Translations under genes and position numbers: made by a program
The notes under the pieces: generated by a model
What the model was told of the DNA's origin: nothing
The model's input: only the letters and a program-made list of their open reading frames with translations
Database searches by the model: none
From: a virus
Strand: one strand, 5' to 3'
IMG/VR virus record: IMGVR_UViG_3300025846_000392
Coordinates: 1-39,086 of that record
Length of the DNA stretch: 39,086 nucleotides
Shown here: positions 1 to 39,086 of the stretch, piece by piece
Layout: every line of letters begins with the position of its first letter
Position numbering within the stretch: the stretch's first letter is position 1

Positions 1-1587
1 ATGCCGGCAGCTCTCACATTGCAGGAACGAGCACAATGCCTGCTGATTGTCAGAAATCGACAAGTCAGTGAGGGCACCGCAGTTCCTGCTTCTAGTGTGA
101 GCAAATACGCAAACGACCCCGTGGGGTTCGTAAGAGATTGCTTCAGTTGGAAGCCCGGAGAAGGTGCCACCCCCTATCAAAATGATATTATGCAAGGCCT
201 TGTGGAACACAGGCGCGAGAGCGTTCGTGGTCCTCATGGTCTCGGCAAGACTGCTTTAATAGCTTGGATGGTGCATTGGTTCGCACTCACTAATGACGGT
301 GTAACCGATTGGAAGATACCTATCACAGCAAGCGCTTGGCGGCAGCTCACGAAGTTCGCGCTGCCAGAGGTACACAAGTGGGCAAGACGCTTGAATTGGA
401 GTGTCATTGGGCGCCTGCCTTACAACGAGCGCTATGAACTCACTAAGGAATCCCTTCACTTAAAGACAGGCGAAGCCTTTGCTTTGGCAAGCGATAACTC
501 TACCATGATAGAAGGTGCTCACGCTTCGCGCATTCTTTATATCTTCGACGAGTCGAAAGAGATACCCGTGGCCACATGGGACTCTGCCGAAGGCGCGTTC
601 TCGATTGGAGATACCTATTGGCTATCTGCCAGTACACCTGGTGAGCCGGTTGGTCGCTTCTATGATATACAGGCTCGGAGACCTGGGTACGAGGATTGGC
701 ATGTTCGCCACGTAACCAAACAAGAAGTAATCGATGCGAACAGAATGTCGCCAGAGTGGGCGGATGCAAGAAAGAAGCAGTGGGGTGAGCAATCTGCAGT
801 TTATCAGAACCGCGTTGTGGGCGAGTTTGCCTCGTCAGAAGCAGACGGTGTGATTCCACTCACGTGGGTGGAGGCAGCCAACGAGCGTTGGTTCGAAATT
901 ATGGATGTATCAGAGTACAGCCCAAATATAAATTATGAGAGTAAACTCAAAGAGACTCACCCTGAACTTGCATTCCTATGCGTGGGTGCAGATATTGCTC
1001 GCTCTGGTGAGGATAAGACTGTTTTGGCTCCACGCTACGCGAATGTGATTCCCGGCCTACGGGTCACAACCCGAGAAGACACGATGCAGACTACGGGCAG
1101 GATCAAGGGCATCCTTGATGCAAATAAAGGCAAAGCCCTTGTCGATGTAATCGGTATCGGAGCAGGGGTCGTAGACCGCTTACGCGAAATGAAGTATCAG
1201 GTTATACCCTTCAACGCGTCAGAGCACACAGATTACATGGACTCAGCTAACGAGCTGGGATTTATCAACTGCCGCTCCGGGTCATGGTGGCACATGAGAG
1301 AGCTCTTAGACCCTGCTAACGGACACAACATCGCGCTCCCGCCTGATGACCTGCTCACAGGTGATCTGGTTTCACCACATTGGAAGGTCACTTCTGGGGG
1401 TAAGATACAGGTCGAAGGCAAGGATGACATAAAAGTACGGATCGGGCGCTCAACGGATTATGGCGACGCCGTGGTTATGGCGTTCTTTGATAACAACTTC
1501 CTTTCGCTGCAAAGCTGGACAGAGGCGCTAAAGCGTTTCACGCCGGCTATAAAAGTTACAAGAGGTGTGAGATATGGGAATAATTGA
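1..1587 (+). CDS. terL: Terminase large subunit (DNA-packaging ATPase/nuclease)
   Basis: This is the motor that cuts concatemeric phage DNA and pumps it through the portal into the prohead. The N-terminal ATPase half has a Walker A motif GPHGLGKT at residues 77-84 and a Walker B-like stretch ILYIFDES near residues 177-184, where Asp-Glu supply metal binding and catalysis. The C-terminal RNase H-like nuclease half shows VGADIARSGEDKT around residue 330 and DVIGIGAGVVDRL around residue 383, which carry the usual acidic residues. Its 528 residues are normal for the family. The ATG is the first base of the window, so the true start could lie further upstream. No small terminase is in the window. 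The 3' end overlaps the portal gene by 14 bases, indicating translational coupling. Confidence 0.93.
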   Translation: MPAALTLQERAQCLLIVRNRQVSEGTAVPASSVSKYANDPVGFVRDCFSWKPGEGATPYQNDIMQGLVEHRRESVRGPHGLGKTALIAWMVHWFALTNDGVTDWKIPITASAWRQLTKFALPEVHKWARRLNWSVIGRLPYNERYELTKESLHLKTGEAFALASDNSTMIEGAHASRILYIFDESKEIPVATWDSAEGAFSIGDTYWLSASTPGEPVGRFYDIQARRPGYEDWHVRHVTKQEVIDANRMSPEWADARKKQWGEQSAVYQNRVVGEFASSEADGVIPLTWVEAANERWFEIMDVSEYSPNINYESKLKETHPELAFLCVGADIARSGEDKTVLAPRYANVIPGLRVTTREDTMQTTGRIKGILDANKGKALVDVIGIGAGVVDRLREMKYQVIPFNASEHTDYMDSANELGFINCRSGSWWHMRELLDPANGHNIALPPDDLLTGDLVSPHWKVTSGGKIQVEGKDDIKVRIGRSTDYGDAVVMAFFDNNFLSLQSWTEALKRFTPAIKVTRGVRYGNN

Positions 1588-4500
1588 TGCGTTAAGAGGA
1601 TTTGCGCAAGGAATGCGCACGACCGTGCCTAACTCACGAAGTATAACCACATTGCCTGGAACAGGGCTTATAGATGTGGTCGATACGTCGAAACCGCCAA
1701 CACGCTACAACGTGCCTGGGAACTGGTCTCGAGCTTTGCTCGGGCCTGGGCAGCCTTTCTCGTCTGATTCTTCACAAACTGCTCGCGGAAAGGACGCCGA
1801 GAACGAACCTCGCTCCTTCCAGTACATCTCGTCAGTGAACAGCACGATGTCTCCACGTCTTGCGTACGGTTTGGCCGCGTTTAGTGATTTACGTGCATAC
1901 GCAGAGTCTGTGCCAGAGGTCTCAATGTGCTTACGCCTGCTGACTGAAGAAATGAAAGCCTTTGTGCCCACTATCGTCGACGACACGAAGACGGAGATCA
2001 AAGACTCGAAATACGAGTGGATGATCGAGAGGCCGGATGGGTTCAACCCCTTCCCGGTCTGGCTTAGCAAGTTCTTATACAACACTCTCATTTATGACGC
2101 AGGTTGCGCGTACATGGTGCGCAATAGTCAGAAGAAGATTGTTGGCTCCCGTGTAATCGATGGTTCGACTATCTTCGTTGTAATCGACGAGAGAGGCGAG
2201 CAGCCAAGACCACCGGCGCCTGCCTTCCAGCAGATTATCTGGGGCGTTCCACGGTTATTCATGAACACCCGCCAACTCTGGTACAAGCCTCGGCATTTAC
2301 GCGCTGATGCTCCCTACGGGAGGTCGCCTATCGAAGATAGCCTACCTGCAGTAAAACTGCTGCAGTCGCTGTGGGACTATGAGTATCAGAAGTATCAAGT
2401 CGGTAATATTCCTGAAATGGTATTTACGGTTCCAGAGAACTGGAAAGACAATGTAGACCAGATCCTCGAGTTCGAACTCGCGTTCAATGCTCGCATGGCA
2501 GGTAATACAGAGGAGCGCGTGCGTGCACGATTCCTGCCTGCTGGCATGACCACCCTTAATACTAAGGAACTCACGTTTAATAAAGAAAGCTACGACGCTG
2601 CCACGAACGCAGTTCGCATGTCATTCGGCATCCTGCAATCTGAGGTTGGCGAGGGCCCCAATGCAGGTCTTGGTGGCAAGGGCTACGCTGAAGCGATGCA
2701 ATCTGCATTCTATAGAATGGGGCTAGCTCCGCTTATATCATATGTGGAGAGTCACTTCAATGACATCATTGCCATGAACATGGATAACGGCATGAAGTTC
2801 AAACTGGAGTTTCCTGCGGAAAGTTTGGATCCTTCCAAGGAAGAAGAGAAGTTCGCGACACGCTTCCAGATCGGCGGCATCAAGCGCGACGAGTATCGGC
2901 AGGGCATTGGCATGACAGCGCTTAAGGGTGAGGTAGGTGAATTCATTGTACAACCCGGTGGAGCCGGGGGTGAGGGTGAAGACCCGTTCGGTGCACCGGG
3001 TAAACCCGGGATGATTAACGTGGGCAACTCGAAGAACGTGCAGGTCAGGCGACCTCTCAAGGTCCTCGACAACCCGCTCAACGTTTTGAAGAATCCTGTG
3101 CCAGTCAGCAAGCTAGAAGGTTCCCCTGCTCTTACAGAAGAACAAGCCAAAGAAGTTGGTGACAGACTAGGAGTGGATTGGGACTCCTTTGATTTAGGTG
3201 AATTTGCAATAGGCCTTGGAGATGAGCAAGAACATGCTGATACCGTTGGAAACGACGTCAACATGATAGCGCAAATCGCGTTGGACCACATGAGCGAAGA
3301 CCCGCAGTATTATACGAAACTGAAAGAGCTATTTAACAAATTCGATAGTGTAACGCTTGCTAAAGCGATAGGCGTAGACCCTGAAGACGACATGCTGTTT
3401 GGCACGGAAATCGTGAACATACAGGACGTCAAGATGCCGCATCAAGGTGCGAACGAATCCATGATTGTCAGCATTGGGAGTGGCGCGATGGACTCGCGTC
3501 CCGCGGTCTGGAAGCCCGCAAGCGGTGAGAAGCCTGAACTCGTGGAGTTTGTAGGTGGTGAGTTGTTCCGGCGTGCCGAGGCAGTCTACCTGCTTGACCG
3601 AGAGCTCTCACCTGATGAGAAGCACTATCTCGTGCCACTTTCGTACATGACCCAGCAGGGCGACGACGAGGGCAGCGTGCAGCACTATATAACGCACCGT
3701 AAACCTCGCAAGGTTGTTACAGCTTATGAGCCGGAGTGGGTTGAGCGTGCTGCTGTGCTTGACTACATCTCAGGGCAGCTTGACAGAAAACAAAAGAATT
3801 ATCTCACACACCCCTACAACGAGAAGCGCCCTGTCTTGATAGACAGTGAGCTATCGTTCTCGCCTGATGCGAAGAAGCGGATCAAAAGTTCCTTTGTTGA
3901 GGCGTATCGTGGAGAGCCCCTCGCAGATAAGACCCTTGACAGCATCTTCCTAGCATTAGGCAATCACGACCTGTGGGAAGACCTGCAAACCTGCCTTGAC
4001 GACGAGCAGGCTGTTAGCAACGCGCGCGCAAGAGCGCAGGAGATTTTAGATGCAGGTATGCTGCCGAAGGCGGACAGCGCGTCGCGCCAGATACTCGTGA
4101 AGTATGATGAGAGTAAGCATCCGCGTAATGAGAATGGCGAATTCATAAAGTTTGACGAGAGCGAGCATCCTCGTGATAAGGATGGTGAATTCACGGACGC
4201 AGGCGGAGGTAGCAATAGTGGCGCAAACCCAAAAGGTGAAGCACCTGCCGGTGAAGATAATTCGACAATTAAAGACACGGTGTTATCAATAGCTAAAGAT
4301 ATTGCTGATGCTAAAAACGAACATTGTTATGTTGTAGATCCTGAAACAGGGAAAGTTTTGAGTTCAAAAGAGGGGCATAAATATGGTTTTAAGATGGATG
4401 AGGGCAATGAATTCTATAAAGGAAAAGTGACAATGCACAATCATCCTGGCGGCAGCGCGTATGCTAGGTTTTCAGAAACAGACATCTGGAGTGCGCATCT

Positions 4501-4756
4501 TGTGGGTGAAAAGCAGATGAATATAGTCGCGGGAGATTATATAGTTTCTGCTACACTCGAACCAGGATGGGAGATGACAAATCATCAGGTGTGGAAAGCC
4601 AATGAGTATATGCAGCAAGAGGTTGGAAAACTCAGGGGAAACGACAATTTCCATTATTTAGAAAGTTGGGGCGCTAAAAATCCTGAGATTCAAAAACTAT
4701 ACGTTGAAGCGTATAAACTTCTTGGCTTGAATGTGACCTACACGAAGTGGAGATAA
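1574..4756 (+). CDS. Portal protein with C-terminal DUF5661-like, kinase-like and JAB peptidase-like domains
   Basis: Residues 1 to about 480 read as a phage portal, the ring at the head vertex that docks terminase and tail. At 1060 residues the protein is about twice the usual length. After a proline- and glycine-rich linker, residues about 517-590 (EEQAKEVGDRLGVDW, then IAQIALDHMSEDPQYY) look like the DUF5661 family. Residues about 629-835 look like a PI3/4-kinase or HipA-like fold, with VWKP as a possible nucleotide-binding Lys, LDYISGQLDRKQKNYL as a catalytic-loop-like motif, and LIDSELSF as a metal-loop equivalent. Two linker motifs start at residues 843 and 859 (KYDESKHPRNENGEF and KFDESEHPRDKDGEF). 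The last 160 residues contain HNHPGG near 955 and SETD near 967, the metal-binding signature of JAB/MPN metallopeptidases. The portal and JAB calls are firm; the kinase call is an inference from short motifs. Confidence 0.85.
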   Translation: MGIIDALRGFAQGMRTTVPNSRSITTLPGTGLIDVVDTSKPPTRYNVPGNWSRALLGPGQPFSSDSSQTARGKDAENEPRSFQYISSVNSTMSPRLAYGLAAFSDLRAYAESVPEVSMCLRLLTEEMKAFVPTIVDDTKTEIKDSKYEWMIERPDGFNPFPVWLSKFLYNTLIYDAGCAYMVRNSQKKIVGSRVIDGSTIFVVIDERGEQPRPPAPAFQQIIWGVPRLFMNTRQLWYKPRHLRADAPYGRSPIEDSLPAVKLLQSLWDYEYQKYQVGNIPEMVFTVPENWKDNVDQILEFELAFNARMAGNTEERVRARFLPAGMTTLNTKELTFNKESYDAATNAVRMSFGILQSEVGEGPNAGLGGKGYAEAMQSAFYRMGLAPLISYVESHFNDIIAMNMDNGMKFKLEFPAESLDPSKEEEKFATRFQIGGIKRDEYRQGIGMTALKGEVGEFIVQPGGAGGEGEDPFGAPGKPGMINVGNSKNVQVRRPLKVLDNPLNVLKNPVPVSKLEGSPALTEEQAKEVGDRLGVDWDSFDLGEFAIGLGDEQEHADTVGNDVNMIAQIALDHMSEDPQYYTKLKELFNKFDSVTLAKAIGVDPEDDMLFGTEIVNIQDVKMPHQGANESMIVSIGSGAMDSRPAVWKPASGEKPELVEFVGGELFRRAEAVYLLDRELSPDEKHYLVPLSYMTQQGDDEGSVQHYITHRKPRKVVTAYEPEWVERAAVLDYISGQLDRKQKNYLTHPYNEKRPVLIDSELSFSPDAKKRIKSSFVEAYRGEPLADKTLDSIFLALGNHDLWEDLQTCLDDEQAVSNARARAQEILDAGMLPKADSASRQILVKYDESKHPRNENGEFIKFDESEHPRDKDGEFTDAGGGSNSGANPKGEAPAGEDNSTIKDTVLSIAKDIADAKNEHCYVVDPETGKVLSSKEGHKYGFKMDEGNEFYKGKVTMHNHPGGSAYARFSETDIWSAHLVGEKQMNIVAGDYIVSATLEPGWEMTNHQVWKANEYMQQEVGKLRGNDNFHYLESWGAKNPEIQKLYVEAYKLLGLNVTYTKWR

Positions 4757-4757
4757 G

Positions 4758-5690
4758 ATGGATAAAAACGTGAGTTTAGTTGATGACAGCACTTTGGATG
4801 CAGAATGGCAAGCAATTCTTGACGGTGCTAAGAAATTAGCAGAAGAGGAAGCTGATGGCCTCACGAAGTTCGACGAAGCCGAGCACCCTCGCGACGAGAA
4901 CGGTGAATTCACCGACAAAGGTGCTGGCGCAGGGGAAAAGACCTTTAGTGCCGCAGTAAGAAATAATAAGGATGGGGAAACTTCTGTTATAAATTCCAAA
5001 TATAAATCTAAGCAGGAATTCCGTCAGGATTTGAACCGGAATGGTTATAGTGTTGTTGGCAGGGTTACTGAAGAAGAGCCGAAGGAGCAGGCAGCGCCTG
5101 CTGCGCAGGAACTTGACTACGACCAGAAGTATGACTGGGCGACTAAAGTGGTCACAGGTGAGCTCGCAGGTAAAATCAAGAATAATGAGTTATTGACTGA
5201 TATGCAGTCATGCGCAATGGGTGACGAAACGGAAGAAGAGTTTACGTCACACTTCTCGGCTTCGGCGGAGCAAGACACGCTGCCAAAAGCGAAGAAGCCG
5301 ACATCAGACGATTCCGGCTGGATGTTCCACACAGACTCCGGCAAGATGCCGCCTGAAATGATGTACTTCTTCCAGCAGCATTATAAGAAGAACGGCGATG
5401 GAAGCCAAATTATTCTGCCGAGTGAGTTGCGAGAATATTCCAATGGGGTTTTAGACGAACAAACTCTTAGTGGTATTTACTCAAAGAATTTAGATGGCAA
5501 ATACTTTCAGTGGGAGCGCTCCGGCGGCTTGAATCAACTGCGGTTGAAAAATAAATATAAGTTCTCCGCCGCTGGCATTGCTTCCGTAGAGGAATCGAGG
5601 CTGAAAGCGCTTAAGGATGCTGGCATGACTCCTAAGCGGCTTTATAAAGAAATTCAGAAACTCCGACCAACCGCGAAAGCAGAGTCCTAA
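4758..5690 (+). CDS. HPRD-linker protein with an unrecognised C-terminal domain
   Basis: The 310-residue product is not recognised as a whole. After a short acidic N-terminal helix it carries the shared linker (KFDEAEHPRDENGEF from residue 37, then a Gly/Ala-rich stretch). It continues with an Ala/Glu/Pro-rich spacer near residues 95-115 and a C-terminal region of about 190 residues rich in charged and aromatic residues, ending in a basic helical tail. The same linker precedes catalytic domains in the portal, in the MuF protein and in the following small protein. By analogy this C-terminal region may be another packaged effector, but no catalytic motif was recognised. It starts one base after the portal stop, and its stop overlaps the next start (TAATG), so it belongs to the head operon. 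Confidence 0.72.
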   Translation: MDKNVSLVDDSTLDAEWQAILDGAKKLAEEEADGLTKFDEAEHPRDENGEFTDKGAGAGEKTFSAAVRNNKDGETSVINSKYKSKQEFRQDLNRNGYSVVGRVTEEEPKEQAAPAAQELDYDQKYDWATKVVTGELAGKIKNNELLTDMQSCAMGDETEEEFTSHFSASAEQDTLPKAKKPTSDDSGWMFHTDSGKMPPEMMYFFQQHYKKNGDGSQIILPSELREYSNGVLDEQTLSGIYSKNLDGKYFQWERSGGLNQLRLKNKYKFSAAGIASVEESRLKALKDAGMTPKRLYKEIQKLRPTAKAES

Positions 5691-7549
5691 TGCGCCAAAC
5701 CGACTACCGCCGCCGCAACACCATGCTCAACGAGCAGATAGCTGAAGACCTGCAGCAGGCTGCTCAGGCAGAGCTTAACTGGCTGTTCAGGCAACTGCGA
5801 TACAAGGTCAGGCGCTTGGACGCGCGTCGCGCGAAAGTGGTCACAGGGCGGCCAGCGTTGTGGAAGTTCGATCCGAGCGAAGCTCGCGACGCGGACGGGA
5901 GGTGGACCACCGGAGGTGGGGGTGAAGATAAGCACCGTCAAGCAATCCTGTCTGGTATGAGTGGTCGCTGGAAAGGTTACATCAATATATTCCGAGACCT
6001 TGATATGGACGCGAGTACGTTCGATGAAAAATTGAACGAGCTTTTGCACGATGGGGTTATAGAGCACAAAGAATCAGTTAATCCGGGCAGGAATGCTGAC
6101 GTTGACCTGTATAGGATAAAACTCTCAAAATCCTTCCTCGTCCCCTCGAGCTCACGCCTGCAGAAGTCTTACATTGTGTCAGGGAACCTGTGGGATACGT
6201 TCGTCGAACGTATGACGAGGGCTATCCTAAAGGCGCTCAAAGACGGGGTCATCAAGTTGTTCGACCTGCAGCGCAAGCACGCCGGCGGGCCGGAACCGGT
6301 GGAGTATAGTTCAGAAGCATTTGCGAAGCAAATAGAACCCGAACTCGGTAAGCGTATCGTGGGTGAGACTGACACGATAAAACGCATGGTAGGACGACGT
6401 GTGGTGGGTTGGTACAACTCCCCGGGTGCTACGATGCAGTCCTTGGTAGATCAGTTAAAGCCGACCTTCGGTGAGACGCGAGCGAGGCTCATTGCTCAAA
6501 CTGAAATCACGTACCTCGATAGCGCCGTGAAACGCATGACCGCCGAGAAGACCGGTGCAACCGAATGGTGGTGGTCCTCACGGAGGGACAGCATTGTGTG
6601 CGTGAAGCCGTTGATCGGACCCGATGGGCAGATTTACAAGGGCTGTCGTGAGCTGCATGGCAAGGTCTTTAATATTGGCTTACCGATGCCACCTGGCGGA
6701 AGCCATATTGGCTGCAGGTGTGGGGCAGTCATCATGCGTGTGAAGCGCGTGCGCGCGGATAAACCTGCTACGCAGGTCATTGAAGGCTTAATGAAGTTCG
6801 ACGAGTCGGAGCACCCTCGCGCCAGCGACGGGGAGTTCACGGATAAGGGCGCGGGGAGCGGCAACGGGAGCGTTGTGTTATCAGAAACAGCCGAGAAATT
6901 TTTGAGTACTGACAGAGAAAAGCTTGAGACGACTGATGAAGAAGAAATAAAAAGACTGAACCAGTGGGCAGAGGACTATGAAAATTCAAATAGAATGTGG
7001 AGAGAGGCGATTGCGAACAAAACTAGCCCTGGTGGAGTAGTTCAGCGTCCTTGGAATTTTGATGACGAACCCGAATGGTCTATAAACGCTAGAGATGCGT
7101 ATGTTGTAAACGACCCGAGAACCCTGCGGCGCAATAGCGCTCTAAGGAAAGGTGAATCCGTACCTGAAAGCTGGACTAACCAAATTGACAAATGGACACA
7201 ATCTTCTACAATTGCCAAAGACACTACGGTTTATCGAAGCGCTCTTTTTAGTGATAAACAGCTAGAAGAATTAAAGGTTGGGGGCTCATTCGTAGATGAC
7301 GCGTATATGTCAGTTTCGAACGATATTGATTTAGCCAAACATTATGCTGGAATTAGACAAGAAAAATCTTCTGGTAGCGCCGCTTTATTTTATATTTCTG
7401 TTAAGAAGGGTCAGGAATGTGGAGACGCAGGGCAGGATGAAATTGTATTCCCGAGAGGAAGCAGCTTGATTATAACTAAAATAACTCCTCCCTCGAGCAA
7501 TTCACCATTAGACGAGAATTCTTATTGGAGGATTTATGCAAACAAGTAA
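5690..7549 (+). CDS. MuF-type minor head protein fused to an ADP-ribosyltransferase domain
   Basis: The product has an SPP1 gp7/Mu gpF-like head morphogenesis domain at residues about 240-355, marked by RARLIAQTEITYLDSAV and the terminal PPGGSHIGCRCG signature. Such proteins sit inside the head near the portal and may be ejected with DNA. A degenerate linker (KFDPSEARDADGRW) starts at residue 59 and a canonical one (KFDESEHPRASDGEF) at 369. The last about 130 residues form an ADP-ribosyltransferase of the Arg-Ser-Glu class. It has Arg516 in VYRSA, Ser541-Val-Ser543 in YMSVSND as the STS element, and Gln582-Asp-Glu584 followed by IVFPRGS as the catalytic loop. The catalytic loop reads QxE rather than the more common ExE; in other ARTs QxE goes with modification of Asn or Gln rather than Arg. 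The start overlaps the previous stop by one base. Confidence 0.9.
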   Translation: MRQTDYRRRNTMLNEQIAEDLQQAAQAELNWLFRQLRYKVRRLDARRAKVVTGRPALWKFDPSEARDADGRWTTGGGGEDKHRQAILSGMSGRWKGYINIFRDLDMDASTFDEKLNELLHDGVIEHKESVNPGRNADVDLYRIKLSKSFLVPSSSRLQKSYIVSGNLWDTFVERMTRAILKALKDGVIKLFDLQRKHAGGPEPVEYSSEAFAKQIEPELGKRIVGETDTIKRMVGRRVVGWYNSPGATMQSLVDQLKPTFGETRARLIAQTEITYLDSAVKRMTAEKTGATEWWWSSRRDSIVCVKPLIGPDGQIYKGCRELHGKVFNIGLPMPPGGSHIGCRCGAVIMRVKRVRADKPATQVIEGLMKFDESEHPRASDGEFTDKGAGSGNGSVVLSETAEKFLSTDREKLETTDEEEIKRLNQWAEDYENSNRMWREAIANKTSPGGVVQRPWNFDDEPEWSINARDAYVVNDPRTLRRNSALRKGESVPESWTNQIDKWTQSSTIAKDTTVYRSALFSDKQLEELKVGGSFVDDAYMSVSNDIDLAKHYAGIRQEKSSGSAALFYISVKKGQECGDAGQDEIVFPRGSSLIITKITPPSSNSPLDENSYWRIYANK

Positions 7550-8075
7550 GATTAAACCGATGAGCAGGCTTGTGTGGGAGTCGTTGGACTTCGAGTGGCT
7601 TCATAAAGCTGACTTCACGAAATTCGACGAGAGCAAGCACCCCCGCAGGGGCAAGGGGCCGCAGGGTGGGGAGTTCGCGTCCAGGGGCACAGGGAGTGCG
7701 GGGGGCAAGTGGAATCATTACACGAGCGCAGAGAACGCAACGTCTATCCACAAGGAAGGTTTCAAAAATTTCTCGAACGGCATGTTTGGGCAAGGTGCTT
7801 ATTTTACCTCAAAGAGTGATGACAGACCCGGAAAGGCGCGTGTTTCTGCAACATCAAATCTCAAGAACGTGCTGGAAACGACTTACGAGGACTTCCCTTC
7901 TAAGTATGAAGAATTGACTGGCGAGAAGTATTTGGGCGGGAACGGACACGAAGAAGAGTACCTGCAAGAGCTTGGGTATGATGGTGTACACGTGGCTGAT
8001 GTTGAAAAAGGCGAAGATTGGCTTGTTGCGTTTGACCCAAAGGGCATAAACGTAGAACTAGAGGAGGTTGTCTAA
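7536..8075 (+). CDS. HPRD-linker protein with a PARP-like/PolyVal-type ADP-ribosyltransferase domain
   Basis: The 179-residue protein begins with a 28-residue leader and a variant linker at residue 29 (KFDESKHPRRGKG, then QGGEFASRG). Its C-terminal domain opens with NHYTSAENATSIHKEGF (His61), continues with GMFGQGAYFTS (Tyr89), and ends with GYDGVHVAD and WLVAFDPKGI. This is the pattern of H-Y class ADP-ribosyltransferases, including PARP-like domains of polyvalent proteins and toxins in phages. No third catalytic residue can be assigned with confidence. The fold differs from the R-S-E class domain of the upstream MuF protein, so the locus encodes two unrelated-looking transferases. The start lies 14 bases inside the MuF gene. 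The stop overlaps the next start (TAATG). Confidence 0.75.
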   Translation: MQTSKIKPMSRLVWESLDFEWLHKADFTKFDESKHPRRGKGPQGGEFASRGTGSAGGKWNHYTSAENATSIHKEGFKNFSNGMFGQGAYFTSKSDDRPGKARVSATSNLKNVLETTYEDFPSKYEELTGEKYLGGNGHEEEYLQELGYDGVHVADVEKGEDWLVAFDPKGINVELEEVV

Positions 8076-8272
8076 TGTCACGACCAGGATTTGTACCAAT
8101 GGAGCTAACCTCCGCAGAAATCAAACTTGTGCTGCGGCTTAGACAGTTAAGGAAAATTGGAGAGACAAGGCTTTTTATGGTAACGACCTCACCCTTATCA
8201 CTTTCAGTGATGGGTAGCATTGAGTTACTTGAAAACTGCTATAGTGGTAGCAGTATGCAATACGAGAGGTAA
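8075..8272 (+). CDS. Small conserved-looking phage protein, function unknown
   Basis: This 65-residue protein is not recognised. It is translationally coupled to the preceding gene through TAATG and has a strong ribosome binding site, AGAGGAGG, ending about seven bases before the ATG. It starts with a Pro-rich leader and then a basic amphipathic helix (LTSAEIKLVLRLRQLRKIGE) followed by a short hydrophobic strand, a layout seen in many small phage proteins that may bind nucleic acid. It sits between the effector module and the endolysin. Confidence 0.6.
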   Translation: MSRPGFVPMELTSAEIKLVLRLRQLRKIGETRLFMVTTSPLSLSVMGSIELLENCYSGSSMQYER

Positions 8273-8274
8273 AT

Positions 8275-9672
8275 ATGCAGCTAACAATCCCGAACTTATG
8301 GAAAGCTAATACGATTACTGACATCAATATAGTGAAGGCCACCTATCCAATGGTTATCCTACGAGTAGGATACGGCTCCGAGAAGGATGAGAAGTTCGAA
8401 GAGAATTACAAGAAGCTAACCGACGCGGGCGTGCCTGTGGGGGTGTTTTATTTTCCATTAGACCAGTACACCTCGAAGTATATGGTAGATTTGTGCATCA
8501 AGTGGATGACAGGCAAGACAATTCAGCTTCTGGCTCCTGATGTGGAACACCCTGCTCCGGGATACGGAAACACACTAAGCAAAACGACTGTAGACGGTTT
8601 CATCGCCGAGTTCGAAAAACGAGTGGAAAAGCCGGCTATTTACTCGAGTCTTGCACGTTGGCTAGAAATAATGCAGAACACCGCGCAATATGCAGGTTAT
8701 GTAAATTGGGTTTCAAACCCGGGCTCTGCAAGCCCTGCAATGCCAGCAGGCTGGACCACCTGGGGACTCTGGCAGTTCTTGTTCAACCAGGACGTGCCAG
8801 GTATTACTGGCGGCGTGGATTTGAATTACTTTCATTCTGAAGAGCTAGCAAAGCTAAAGCCATTTACGATCGGGGAACCCCCACCAACGCCTGAAACATC
8901 CAACGTGTTATGGGTAGGCAGGGTGAATGGCTCACTCGGCTTGAACGTTCGCGCAACCCCTGCTACTAATGGTAAGTACCTTAGAACCCTGTCATATCTC
9001 ACGGATGCCAACGTGTACGAAGTACAAGGCACTTGGGCTAGGATTAACTCTGCGAAGCAGGAATGGTGCTATATCGCCCCTGACTGCCTTGTCAAGAAAG
9101 TGGTTGTTCCCATCCTGCCTCCTGTTGTATTGCCACCTGCTTCCGGCGGGGCAATTGATGTTAGCACGTTCCCGTGCTTCTCGCAGCGCGACCCAAGATG
9201 GGCAAGCGACAAGCTTGGGACCTCTGATTCCACTATGGGCGGCTGGGGCTGTGTTGTGACCGCTAACGCGACTATCTACAAGTATTACGGTATTGATACG
9301 GACCCTGGGCGTCTCAATAAATCAATGATTGGCTGGGATGGCTACGACAATACGAATCTCTGGCGGTGGTGGACACCCTCGCTGTATTTACCAATTGCAT
9401 GGGCGCGTGAGCCTGCAGGTACGACCTCACGGACGCGAATTGACCTTGTCAGGGAGCTTACATCACAGGGTATACCCCCTATCTTATGCGTGGATTTTAA
9501 TCTGGCGCAGACAGACCTGCAAAGCCACTTTGTTGTGGGCTTAGGTGTCACGAACGATAATGATGTGCTGATTATGGATTCTTGGGATGGGAAAATTAAG
9601 AGTTTCAAATCCGCCTACGGGTCTCCACTCTGGGGTATATGGCGCGTAGACATTTATCGAAAGACCGGGTAG
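8275..9672 (+). CDS. Multidomain endolysin: GH25-like domain, SH3-like domain, C39-like cysteine peptidase domain
   Basis: This enzyme is predicted to degrade host peptidoglycan at lysis. Residues 1 to about 205 resemble GH25 muramidases, including ILRVGYG, VPVGVFYF, an Asp89-Val-Glu91 pair in LAPDVEHP, and GLWQF. The Asp normally found in an N-terminal D-x-S-x-W motif is not obvious; the sequence reads IPNLWK, so muramidase activity may be altered. Residues about 212-285 form an SH3-like wall-binding domain (LGLNVRATPATNGKYLRTL). Residues about 290-465 match Peptidase_C39_2-type domains: FSQRDPRWASDKLG, Cys326 in GGWGCVVTA, His418 in SHFVVGLGV and Asp in IMDSWDG. There is no signal peptide, so export would rely on the holin-like proteins encoded at 28728-29542. 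Two lytic activities in one protein is plausible but not proven. Confidence 0.88.
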   Translation: MQLTIPNLWKANTITDINIVKATYPMVILRVGYGSEKDEKFEENYKKLTDAGVPVGVFYFPLDQYTSKYMVDLCIKWMTGKTIQLLAPDVEHPAPGYGNTLSKTTVDGFIAEFEKRVEKPAIYSSLARWLEIMQNTAQYAGYVNWVSNPGSASPAMPAGWTTWGLWQFLFNQDVPGITGGVDLNYFHSEELAKLKPFTIGEPPPTPETSNVLWVGRVNGSLGLNVRATPATNGKYLRTLSYLTDANVYEVQGTWARINSAKQEWCYIAPDCLVKKVVVPILPPVVLPPASGGAIDVSTFPCFSQRDPRWASDKLGTSDSTMGGWGCVVTANATIYKYYGIDTDPGRLNKSMIGWDGYDNTNLWRWWTPSLYLPIAWAREPAGTTSRTRIDLVRELTSQGIPPILCVDFNLAQTDLQSHFVVGLGVTNDNDVLIMDSWDGKIKSFKSAYGSPLWGIWRVDIYRKTG

Positions 9673-9676
9673 ACAA

Positions 9677-10216
9677 TTGATTACAAATAATTGCGGGGTT
9701 TATAAGATTACTAACATCATCACCGGCGGCTACTACATCGGGAGTTCATGTAATATAAGAAACAGAATTTATCATCACCGTTGGCAGTTAGTTAACAACA
9801 CACATGGCAACCGCCACTTACAACGAGCATGGAATAAATATGGCGTAGACAACTTTGAATTTACCGTCGTCCTGCTGTGTGAAATAGAATATGTGATTGA
9901 AAGGGAACAATTCTATATTGACAATGAAAAACCCTATTACAATATTTGTCAAATAGCAGGAAGTTGTCGTGGGATTAAACTTTCAGATGAGTGTAAGCGC
10001 AAACTAAGCGAGGTCAATACAGGCAAGCACCACACTAGCAAAACTAAACTTAAGTTGAGTAAATTCAACAAAGGCAAACACTTGTCAGAAGAGCATAAAC
10101 GCAAGATAAGTGAATCAAATACAGGAAAACACGTGCTATCAGATGAAGCACATGCGAAAATGAGCGCGGCGCATAAAGGCAAGCCGTGGTCTGATGCACG
10201 TAGAAAGGCAGACTAA
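9677..10216 (+). CDS. GIY-YIG homing endonuclease with NUMOD3 repeats
   Basis: The 179-residue protein is a GIY-YIG nuclease: GVYKITN and GYYIGSS form the signature, followed by NIRNRIYHHR with the catalytic Arg region, and IEREQFYID with the metal-binding Glu. The C-terminal half contains at least four NUMOD3-like DNA-binding motifs of the type LSDECKRKLSEVNTGKHH, LSEEHKRKISESNTGKH and LSDEAHAKMSAAHKGK. Such enzymes are usually selfish elements that cut a cognate site and spread by homing. It starts with TTG at 9677, just after the endolysin stop; there is no ATG nearby and no good ribosome binding site, so coupling is likely. It stands free between genes rather than in an obvious intron. 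The coding sequence is noticeably more A/T-rich than the endolysin. Confidence 0.9.
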   Translation: MITNNCGVYKITNIITGGYYIGSSCNIRNRIYHHRWQLVNNTHGNRHLQRAWNKYGVDNFEFTVVLLCEIEYVIEREQFYIDNEKPYYNICQIAGSCRGIKLSDECKRKLSEVNTGKHHTSKTKLKLSKFNKGKHLSEEHKRKISESNTGKHVLSDEAHAKMSAAHKGKPWSDARRKAD

Positions 10217-10217
10217 A

Positions 10218-11120
10218 ATGTACGAAACTTCACAATTAGGCGTTGTAACTACGGCAAGAGTTGATTATTCGGGAGGTAATACTGAACATCTATTATTTAT
10301 GACCTCAGACCTGCACATCGATAGCGTCGGGTGCAATCGCGACCGCATGCTTGAAGATTTCAATGAGGCTAAGGCACGTGGTGCAAAAATTCTATTATTC
10401 GGTGACGTGTTTGACGCGATGCAGGGCAGGTTTGATCCGCGTCGGTCGTTAGACGAATTGCGGCCAGAGTATCGGCGCCAAGACTACTACGACTTTGTCG
10501 TAAAAGATGTAGCAAGACTGCTAGCACCGTTCGCGGATAATATCATGCTGATTTCACCGGGCAATCACGAGACGGCAGTGCTCAAGAATGCCTCGATTAG
10601 CTTGACAGACCGACTGGTTTGCACCCTCAATGACAAGTACGGTGCCCATGTAATACAGGGTGGTTATGGTGGCTGGGTTAGATTCCTATTTTACGCCGGC
10701 AAGACAGGCGGCAGGTGCTCGGTGAAAATGAAGTATCATCATGGCTCTGGTGGTGAATCGCCTGTTACACGGGGTGTTATACAAACTAACCGGCAGCAGG
10801 CCTACGTGCAAAATGCTGATATTATCCTAAACGGCCACAATCACCACTCGTACTACGTGCCGATTATCTCAGAGACTGTCTCTGACGCAGGGCGCGTGGT
10901 GTTCTTCACAACACATCATGTTCGGACTCCCGGGTATAAACAAGATTACGGCAATGGGTCTGAGGGTTGGGCCGTAGAACGCGGAATGGTCCCCAAGCCC
11001 GTCGGCGGCGCGTTTATCAAATTTGCAATCCGCGACCACGGCTTAAACCGTGGAGACGCGAAGAAAATAAACTGCGAGATCAGCGTGCAACCCGTCATCC
11101 ACGCGCCTTCAGTCCTGTGA
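10218..11120 (+). CDS. Calcineurin-like metallophosphoesterase
   Basis: The protein has the ordered metal-binding motifs of the metallophosphoesterase superfamily: SDLHID near residue 25, GDVFD near 60, GNHET near 115, and GHNHH near 207. These enzymes hydrolyse phosphomonoesters or diesters; the substrate here could be nucleotides, RNA ends or DNA ends, and cannot be decided. An alternative ATG lies 24 bases upstream inside the endonuclease gene. I prefer the ATG at 10218 because it comes one base after the endonuclease stop and removes a non-conserved-looking MHVERQTK extension. The gene is followed by a 140-base regulatory region. Confidence 0.85.
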   Translation: MYETSQLGVVTTARVDYSGGNTEHLLFMTSDLHIDSVGCNRDRMLEDFNEAKARGAKILLFGDVFDAMQGRFDPRRSLDELRPEYRRQDYYDFVVKDVARLLAPFADNIMLISPGNHETAVLKNASISLTDRLVCTLNDKYGAHVIQGGYGGWVRFLFYAGKTGGRCSVKMKYHHGSGGESPVTRGVIQTNRQQAYVQNADIILNGHNHHSYYVPIISETVSDAGRVVFFTTHHVRTPGYKQDYGNGSEGWAVERGMVPKPVGGAFIKFAIRDHGLNRGDAKKINCEISVQPVIHAPSVL

Positions 11121-11241
11121 CAAGTGCACTTGAGGTCACAGAATGTGTTCTCAAGTTATAGCTTATAAATGCGGAATTTTGTGTCTCACATAAACTATAA
11201 AGTGTTCCACAAAGCAATTAGTGGGTCACAAGTGAGACACA
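11116..11241. promoter_or_regulatory. Palindrome-rich regulatory region with four GTG-N3-CAC sites
   Basis: The gap between the phosphoesterase and the DUF4406-like gene holds no gene but many symmetric sites. CAAGTGCACTTG at 11121-11132 is a perfect 12-base palindrome, flanked by TGTGAC and GTCACA. ACTTGAG at 11128-11134 pairs with CTCAAGT at 11150-11156. Four 9-base GTG-N3-CAC palindromes follow at 11181, 11202, 11221 and 11232, spaced 21, 19 and 11 bases, close to whole helical turns. The outer two (GTGTCTCAC and GTGAGACAC) are also perfect inverted repeats of each other. The array stops 20 bases before the GTG start at 11261. This looks like a cooperative operator; no convincing -35/-10 pair could be placed. 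Confidence 0.5.
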
Positions 11242-11260
11242 AGAATGTGAAAGGATAAAA

Positions 11261-11602
11261 GTGATTATCTATCTCGCGGGACCAATTCGCCCGAAGGGCG
11301 ACCAGACACTCGAAGGCAACGTGGCTAAAGCTAAAAGCATTGCACTTGAGCTCTGGAAGGCGGGTTACACAGTCATCAGCCCTCACGCCAACAGCGATCT
11401 GCCGATTGCATTGGCGGACAAGGAACTTGACTCGTCAAGATGGTTGGCTGGAGATCTCGAAATCATTGCTCGCTGTGATGTCATAGTTGTATTGCCGAAT
11501 TGGGAGCAGTCTGAGGGTACAAAGAAAGAGATTGCCTTTGCAGAGGGTAGAGATATTCCGGTCTCGTACTATCCGGAGTTGCCGAATAACCCGCTGGTGT
11601 AA
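11261..11602 (+). CDS. DUF4406/nucleoside 2-deoxyribosyltransferase-like protein
   Basis: The 113-residue product has the compact fold pattern of this superfamily: MIIYLAGPIRP at the N-terminus, GYTVISPHANSDL in the middle, RWLAGDLEIIARCDVIVVLPNW, and a final EGTKKEIAFAEGRDIPV. Members cleave or bind nucleosides or nucleotides, but phage copies are mostly uncharacterised, so the substrate is unknown. It starts with GTG at 11261, after the purine-rich GAAAGGAT. Its last 15 bases, including the TAA stop, are also the 5' end of the downstream tRNA gene. Confidence 0.75.
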   Translation: MIIYLAGPIRPKGDQTLEGNVAKAKSIALELWKAGYTVISPHANSDLPIALADKELDSSRWLAGDLEIIARCDVIVVLPNWEQSEGTKKEIAFAEGRDIPVSYYPELPNNPLV

Positions 11603-11658
11603 TGGCAGCACGCCCGCCTTTGAAGCAGGCAGTGGTGGTTCGACTCCACCGCGGGTTG
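11588..11658 (+). tRNA. tRNA-Gln (anticodon UUG)
   Basis: The sequence folds as a cloverleaf. The acceptor stem AACCCGC/GCGGGTT is perfect over 7 bp with discriminator G. The D-arm contains TGGTGTAATGGCAGCAC, which is typical of bacterial tRNA-Gln. The anticodon arm CCCGC-CTTTGAA-GCAGG places UUG at positions 34-36 and has one C-A mismatch. The T-arm is GGTGG-TTCGACT-CCACC. CCA is not encoded. The 5' end overlaps the end of the DUF4406-like gene, whose stop codon lies in the D-arm. Phage tRNAs usually supplement host pools for codons common in late genes. The stem mismatch leaves some doubt about full activity. Confidence 0.85.
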
Positions 11659-11661
11659 TTA

Positions 11662-11735
11662 TTGTGTAAGAAACGTGATAGTATTAATATATGACAATTG
11701 CCACATTGAAAACATGACAATTGCCACAATGGCAA
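11662..11735 (+). promoter_or_regulatory. Candidate promoter with tandem operator repeats
   Basis: A weak -35-like TTGTGT (11662-11667) and -10-like TAATAT (11685-11690) are separated by 17 bases, just downstream of the tRNA. They are followed by two identical 15-base direct repeats, ATGACAATTGCCACA, at 11691-11705 and 11714-11728, 23 bases apart. The second copy extends into a perfect inverted repeat TTGCCA-CAA-TGGCAA (11721-11735), which abuts the AAAGGAG ribosome binding site of the gene at 11747. The repeats are clear; the promoter and operator roles are inferred. Confidence 0.4.
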
Positions 11736-11746
11736 AGGAGACTGCT

Positions 11747-11932
11747 ATGCGTGACCCTGCTAGAATTCGTCGAATCTTAAAACTAATTTCAAAACTTTGG
11801 CATGCAAACCCTGACCAGCGTCTTGGGCAGTTGCTTTTCAATTACGCCGAGTTTGAGGATGGCGACTACCATGTAGAAGACGAAACGACAGAATTGCGTT
11901 TGACTGTCGCATGTGAGAAGATTAACAAATGA
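11747..11932 (+). CDS. Small conserved-type phage protein (MRDPARI family-like), function unknown
   Basis: This 61-residue protein opens with MRDPARIRRILKLISKLW and continues with NPDQRLGQLLFNYA and an acidic YHVEDE segment. That order resembles a small protein family common in phages and bacteria whose function I do not know. I chose the ATG at 11747 because AAAGGAG (11734-11740) lies six bases upstream. A longer reading with upstream starts would include the operator-like repeats. The stop codon overlaps the next start (ATGA). Confidence 0.65.
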   Translation: MRDPARIRRILKLISKLWHANPDQRLGQLLFNYAEFEDGDYHVEDETTELRLTVACEKINK

Positions 11933-12051
11933 ACATTTTTGGATGGTTTATACCTGTTAGTACAATGGGCATTATTGTGCGTGTCATCGGATATTTAGTA
12001 TTCCTTTTTGTGGTTATAATTGAAGTCGAGGAGTGTAACCGCGGTGATTAA
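11929..12051 (+). CDS. Small membrane protein (40 aa), function unknown
   Basis: The ATG at 11929 overlaps the preceding TGA stop, a typical coupled start. The 40-residue product has one hydrophobic segment from about residue 4 to 31 (MGIIVRVIGYLVFLFVVII in its core), followed by a short acidic and polar tail (EVEECNRGD). This predicts a single-pass inner membrane protein. It has no recognised family. Support comes from coupling and composition only. Confidence 0.45.
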   Translation: MNIFGWFIPVSTMGIIVRVIGYLVFLFVVIIEVEECNRGD

Positions 12052-12102
12052 TAAATTGCGCTGCAGCGGGTTGTAAAATGTGATAACTTATGACTTCCAA
12101 AT

Positions 12103-12133
12103 GCGACATAAACACTAAAAAAGAAGGTATAAT
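12103..12133 (+). promoter_or_regulatory. Promoter for the structured RNA at 12144
   Basis: A perfect -10 hexamer TATAAT sits at 12128-12133. The best -35 match is GCGACA at 12103-12108, with a 19-base spacer, so the -35 is weak. Transcription would start near 12140, just before the GGGGCTG that begins the tRNA-like RNA. No convincing reading frame follows, which fits an RNA gene. Confidence 0.5.
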
Positions 12134-12143
12134 TAGTTTACTA

Positions 12144-12310
12144 GGGGCTGACGAGGTTCGCCTATCGTTTCACCTAAACGATGCGATAGTAACCCGGATG
12201 CAACTTCCGGCAGCTCCACATGGTGTAGTTCCTACGCCTCTCAGCGATGCGCACCTTGGGAACCCCCGAAAAGCCTACCGGCGGGCCCTAGTTCACCGGC
12301 TATTCGCTTA
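12144..12310 (+). ncRNA. Candidate structured RNA with a tRNA-like end (12144-12218) and GC-rich 3' part
   Basis: The stretch 12052-12374 has no convincing gene. At 12144-12150 GGGGCTG pairs with CAGCTCC at 12211-12217 (7 bp, one G-U), followed by A. The 3' strand is preceded directly by a T-arm-like hairpin CCGGA-TGCAACT-TCCGG (12194-12210), whose 7-base loop keeps T54, C56 and A58. Between them are AGG-TTCG-CCT and either ATCGTTT-CACCT-AAACGAT or the alternative CTATCG/CGATAG helix. There is no normal D-arm and no U33 anticodon loop. The acceptor strands match those of tmRNA, but there is no tag reading frame or room for pseudoknots. Downstream, GGTGTAG-TTC-CTACGCC (12221-12237) and further GC-rich sequence suggest more structure. 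The function and the exact 3' end are unknown. Confidence 0.45.
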
Positions 12311-12312
12311 AC

Positions 12313-12333
12313 TGCAATTTTGGCATAATTGCA
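12313..12333. repeat. Perfect hairpin TGCAATT/AATTGCA
   Basis: A 7-bp perfect stem TGCAATT (12313-12319) and AATTGCA (12327-12333) encloses a 7-base loop. It lies between the structured RNA and the next small gene. It could mark the 3' end of the RNA, but no T-run follows, so it is not a classical terminator. Confidence 0.35.
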
Positions 12334-12374
12334 CCTCTGATTGCACTTTAACAGACATAAGAAGGTAGGTAAAA

Positions 12375-12491
12375 ATGCTACTCGTAGGAATGCTGATCGG
12401 TATTATTTTGACAATCGCCTCAGTGCTAGCACTGTACATCATGTCGATAGAGACAGATGAGGGTGACGAGTGGAAATGGAAGCAATTTTGA
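12375..12491 (+). CDS. Small membrane protein (38 aa), function unknown
   Basis: The ATG at 12375 follows a purine-rich ribosome binding site (GAAGGTAGG). The 38-residue product has one hydrophobic helix (GMLIGIILTIASVLALYIM in its core) and an acidic, tryptophan-containing tail (ETDEGDEWKWKQF). It is predicted to be a single-pass membrane protein. No family is recognised; the ribosome binding site and composition are the only support. Confidence 0.45.
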   Translation: MLLVGMLIGIILTIASVLALYIMSIETDEGDEWKWKQF

Positions 12492-12512
12492 GCTTAATGT
12501 CGATAAATTGCT

Positions 12513-12541
12513 AGAACATTTATTCAATTTTATGATATAAT
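12513..12541 (+). promoter_or_regulatory. Extended -10 promoter upstream of the head-tail operon
   Basis: TATAAT at 12536-12541 is a perfect -10 hexamer preceded by TGA, making an extended TGN -10. The -35 region at the 17-base position reads AGAACA and is weak, as expected for extended -10 promoters. It points toward the structural operon that starts at 12619. Confidence 0.6.
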
Positions 12542-12572
12542 AAATGTAGAATATACGTGACCCGAAGATACA

Positions 12573-12604
12573 CGGCGTTCTCTCTTGAGAGGACGCCGCT
12601 TTTT
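12573..12604 (+). terminator. Rho-independent terminator-like hairpin between promoter and protease gene
   Basis: CGGCGTTCTCTC at 12573-12584 pairs with GAGAGGACGCCG at 12587-12598 (one G-U pair), and CTTTTT follows directly. It is a textbook intrinsic terminator. It lies about 30 bases downstream of a strong promoter and 14 bases before the protease start codon, so it could end upstream transcripts, act as an attenuator, or protect the 5' end of the late message. Confidence 0.75.
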
Positions 12605-12618
12605 ATTAAGGAGATAAT

Positions 12619-14439
12619 ATGCCGGAACCGATTAACATGTTCATCCCCATCCAAAAAGTAAATGCCGCGCGGCGTGAGGTGTGGGGTTTTGCCGCAATTG
12701 AAGAGCCAGATAATTCTGATGAAATCCTAGATTATGAGTCCTCCAAACCACACTTCTTAGATTGGTCTAACAAGGCGCAGAAGCGCTCAGGTGGCAAGAG
12801 TTTTGGCAACGTGCGCTCAATGCATCAAAATATTGCAGCCGGAATATTACTTGAGCTGCGACCCGATGACGTAAGCAAGGGCTTCTATGTTGGCGCTAAA
12901 ATCATCGACGACGGCGAGTGGAAGAAAGTCGAGAGCGGTGTTTACACAGGCTTCTCGGTCGGCGGGTCGTACATCAAACGATGGTCAGACTTCAGAAATC
13001 CTGGGAAAATGCGTTACACGGCTAAGCCGACTGAGCTCTCTATAGTAGATTCACCCTGCATACCATCCGCCACATTCGAAATGGTGAAAGCTGACGGCAT
13101 CAGTAAGACTGTGCACTTCAAGCCTACCAATGGTGAGAACATGATAGAGGTTGTCAGAGATAGCAGGCTTGTGAAAGTCGTGCGAGCGGGAGAGCTCACT
13201 AAGTGGGAAGAGCAAAAACATCCACGCGCCAAAGATGGTGAGTTCACCAGCAAGGGCTCCGGCGCTGCCGGGGGTGGTAAAACCATTGATAACACAAGTC
13301 ATGAAGAGTTGCGCACAGAGTCCATGCAACGGCAAAAGGATATAAAGACCCTTTCGGACGTTAGAGGCAAGATGCGTGGCGAGCAAGATAAATTTCAGGC
13401 TGGGCAAAGCAAAGCACCTGCTAAGCAGCCTGCTCACGACCCCGCCGAAGACGGCACGTTCGGTCAAGGCGGCTGGACCGGGAATATTGACAGTAATGGC
13501 AAGGAAGAACCTATTCCACCGCGTGCTGAGAACCGCATTGGCGGAAAAGAGTTAGACGAGCAAGGCGGCACGCCTGCGAAAAGCAAAGATGATGATTGGG
13601 CTTCAGACGACGAGACATTAAAGGAAGGTGAAGACCAATATTCTGGCCTGCCTAAAAGACCAAAACCCGAAAGTCGTTTCTTTGACCCTGTACGACAAGG
13701 CAAAGCGCCTGCGGAGCAGCCTACTGCTAAAGAAAAGGAACAGCGAGTAAAGGAACTGAATTTCCAAATTGAACAAATGGGCCGTCAACGTGACAACCCC
13801 GAGTTCTCGTACGCGCGTGACGAAATGGTTGGTGGGATAGAGCGTCGCACGAAAGAGTTAAAAGAGTTGCAGGGTGGTGCCGCCGAAGGCAAAGCACCTG
13901 CGGAGCAGCCTGCTTCCTCTTCTGACCAAGCCCGTGCGGATACAGCGTCTGACAAATATGGTCAGAATCTCGCAAGAGAACATGACCGAGCCGTCGAAAG
14001 ACGAATGAAAATTGCTGAAAGGCTCTTTCAAAGCGGTCGTAATTGGCATAAAATCACAAAAGGAGACGTTATGAATAAACTTGAAAGGATTTATGAAGTC
14101 CTTGATGGCCTCGAGGAAGAGCTTCAGAAGGCAGATATTCCCGACTCCCCTGAACCTATCGCTGATATTCCCCTAAAGGGAGAATACGGCTCGGTTACAG
14201 TGGAGCAAATGCCAGCCCCAAGTGTGCTGCTCGAAATTGAGCCAAATTCTGAACCCTCGCAGGAAGTCCTTGCGACGCACGCAGTAAAATCGGAAGACCT
14301 GACCAAAGCGTTTGACGCCTGGCTGCCTAAGGTTGGTGTATTAGTGAAATCTATCGTAGCTGAGGCAGTTGCCGAGGCTATGGATGATTTAGAGAAATCT
14401 TCTGCGCCCGCGCGGAAAATTCGTGTTGTTAATAAGTGA
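12619..14439 (+). CDS. XkdF-like prohead protease fused to linker and scaffold region
   Basis: Residues 1 to about 160 resemble XkdF-type putative phage serine proteases that mature the prohead. His69 lies in RSMHQNIAAG, Ser113 in YTGFSVGGSY, and a third acidic residue in ELSIVDSPCIPSA. The shared linker KWEEQKHPRAKDGEF follows at residue 195. Then comes a long low-complexity, charged region with three repeats of the GKAPAEQP type (13408, 13699 and 13888). The last 122 residues are acidic and helical, like a scaffold, and begin at an internal ATG with its own strong ribosome binding site. A protease-scaffold pair upstream of the capsid gene is classical gene order. AAGGAG precedes the start. 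At 606 residues it is longer than typical proteases because of the fusion. Confidence 0.82.
   Translation: MPEPINMFIPIQKVNAARREVWGFAAIEEPDNSDEILDYESSKPHFLDWSNKAQKRSGGKSFGNVRSMHQNIAAGILLELRPDDVSKGFYVGAKIIDDGEWKKVESGVYTGFSVGGSYIKRWSDFRNPGKMRYTAKPTELSIVDSPCIPSATFEMVKADGISKTVHFKPTNGENMIEVVRDSRLVKVVRAGELTKWEEQKHPRAKDGEFTSKGSGAAGGGKTIDNTSHEELRTESMQRQKDIKTLSDVRGKMRGEQDKFQAGQSKAPAKQPAHDPAEDGTFGQGGWTGNIDSNGKEEPIPPRAENRIGGKELDEQGGTPAKSKDDDWASDDETLKEGEDQYSGLPKRPKPESRFFDPVRQGKAPAEQPTAKEKEQRVKELNFQIEQMGRQRDNPEFSYARDEMVGGIERRTKELKELQGGAAEGKAPAEQPASSSDQARADTASDKYGQNLAREHDRAVERRMKIAERLFQSGRNWHKITKGDVMNKLERIYEVLDGLEEELQKADIPDSPEPIADIPLKGEYGSVTVEQMPAPSVLLEIEPNSEPSQEVLATHAVKSEDLTKAFDAWLPKVGVLVKSIVAEAVAEAMDDLEKSSAPARKIRVVNK
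14071..14439 (+). CDS. Putative nested scaffold protein from an internal start in the protease gene
   Basis: AAAGGAG (about 14059-14065) lies six bases before an ATG at 14071 that is in frame with the protease gene. The 122-residue product (starting MNKLERIYEVLDGLEEELQK) is acidic and mostly helical, as scaffold proteins are. Lambda makes its scaffold Nu3 from such an internal start in protease gene C, so the arrangement is known in principle. The internal ribosome binding site is visible; separate translation is inferred. Confidence 0.5.
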   Translation: MNKLERIYEVLDGLEEELQKADIPDSPEPIADIPLKGEYGSVTVEQMPAPSVLLEIEPNSEPSQEVLATHAVKSEDLTKAFDAWLPKVGVLVKSIVAEAVAEAMDDLEKSSAPARKIRVVNK

Positions 14440-14450
14440 ATAGGAGAATC

Positions 14451-16505
14451 ATGGCTAAAAAGTTAGTAAAGCAAGAAGGCCAGGCGGGTGCAATCGGAGC
14501 TGCCCGCGATATGGTCGCCCAACTGCAAACTCAGGCACAGAACGGTCAAATTGACGGTGCTATGCTTGACCAGCTTGAGGCAATTTTGAATGTAAGCGTT
14601 GACACTGCGAAAGATGAGCAACCGAAGCTCAAGGCAGAAGCCGACGCCGCCCCGGACGTGCCAGAGGTTGAAGCCCCTGCCCCCGCCCCAGATGCAGAGA
14701 CGCCCGAAAAGACCCCCGACGAGTTCGGCAAGGTAGATGAGGCATTACCCGAAGAAGAAGAAACTCTTCCAGAGGAAGAAGAAAAGACCAAACCAGAGCA
14801 AGAGGAGCCTACTATGGAAAAAGACATTGTTAGTAAGGTTGAACCTGCGACCGCACGCCCACCGCGCGTGAACCTGCAGTTCGACAAGGTAGACGACCTC
14901 AACTCTCGTTTGCCTGAGTTTATCAAAAATATGGAAACCGGACAGGTTGCTAAGGCGCAAAAAGTCGCAGGCAACGACACTCGTGATTTCGATACCATGT
15001 TCAGCATGGCACAGCACGCGTTGCTTGAAGAAGGCGGGTGGCGTTCCAATAACCTCACCAAGCTGAGCACCATGGCGATAGACAACGCTAGTGACGCTTT
15101 GAATAAAAGCATTACTGCCTCGTCCGTTCCGGGTATTTATCTGATTCGCCTTGCGAAGCTGATGCTCCCCGTGTACGCTGGACTCACCAACCGCATCCCA
15201 ACAGATTCCCCCAAGGGAATGGGAAGCACCACGGCCACATGGCGTGCGCAACTCGGATTTGGTTCTCTTGCAGAAGCCAGCTTCTTCCGTGTACCAGAAG
15301 CTAGCATCGGCGTGAATCCCCCAACCAGCTTCTTGACTTTTGATGCCCCGTTCAATGACCTCGCGGTCAACGATTCTGTGACATTGAAAGCTTTACGCGC
15401 AAGCGCTGGATACAGCGATCCCCTGCAAATTGGGGTCATCAAGGCTATGTCCGCCCTCTTACGAGGACAGGAACGCGTTTTACTTGGCTCGAACCACACC
15501 GCAATCTCTGCCCCTGCTGCCGCCACCGTTGGCGCATCGGGTGCTCCTGCCGCAACAGTATTTGCAGCTGGTTCCTACGTCGTAGGCATCTCTGCCCTAA
15601 CCTATGAAGGTTGGTTGTCACAATCCAAGGGCGGTAGCGCTGCAGTTGGCGAGACCGTTGCTACCTTCGGTGCTCAATTCGTTTTGGGTGCTGGCAGCTC
15701 CTTGAATCTCACTTGGGCTGCTGTTCCAGGTGCTGTGGCTTACAATGTTTATGTTTCAGGTTCTTCCGGTCACTTCTCCGGTTCGACTTCGAAATGGAAT
15801 CAGATGGTCAACATCAACAAGGCGACTGTCTCTGCTCTATCGGCTGGCGCAAACGTCAGTCCCACAGCAGATACAACTGCCAACGAGACCTACGGTATTG
15901 AGGGCTTGCTGCAGTGGTGCTCTGGTTCAGTTATTTACGGGAACACCATCCCAGACAAGCAAGCCATCACCGACAATGCCGGCGCTGGTTTGACCGCAGG
16001 AAACGGCGGCATTACGCAGTTCGACGGAATTCTCGCAAATCTGTGGACCAAGTGGCACACTGCCCCATCAGTAATGGTTATGAGCCCTAACCTGAACGCT
16101 ACCCTCGTAGGGAAGCTCCAGGGACTCGGTTCTGGCAACTTCTATCGTATCGAGGTTGGTCAGGAACGCAACACGGTCAACGGCGGCATGATGGTCACAG
16201 GGTATGTGAACAAGTTCGCCCCGTTCGCAGACGGAACACCTCGGATGATCGACGTGATTCCTCACCCCTACATGCCAGAAGGTTCTGTCATGTTCTTGTC
16301 GGAAACCATTCCTTACCCCATGGGCAACGAGAGTCGCGGCTTCGTCCGAGACGTTTTACTGCCCTACACTTATTTCCCACTGCCTTCACAGGCTGCTGGC
16401 GTCAACCAAACAACCTACAATTTCGCTGTTACGACCTCCGAAACGTTGGAATGCTTCAACCCAGGGCCGCAGGCAATGTTGCAGGGTGTGGATTATTCTG
16501 CATAA
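14451..16505 (+). CDS. Major capsid protein with acidic N-terminal region and an Ig/FN3-like insertion
   Basis: The gene position after the protease and the C-terminal two thirds indicate the HK97-fold major capsid protein. The first 121 residues are Ala/Glu/Pro-rich and very acidic, like a delta-domain or scaffold removed on maturation. Residues about 365-470 contain a beta-rich insertion with AAVPGAVAYNVYVSG, a fibronectin type III or Ig-like signature, flanked by Gly/Ala/Ser linkers; it probably projects from the capsid surface. I chose the ATG at 14451 (MAKKLVKQ) because TAGGAGAA lies just upstream; a longer start at 14436 lacks that spacing. An in-frame ATG at 14814, six bases after AGAGGAG, could start a shorter capsid form without the acidic part. 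At 684 residues the protein is long for the family. Confidence 0.85.
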   Translation: MAKKLVKQEGQAGAIGAARDMVAQLQTQAQNGQIDGAMLDQLEAILNVSVDTAKDEQPKLKAEADAAPDVPEVEAPAPAPDAETPEKTPDEFGKVDEALPEEEETLPEEEEKTKPEQEEPTMEKDIVSKVEPATARPPRVNLQFDKVDDLNSRLPEFIKNMETGQVAKAQKVAGNDTRDFDTMFSMAQHALLEEGGWRSNNLTKLSTMAIDNASDALNKSITASSVPGIYLIRLAKLMLPVYAGLTNRIPTDSPKGMGSTTATWRAQLGFGSLAEASFFRVPEASIGVNPPTSFLTFDAPFNDLAVNDSVTLKALRASAGYSDPLQIGVIKAMSALLRGQERVLLGSNHTAISAPAAATVGASGAPAATVFAAGSYVVGISALTYEGWLSQSKGGSAAVGETVATFGAQFVLGAGSSLNLTWAAVPGAVAYNVYVSGSSGHFSGSTSKWNQMVNINKATVSALSAGANVSPTADTTANETYGIEGLLQWCSGSVIYGNTIPDKQAITDNAGAGLTAGNGGITQFDGILANLWTKWHTAPSVMVMSPNLNATLVGKLQGLGSGNFYRIEVGQERNTVNGGMMVTGYVNKFAPFADGTPRMIDVIPHPYMPEGSVMFLSETIPYPMGNESRGFVRDVLLPYTYFPLPSQAAGVNQTTYNFAVTTSETLECFNPGPQAMLQGVDYSA

Positions 16506-16510
16506 CGATT

Positions 16511-17056
16511 ATGACCAAATCGACGTCTAAGGTCACTCTTGAAGACTTCGAGGGTTTGGCGAAGGCTTTGGGCAACGCGAAAGCGCTGTTCAAGCCCTTC
16601 GCCAGTCGGGCTATGTCCGAGTGCCTCGTGGCTATTTCTGCTGAGATCGAACCTTATCCGCCACAACCAGACAGAATGCGCTCAGGACATCTTAATACCT
16701 ATGTACGCGGGATGGGTTCTTATCCTAAGAGTGCGTTTATTCCTGATGTTGAGGAGCCTGGAGGCTTTTCAATTAAGAAAGGCGCGAAGGCTATCAAGCT
16801 GACGAGCCAGCAAATGGACAAAAAATATAGACAAGGGGTCAAAGTAACCAGCGACAAAGTGGTTGGTATTCTCTCAAACGAGGCAACCTATTCTGGCTGG
16901 GTAGTCGGGCCTGAAAAAGGCACCCCGCATCAAGTGTCATTCCACGCCGATACTGGCTGGGTAAATTCAGACAATGCAGTCAAGCAGGCAATGCCTGTGA
17001 TAACCGACGCGATGGACGCTGCGGTTGAAGATTTTGTAGAATTTTTGGCGATGTAA
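16511..17056 (+). CDS. Head-tail connector/minor protein (HK97 gp10-like)
   Basis: The 181-residue protein starts at the ATG at 16511 (MTKSTSKVTLEDF), five bases after the capsid stop. An upstream in-frame start would lie inside the capsid gene. Its middle contains EIEPYPPQPDRMRSGHLN and its later part a Gly/Trp-rich segment ending in a helical EDFVEFLAM. This layout is like HK97 gp10-family neck or tail-completion proteins, which join tail to head. The position between capsid and other connector genes supports the role; the family call is by pattern only. The ribosome binding site is weak. Confidence 0.62.
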   Translation: MTKSTSKVTLEDFEGLAKALGNAKALFKPFASRAMSECLVAISAEIEPYPPQPDRMRSGHLNTYVRGMGSYPKSAFIPDVEEPGGFSIKKGAKAIKLTSQQMDKKYRQGVKVTSDKVVGILSNEATYSGWVVGPEKGTPHQVSFHADTGWVNSDNAVKQAMPVITDAMDAAVEDFVEFLAM

Positions 17057-17064
17057 AGGCAGAT

Positions 17065-17685
17065 ATGGACTACTGTACACTTGAACGAGTAAAGCAAGCA
17101 ATGCACATCACCAGCGGGAGTTCCGTTGATGATGCTTTGCTCTCGCTGTTAGTTACTGCTGCCAGTCGCACTTGGGATAGACTTTGCACAGGTGTTCCTG
17201 ATGGAACTGATTATTTCAAGACAGAGGATGTTGTCGATGAGCGCCTTACAGGGCAGATAGACTACATCGGTGGCACGATAATCTGCTATCCGCATAAGCC
17301 TATCATCAACAGCGTGGCCTCAATTTCTTATCAGAACAGGATTATCGACGAGGTTCATGCGGTCTCGGGAAGCCGAGTAGACTGCTACGGAGGGCGTGTG
17401 ACTGCTTACCCACATGCTGCTCCAACATCGTTTCCACGCGCCTGCAGGGTTGCTATCTCTTACAATGGCGGCTTAGGTGCAACGACTGCGGACCTGCCAG
17501 CTGACATGCAGGAGGCGGTTGCAATTCTTGCGATACGCTTCTATCGTGAGGCTGAAAGTGGGGTCGGTGACGCGATAGGCGTAGCCGAGCTAACCCAGTT
17601 AGTTTATACAAAGGCCATTCCTGTTCGGGTAGCGAATGTGGCAGAGGTTTACAAACGTAGAGTGGGGTGGCGTAATGTCGCTTAA
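17065..17685 (+). CDS. Head-tail connector (gp6/SPP1 gp15-like adaptor)
   Basis: The 206-residue protein begins with DYCTLERVKQAMHI and SVDDALLSLLVTAASRTWDRLC, the usual helical N-terminus of adaptor proteins that bind under the portal (HK97 gp6 and SPP1 gp15 families). A beta-rich middle (YPHKPIINSVASISY, AYPHAAPTSFPRACRVAISYNGG) and a helix with DLPADMQEAVAILAIRFYRE follow, all typical of the family. It sits in the connector cluster after the capsid. The next gene starts within its last 11 bases. Confidence 0.75.
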   Translation: MDYCTLERVKQAMHITSGSSVDDALLSLLVTAASRTWDRLCTGVPDGTDYFKTEDVVDERLTGQIDYIGGTIICYPHKPIINSVASISYQNRIIDEVHAVSGSRVDCYGGRVTAYPHAAPTSFPRACRVAISYNGGLGATTADLPADMQEAVAILAIRFYREAESGVGDAIGVAELTQLVYTKAIPVRVANVAEVYKRRVGWRNVA

Positions 17686-18166
17686 GACAGGCAACGTTGA
17701 TGAAGTGATGACTAAACTCGCAATTATAGAACGCGAGATCCTTGATCCTGTATCAGGTAGAGCGGTCATTGCTTTTGAAAATATCCCATATACTGTAAGC
17801 ACAGCAGACATGCCTCTCTTCGTAAATTTTGTAGGCACACTCACGGACTCAGAAATGGTGGGAAGTGATGAAGATGCTCGCACCTTCAATGATACAAGAA
17901 CATATATTCTGACTCTCTACCACTCACCGTACGGCTCAGGGGTAGAAGGTGAGAAGATGGGCCTGCTCACACCCTATTTCGCACTCGTTTATGATACGTT
18001 CGCAAAGTACCCGCACTTAAAGATGATGGGTGGGATAGTAGACTCTAATATACAAGGCGACTCAGGCATGACAATCGTGAACTTCGTAGGCCAGCAGTAT
18101 TATGGCATACGATTCACGTTACAAGTAACAAGCAAGACAAGACGCCCATTGGGCGATTATGAATAA
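17675..18166 (+). CDS. Putative tail completion/terminator protein
   Basis: The 163-residue product starts at the ATG at 17675 (MSLKTGNVDEVM), overlapping the adaptor gene by 11 bases, with a G-rich ribosome binding site (GAGTGGGG) upstream. A longer in-frame start lies deeper in the previous gene and is less likely. The sequence alternates short helices and beta strands, with RTYILTLYHSPYG and YYGIRFTLQVTSKTRRP. The position just before the tail tube gene is where tail terminator or completion proteins are encoded. No family motif is recognised. Confidence 0.6.
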   Translation: MSLKTGNVDEVMTKLAIIEREILDPVSGRAVIAFENIPYTVSTADMPLFVNFVGTLTDSEMVGSDEDARTFNDTRTYILTLYHSPYGSGVEGEKMGLLTPYFALVYDTFAKYPHLKMMGGIVDSNIQGDSGMTIVNFVGQQYYGIRFTLQVTSKTRRPLGDYE

Positions 18167-18184
18167 AGAAAGAGGAGAACTATT

Positions 18185-19111
18185 ATGACTGCTCCAAGCA
18201 AAGTAAGATCTACAGTTGGATTTAGGAGTATCGTTTTATACGAACTCAACCCCAGTTCCTACCCAATTGGGGCGGCAACCCTAGAGGCTCAAAATCCCTA
18301 CGTGCCATTCGGCACCGGAGGCTCTTCAATTTCGGGCTCAACCGTCGCTGTGCCTGCTGGTGCAGTGGTCTCAGGCTCTATTGGGTATTATGGCATCAAG
18401 TGGTCTGGTGCTAAAGTATTGACAATCAACGATCCCACCCCACGCGTCATGGCGCACGTCGGCGACGATGGTGTTATCTGCTTGCAGGTTCTACCAGCTC
18501 TCGAGCCCGCCAATGGTGAACTCCGTTTGGATAAGACCAATGACATCGTGGACGCCATCTCAGCCAACATCAAGAAGTTCACTGTCGCGGAAGCTAACAT
18601 TCTTGGATCCATCACTGGACAAAGAGGATTTGAGAACCAGGTTGGCGCTTTAGCCTACGCATTCGCGCAGGACACTGACCCTGACTCCAGCCAGTTTGGC
18701 TCGTCTGTGTGGGACTTCCGTCTCTTTCCTAAAGCAACTGTGTTCGTCCGTGACACGGGTTACACGCAGGAAGTCAACGAGCGCACTTACTCGTTCACAC
18801 CTGCTTACTGCGTGCAGCACTTGTGGGGCACCGCTTTCTCGATTGCAATAGAGGGGTTCACCCGTGCACAAATCGTACGAGGCGTAAGCCAATACAAACC
18901 AGTGCTCGTGTCCTTCTTAGGCGACGGTGCAACCCTTGCGTTCCCGTTTGATTCCGCTAAACCCGCGGCCGCAGTTGGCAAGATTGCAGTTTGGGTCAAT
19001 GGAACATTGAAGACCATCACAACTGATTATTTATCAGCAGTTGGTGGTATTAGCATGAAAGTCGCACCCGCTGCGAACGCAGTTATCTGTGTGTTCTATG
19101 AAACAGCCTAA
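18185..19111 (+). CDS. Major tail (tube) protein
   Basis: This 308-residue protein is placed directly before the tail assembly chaperone and tape measure genes, where siphoviruses encode the tail tube subunit. It has a beta-rich body with an N-terminal Ser/Gly segment and a middle region (SSVWDFRLFPKATVFVRD and QEVNERTYSFTPAY) typical of tube proteins. The C-terminal about 75 residues (LVSFLGDGATLAFPFDSAKP, KIAVWVNGTLK) look like a small extra beta domain that may decorate the tail surface. A GAGGAG ribosome binding site precedes the ATG. No catalytic motifs are seen or expected. Confidence 0.78.
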   Translation: MTAPSKVRSTVGFRSIVLYELNPSSYPIGAATLEAQNPYVPFGTGGSSISGSTVAVPAGAVVSGSIGYYGIKWSGAKVLTINDPTPRVMAHVGDDGVICLQVLPALEPANGELRLDKTNDIVDAISANIKKFTVAEANILGSITGQRGFENQVGALAYAFAQDTDPDSSQFGSSVWDFRLFPKATVFVRDTGYTQEVNERTYSFTPAYCVQHLWGTAFSIAIEGFTRAQIVRGVSQYKPVLVSFLGDGATLAFPFDSAKPAAAVGKIAVWVNGTLKTITTDYLSAVGGISMKVAPAANAVICVFYETA

Positions 19112-19129
19112 CCTATAAAGGAGATTATC

Positions 19130-19507
19130 ATGAGTGAGAAACAAACGACACTCACCTACAATCTCGACGATGCCGAGGTTACGATTACGGTCGTAAGAGC
19201 CTCGGCTAAAATCGGCATTGAACGGTACCTGCTAGCGAGTAAAGGTTCTGATGAGAACAAGGAAGAAACAAGTGAAGCGCTCAAGATTTTGCGCTTAATG
19301 TTGTATCCAGATCTAACTTCAGCAACAAAAGAAGTTATTGGCATTACATTCCCCCTTACTTTCGAAGAATTCGTTGAACTGCCAGAGGAGCTCATGAATG
19401 TGTGGGCGGACGCTGTTTATAAGTGCAACCCGCAATGGAGGTTGGCACAACCAGAGACCGTCGACCCTTTACAAGTCGAAAAGACGAAGCCCTCAAAGAA
19501 AGGGTAA
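19130..19507 (+). CDS. Tail assembly chaperone, short form (gpG-like)
   Basis: The 125-residue protein sits between tail tube and tape measure, the standard place of the tail assembly chaperone. It has a small beta-hairpin start (TLTYNLDDAEVTITVVRA) and then helices including FEEFVELPEELMNVWADAVYKC. The chaperone coats the tape measure protein before tube assembly and is absent from virions. A second open frame in -1 overlaps its 3' end, which points to a programmed frameshift as in lambda G/GT. AAAGGAG precedes the start. Confidence 0.8.
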   Translation: MSEKQTTLTYNLDDAEVTITVVRASAKIGIERYLLASKGSDENKEETSEALKILRLMLYPDLTSATKEVIGITFPLTFEEFVELPEELMNVWADAVYKCNPQWRLAQPETVDPLQVEKTKPSKKG

Positions 19508-19749
19508 CCGCCTATTGTGCCGATAAGAGTGATGATGAACTTGCAAAAGAGCGATTCATTCCCTTGCTCGAAGGTGACATGGGTGATTTCGAAGAGGCAT
19601 GGAAATACTTTCTATTGATGGAGGCCACCGACTGGAAGCATTTGCCGAAGGCAGGTGGGCTCGAAGAACAGGACGAGGTACTCATGAACAATATATTCGC
19701 GATTACATCGTTTGTGCGTAAAATACAGAAAGTGAACAACAATGGATGA
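19423..19749 (+). CDS. Tail assembly chaperone extension (gpT-like), made by -1 frameshift
   Basis: This is the open part of the -1 frame relative to the chaperone gene; the frame opens after a stop at 19420-19422. The useful product is the region after about residue 20 (DEALKERVTAYCADKSDDEL onward), joined to the short form to give a protein of roughly 206 residues. The internal GTG at 19423 has no ribosome binding site, so independent translation is unlikely. No perfect X-XXY-YYZ heptamer is present. The nearest candidates are C-GAA-AAG at 19477-19483 and A-AAG-AAA at 19495-19501. The end overlaps the tape measure start by eight bases. Confidence 0.7.
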   Translation: MQPAMEVGTTRDRRPFTSRKDEALKERVTAYCADKSDDELAKERFIPLLEGDMGDFEEAWKYFLLMEATDWKHLPKAGGLEEQDEVLMNNIFAITSFVRKIQKVNNNG

Positions 19750-21898
19750 GAAGAAACTACGACTCCTCATAGAAGCTGTCCTTGACGAAAAGGGTTTTAA
19801 GCAGTCTGAAGAGGCGCTTAAGAAGCTCGGTGCTCAGACTGCTAATGCAGGCGAAGTCACAAAGCAGGCGAGTAAGAACCTCTCCTCATTTATGGACAAG
19901 TCTCTAAGTTTCTTAGGGACTGTAGGCTCAGTCGTAGGCGTAGTTGCAGGCGGGATGGCCCCGATTGCCAAATCTGCGCAGGATTATGTAAACAGCGTAA
20001 AGCTAGCGAACGCAACCTCCCGTGAATGGTTGGCTACCACCAGCCAAATAGAACAGGCGCAGATAAAAGTGAACAAGGCGAACGCCGAGTTCTTTGGGCC
20101 CATCTACTCCAAGTACGGTGACTTAATGAAGAAAGTGGGCGATTGGGCTGAGAACAATCCGGAGGGGGTGGTAGCTGGCACAGGAATCGCAGGTGCTGTA
20201 GGAACTATTGGTGCCTTGAATATATTAAAGGCAATTGGTACAAAATTAGGAATACTCGGTGGTGGTGCGGCTGCAGATGGAGCAATAAACACTTTTGGTG
20301 GGGTTGGAACAGCAACATACGGACCCGCAGCAGCCCCAGCAGCAGGTACCGCGGCGGCGGCAGGTGTTGGTGTAACCGTATTAGGTGCTACGGCGTCAGT
20401 TCTTGCTGGTCTTGGATTAGGCTTCAAAATAACCGATATGTTGTCGCAGACAGATTGGGGTAAGGAAAATAACGTCCCGTCATTTAATAAAACCGCTGTT
20501 GCCGGAGCAAGCGTGGTAGGGGATTTCTTAGACAAGCTAGACGAATGGATTGGCACCGACCCTGTGACTACTGGCAGAGGACAGATAATGGGAAGCACGG
20601 TTGGGGGTGTATTGGGGGAGTTTGATACTGTAAAAGGAGACACCTTCTTCGATAGACTTGTAAATGCCATGAAGGCAGGTCTTGGTATTGCAACAAGTGG
20701 CACCGTCACAACATCTGGTGGGGCGAACGACCCAAACGATAAATCAAATTTCAAGTCTCTTGAATTAACTAAAGCACAAATGGACTTCCGTAAGCAAGAG
20801 CTTTATGCACAGCAGGATTACATTCGCTCATATGGCTATGCAGTATCTGATTTCAACCGCAACAGAATTTATCAGGAAATGGATTACCAACGTCAGATTG
20901 GCATCTCAAGTAGAAACTTTAATATTCAGCAAGCGCAGTCAGAACGCATGTTCTACCTGCAACGGGCTATCGCACTAAGAGATTTCCAAATCTCTGTCAG
21001 TAGAAATGACTACGATTACGCGGTTTCTCGTAAGCGGGCACAGGAAGATCAGAATTTCAGTTTGAAGCAGATTATGATAAGTGGAGACGCTTTGGCGTAC
21101 TATTACTCACAGCGTCAATTCAACATCAATAAGACGCGTGCAGAAGAAGATTATCAGTTGCAGAAACAGCGCTCACAGGAAGACTTCAACCGCTCGCAAG
21201 GTGACAGCCTAATGTTCTTCGGGATCGAGCGGGCATTCACTAAACAGCAGTTCGATATTTCTATGGCAGATCGTGCACTAGAGTATCAGATAATGCGTGA
21301 TAGGGCAGCGTGGGAATTTGAGAATATAACCTTAAAACGCATGAACGAAGAGTATGGCATTGCGGCGAATCGCCGGATGGCTGCGTTCAATGAATCAATT
21401 TTGCCTGAGTTTATACAGGAAGAAAAGTTGAAGCTTATCTACCAAACCATGTATCGAGATGTATCCATACAGGGCTACATAGACGCCGCAGGCGCAATGC
21501 AAACTTATTTTGGCAAACTTGTAACTGCGTATTCTAACGCCGGATATGCGCCGGGTGCAGCGGCAGGGAGCGTTGGTATGGGTAATGGAGATGGTGGAGG
21601 CAGTGGCGGTGGCGGTGGTGGGAACGTCGAAGAACCAATGGCTGTTGGTGGTTATACATATAACCGTAGGTACCAGCTTCACGACCACGAGTACGTGCTG
21701 ACCAAGAACACAACCAAATCACTTGAGAGTGTCGCACAGGGCAGGCTTACGCAGGAAAAGGTGATGGGGCTCCTGACGGGCGGCGGAAGCGGTATGACGT
21801 ATAACGATAACAGGCAGTTCTCGCGTGGTCTCTCGGTTGACGAGAAGATAATAATGAGGCAAGAATTGCGACAGATGGTAGTGGAGGCATTCCGATGA
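19742..21898 (+). CDS. Tape measure protein
   Basis: The protein determines tail length by spanning the tail lumen. Its 718 residues would correspond to a tail of roughly 100 nm using about 1.5 angstrom per residue. It starts with a helical EKKLRLLIEAVLDEKGFKQS segment and has hydrophobic Gly/Ala-rich stretches near residues 57-79, 140-165 and 205-230 that may act in membrane passage. From residue 349 to 526 it shows a regular 11-residue repeat with an aromatic residue at each turn (DF, DY, DF, DY and so on). A Gly-rich loop near residue 620 precedes a short C-terminal domain. It overlaps the chaperone frame by eight bases and the next gene by four (ATGA). Confidence 0.9.
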   Translation: MDEKKLRLLIEAVLDEKGFKQSEEALKKLGAQTANAGEVTKQASKNLSSFMDKSLSFLGTVGSVVGVVAGGMAPIAKSAQDYVNSVKLANATSREWLATTSQIEQAQIKVNKANAEFFGPIYSKYGDLMKKVGDWAENNPEGVVAGTGIAGAVGTIGALNILKAIGTKLGILGGGAAADGAINTFGGVGTATYGPAAAPAAGTAAAAGVGVTVLGATASVLAGLGLGFKITDMLSQTDWGKENNVPSFNKTAVAGASVVGDFLDKLDEWIGTDPVTTGRGQIMGSTVGGVLGEFDTVKGDTFFDRLVNAMKAGLGIATSGTVTTSGGANDPNDKSNFKSLELTKAQMDFRKQELYAQQDYIRSYGYAVSDFNRNRIYQEMDYQRQIGISSRNFNIQQAQSERMFYLQRAIALRDFQISVSRNDYDYAVSRKRAQEDQNFSLKQIMISGDALAYYYSQRQFNINKTRAEEDYQLQKQRSQEDFNRSQGDSLMFFGIERAFTKQQFDISMADRALEYQIMRDRAAWEFENITLKRMNEEYGIAANRRMAAFNESILPEFIQEEKLKLIYQTMYRDVSIQGYIDAAGAMQTYFGKLVTAYSNAGYAPGAAAGSVGMGNGDGGGSGGGGGGNVEEPMAVGGYTYNRRYQLHDHEYVLTKNTTKSLESVAQGRLTQEKVMGLLTGGGSGMTYNDNRQFSRGLSVDEKIIMRQELRQMVVEAFR

Positions 21899-22308
21899 TA
21901 GCAGATTACACTCCAGACTATAAGATAGGGCTCGTCTCGAGCGGCTCGGGTTTTGCGAACCTCTCGGCTCTCGTCGTTTCCGGTAGCACGGTGAACGTGT
22001 CTTATCCTAAGTCCACTTACGTGCCTTACTCGTCCGAACAGCAGTTGATTTCGGGGTTGGTGAGAGGGGTTGGATACCCCGTGGCTACGTGGATTTGGGG
22101 CGCGATAACACGTGAAGAGCGCGACGCCTTGCGTTCATTCTGTCCTTACAAATCAGCGAGCGTGTACATCCGAACTAAGACAATGGACTCGGCTGATTCT
22201 TATGCTTCTTACTCTGCAGTCATGGTGTGGGACACGGACAACGAACAGCGTGATACACAGAGGCGTCTTGAATTCAAAATCACCTTCCAGACGTTGGTGG
22301 CACTATGA
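21895..22308 (+). CDS. Small tail tip protein (distal tail-like)
   Basis: The 137-residue protein lies between tape measure and the large tail protein and overlaps both by four bases. It has beta-strand character (LSALVVSGSTVNVSYPKSTYVPYS, and a final LEFKITFQTLVAL) and a conserved-looking VATWIWGAITREERDALR segment. This position usually holds the distal tail protein or a baseplate hub component. The sequence is shorter than typical Dit proteins, so the role is an inference from order. Confidence 0.6.
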   Translation: MIADYTPDYKIGLVSSGSGFANLSALVVSGSTVNVSYPKSTYVPYSSEQQLISGLVRGVGYPVATWIWGAITREERDALRSFCPYKSASVYIRTKTMDSADSYASYSAVMVWDTDNEQRDTQRRLEFKITFQTLVAL

Positions 22309-25289
22309 GTTACGACCCTGTACGCGCTCTAACGAGCGGAGAGCTGGCATACCTACGCAGCGACGGGCAGTACACAAAACTGCGGGCAATCATCGTGCCC
22401 CAGCAAACAGTGCTTGCCTGCAAATGCTCGGCGACCATCGTCAATAATGACGGGGTAACCACCGTGCCCATTAACACCATCACGAGCGGGTCTACCGCGA
22501 ACGTTAAAAGCGGCATGACCGCTTATGTGGGGAGCGCGGCAGGGCTTGACGATTACGGCATGCTGCGGGTGAAGTCAGCTTCAGGATCTTCCCTCGAGAT
22601 AGCAAGGCATTCGGGTATAACATGGACTCCCTCTGTATTTATAACAGTGGTAGACGAGTTCGGATTGTGGGCGAAATTGCCTGTGCTCGACCTTTCTGCA
22701 GAAACAGTATCCATAGCAATGGACGACAACATTTACTATACGAATCAAAACACACTCATGTCGCCGACACCTGTTTTCGGGTGCGACACAGCCGTGCCCT
22801 TCACGTCCGGCTCTCTGACCTACGATGCCACAAACTCCTACTGCCTTGATGGCTCGACTATCGACACCTACGCATGGGCAGTTTACAACGGGGGCTTATT
22901 GAGCGGGTCAATGGTGGTTGTAAGCGCAGGAGTGGCAAACTTTGTATTCCCTGCTGCTGGTTCTTACACAATCGAACTGACCATAACCGCTTCCAATGCC
23001 AAAGTCACAACCGGAAGGCGAACCTGCTACGTGTGGGGGGAGACGGGCGTTTACGCACCGCTCGACCAGATACAGGTTACTGGCATGACAGGCAGCCGCG
23101 ATGAGGGTGGGTGGAACTGCAAAGTAACTGCCTACGCGGGCGCTGGTTCGGCAGTCAGGGACAGGGCAAAGGTCATCATCATTGCGGAAGACCGCTATCC
23201 GTCTAAAATCTCCATCGGACAGATGGCGGGCAGCGAGCATGTTGTCATGATTGGCGCGATTGGGGGTGAGTCGATTAAATACAACCGAGAATTCTCAACG
23301 GTCGAGTTCACTGTGCAGGGGGTGCAGTATTGGCTCAAGCAGATTACGGGACCTTCTACCTTCCTTGAGAGCGTTGCTGGTGTACCTGCCTACTGGACAG
23401 AAATTACAGACATGACCATTGATAAGGTCATTCATCACTTCATGTACTGGCGTTCCACGGCTATCGAGGTTATGGACGTTTACAAGAGCGGCAACATGCG
23501 CATCATCGGGGGCATGAGTGCGAGCATCGGCGCGATTTGGGAGCAGATTTACGACACTTGCCTGACCCGCATGATGGTCTACATCGCCACCGACCGCTAC
23601 GGGCGCTTCTTCGCGTGGGAAGACCCGCAGGTGCTGCCCCTCGCAAGTCGCACAGGCATTCCTGTTGTGCAGGCGATTACAACCAACGACTTGATGGAAG
23701 ATGTTGACCTCCAGCGCTCTATCGTAGACCCCGTTTCTTTGCTTGAAGTGGCAGGTTTGGCGCAGCAGGCGGGTGGCAGCGCGGTCGAGATGTATATGTC
23801 ACGCGCTCCAGGCTCATTATTCTATAACAGGTACGGCGCGAACGACCAGAATGACCGTCTCGTCGTGAGCAATCAGGTAGACGCGAACATGCTCTCGGGA
23901 ATGCTGCTGGCAAAGAAAAACAATGTTTACGGCTCGGTCAATTTCTCTCTCGCGCAGAACAACCGCATGATAGACATCGCGCCCGCGCAATATGTAAAAC
24001 ATACGACTACTGTTGCCCAGAATGTTAGGGGGGTGAATTATACGGATAAGCAGTTCCTGCCCCTCTCCGTAAGTTACAATGTGGACGAGAAGGGGGTGGT
24101 GGTGGTTGGGCTCGAGGCAGAGGGCGAGACAGACGGCATTCCGGGTTACACCGTCATCATGCCGCAAGAGCCGATTACTAACTACCCCGACGTCCCAAAC
24201 CTGCCTACGATTGACTGGGTGTTCCCTCCGTTCCCTTGGATAGCGCCGGCAGCATTCGTACCACCACTGTCGCCCGATTGCTGGAGCGGGTCAGCCGCTT
24301 CTGGACCCTTCTCACTTCTTACTAACAGGCTTGTGGAATCCACAAGCCTAGAAGGTATCCTTATACCTTACTCAGGTTACATCAGAAGTGACACCAACCC
24401 CAACCGTTCGCGCTATACTCTTGTTGGCAGCTTCCAAGAGTTAAATACTGCCGGTCTACCGTCATATTATATGCCAAGAGGAAGTGGTGGCTCTTTTGTA
24501 TATAATGAAGTTGCAGGTGAGAACTGGTATGATGTTGAAGCCTTGGATAGCGATTTGAATGTTGTAGCTTATGGTGAATCCGATGGAGTTGGAACTGGCG
24601 TTTTCCAAGTTCAAGATATAGATGGATATGACGTCAGTGGTTCTGGAACAAACTTCGCCTATATCAGAATCCAGACAACTCTATCTCCAAGTATCAGGGG
24701 TTCTACCGTAGACGTGATTTATGAGAGGTACGGTGGATGGACTGGTTGCGCCACTGACAGTGGTACCGTTTACTGCGGTAGCACATATACAGGTTTCAAA
24801 GACAGAACGGCGAAGGGTTGGAACTTCAACGGCGGTGGAAATATACACCACGATATTCTTGACCCGCATGTTAGAGGTGTGTTTGCAGATGGCGTGCAGT
24901 TAATAACAACCACAGGAGGAGGTGAGGGGTGGGTACACGTTTACGGAAGTTGGAACATGCCTGTTCTGGCAGGAAAAGAGAGTTGCACCAGAGTATTTTA
25001 TTATATTGCCACCATCCACTCCCCAGTGACTATCGCTACGGGAGCAGCTGCTTTCGATGTTGATTATTATGTTAAATTAGGAGGTGGTTCTGGGTACGCA
25101 TATCCTGCTTTTGGATGTTATACCTACAAGGACGCAGGTATTAATGACAATAATCTTTACCCCGAACCACTGGATGCCGCCTACACAATCGACATCACAA
25201 TGGACATTGTACCAACCTACAAGATTCATATTGCCGACTTCTCGGTTAAGAACATCTGCCAAGCTGTTAGCGGAAGTGGGGTGGGATGA
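22305..25289 (+). CDS. Large tail tip/tail-associated protein with a PKD-like domain
   Basis: The 994-residue product occupies the place of the tail-associated lysin or baseplate hub protein. Residues about 165-250 form an Ig/PKD-like domain (STIDTYAWAVYNGG, then NFVFPAAGSYTIELTITAS). Residues about 255-640 look like the hub-like part, with IDVAPAQYVK-type sequence written here as RMIDIAPAQYVKHTTTV. After a Pro-rich hinge (near residue 650, PPFPWIAPAAFVPP) comes a beta-rich C-terminal region of about 320 residues containing Cys pairs and many Tyr/Gly residues, possibly receptor- or glycan-binding. No peptidase motif was found. It overlaps its neighbours by four bases on both sides. Confidence 0.68.
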   Translation: MSYDPVRALTSGELAYLRSDGQYTKLRAIIVPQQTVLACKCSATIVNNDGVTTVPINTITSGSTANVKSGMTAYVGSAAGLDDYGMLRVKSASGSSLEIARHSGITWTPSVFITVVDEFGLWAKLPVLDLSAETVSIAMDDNIYYTNQNTLMSPTPVFGCDTAVPFTSGSLTYDATNSYCLDGSTIDTYAWAVYNGGLLSGSMVVVSAGVANFVFPAAGSYTIELTITASNAKVTTGRRTCYVWGETGVYAPLDQIQVTGMTGSRDEGGWNCKVTAYAGAGSAVRDRAKVIIIAEDRYPSKISIGQMAGSEHVVMIGAIGGESIKYNREFSTVEFTVQGVQYWLKQITGPSTFLESVAGVPAYWTEITDMTIDKVIHHFMYWRSTAIEVMDVYKSGNMRIIGGMSASIGAIWEQIYDTCLTRMMVYIATDRYGRFFAWEDPQVLPLASRTGIPVVQAITTNDLMEDVDLQRSIVDPVSLLEVAGLAQQAGGSAVEMYMSRAPGSLFYNRYGANDQNDRLVVSNQVDANMLSGMLLAKKNNVYGSVNFSLAQNNRMIDIAPAQYVKHTTTVAQNVRGVNYTDKQFLPLSVSYNVDEKGVVVVGLEAEGETDGIPGYTVIMPQEPITNYPDVPNLPTIDWVFPPFPWIAPAAFVPPLSPDCWSGSAASGPFSLLTNRLVESTSLEGILIPYSGYIRSDTNPNRSRYTLVGSFQELNTAGLPSYYMPRGSGGSFVYNEVAGENWYDVEALDSDLNVVAYGESDGVGTGVFQVQDIDGYDVSGSGTNFAYIRIQTTLSPSIRGSTVDVIYERYGGWTGCATDSGTVYCGSTYTGFKDRTAKGWNFNGGGNIHHDILDPHVRGVFADGVQLITTTGGGEGWVHVYGSWNMPVLAGKESCTRVFYYIATIHSPVTIATGAAAFDVDYYVKLGGGSGYAYPAFGCYTYKDAGINDNNLYPEPLDAAYTIDITMDIVPTYKIHIADFSVKNICQAVSGSGVG

Positions 25290-27826
25290 GCAGAAACACG
25301 GCACGCGAAGCGGTGAATAAAAGGCTCGGCAAGAAGCGAGACGTGCCAGAGGTGTTCAACGGTTTCTTGGGAAACTACGAGAACATCGTCTCGGTTCCCG
25401 GTAAGGTCAATTACGTTTACGTGACGATGGCGGATGGCATGGTTACGCAGGCTTACAATGTTATCGCGCCCGCGATATTGAAACTGCCAGTAGTTTGCGG
25501 GTACGACCAGAACCAGGGTACCTCTAAGTTATTGCAGGTGTTGTCCATTCGTAACCTGCCAAGGAATGAACAAAACACACCTTCCACGACCGTTCCAAAC
25601 CACCACAAAACGCATGAGTGGTATCGCGGAACGGACATCGCCTACATCCAGCTTCGGCAGTTCATGCCACTGCGGCCAATGCCGGTAGACCCGATGTCTA
25701 TCTACATCGCCTCTGGCATGGTGCATGTGGGTGGGGTGTGGCGAGATGCTGGAAATCAGACTGTCTCATTGGCTGAATACGTTCCCAGCACAGGCGGGGC
25801 GTACCCGAGACCATCAGGCAGCGCAGTCAAAGGCAAGTTTGTGTTAATCAGCATCGACAAGACGAGCGGGTCGGCAGTGGTCACATCCGGATCTGAGATT
25901 GGGGCTTATTCAATTGGATTAAGCGACATACCTGCTACACCAGTAGGGAACCTGCCTGTTTGCGCGGTTGTGCTGTATTACTTTCAAGAGCAGATTATAG
26001 AGGCGTTCAGCCGCTCAGATTTGATAGACCTAAGGTGGGGCATGTTTACGGATGGCACGAGTCATATCGTGCCTACAGGCATAACACCAGTGGTCGATTT
26101 TTATCTCACTGGATACGATAATATCTCCGGTTCATTCAGTAGTGGTAGCATGGTAAGTGGAGCAAGTGGTTCAGGCGCAGACGGATATCTGACATCTACG
26201 GATTGGAACAGATTTGACAAGTGGTCATTACCTATAACCAGCAAGGGCGACATGCTGTATGTCAAGGAAATTATGGAAGGCGGGGTAGTCTCCGGCTCGG
26301 TGCTGTCTGGAAGTGCTACTGCTATTTCTGTCTTTGAAGGAAATATCGCGGATAACGTACTGGACGGCAATGATGAGACTTATTGGGCCGGCTCTTCGAA
26401 TCCTGTTGATGATGATTGGATTTACATTGACTTAGGTTCTGTTAAGACAATCGCTGGGTACAAGATTTATCAACCTCTTGATACTAATTGGAGTGCAACG
26501 CGCTTCAAAGTTCAAAAATCAAACAGTTCGTCCGGTTCATGGGTTGATATTGATGATGTTACTCCAGCCGCAGATACGATCACAAAAACATTAAGTGAAT
26601 TCCATTCATGTCAATATGTACGATTTTATGCGGTAACTGGGGGTATTTGGTCATGGCACATTCACACAATAGAAATATATGAGCAAAATGATTCTGGGTT
26701 AGTACCCGTTTTGCATACTTCCAGCCTCCCCATCGGCGTGGAAGGCACTGTACTCACATCGGCAAGCGGAGTGCCGATGTGGATGGCGGTAACCAGCGGG
26801 AGTGGGAGTACCTCTGGTTCTCACAATGGTCTGGCAGGGTTGCAGGGCGGTTCGAGCGGGCAATATTACCACCTAACGAGCGCGGAGGAAGCGATAGCAA
26901 CACAGGCGTCAGGGAGTGGGCAGGCGGGCTACCTCTCGGCAGCAGACTGGAATACGTTCAATGCCAAAAGCGGAAGCGGAGTTTTTGCCAAAGCCAAAGC
27001 ACCCATCTCTAACTTCTATCTTACAGGGTACGACGCGACCAGTGGGTCATTCGCAAGCGGCTCCCCTATTGTTGCGATAACTGACCATACTGGATTAGCG
27101 AATATCGGCACGACTACTCATGCAGACATTGACTCTGCGTTGACCCGACTTTTATACACCTCTGGGTCAAACACAGGCGACCAGTTAATGCCCATCACGA
27201 AGCCACCTGCTGCAAACTTTTACCTCACAGGCTACGACTCGGCGAGCGGTTCGTTCACGAGCGGGAGCGTGACGAGTGCGGCAAGTGGAAGTCAGGTAGT
27301 GCCTACGAATCACCCTGCGGTAGCAGGTTACGCTATCACGGGGTACAGCAACGTCACGGGCTCAATGACGAGCGGCAGTCTTGTAACCGACCACGTGCAG
27401 CTTGCGAATATCGGCAGTAATACCCATGCGCAGGTTGATACAGCGCTTACGAGACTGCTCTACACGTCTGGGAGTAATACTGGGAATCAGATAGTACCTA
27501 CTGCTAAAGCAGCAGTCAGCAACTTCGCCTTGACTGGCTACGACGCGGTCTCTGGGTCGTTCAGTTCTGGGAGTGTTATCGGCAACGCTGGCACGCTGGA
27601 CGGCTCTCATGCCTCAGCCACGCCCACCGCCGCTACCGTTCCTATTGCTGATGCTAATGGCAAACTTGACGGATGGGTTTCTTCGGTAAGCGGATTGCTA
27701 ATCCGAAACACAAATGGCGGACTTACTATTAATGCAAGCTTTTGTTATGTTGTTTCAGACGACTTTGAAATACTGGATGGCGAATCCCTCACAATTGAAG
27801 TTAATGGTGTACTGGAGGTACTATGA
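25286..27826 (+). CDS. Tail fibre protein with a discoidin (F5/8 type C)-like domain and repeats
   Basis: The 846-residue protein is predicted to form a host-binding tail fibre. Residues about 350-468 resemble a discoidin/F5/8 type C carbohydrate-binding module (NVLDGNDETYWAGSS, WIYIDLGSVKTIAGYKIY, YVRFYAV). Flanking this are at least five copies of an NFYLTGYDxxSGSFxSGS motif (near 26088, 27000, 27205, 27315 and 27515) and two copies of an about 34-residue unit beginning DHxxLANIGxxTHA (near 27084 and 27388). The GLQGG-SSGQYYHLTSAEE and GYLSAADWNTF segments are common in phage fibres. It is very rich in Ser and Gly. The N-terminal 260 residues probably attach it to the tail. It is coupled to both neighbours by four-base overlaps. 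Confidence 0.78.
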   Translation: MSRNTAREAVNKRLGKKRDVPEVFNGFLGNYENIVSVPGKVNYVYVTMADGMVTQAYNVIAPAILKLPVVCGYDQNQGTSKLLQVLSIRNLPRNEQNTPSTTVPNHHKTHEWYRGTDIAYIQLRQFMPLRPMPVDPMSIYIASGMVHVGGVWRDAGNQTVSLAEYVPSTGGAYPRPSGSAVKGKFVLISIDKTSGSAVVTSGSEIGAYSIGLSDIPATPVGNLPVCAVVLYYFQEQIIEAFSRSDLIDLRWGMFTDGTSHIVPTGITPVVDFYLTGYDNISGSFSSGSMVSGASGSGADGYLTSTDWNRFDKWSLPITSKGDMLYVKEIMEGGVVSGSVLSGSATAISVFEGNIADNVLDGNDETYWAGSSNPVDDDWIYIDLGSVKTIAGYKIYQPLDTNWSATRFKVQKSNSSSGSWVDIDDVTPAADTITKTLSEFHSCQYVRFYAVTGGIWSWHIHTIEIYEQNDSGLVPVLHTSSLPIGVEGTVLTSASGVPMWMAVTSGSGSTSGSHNGLAGLQGGSSGQYYHLTSAEEAIATQASGSGQAGYLSAADWNTFNAKSGSGVFAKAKAPISNFYLTGYDATSGSFASGSPIVAITDHTGLANIGTTTHADIDSALTRLLYTSGSNTGDQLMPITKPPAANFYLTGYDSASGSFTSGSVTSAASGSQVVPTNHPAVAGYAITGYSNVTGSMTSGSLVTDHVQLANIGSNTHAQVDTALTRLLYTSGSNTGNQIVPTAKAAVSNFALTGYDAVSGSFSSGSVIGNAGTLDGSHASATPTAATVPIADANGKLDGWVSSVSGLLIRNTNGGLTINASFCYVVSDDFEILDGESLTIEVNGVLEVL

Positions 27827-28611
27827 GCAAAATTATCCTTACCAAAATCACAACGCCGGACACTCCGACAAGTGGCAAAATAGCTCTATATGCTAAAACA
27901 AATGATAGACCCTACCTGAAAACAGACACTGGAATAGAACTTGGATTGCTCACGGTGCCGGATAGCGCAGGTATTGACGGCTGGACGCCTGTGACTGGCA
28001 CGTGGACATACGCCAGCGCATCCACCATCACTGTGCCAAGCGGCGCGGCGGCAATTTATCAGGTCGGAGATCGTATAAAATGGACGCAGGCCGGGGGTAC
28101 GCCTGGCACGGAACGACAAGGCGTTATTATGGCGGTGGCAGATACGTTACTTACAATTTTGACTAATGTTGATTTTGTTGTCGAAGCCGGAAAAACAATT
28201 GCGCTTCCGTATTATTCTCACCAACAAAATCCGCTGGGTTATAAGCATTGGTTCGCGTGTGCTGCTCCAAGTTTTACGGTTGCTGAAATAGATAACGGTT
28301 CTGGTGGACAGCCTACCATATCCGAGTACAGGGCTAAAGTTGATGGTCATACATATTCTGCTCATTTGCGAGGCAACGGGGTGAAAGCCACTGCTGCACC
28401 GTATTTTCACTTTACATCTCCCGTGGCGTGCATTAACACTACTACCAGATGCTCTTTAGGGCCAGTGTATATTAATGGCGCCGGAGATTCGTTTATCAGC
28501 GGAGCAGTTATTAATATTTCAGATACAGCGTTTTATATTGGCAGTATAACGTCAATGGCTGACAACGAAGTGCTGACACACTTTGGATTTACTATTAGTT
28601 TTGAGATTTAG
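27823..28611 (+). CDS. Putative fibre-associated or receptor-binding protein
   Basis: The 262-residue protein begins with SKIILTKITTPDTPTSGKIALYAKT and then RPYLKTDTGIELGL, a leader often found at the start of phage tail-fibre tip or virion-surface proteins. The rest alternates beta strands (WTYASASTITVPSG, GDRIKWTQAGG) and ends with a beta-rich domain (SFISGAVINISDTAFYIGSI). Its ATG overlaps the fibre stop (ATGA), so it is co-translated with the fibre and probably forms its distal part or a capsid/tail decoration. No enzymatic motif is visible. Confidence 0.6.
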   Translation: MSKIILTKITTPDTPTSGKIALYAKTNDRPYLKTDTGIELGLLTVPDSAGIDGWTPVTGTWTYASASTITVPSGAAAIYQVGDRIKWTQAGGTPGTERQGVIMAVADTLLTILTNVDFVVEAGKTIALPYYSHQQNPLGYKHWFACAAPSFTVAEIDNGSGGQPTISEYRAKVDGHTYSAHLRGNGVKATAAPYFHFTSPVACINTTTRCSLGPVYINGAGDSFISGAVINISDTAFYIGSITSMADNEVLTHFGFTISFEI

Positions 28612-28614
28612 CGC

Positions 28615-28734
28615 ATGAAGCCCATCATCGACATTTCTTACTGGCAAAACCCGCGGAACATCGACTACGACAAGCTGTGCGCAGCGGCGGACGGCATAAT
28701 AAAATTCAAAGAGAAGAAGAGGCAAACATGGTAG
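28615..28734 (+). pseudogene. Remnant of a GH25 lysozyme N-terminus
   Basis: A 39-residue frame starts MKPIIDISYWQNPRNIDYDK and ends ADGIIKFKEKKRQTW. The first 29 residues match the start of GH25 muramidases: the D-x-S-x-W-Q signature including the catalytic-type Asp, then the I-D-Y-D-K and DGII strand. After DGII the family sequence (normally reading on to R-A-G-Y-G) is lost, and a short basic tail leads into the next gene. This looks like an endolysin gene truncated by deletion, leaving only its start in front of the holin-like genes. A short functional peptide cannot be excluded. Confidence 0.6.
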
Positions 28735-29189
28735 AACCAACAATCATAACAACATTAGTAAACGCAGGAGCGGCAGGGTTCGTCATACTGGTCGTGGTTT
28801 TATTTTTGCGCTTCCTCACTGAAGAGAGAATAAAGACAGCTGCGCAGCAAACCAGCATGTTGACTTACGTCAAAGAACAGCGTGACGACAACAACACCGC
28901 AAACGTAGCCGCAGCGGCTTTAATTGCCGACGCGCATACAAAAGCAGCTGACCAAATTGCCGCGGCACAGATAAAAGCAGCCGAACTTATTGCTTTGGTT
29001 CAGCAGAAAACCTCTGACCAGTCTGCTAGCACTTACGTGCAGGTGGCAGATGCGATGAAATCGTTAACCACCGAAATCAGGTTACTTAGAGACGCTCAGG
29101 CAGTTCACGACACCTCCACGAATGCGACGCTGATAAAAGTGATTAAGGCACAGACAAGTGCCACAAAAAAGATAGGAGTAACAAGATGA
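28728..29189 (+). CDS. Holin-like or lysis accessory membrane protein
   Basis: Starting at the ATG at 28728 (MVEPTIITTLVNAG), the 153-residue protein has one N-terminal transmembrane segment (GAAGFVILVVVLFLRFL, about residues 14-30). A long Ala/Lys/Gln-rich helix with coiled-coil character follows, then a basic C-terminal tail. An in-frame upstream start exists inside the lysozyme remnant, but AAGAGG precedes 28728. One transmembrane helix plus a coiled coil fits a holin, antiholin or spanin-like accessory protein. Its stop overlaps the next start (ATGA). Confidence 0.55.
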   Translation: MVEPTIITTLVNAGAAGFVILVVVLFLRFLTEERIKTAAQQTSMLTYVKEQRDDNNTANVAAAALIADAHTKAADQIAAAQIKAAELIALVQQKTSDQSASTYVQVADAMKSLTTEIRLLRDAQAVHDTSTNATLIKVIKAQTSATKKIGVTR

Positions 29190-29542
29190 TTACATTCACA
29201 CCAGAATTGATTGCAGGTATTGTTGGTATGGCGATAAGCTGGCTGTTTAGCTGGTTCCCCATGTTACGCGAGGCGTTTGCCGCGCTCAAAGCCGAAGTAA
29301 AGAGCGGCATTATGCTCGCGACTATCGCCGTCGCCTCTGTGACGATTTACTTATTGGCATATTACGGGGTCATACAGACCGCCGAGCCGATTACTATCGT
29401 CAGACTTCTGTCAGTGTTCTTTGTGGCTACTACACTCAACCAAGCCGCATTCAGCATCACGCCGGAAGCGCAGAGTGTAAAGGACATCAGGACTGAAAAG
29501 GTTATCACCGATATTAAAATTGTAAAAGCAGACGGAAAGTAA
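29186..29542 (+). CDS. Putative holin
   Basis: The 118-residue protein has three hydrophobic segments, about residues 6-26 (IAGIVGMAISWLFSWFPML), 41-63 (SGIMLATIAVASVTIYLLAY) and 71-92 (VRLLSVFFVATTLNQAAF), followed by a charged tail. Size and topology match phage holins, which open the membrane so that the endolysin reaches the wall. It is coupled to the preceding membrane protein and is the last gene of the rightward late operon. A terminator follows. No family-specific motif was recognised. Confidence 0.65.
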   Translation: MITFTPELIAGIVGMAISWLFSWFPMLREAFAALKAEVKSGIMLATIAVASVTIYLLAYYGVIQTAEPITIVRLLSVFFVATTLNQAAFSITPEAQSVKDIRTEKVITDIKIVKADGK

Positions 29543-29563
29543 TGATTGTAGCACGTATGGTCT

Positions 29564-29661
29564 GGCACGTTGGCCACGTTTGCCATTAAAAAGATTAAAT
29601 ACTAGAGAATTGAATAGCTATAGTATTTAATCCTTTTTGGTGACCCACGTGGCCATGTGCC
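29564..29661. terminator. Nested bidirectional terminator between convergent operons
   Basis: The inner stem is GATTAAATACTA (29593-29604) with TAGTATTTAATC (29621-29632), 12 bp perfect. It is flanked by an A-run on the left and CTTTTT on the right, so it works as an intrinsic terminator in both directions. Outside it GGCACGTTGGCCACGT (29564-29579) can pair with ACGTGGCCATGTGCC (29647-29661) apart from one bulge and one mismatch. It sits between the rightward holin gene and the leftward nuclease gene. Confidence 0.8.
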
Positions 29662-29691
29662 CATAAGTTTAATAATATTGAAACTTATTAC

Positions 29692-30453
29692 TCATCGGAA
29701 AATCTCATTACATTGCTTGAACATATCGCAGTTTGAGCATTTGTTGTCTTTTAACCCAAAATTCATACCACCTGAGTTATATTCATCCCACATTGTTTTC
29801 ACAAGCATGTTTGTCCTGTTGGTATACCCTGTTCTCGGGCTGTCAATGGTGTAAACAGCCGGAGCGCTCATGTTCTTGATAACAATAACGTAAGTAAACA
29901 TGCCTGCATGCTTTGTTTCGCCAAGTTGATCCAACGCAGTAAGATAAAAATCAGGTTGATATTCACCGTCAGCCCTCGACCTGCTCCAGTTGTTCCAACT
30001 TGTCTTTATGTCATACGGCACGCAGTTGACGTCAATTGCATCGATGTAGCCAACAACTGAAATCGGGACTCCCGGCACGGTGAACTCGACCTTGCGTTCT
30101 ATCATTTCTGGGCCTGCGACGATAATGCTGCTAAGGATATTTGAGGCCAGTGGATCCCTGATAATTGATTCACCAGTTTCGGCTAGCTCGTGGAGTACAG
30201 AATCCACCAGCGTCACACCTTGTTCTTCAAGGGTATCGAATAAAATTCGTTTGAACCCACCTGCGTACGCGGTTATTGGCTGCCCGTCCGACCATGATTT
30301 TTGGATTGCCCTATGCATTGCGGTCCCAAAAATTTGCGCGGGTGAGCTTTGTGTTTTCACACCGTGCTCGTACTTGAGTAACCACTTCCTTTTACAATAG
30401 AACCATAATGTAATATTTGAGTACGACAAATGTTTTAGTTGTAAGTCTCTCAT
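29692..30453 (-). CDS. Cas4/RecB-like PD-(D/E)XK nuclease with Fe-S-type cysteines
   Basis: The 253-residue protein has the PD-(D/E)XK order of RecB/Cas4 nucleases: GTAMHRAI (His of motif I), VGYIDAID (Asp) and YDIKTSW (Asp-x-Lys). An early Cys in WFYCKRKW and three late Cys in CSNCDMFKQC match the four-cysteine 4Fe-4S pattern of Cas4 and AddB. Such phage enzymes process DNA ends in recombination or replication. No CRISPR array or other cas gene is nearby. I chose the second of two adjacent ATGs (30453) because AGGAG is five bases upstream of it. The gene lies 8 bases after the primase stop, and the ribosome binding site overlaps that stop. Confidence 0.85.
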   Translation of the reverse strand: MRDLQLKHLSYSNITLWFYCKRKWLLKYEHGVKTQSSPAQIFGTAMHRAIQKSWSDGQPITAYAGGFKRILFDTLEEQGVTLVDSVLHELAETGESIIRDPLASNILSSIIVAGPEMIERKVEFTVPGVPISVVGYIDAIDVNCVPYDIKTSWNNWSRSRADGEYQPDFYLTALDQLGETKHAGMFTYVIVIKNMSAPAVYTIDSPRTGYTNRTNMLVKTMWDEYNSGGMNFGLKDNKCSNCDMFKQCNEIFR

Positions 30454-30461
30454 CATATCTC

Positions 30462-32591
30462 CTACACAATGAACGATGCTTGAGCGAACTCAGACATAGT
30501 GATGCCCAACCAAACGCGCTGTCCGCGAACCTTGGAAATATCTTGGTTGTTTAGTTTCCGTTTCACTCGCTTTGAAAAAGCGTCTGCGCTCATGATATAC
30601 CTAACGCCGTTCTCTTTCGCCCACCGAGCGAATGTTTGATATAAATCTGCTCGTGACACATGGCCTGCAGTGGATTCGATCACGCACTCGTCAAAGAAGG
30701 ACTGAATAATGTCCATTTCTAGCCGGTACCCGGAAGTTGACGCGCAGACGATGTCTGGGTCTAACAAGCCAGATTTGTACCATTCTAATGAGCCAGAGAC
30801 TAACCATGTAACGATCCCGGAGTACTCCGAACGCAGTTTGTCGTCGACCTCGTCCCGAGACTTTCTAAACTGTGGGGGAATCGGTTTCTCAAACGGGATC
30901 AATTTGATTCTACGCCAAATCGCGTCACTCATGCCCCGAATTATCGGCTTCTCATTGGTTCTAATCCATAGCTTGAAAAGCGGACTAAATTCGAATGGTT
31001 CCTTGAATTTCTTGCAAGCCTGCAGTGTGTCGCCCCCTGTGATTTGTTTAATCAGCGCTTCGCTGAGCCGCTGACTTTCCTCAGCCTCATTCATCGACAC
31101 AAGTCGAACACCGGGTAACTTCGCTAGGCTGCTTGCTACGCGATTATCTGCCTCGGCAGACGTGATAACCTTCACATCGCTCATCTGCGCGTACGGCCCC
31201 AATAGATTTTGGATGGCCTCTAAAATTGTAGATTTGCCGTTATTCCCCTGCTCGCCCCAGCAGATAAATAAACACTGCTCGGAAACTGATCCAGTGATGG
31301 AATAACCCAATGCTCGCTTCATGTATGATATTAGCTCGGGGTTCCCGTCAAACGCTAGTTCGAGAGTGTGCTCCCAGAATGGGCATATCGCTTGCGGGTC
31401 ATAATCTATTGGAATAACCTTTGTGATAAAAAGCTTTGGGTCATGCGGCACTAGTTCGCCTGTTTTCAGATTCACCATGCCGTTATTCATGTTGAGGTAG
31501 ATCCTTGATTCCCGAGGATCCAACTGGTCGACTTCAACTCGAATTTTTTCTCGTGTTTTAGCCAGTTCAACTGCAGCATGGAGCTTCCCAATATTTAAGG
31601 AATTTTCCGCCCACTTGGCCCTGATCAACGCAGATTTGAAATTTTCTGGGGTTTTAGCATCCTCAAGCGCCTGGTCTCTCATCATCACCATGGACTCGGT
31701 TGCGTATGTCATAATTGTGCTCTCGTCGTCATCAGGAATCCAAGCCTTATCATTCCAATTCAACCAACCCATGCCCGGGGCATACCGTATTTTGTCGCTA
31801 TAGAGTGACACAAGCCGATCGGCATTGTCACTATCTGTCTTCTCTATAATAGAGCGTGTTTTTGAGACACGCTCCTGATCAACTTTTTTATACGCACTTG
31901 AGACCGTCGCCTCGATTTCATCGTTAGTAAAATCTCTTGCCTCAGACTGATCGCGCCATAGTTTCACTGCTGACAGCGTGAACTCAACAAGAGCACCCTG
32001 CCGTGCAAGCATTAGCGCTTGATGATAGACAGAGTTATTGCGCTGCCCGTCAGTAAGTTCTTCGCCAGGAATCTGTCCGAACTCGGTTGCATTGATTATT
32101 TTTAGCAGCCATGCAGGTATAGGAATAGGTGCTACATCCCATGGGGCCGTTACCCACTCATACCTTTGACCACTCTCATGCAATGATGGTGGGATGACCG
32201 CCTGACCTCCGTCGCCGCGAATGTCTATCCCTGGGTATGAACGTAATGATGTATTGGTGACTGTGAGGCCCTCAGGCAGTGAGAAGTAATAGTGCTCACC
32301 ACCGCCTCCTGTCTTGCAGACTGCAGTCTCAAACTTTTTTCTCATTGTGAGTTTTTTCCACTGCACGTCACCGCCATGCCGAGGATCAACATCAATAACT
32401 ACAATGCCCGACTTTTTTCCAGTAACCACTCCCCAGTTGCACTGAGGGTACAATTGCTCCCATGACTCAACGACTTTCGGATCGCAAGACGAATTCTTGC
32501 CCCATTGTTGAATCAACGGAATTTTTCGTTTAGTGGCCAATGGAATTACGTGATAACCTAACTCTAAAATTTGTTTTATGTTGTTGTTCAT
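30462..32591 (-). CDS. Primase-polymerase/SF3 (D5-like) helicase fusion
   Basis: The protein starts replication by making primers and unwinding DNA. The N-terminal about 200 residues match the bifunctional primase/polymerase (prim-pol) family: NWGVVTGKKSGIVVIDVD, KTGGGGEHYYF and GIDIRGDGGQAVIPPS. The C-terminal half is a D5/P4-type SF3 helicase, with an FWEHTLELAFDGNPEL lead-in, Walker A GEQGNNGKST, an SMNEAEE Walker B-like segment, and a KLWIRTNEKP motif C-like strand with the sensor Asn. A winged-helix region ends the protein. I chose the ATG at 32591; a TTG two codons upstream would lie before the predicted transcription start. It heads the only leftward operon here. Confidence 0.88.
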   Translation of the reverse strand: MNNNIKQILELGYHVIPLATKRKIPLIQQWGKNSSCDPKVVESWEQLYPQCNWGVVTGKKSGIVVIDVDPRHGGDVQWKKLTMRKKFETAVCKTGGGGEHYYFSLPEGLTVTNTSLRSYPGIDIRGDGGQAVIPPSLHESGQRYEWVTAPWDVAPIPIPAWLLKIINATEFGQIPGEELTDGQRNNSVYHQALMLARQGALVEFTLSAVKLWRDQSEARDFTNDEIEATVSSAYKKVDQERVSKTRSIIEKTDSDNADRLVSLYSDKIRYAPGMGWLNWNDKAWIPDDDESTIMTYATESMVMMRDQALEDAKTPENFKSALIRAKWAENSLNIGKLHAAVELAKTREKIRVEVDQLDPRESRIYLNMNNGMVNLKTGELVPHDPKLFITKVIPIDYDPQAICPFWEHTLELAFDGNPELISYMKRALGYSITGSVSEQCLFICWGEQGNNGKSTILEAIQNLLGPYAQMSDVKVITSAEADNRVASSLAKLPGVRLVSMNEAEESQRLSEALIKQITGGDTLQACKKFKEPFEFSPLFKLWIRTNEKPIIRGMSDAIWRRIKLIPFEKPIPPQFRKSRDEVDDKLRSEYSGIVTWLVSGSLEWYKSGLLDPDIVCASTSGYRLEMDIIQSFFDECVIESTAGHVSRADLYQTFARWAKENGVRYIMSADAFSKRVKRKLNNQDISKVRGQRVWLGITMSEFAQASFIV

Positions 32592-32597
32592 GCTCAA

Positions 32598-32626
32598 ATT
32601 ATATACTAAATAAATTTTTGCGTCAA
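32598..32626 (-). promoter_or_regulatory. Strong leftward promoter, predicted leaderless transcript
   Basis: On the minus strand, -35 TTGACG (32626-32621) and -10 TATAAT (32603-32598) are separated by exactly 17 bases, a near-perfect sigma70-type promoter. Counting seven bases on from the end of the -10 puts +1 at 32591, the A of the primase ATG. No ribosome binding site lies in between. A/T-rich DNA upstream of the -35 may act as an UP element. Confidence 0.7.
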
Positions 32627-32628
32627 AC

Positions 32629-32687
32629 TTAAAAAATTCTTTAGAAATGTTAACCTATTATTAACCCCTGTTAATCAAACATTAACA
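32629..32687. promoter_or_regulatory. Phased TTAA operator array in the divergent promoter region
   Basis: TTAA occurs at 32629, 32650, 32661, 32671 and 32682, at intervals of 21, 11, 10 and 11 bases, in helical phase. The last four form two inverted repeats: GTTAA-N7-TTAAC (32649-32665) and TGTTAAT-N5-ATTAACA (32669-32687), with centres 21 bases apart. The array lies just upstream of the leftward promoter and before the rightward genes, whose possible -10 is TATATT at 32714-32719. It looks like a paired repressor or activator operator; intrinsic bending or an origin role is an alternative. Confidence 0.5.
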
Positions 32688-32748
32688 CACAGAATTTCAG
32701 TCGGTGGTACACTTATATTAGAAACGTTCAAAACTAAAGGAGACTAAG

Positions 32749-32976
32749 ATGGACACAAAGTATTCGCAAGCAGACCACCGACTAACCACAACTCTTAAGA
32801 CTATCAAGCGACAAAGAATTGAGCTTGCCGAGCGTGATGCGTTAATTGAAAAGTTCGTTCGAACTGGCGATTGGCTGGCAGATAGTACTACATCAAAAAA
32901 TCCCCCATGGGAAAGTTTGCAGCGTTCGATTTGGCGCGCTCTTAAAGATGGCTGGAAAGCAATTAAAGGAGATTAA
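32749..32976 (+). CDS. Small early protein, function unknown
   Basis: The 75-residue protein is the first gene of the rightward early operon. It has a strong AAAGGAG ribosome binding site six bases before the ATG. It is mostly helical and basic (DHRLTTTLKTIKRQRIELAE, then a Trp-rich end WRALKDGWKAIKGD). It could bind nucleic acid or protein, but no family is recognised. The next gene starts one base after its stop. Confidence 0.6.
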   Translation: MDTKYSQADHRLTTTLKTIKRQRIELAERDALIEKFVRTGDWLADSTTSKNPPWESLQRSIWRALKDGWKAIKGD

Positions 32977-32977
32977 A

Positions 32978-33235
32978 ATGAAAAAATGTGGCAAAAATTT
33001 TTGGATAATGGATGATGACACGAGTCTTCTTTATACAGTTGAAGCTGGTGGTTTTTACTTTTTATCCGGCGTCACCGGCAAAACAACAAAAGTTTACAAA
33101 CACATGGACGAAGCAACAAACGACTACGATAGCAGGAAACTAGTGTGGTTAAAAATGACAGATCCATACACGCAATATGACCCCGATTGGGTCTTAGAAA
33201 CTCTATTGGATAAGTCCACTTCCGCAAACGGTTAG
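32978..33235 (+). CDS. Small early protein, paralogue of the gene at 33310
   Basis: The 85-residue protein starts at the ATG at 32978 (MKKCGKNFWIMDDD), preceded by AAAGGAG; an upstream in-frame start would lie inside the previous gene. The core reads W-x-MD-x-D, then G-x-YF-x3-TGK-x-TK-x-Y, then EAT-x2-Y-x4-KL-x-W-x-K, and is repeated in the next gene, so the two are a tandem duplication. The function is unknown. It has a 25-residue C-terminal tail that the paralogue lacks. Confidence 0.6.
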   Translation: MKKCGKNFWIMDDDTSLLYTVEAGGFYFLSGVTGKTTKVYKHMDEATNDYDSRKLVWLKMTDPYTQYDPDWVLETLLDKSTSANG

Positions 33236-33240
33236 TCGAA

Positions 33241-33258
33241 AGCCCGTGGAGGCGGGCT
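33241..33258. repeat. Intergenic hairpin AGCCCG/CGGGCT
   Basis: A perfect 6-bp GC-rich stem with a TGGAGG loop lies five bases after the stop of the gene at 32978. No T-run follows, so it is not a classical terminator. It may stabilise the upstream message end or mark a processing site between the two paralogues. Confidence 0.35.
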
Positions 33259-33309
33259 CCAATTGGGTTGACCGCCAACTGCTGATGAGACAGGTCAAAT
33301 AGGAGACAA

Positions 33310-33504
33310 ATGAAGAAAATCAAGGACGACGTTTGGAACATGGATGAGGATGTTGATCTTATCTATTCGCCAGATGAGCAAGGGTACTATTTCCACAATT
33401 TTGTCACCGGTAAAAGAACTAAAATTTACCAACTCGCGTACGAGGCGACAATTGCCTACAAAAACAACAAGCTAACATGGATTAAGTCAGGAGACACAGA
33501 GTGA
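33310..33504 (+). CDS. Small early protein, paralogue of the gene at 32978
   Basis: The 64-residue protein (MKKIKDDVWNMDEDVDLIY) repeats the core of the upstream gene: WNMDED, YYFHNFVTGKRTKIY and EATIAYKNNKLTWIKS. Trp, paired aromatics, TGK and the final Trp are shared, which supports recent tandem duplication and a small beta-rich fold. AGGAGA precedes the ATG. Its TGA overlaps the GTG start of the following gene. The function is unknown. Confidence 0.6.
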   Translation: MKKIKDDVWNMDEDVDLIYSPDEQGYYFHNFVTGKRTKIYQLAYEATIAYKNNKLTWIKSGDTE

Positions 33505-34550
33505 CCGCAAATATTTTTGGTGAAAGATTTCTTGGACGCAGAGAGCCTGCTTGGCATGGTCTTGGGACCGTATTCACGGATCCAATTTCATCCAGCGAGG
33601 CCGTCAGCAAAGCGAAGCTTGACTTCGAAATCATCAAGGCCCCATTGATCGCTTCTATTAAAGAAGAGAAGTTCCTGACCGGCAAGTACGGAATTTTCCG
33701 TGAGCCAACGGATGATGATCCGGAATATCGGTACCTCGGGACTGCCTCCCCAAACTACGGGATTGTGCAGAACAAAGAGATAGGTGAAATCCTAGACCCT
33801 CTAACAAAGTTATGGCCTGTAGAGACTATAGGCGCTCTTGGCGCCGGGGAAACCATGTTCTTAACATTGGATGCCGGCATGGGTAAGGTCCACGGCGAGG
33901 ATGTACGACAATTTTTCTTAATCACCGACACCCGCGACGGTGGAACCTCGATGAAAATCGCGTTCACACCTGTCAGAGTAGTATGTCAAAATACTTTGGT
34001 TAGTGGTTTGAGACAATCCATTGTATCCGCGGCCATCTCCCACGAATCAAACATCAACCACGTGTTACGACTTAGAGTCGACCTGCTTGGCAGGATGCAA
34101 AATGCGTTGCAGAAGACCATGTCAACTTTTGAGTTGCTGGCAAGTTCTGTTATTGACCTTGACGGTGTCAAGAATGTTATTGCTGTTGCCTACCCCATGC
34201 CAGTTAAACCAAGAAAAATTGCCTTGCTTGATGATTTTGATGATTCCACAGGACCCAAGATTCTTGGTGAGTTGTTTGATGAGGCAAAGGCTGCTGTGCA
34301 GTCATGGGAATACGCGACGGGTAGAATAAATGTGTTTAGAGAAGGCGCCCTGCTGAACTACGAAAAGATTTGCGACGAGCATTCCGCCATTGCCGGGACT
34401 CCCTGGTGCGCGTATAATGCCGTCACAGAATTCGCTGACTATCGAGACGGCGCGCCGAGCCTATTAGAATCCACCTTATTTGGTGCGAGAGCGGGCGAAA
34501 AAATGCGCGCCTTCCAGAAGTCTTATGAATATGCAATGGTGGGCAAGTAA
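33501..34550 (+). CDS. DUF932 (phage/plasmid-like, TIGR03299-type) protein
   Basis: The 349-residue protein matches the DUF932 family: REPAWHGLGTVF near the N-terminus, YLGTASPNYGIVQNKEI, VRQFFLITDTRDGGTSMKIAFTPVRVVCQNTL in two conserved halves, and a late TPWCAYNAVTEFADY. Members are widespread in phages and plasmids, near replication and recombination genes; their biochemical role is unknown. It begins with GTG overlapping the previous TGA, with AGGAG nine bases upstream. Its stop overlaps the next ATG (TAATG). Confidence 0.88.
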   Translation: MTANIFGERFLGRREPAWHGLGTVFTDPISSSEAVSKAKLDFEIIKAPLIASIKEEKFLTGKYGIFREPTDDDPEYRYLGTASPNYGIVQNKEIGEILDPLTKLWPVETIGALGAGETMFLTLDAGMGKVHGEDVRQFFLITDTRDGGTSMKIAFTPVRVVCQNTLVSGLRQSIVSAAISHESNINHVLRLRVDLLGRMQNALQKTMSTFELLASSVIDLDGVKNVIAVAYPMPVKPRKIALLDDFDDSTGPKILGELFDEAKAAVQSWEYATGRINVFREGALLNYEKICDEHSAIAGTPWCAYNAVTEFADYRDGAPSLLESTLFGARAGEKMRAFQKSYEYAMVGK

Positions 34551-35176
34551 TGAGTTCAAAAGAGTTATACCATAAGCGAAAGGACACGGGGTTATGCGTT
34601 CTATGTGGAAAGTATGCAACGCATGGAAGCCGGTGCGAAGCGTGCTACGTTAGAAACAGGAAATGGTTAGCAGCACGAATATGCGACCCCGAGCAAATAA
34701 TAATCGCAAAAGAAATATACCGCAAGCGAAAGGACGCGGGATTATGTGTTAAATGTGAAAAACCAGCGATACACGGGGTATATTGTGCAATATGTTATGC
34801 CAGGTGTAAAAATTGGGTAGCAGCAAGAACACCAGAACAAAAAGCAATTGCAAATCTAAATGGTTCAAAGTATCAAAAAAGGCGTAATCTAAATTTGAAA
34901 ATTGAGGTTTTTGCTGCTTACGGTAGAATTTGCAAATGCTGTGGCGAGTCTGATATCAGGTTTTTGACCATGGACCACGTAAATGGAGGTGGTGGTAAAC
35001 AAAGAAAAGAGCTTTTTGGTGCCCGTAGTTTGGGGGGTATTATGTTTTACCGATGGTTGAAGAACCAGGGATATCCAGAAGGATTTCAAATACTTTGCTG
35101 GAACTGTAACTCTGGGCGGCAGATTAACCACGGGGTTTGTCCCCACAAAGACCACTATAATGAAGGAGTGAAATGA
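34550..35176 (+). CDS. HNH endonuclease with two tandem Cys-rich zinc modules
   Basis: The 208-residue protein ends in an HNH/McrA-like nuclease: CKCCGESD, LTMDHVNGGG with the catalytic His, and LCWNCNSGRQINHG. Before it lie two near-identical zinc-ribbon-like units: one near residues 7-40 (KRKDTGLCVLCGKYATHG, CEACY) and one near residues 58-91 (KRKDAGLCVKCEKPAIHG, CAICY), each with four Cys. Free-standing HNH proteins in phages are often homing endonucleases. The coding sequence is more A/T-rich than its neighbours, consistent with mobility. It is nonetheless coupled to both neighbours by short overlaps. Confidence 0.85.
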   Translation: MSSKELYHKRKDTGLCVLCGKYATHGSRCEACYVRNRKWLAARICDPEQIIIAKEIYRKRKDAGLCVKCEKPAIHGVYCAICYARCKNWVAARTPEQKAIANLNGSKYQKRRNLNLKIEVFAAYGRICKCCGESDIRFLTMDHVNGGGGKQRKELFGARSLGGIMFYRWLKNQGYPEGFQILCWNCNSGRQINHGVCPHKDHYNEGVK

Positions 35177-35949
35177 AACAATTCATACAAGTTACTAAGA
35201 AAAACACTTTGGGTAGCAATCTAACTGAATTGAACGCGATGGACTCAGCGACTAATCTGTTCTGGGAGCATTCCGATTGGGCGGCCCACATCTCCAGATA
35301 CGGTCATGTCATGGACGCTGTACAGCGGCAGCATGCTAAAACCATTCTCGACGTGGGTTGCGGCAAGCTCCAACTTCTCAAATACTTCTGGCGCAACCGC
35401 TCTCAATTCGACGGTGTCTTCACTGGTCTCGACCTTCGTGCCCGTGAAACATGGATGGAAGAAATCGGTTGGTCAAAAGGAGATTTGAACCTTGTTCAGA
35501 TGGATGTGGTCTTGGACGACCTGCCCACTCAAGTTCCCCAGCAGTATGATGTGGTTGTTTGCACGGAAGTGCTCGAGCACGTTCCACGAGATAAGGCTGT
35601 GGAATTGATCAGTAGGTTGTACGACTGGACCGCTCCAGGCGGGACATGTTACTTATCGACGCCTAATGCCGGAGTCTCAGACTCAACAGCCGAAAATCAC
35701 AAAGATGAGGACGGCGTTTCACGGGAATGGAGTTATCAGGACAAATTGGACATGGTCAAATATGCCGGATTTGAAGTATTAAATAGCTTCGGCACGTTCA
35801 TCGCCCTACGCAACATACCATGGGATTTTATGAGCAACCCGCAGATTCAAATAATCAGAAAGATGCTGCCGTACGCATTCTTTACTGTGTTTGCCGCAGC
35901 GCCATTCCCTGACAGGGCGAATAATTGCCTGATGGAGTTGAAGAAATGA
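35173..35949 (+). CDS. Class I SAM-dependent methyltransferase
   Basis: The 258-residue protein has the Rossmann-fold methyltransferase pattern: ILDVGCGKLQLL (motif I, SAM binding), TGLDLRARE (motif II acidic residue), QMDVVLDDLP, and VVCTEVLEHVPRDKAVEL followed by APGGTCYLSTPN. This is the type 11/25 (UbiE-like) class. It lacks DNA methylase motifs such as DPPY, so a small molecule, nucleotide or modified base precursor is a more likely substrate than DNA. The target cannot be fixed. It is coupled to the HNH gene and to the following kinase by ATGA overlaps. Confidence 0.85.
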   Translation: MKQFIQVTKKNTLGSNLTELNAMDSATNLFWEHSDWAAHISRYGHVMDAVQRQHAKTILDVGCGKLQLLKYFWRNRSQFDGVFTGLDLRARETWMEEIGWSKGDLNLVQMDVVLDDLPTQVPQQYDVVVCTEVLEHVPRDKAVELISRLYDWTAPGGTCYLSTPNAGVSDSTAENHKDEDGVSREWSYQDKLDMVKYAGFEVLNSFGTFIALRNIPWDFMSNPQIQIIRKMLPYAFFTVFAAAPFPDRANNCLMELKK

Positions 35950-36854
35950 TTATCACAATTGACGGGCCGGAAAAAGCCGGCAAAACAACTCTTATCAACG
36001 CGATACGCGAAATCCGCAATGGCACGACCGTAGTGCATTGGGGACCAGTGGAACCGGATGACAGAGTTTACCTAAAACCACTCAAGCAGGCTGCGGCCTC
36101 AGACCAATGGGTTATTTGGGACCGTTGTTGGCCGAGCGAACACGTGTACGGCAAAATGCTGCACAGAGACCGCAGGTTGGCTGTTGACCCATGGCTCGGC
36201 GAGTGGTTGTACGGCAGGGCCGTGCAGACAGCAGGCGTGAAAATCATACTCCTGCCTGACCATAGTGAACAACTGAAACGTCTGAGAGACTCCAGCGACC
36301 TACCAGTTGACCCAGAAGTTGAGACCGGCATGTATGAAAACTACGCGAAGAGCTTCCAATGGAAAGTACTGCATAACAATTACACGTCAACAGGACTGCA
36401 GGCAAACTATGACAGAATCCTAAAACTGATGATTCCTGTTGAGTATCAACTCACGAAGCCCCCGAAATACGCTGGTGACCTGCTTGCTGAAATTGTGTTC
36501 GTCGGTGAGAGCCTAAAATTAGGCTCAGATCTAAAACCCGCTGGGGCATGGCTGCCGTTCACAACGTATTTGACCTCGCTCTATGGCAGGCATCTCGGCA
36601 ACGAGGCATTCAAATGTGGATGGACAAATATTGATTCTAGTATTACAATTGAGAATTTAGCCGACACGTCACTTATCGCGTGCGGCAAGAAGGCGGAAGC
36701 ATGGTGTGAAAATGTACAACAAAGTGTAAGGCGTGTGAAAGTAGTCGCACTGCCGCATCCAGCATGGCTGTATCGCTACAACAATGCTGAAACCACCAAG
36801 AAGCGTATCGAGACAGATGCGATTCTACAAAATCTAAAGGAGACATTGAAATGA
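35946..36854 (+). CDS. Thymidylate/dNMP kinase-like protein fused to a uracil-DNA glycosylase-like domain
   Basis: The ATG at 35946 overlaps the methyltransferase stop (ATGA). Residues 1 to about 165 are a P-loop nucleoside monophosphate kinase: GPEKAGKTT at 7-15, WVIWDRCWPSEHVYG as the DRY/DRF-like motif, and LLPDHSEQLKRLRDSSD as a lid-like region. Residues about 180-302 resemble the uracil-DNA glycosylase superfamily: IVFVGESLKLGS, WLPFTTYLTSLYGRHL, SLIACGKKAEAWC and VVALPHPAWLYRY with the motif HP. Such a domain could bind or remove a base, or may act as a nucleotide sensor; catalysis is not assured. The fusion next to a thymidylate-synthase-family gene suggests a modified-nucleotide pathway. 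The kinase call is firm, the glycosylase call moderate. Confidence 0.75.
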   Translation: MIITIDGPEKAGKTTLINAIREIRNGTTVVHWGPVEPDDRVYLKPLKQAAASDQWVIWDRCWPSEHVYGKMLHRDRRLAVDPWLGEWLYGRAVQTAGVKIILLPDHSEQLKRLRDSSDLPVDPEVETGMYENYAKSFQWKVLHNNYTSTGLQANYDRILKLMIPVEYQLTKPPKYAGDLLAEIVFVGESLKLGSDLKPAGAWLPFTTYLTSLYGRHLGNEAFKCGWTNIDSSITIENLADTSLIACGKKAEAWCENVQQSVRRVKVVALPHPAWLYRYNNAETTKKRIETDAILQNLKETLK

Positions 36855-37561
36855 GTAACAGTAAATCTACGACCGAGCAGAAACCCCTCTTCGAGGGAAT
36901 GATAGATCCCCCCAACGGCGACAGCGAAAGCACCGCCATAATTGAAATTGACGACGACACCCCAGCCCCGATGGTTGCGTACTCGAGCAAACCGATTTTT
37001 CGGCCCGAGGACATCACGCCCCCGGTCTTGAAACTGCTTCAGGGTCTTTCGCCTGAGGTGCAAGAGGGAAACGGTAAACCAGGCCAGTGGTCGCTTAGTG
37101 GGTACGACCCTGAGGCGTCACTAACGGTGGTTCCGCTCTCGTATGCACGCCGCCGCGAATATCGTGATGAGGACAGCAATTTCATTGCATGCGCCTCGTA
37201 TGACGGTGAAACCGGTGTCGGCGAACCCGGTGGGCATTGCGCGGATTGTGCGATGAACAAGTGGTCGGGTGAGGGCAAGAACCGTAAAGGTCCGCAGTGC
37301 GTGTTCATGTATTCATACATGGTGTACATCAAGGAATATGAGAACGCTGCAATCATAAACTTCAAGCGAACCGGTTTAGCAATCGGCAAATCGCTGAACA
37401 GTGTTATGAGTCGGCAGGGCTTTGGCCGTGTTGCAATCACCCTAAGCTCGAAACTTCAAACCGGCGGTAAGGGAACGTACTATATCCCTCAACTGCTGCC
37501 GATCCCGAATAGCGCAGCAATAGAAGTAATCGAAAGTGCCAAGAACTTCTTCGGCGGTTAA
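36851..37561 (+). CDS. Putative phage ssDNA-binding protein, Cys-containing
   Basis: The 236-residue protein has an acidic, disordered N-terminus (about 45 residues) and then PPVLKLLQGLSPEVQEGNG, a beta-rich segment with SLTVVPLSYARRREY, a His-Cys cluster (GGHCADCAMNKW, later QCVFMY), and a C-terminal part (INFKRTGLAIGKSLNSVM, GTYYIPQLLP). This order is found in phage proteins near polymerase genes that are likely ssDNA-binding or replication accessory proteins. The acidic tail usual in SSBs is at the other end here. The function is inferred from pattern and position between the kinase and the TS-family gene. It is coupled to the kinase gene by an ATGA overlap. Confidence 0.55.
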   Translation: MSNSKSTTEQKPLFEGMIDPPNGDSESTAIIEIDDDTPAPMVAYSSKPIFRPEDITPPVLKLLQGLSPEVQEGNGKPGQWSLSGYDPEASLTVVPLSYARRREYRDEDSNFIACASYDGETGVGEPGGHCADCAMNKWSGEGKNRKGPQCVFMYSYMVYIKEYENAAIINFKRTGLAIGKSLNSVMSRQGFGRVAITLSSKLQTGGKGTYYIPQLLPIPNSAAIEVIESAKNFFGG

Positions 37562-37575
37562 TTCATGCATGATAT

Positions 37576-37605
37576 GGGAGGATCCAGCAGGGTCCTCCCA
37601 GGAGG
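37576..37605 (+). promoter_or_regulatory. Hairpin abutting the ribosome binding site of the TS-family gene
   Basis: GGGAGGATCC (37576-37585) pairs with GGGTCCTCCC (37590-37599) over 10 bp (one G-U) around an AGCA tetraloop. The very next bases, AGGAGG (37600-37605), are the ribosome binding site, six bases before the ATG. A hairpin this strong beside a Shine-Dalgarno sequence suggests translational control or protection of the mRNA 5' end after processing. There is no T-run. Confidence 0.55.
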
Positions 37606-37611
37606 GTTAAA

Positions 37612-38364
37612 ATGAACTATTACAACCGGTACGTTTCACGGATTGTTTCACTAGGGGAAGCTCGGGCGCCAAGAGGGCTCGAGATAAAATCGCTTCAAGC
37701 AGAACGATTTGCCGTCAAGACAGGCATCACATACCGCAGGCCTATGGATAACCCGTTGATCGGATTCATGGAAGGCCTGCAATTCATTGCGGAAATCTTT
37801 AATAAAGATGCCATCGCGAGAATCGCGCCACATGCTCGACTCGACTTGTTCGGATTCAATTCAGCCTATGGCCCGAGGGTCATGGGTCAAACCGAAAAGA
37901 TAATTGATGAGTTGATTAACGACCCAGCAACACGCCGTGCAGTGATGATACTGGCAAAGCCAGACGAGAATCTAGCGTTAAGACCTTGTACCACAAGCCT
38001 GCAGTTTCGTGTCAACGGGTACCGTCTTGATACGATAGTCAACATGAGAAGTTCGGACGCCGTGTACGGGTTGCCGTACGACCTCACGCAGTTTGGGATG
38101 CTAAGCATGGTTATTGCCAGCTGCGCAGGTTTTGTGACCAACAATCTGATAATTGAAATTGGTGACGCGCATGTTTACTTGGAAACCAAGCATCTGGCCT
38201 CAGGGTCGAAACAGTGGGAGTTCGAACTGCCTGATATAGAAATCCCAAATGGGTTGACCAGTCTTGACTCGTGGAAGGCATGGGCCATGGAAGCCATTGG
38301 GCTGCTTAGTCCAGGTTATGTAAACGACACCTTCAAATACAAGAAGTCAGAGGTCGAATCATGA
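37612..38364 (+). CDS. Thymidylate synthase-family enzyme, likely dCMP hydroxymethylase
   Basis: The 250-residue protein has the core of the TS/dCMP-hydroxymethylase superfamily: Cys126 in RPCTTSLQFRVN (catalytic nucleophile), RSSD with Asp149, and GLPYDLTQFGML and GDAHVYLETKHL with His187 and Tyr189. In dUMP-specific TS the PFN motif carries the Asn that reads the uracil ring; here Asp157 takes its place (PYD), as in T4-type dCMP hydroxymethylases. The His after the catalytic Cys is Thr. It likely makes 5-hydroxymethyl-dCMP (or 5-methyl-dCMP) for a modified genome. The neighbouring kinase could phosphorylate it. AGGAGG precedes the start; the stop overlaps the next ATG. Confidence 0.82.
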   Translation: MNYYNRYVSRIVSLGEARAPRGLEIKSLQAERFAVKTGITYRRPMDNPLIGFMEGLQFIAEIFNKDAIARIAPHARLDLFGFNSAYGPRVMGQTEKIIDELINDPATRRAVMILAKPDENLALRPCTTSLQFRVNGYRLDTIVNMRSSDAVYGLPYDLTQFGMLSMVIASCAGFVTNNLIIEIGDAHVYLETKHLASGSKQWEFELPDIEIPNGLTSLDSWKAWAMEAIGLLSPGYVNDTFKYKKSEVES

Positions 38365-39086
38365 ACGATGTAGTCCTTGACCCTGTCATTGGGGCTCAAC
38401 TATTGAGCAATGATGATGTGATTAGTTTCGATTTAGAGACCACGGGCTTGAGCCCTTGGAAAGATAATATCGCGTTGATGCAGTTCCACGGCCACACCAC
38501 ACAGACCCCTGTGGTCGTGCGGGTGGCTGATGGCGTTGTGCCTGAGGCGATTAAGGCCTTATTCGCATCGGGACACCGGCAGTATGTCGGCCACAATGTG
38601 GGTGGTTTTGATGTGTTGTTTTTAGACACCCATGGTGTCAACTGGAAGTGCAACACATGGTTTGATACTCTCATAGGAGAGGGTATGATTTCGACCACAG
38701 GCAGGCGTGACGTGAGCAGGAATCTTAAGAATTCTGTGAGGCGCCGGCTCGGGTTGACACTGGACAAGGATATTGAACATGGGAAATGGACTGCAGAGGT
38801 TCTAAGCGAAGCTCAGATGACCTACGCCGTGAATGACGTACTGTATTTGTACGACTTAATGAAAGAGCAGGTCCTGAAGGCTGACAGTCAGGGTCAAACT
38901 AAAGCAATTGAGATGGAAATGCAACTGGTTCCTATCACTGCTCAAATGACGTTAAATGGTTTACCACTCCTACCAGAGGTGCTCAACGCATGGCTCGACG
39001 AGCAACGCGAGCTTGAGGTTGTGAGTCATGATTGGCTCAACGAGCACCTTGGTTCGATAAACTATGCTTCACCAATTCAGATTATG
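38361..39086 (+). CDS. Family A DNA polymerase, N-terminal part (3' truncated by the window end)
   Basis: The frame is open from the ATG at 38361, overlapping the preceding TGA, to the end of the window, 242 codons. It encodes a DEDDy 3'-5' exonuclease domain: FDLETTGL (Asp, Glu), GHNVGGFD (Asp), and YAVNDVLYLYDL (Tyr and Asp), with MQLVPITAQMTLNGLPL as the transition to the polymerase domain. This is typical of Pol I-like phage replicases. The polymerase domain itself is outside the window. There is no 5' nuclease domain in front, as is usual for phage enzymes. Confidence 0.88.
   Translation, partial: MNDVVLDPVIGAQLLSNDDVISFDLETTGLSPWKDNIALMQFHGHTTQTPVVVRVADGVVPEAIKALFASGHRQYVGHNVGGFDVLFLDTHGVNWKCNTWFDTLIGEGMISTTGRRDVSRNLKNSVRRRLGLTLDKDIEHGKWTAEVLSEAQMTYAVNDVLYLYDLMKEQVLKADSQGQTKAIEMEMQLVPITAQMTLNGLPLLPEVLNAWLDEQRELEVVSHDWLNEHLGSINYASPIQIM

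Follow-up and report, generated by a model that had tools for sequence, protein, structure and literature searches.

The window analysed here, a 39,086-base IMG/VR virus record, comes from an uncultivated tailed phage and carries a gene for a 1060-residue protein in which a portal core is followed in a single chain by DUF5661, a kinase-like domain, two tandem copies of a linker motif (henceforth referred to as HPR) and a JAB-like C-terminus. The features of this gene, and the further HPR copies found in the window, are as follows:

1574..4756, + strand: portal fusion protein, 1060 residues, an open reading frame with identical copies in two further contigs
1799..3031, + strand: HK97-type portal core, residues 76-486 (PHROG 2662, E=7.6e-40; Pfam PF04860, E=7.6e-15)
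3146..3331, + strand: DUF5661, residues 525-586 (Pfam PF18905, E=8.1e-17, above the gathering score)
3371..4069, + strand: atypical kinase domain, residues ~600-832 (K647, E669, D737, N742, D757)
4103..4144, + strand: HPR linker copy 1, YDESKHPRNENGEF, residues 844-857
4151..4192, + strand: HPR linker copy 2, FDESEHPRDKDGEF, residues 860-873
4232..4753, + strand: JAB/MPN-like domain, residues 887-1060 (E916, H955, H957, S967, D970)
4869..4910, + strand: HPR motif close to the start of the protein encoded by the following gene, ORF 4758-5690
5867..5905, + strand: degenerate HPR-like motif FDPSEARDADGRW in the MuF-like gene, recognised in the sequence
6797..6838, + strand: HPR motif between the MuF-like (246-345) and ART-like (493-602) domains of ORF 5690-7549
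7623..7676, + strand: HPR motif close to the start of the small ART-like protein encoded by ORF 7536-8075
13204..13245, + strand: HPR motif after the XkdF-like protease domain of ORF 12619-14439

The initial annotation had described a portal reading frame of this length with extra domains, and this description held, as the frame was open and intact and both the portal and the DUF5661 parts matched their families, the Phage_portal match (PF04860) of the core lying above the gathering score. Two further IMG/VR contigs, which derive from other samples, contain the gene intact and identical in sequence, which rules out an assembly artefact as the origin of the fusion. Directly 5' of it lies the gene for the terminase large subunit, and on its 3' side are a MuF-like/ART-like gene, a small ART-like gene, an XkdF-like protease and a capsid-like protein; the family match over the core together with these terminase, MuF, protease and capsid neighbours places the protein among the HK97-type portals. 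As for these neighbours, both the MuF-like and the ART-like matches in ORF 5690-7549 fall below the Pfam gathering score, the Tox-ART-HYD1 match of ORF 7536-8075 is weak (E=0.007), and ORF 4758-5690, immediately after the portal gene, matched no family over its main part. Inside the head gene block there is also a GIY-YIG homing endonuclease with NUMOD3 repeats (9677-10216), which adjoins an endolysin with GH25 and C39-like domains (8275-9672). The host is possibly a member of the Chloroflexota, an assignment based on a single relative in a 4.7-kb contig (L019) of an Anaerolineales metagenome-assembled genome, which may be misbinned.

The region between DUF5661 and the linkers had been proposed to be a PI3/4-kinase or HipA-like domain from motif strings that are indeed present and correctly placed. 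The kinase-like part of this proposal is borne out by profile matches and by the invariance of the catalytic residues in eight fusions (see below), and the HipA part is not, since no HipA family was matched in Pfam, NCBIfam or PDB searches. The window sequence alone matched NCBIfam TIGR03843 (the SCO1664 family) at E=9.9e-15 but with 54.6 bits against a curated cut-off of 172.4, which makes it a relative and not a member of that family. When the window kinase was compared with Pfam as a single sequence, no family was matched; PF00454 (PI3_PI4_kinase) matched two of its relatives (L012, 2e-5; L174, 1e-4), both below the gathering score. A profile built from an alignment of five phage and 12 chromosomal sequences matched Fam20A (1.6e-10), PI4K-II beta (PI4K2B; 6.8e-10) and PI4K-II alpha (3e-8) in the PDB and, since it contains cellular sequences, these matches show the kinship of the joint phage and cellular family, the phage and cellular members of which align clearly across the KP..GE, DR and ID motifs. 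The ATP-binding Lys, the catalytic DRxxxN and the metal-binding Asp are all present (K647, D737, N742 and D757). An AlphaFold model of the kinase region from five sequences was of low confidence (pLDDT 50), and a Foldseek search with it returned mostly kinases as top matches, none of them significant (best E=0.12). Overall, the case for residues ~600-832 as a predicted kinase is strong, and the profile matches support the SCO1664 family, type II PI4K and Fam20 as its nearest kinds, not HipA specifically.

With the SCO1664 family, which consists of chromosomal PI3/PI4K-like kinases, the window protein shares the GxN...KP..GE...DR....ID motifs, whereas the phage members are portal fusions, carry N instead of H behind the DR motif and score 55 as against 172 bits; the likeness to type II PI4K and Fam20 is remote and consists in a profile match that covers the catalytic and metal-binding motifs. 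When the DUF5661-kinase part of the phage proteins was used as a profile, 134 of 301 Chloroflexota genomes yielded chromosomal relatives of either the kinase or DUF5661. One Chloroflexota protein of 418 residues (L149:1015-2271) has a kinase domain nearer to the phage ones than are the other chromosomal matches (E=7e-21). A HipA-like kinase gene has been reported between the portal and capsid genes of Gratiaviridae phages (PMC8008677); this too is a phage kinase from a related atypical clade and is encoded within the head gene block, but by a separate gene, whereas the window kinase is fused to the portal.

The roughly 580 residues that extend the portal had been considered rare. They are present but are not a one-off: with the exception of the JAB-like part, they are the rule in a clade of portals in which DUF5661 and the kinase follow the portal in a single chain, and which comprises at least eight distinct phages (the window, L008, L012, L014, L015, L173, L174 and L175). 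Compared with the window, the portal cores of these fusions are 33-77% identical and their kinases 36-62%, and K647, D737, N742 and D757 are invariant in all eight. The pairwise identities of portal and kinase correlate (r=0.85, 28 pairs), which indicates that the two domains diverged together, and, to judge from these sequences, the kinase is an integral part of the portal clade and not a sporadic addition. A search of 50,697 phage records found no portal-DUF5661-kinase fusion; the kinase part had no match there at E<=1, and the matches of the portal part were only 24-29% identical. The portal-kinase fusion of L014 (L014:7559-10510) has a zinc-ribbon-like insertion (residues ~231-272) within its portal core.

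How the kinase acts was considered in this light. Portal and MuF fusions to PBECR, 2H, Nudix, ART and InPase domains have been published (PMC5512222, PMC9503650, PMC5576092), and those to PBECR, 2H, Nudix and ART are read as effectors (PMC5512222, PMC9503650). On that model the portal kinase would be strictly a virion effector, which is cut from the portal at a site that escaped recognition here, packaged, injected and phosphorylates host targets at once, in the manner of T4 Alt with ADP-ribose. Such a role would suit the HPR motif that L175 has between portal and DUF5661, and the 2H phosphoesterase-like insertion that precedes the kinase in L015 and L174 (Pfam matches) and in L175 (sequence likeness). 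However, in most of the eight fusions the portal is joined to the kinase without an HPR motif, and the two domains have diverged as a unit, as expected of a stably attached domain, so that we consider a strict effector rather unlikely. The window protein does share with polyvalent and MuF-type head-packaged effectors its basic plan of a head protein with C-terminal enzymes encoded in the terminase-portal-capsid block; it differs in that its kinase is conserved across a portal clade and is not a sporadic effector.

In marked contrast to the kinase, the part beyond it varies. The initial annotation had pointed to a JAB-type HNHPGG/SETD metal site near the C-terminus, and both strings are present, with E916 as the candidate catalytic Glu; the signature is conserved in relatives, but the fold match is modest, a profile of the region giving RadC (2qlc) as its best PDB match at E=0.028 and BubCD as the third at 0.31, and Prok-JAB matching the window part at E=0.018. 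A plasmid protein of Enterocloster bolteae aligns with the JAB-like part at 32% identity (pairwise E=1e-8). MuF proteins from Dorea phage DO134P1, Streptococcus phage MissF and contig L140 align with it through their C-termini, and E916, H955, H957, S967 and D970 are retained in five of five aligned relatives, the MuF-fused ones included. Searched alone, the JAB-like part had no match at E<=1 in the collection of 50,697 phage records and no convincing relative in 400 Chloroflexota genomes (best E 0.0076), and its AlphaFold model was of low confidence (pLDDT 44). RadC, Prok-JAB and Tox-JAB proteins of the JAMM type share the E...HxHP...S..D signature with the window protein, which differs from them in that its HxHP and S..D are set two to three residues further apart, and in its weak E-values. 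We consider it likely that the C-terminal part belongs to the JAB group. Its role as a peptidase is putative, and for RadC-type and toxin JAB domains an action on nucleic acids has been proposed instead (PMC5512222, PMC3482391). Among the eight fusions the tails after the kinase range from 3 to 240 residues and are mutually unrelated: L012 has another domain after an HPR linker of its own; L008 has a repetitive tail that looks disordered, and no HPR motif in its portal; and the L014 chain stops after the kinase, with HPR motifs at the beginning of the two cargo-like genes that follow. This comparison shows the JAB-like part as a lineage-specific, apparently exchangeable cassette separate from the portal-kinase unit.

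The conserved residues of both domains also bear on whether the extension is enzymatic at all. Portal crowns and C-termini vary widely, and Fam20A, the best PDB match of the kinase, is a pseudokinase, so the extension could be structural or regulatory, with a kinase fold that is catalytically dead or serves assembly only (as a crown or in gripping DNA) and a JAB-like domain that is a passenger. Against this, the K/D/N/D residues are invariant in eight divergent fusions, among which the P-loop-like G/HxN stretch is also largely retained, and the JAB-like signature is kept in every aligned relative; we hold a purely structural extension to be improbable.

The two linker motifs between kinase and JAB-like domain had been noted beforehand and were found at the residues given above. 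A self-search of the genome recovered the 30-residue linker region in three more genes of the window, and a fourth was recognised by inspection, giving the consensus [FW]xExxHPRDxxGKFT. A scan of IMG/VR with a DNA pattern for EHPRDxxGxF[TA] returned at least 119 stretches, a sample that is not random, and among the matches listed there are 157 distinct HPR copies in 135 proteins, 50 of them within 60 residues of the protein start. Conservation is expected at the positions fixed by the search pattern or the counting expression; at positions not so forced, E occurs at position 2 in 89% and K/R at position 12, ahead of the F, in 78% of the matches listed, and a G-rich stretch comes next. When the flanks of the motif among the matches listed were compared with Pfam (counts are per family, and families may overlap within one protein), the 54 N-side segments contained Phage_portal_3 (6), Phage_portal_2 (3), Portal_Mu (1) and MuF (4), and the protease-type families DUF2213 (2) and S78 (2). 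The 100 C-side segments contained topoisomerase IB (7), zeta toxin (5), ADPrib_exo_Tox (5), Nudix (4), LPD3 (3), ART-PolyVal (2) and 2H (2), with single matches to GNAT, PBECR, a metallopeptidase and S78_2; no portal or MuF match and one protease match were found among them. Some N-side segments are cargo themselves, because proteins with several motifs string cassettes together. Isolates also carry the motif: Pseudomonas phage Orimi01 has the order portal-HPR-ART, Faecalibacterium phage FP_Brigit has portal-Nudix-HPR-tail, and gp78 of Gordonia phage Boopy, the gene of which adjoins the portal gene, has an N-terminal HPR. We read the motif, on this distribution, as a putative linker of cargo cassettes.

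Several proteins that bear the motif are of interest in their own right. Boopy gp78 (L177:4920-7124, 734 residues) appears by eye to contain a HipA/PI3K-like kinase followed by a ParB-like stretch, a weak ParBc_2 match being the sole family match found. Next to the portal of L014, a gene at L014:10501-12684 combines an HPR motif with a second PI3/PI4K-like kinase (PF00454, E=2.7e-5), and the other HPR-led cargo-like gene beside this portal has a DUF3626 match. The head block of L008 encodes a protein (L008:12348-13304) that has an N-terminal HPR and also contains a zincin-like HEMAH motif. A match to the anti-CBASS protein Acb1 (E=5.8e-39) in one HPR-flanked segment suggests that anti-defence enzymes may also travel as HPR-marked cassettes.

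Short sequences that act on head proteins are known. In SPN3US and in P1 (DarA), head proteins, cargo included, are cut by the phage prohead protease, and the propeptides of T4 reportedly direct proteins to the core of the prohead (PMC10052503, PMC12810830). The T4 capsid-targeting sequence and the prohead-protease sites of T4, SPN3US and P1 DarA resemble HPR in being short; they target head proteins, as HPR may do, and are cut during maturation; HPR differs in that it is often interdomain, in that its cleavage is putative and in its absence from the four major capsid proteins inspected, which are those of the window phage and of three isolates. This absence disfavours HPR as a universal maturation-cleavage site and, together with the 50 of 157 copies near a protein start, makes a tag fit at least as well as a processing site. 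A plainer account is that HPR is a mere flexible Gly-rich linker inherited with shuffled modules and functionless itself, which would suit the G/S-rich, probably disordered sequence that follows the motif and the single motif per isolate genome stretch among those examined; yet positions that the search did not force are conserved, and the motif precedes many unrelated cargo domains and lies in the N-terminal segment in nearly a third of the copies listed, so that we regard a plain linker as unlikely. The wider proposal that [FW]xExxHPRDxxG[KR]F[TA] is a general phage device is put forward tentatively, at a little under even odds: the motif may be a cassette-leading tag that marks capsid cargo enzymes across unrelated phages and is recognised in head assembly by a protease or a docking partner, and the kinase-bearing portals may use it to add a detachable enzyme.

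Overall, we favour, with a probability of about 60%, the view that the window protein combines a kinase that is integral to the portal with a detachable JAB-like cargo on HPR linkers. From the dodecameric stoichiometry of portals, twelve copies of the kinase would line the capsid-interior side of the portal ring, where the kinase probably phosphorylates a protein, either in head assembly or in the newly infected cell; it keeps its catalytic residues, and its profile matches fit a lipid, protein or sugar substrate alike. The JAB-like domain would hang on the end of the portal via the two HPR linkers as exchangeable cargo, brought into the head by its carrier as may also be the case for the downstream ART-type cargo, and would probably be released by a proteolytic cut in or close to the linker and leave the head together with the DNA. 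Because the linkers come after the kinase, a cut at this point would detach the JAB-like part alone, and the kinase would remain attached to the portal, which favours a portal-anchored kinase with detachable cargo over injection of both; and since the portal would stay behind when DNA is ejected and the window has no HPR motif between portal and kinase, injection of the kinase would need a further cut.

Fusions of enzymes to portal and MuF proteins as such are already known; what appears to be new is the kinase variant of the portal fusion, and the HPR linker is the more novel lead. Neither a PI4K/Fam20-like kinase or JAB-like domain fused to a portal nor the HPR motif was found described in the open-licence literature, although the motif may still be described elsewhere. 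If the clade-wide portal kinase is what it appears to be, an enzyme that is fixed in place and present in many copies would sit at the vertex through which the DNA of these phages exits. If HPR is a tag or a processing site, head-packaged phage enzymes would become recognisable from sequence alone, and the motif might find use in loading proteins into capsids.
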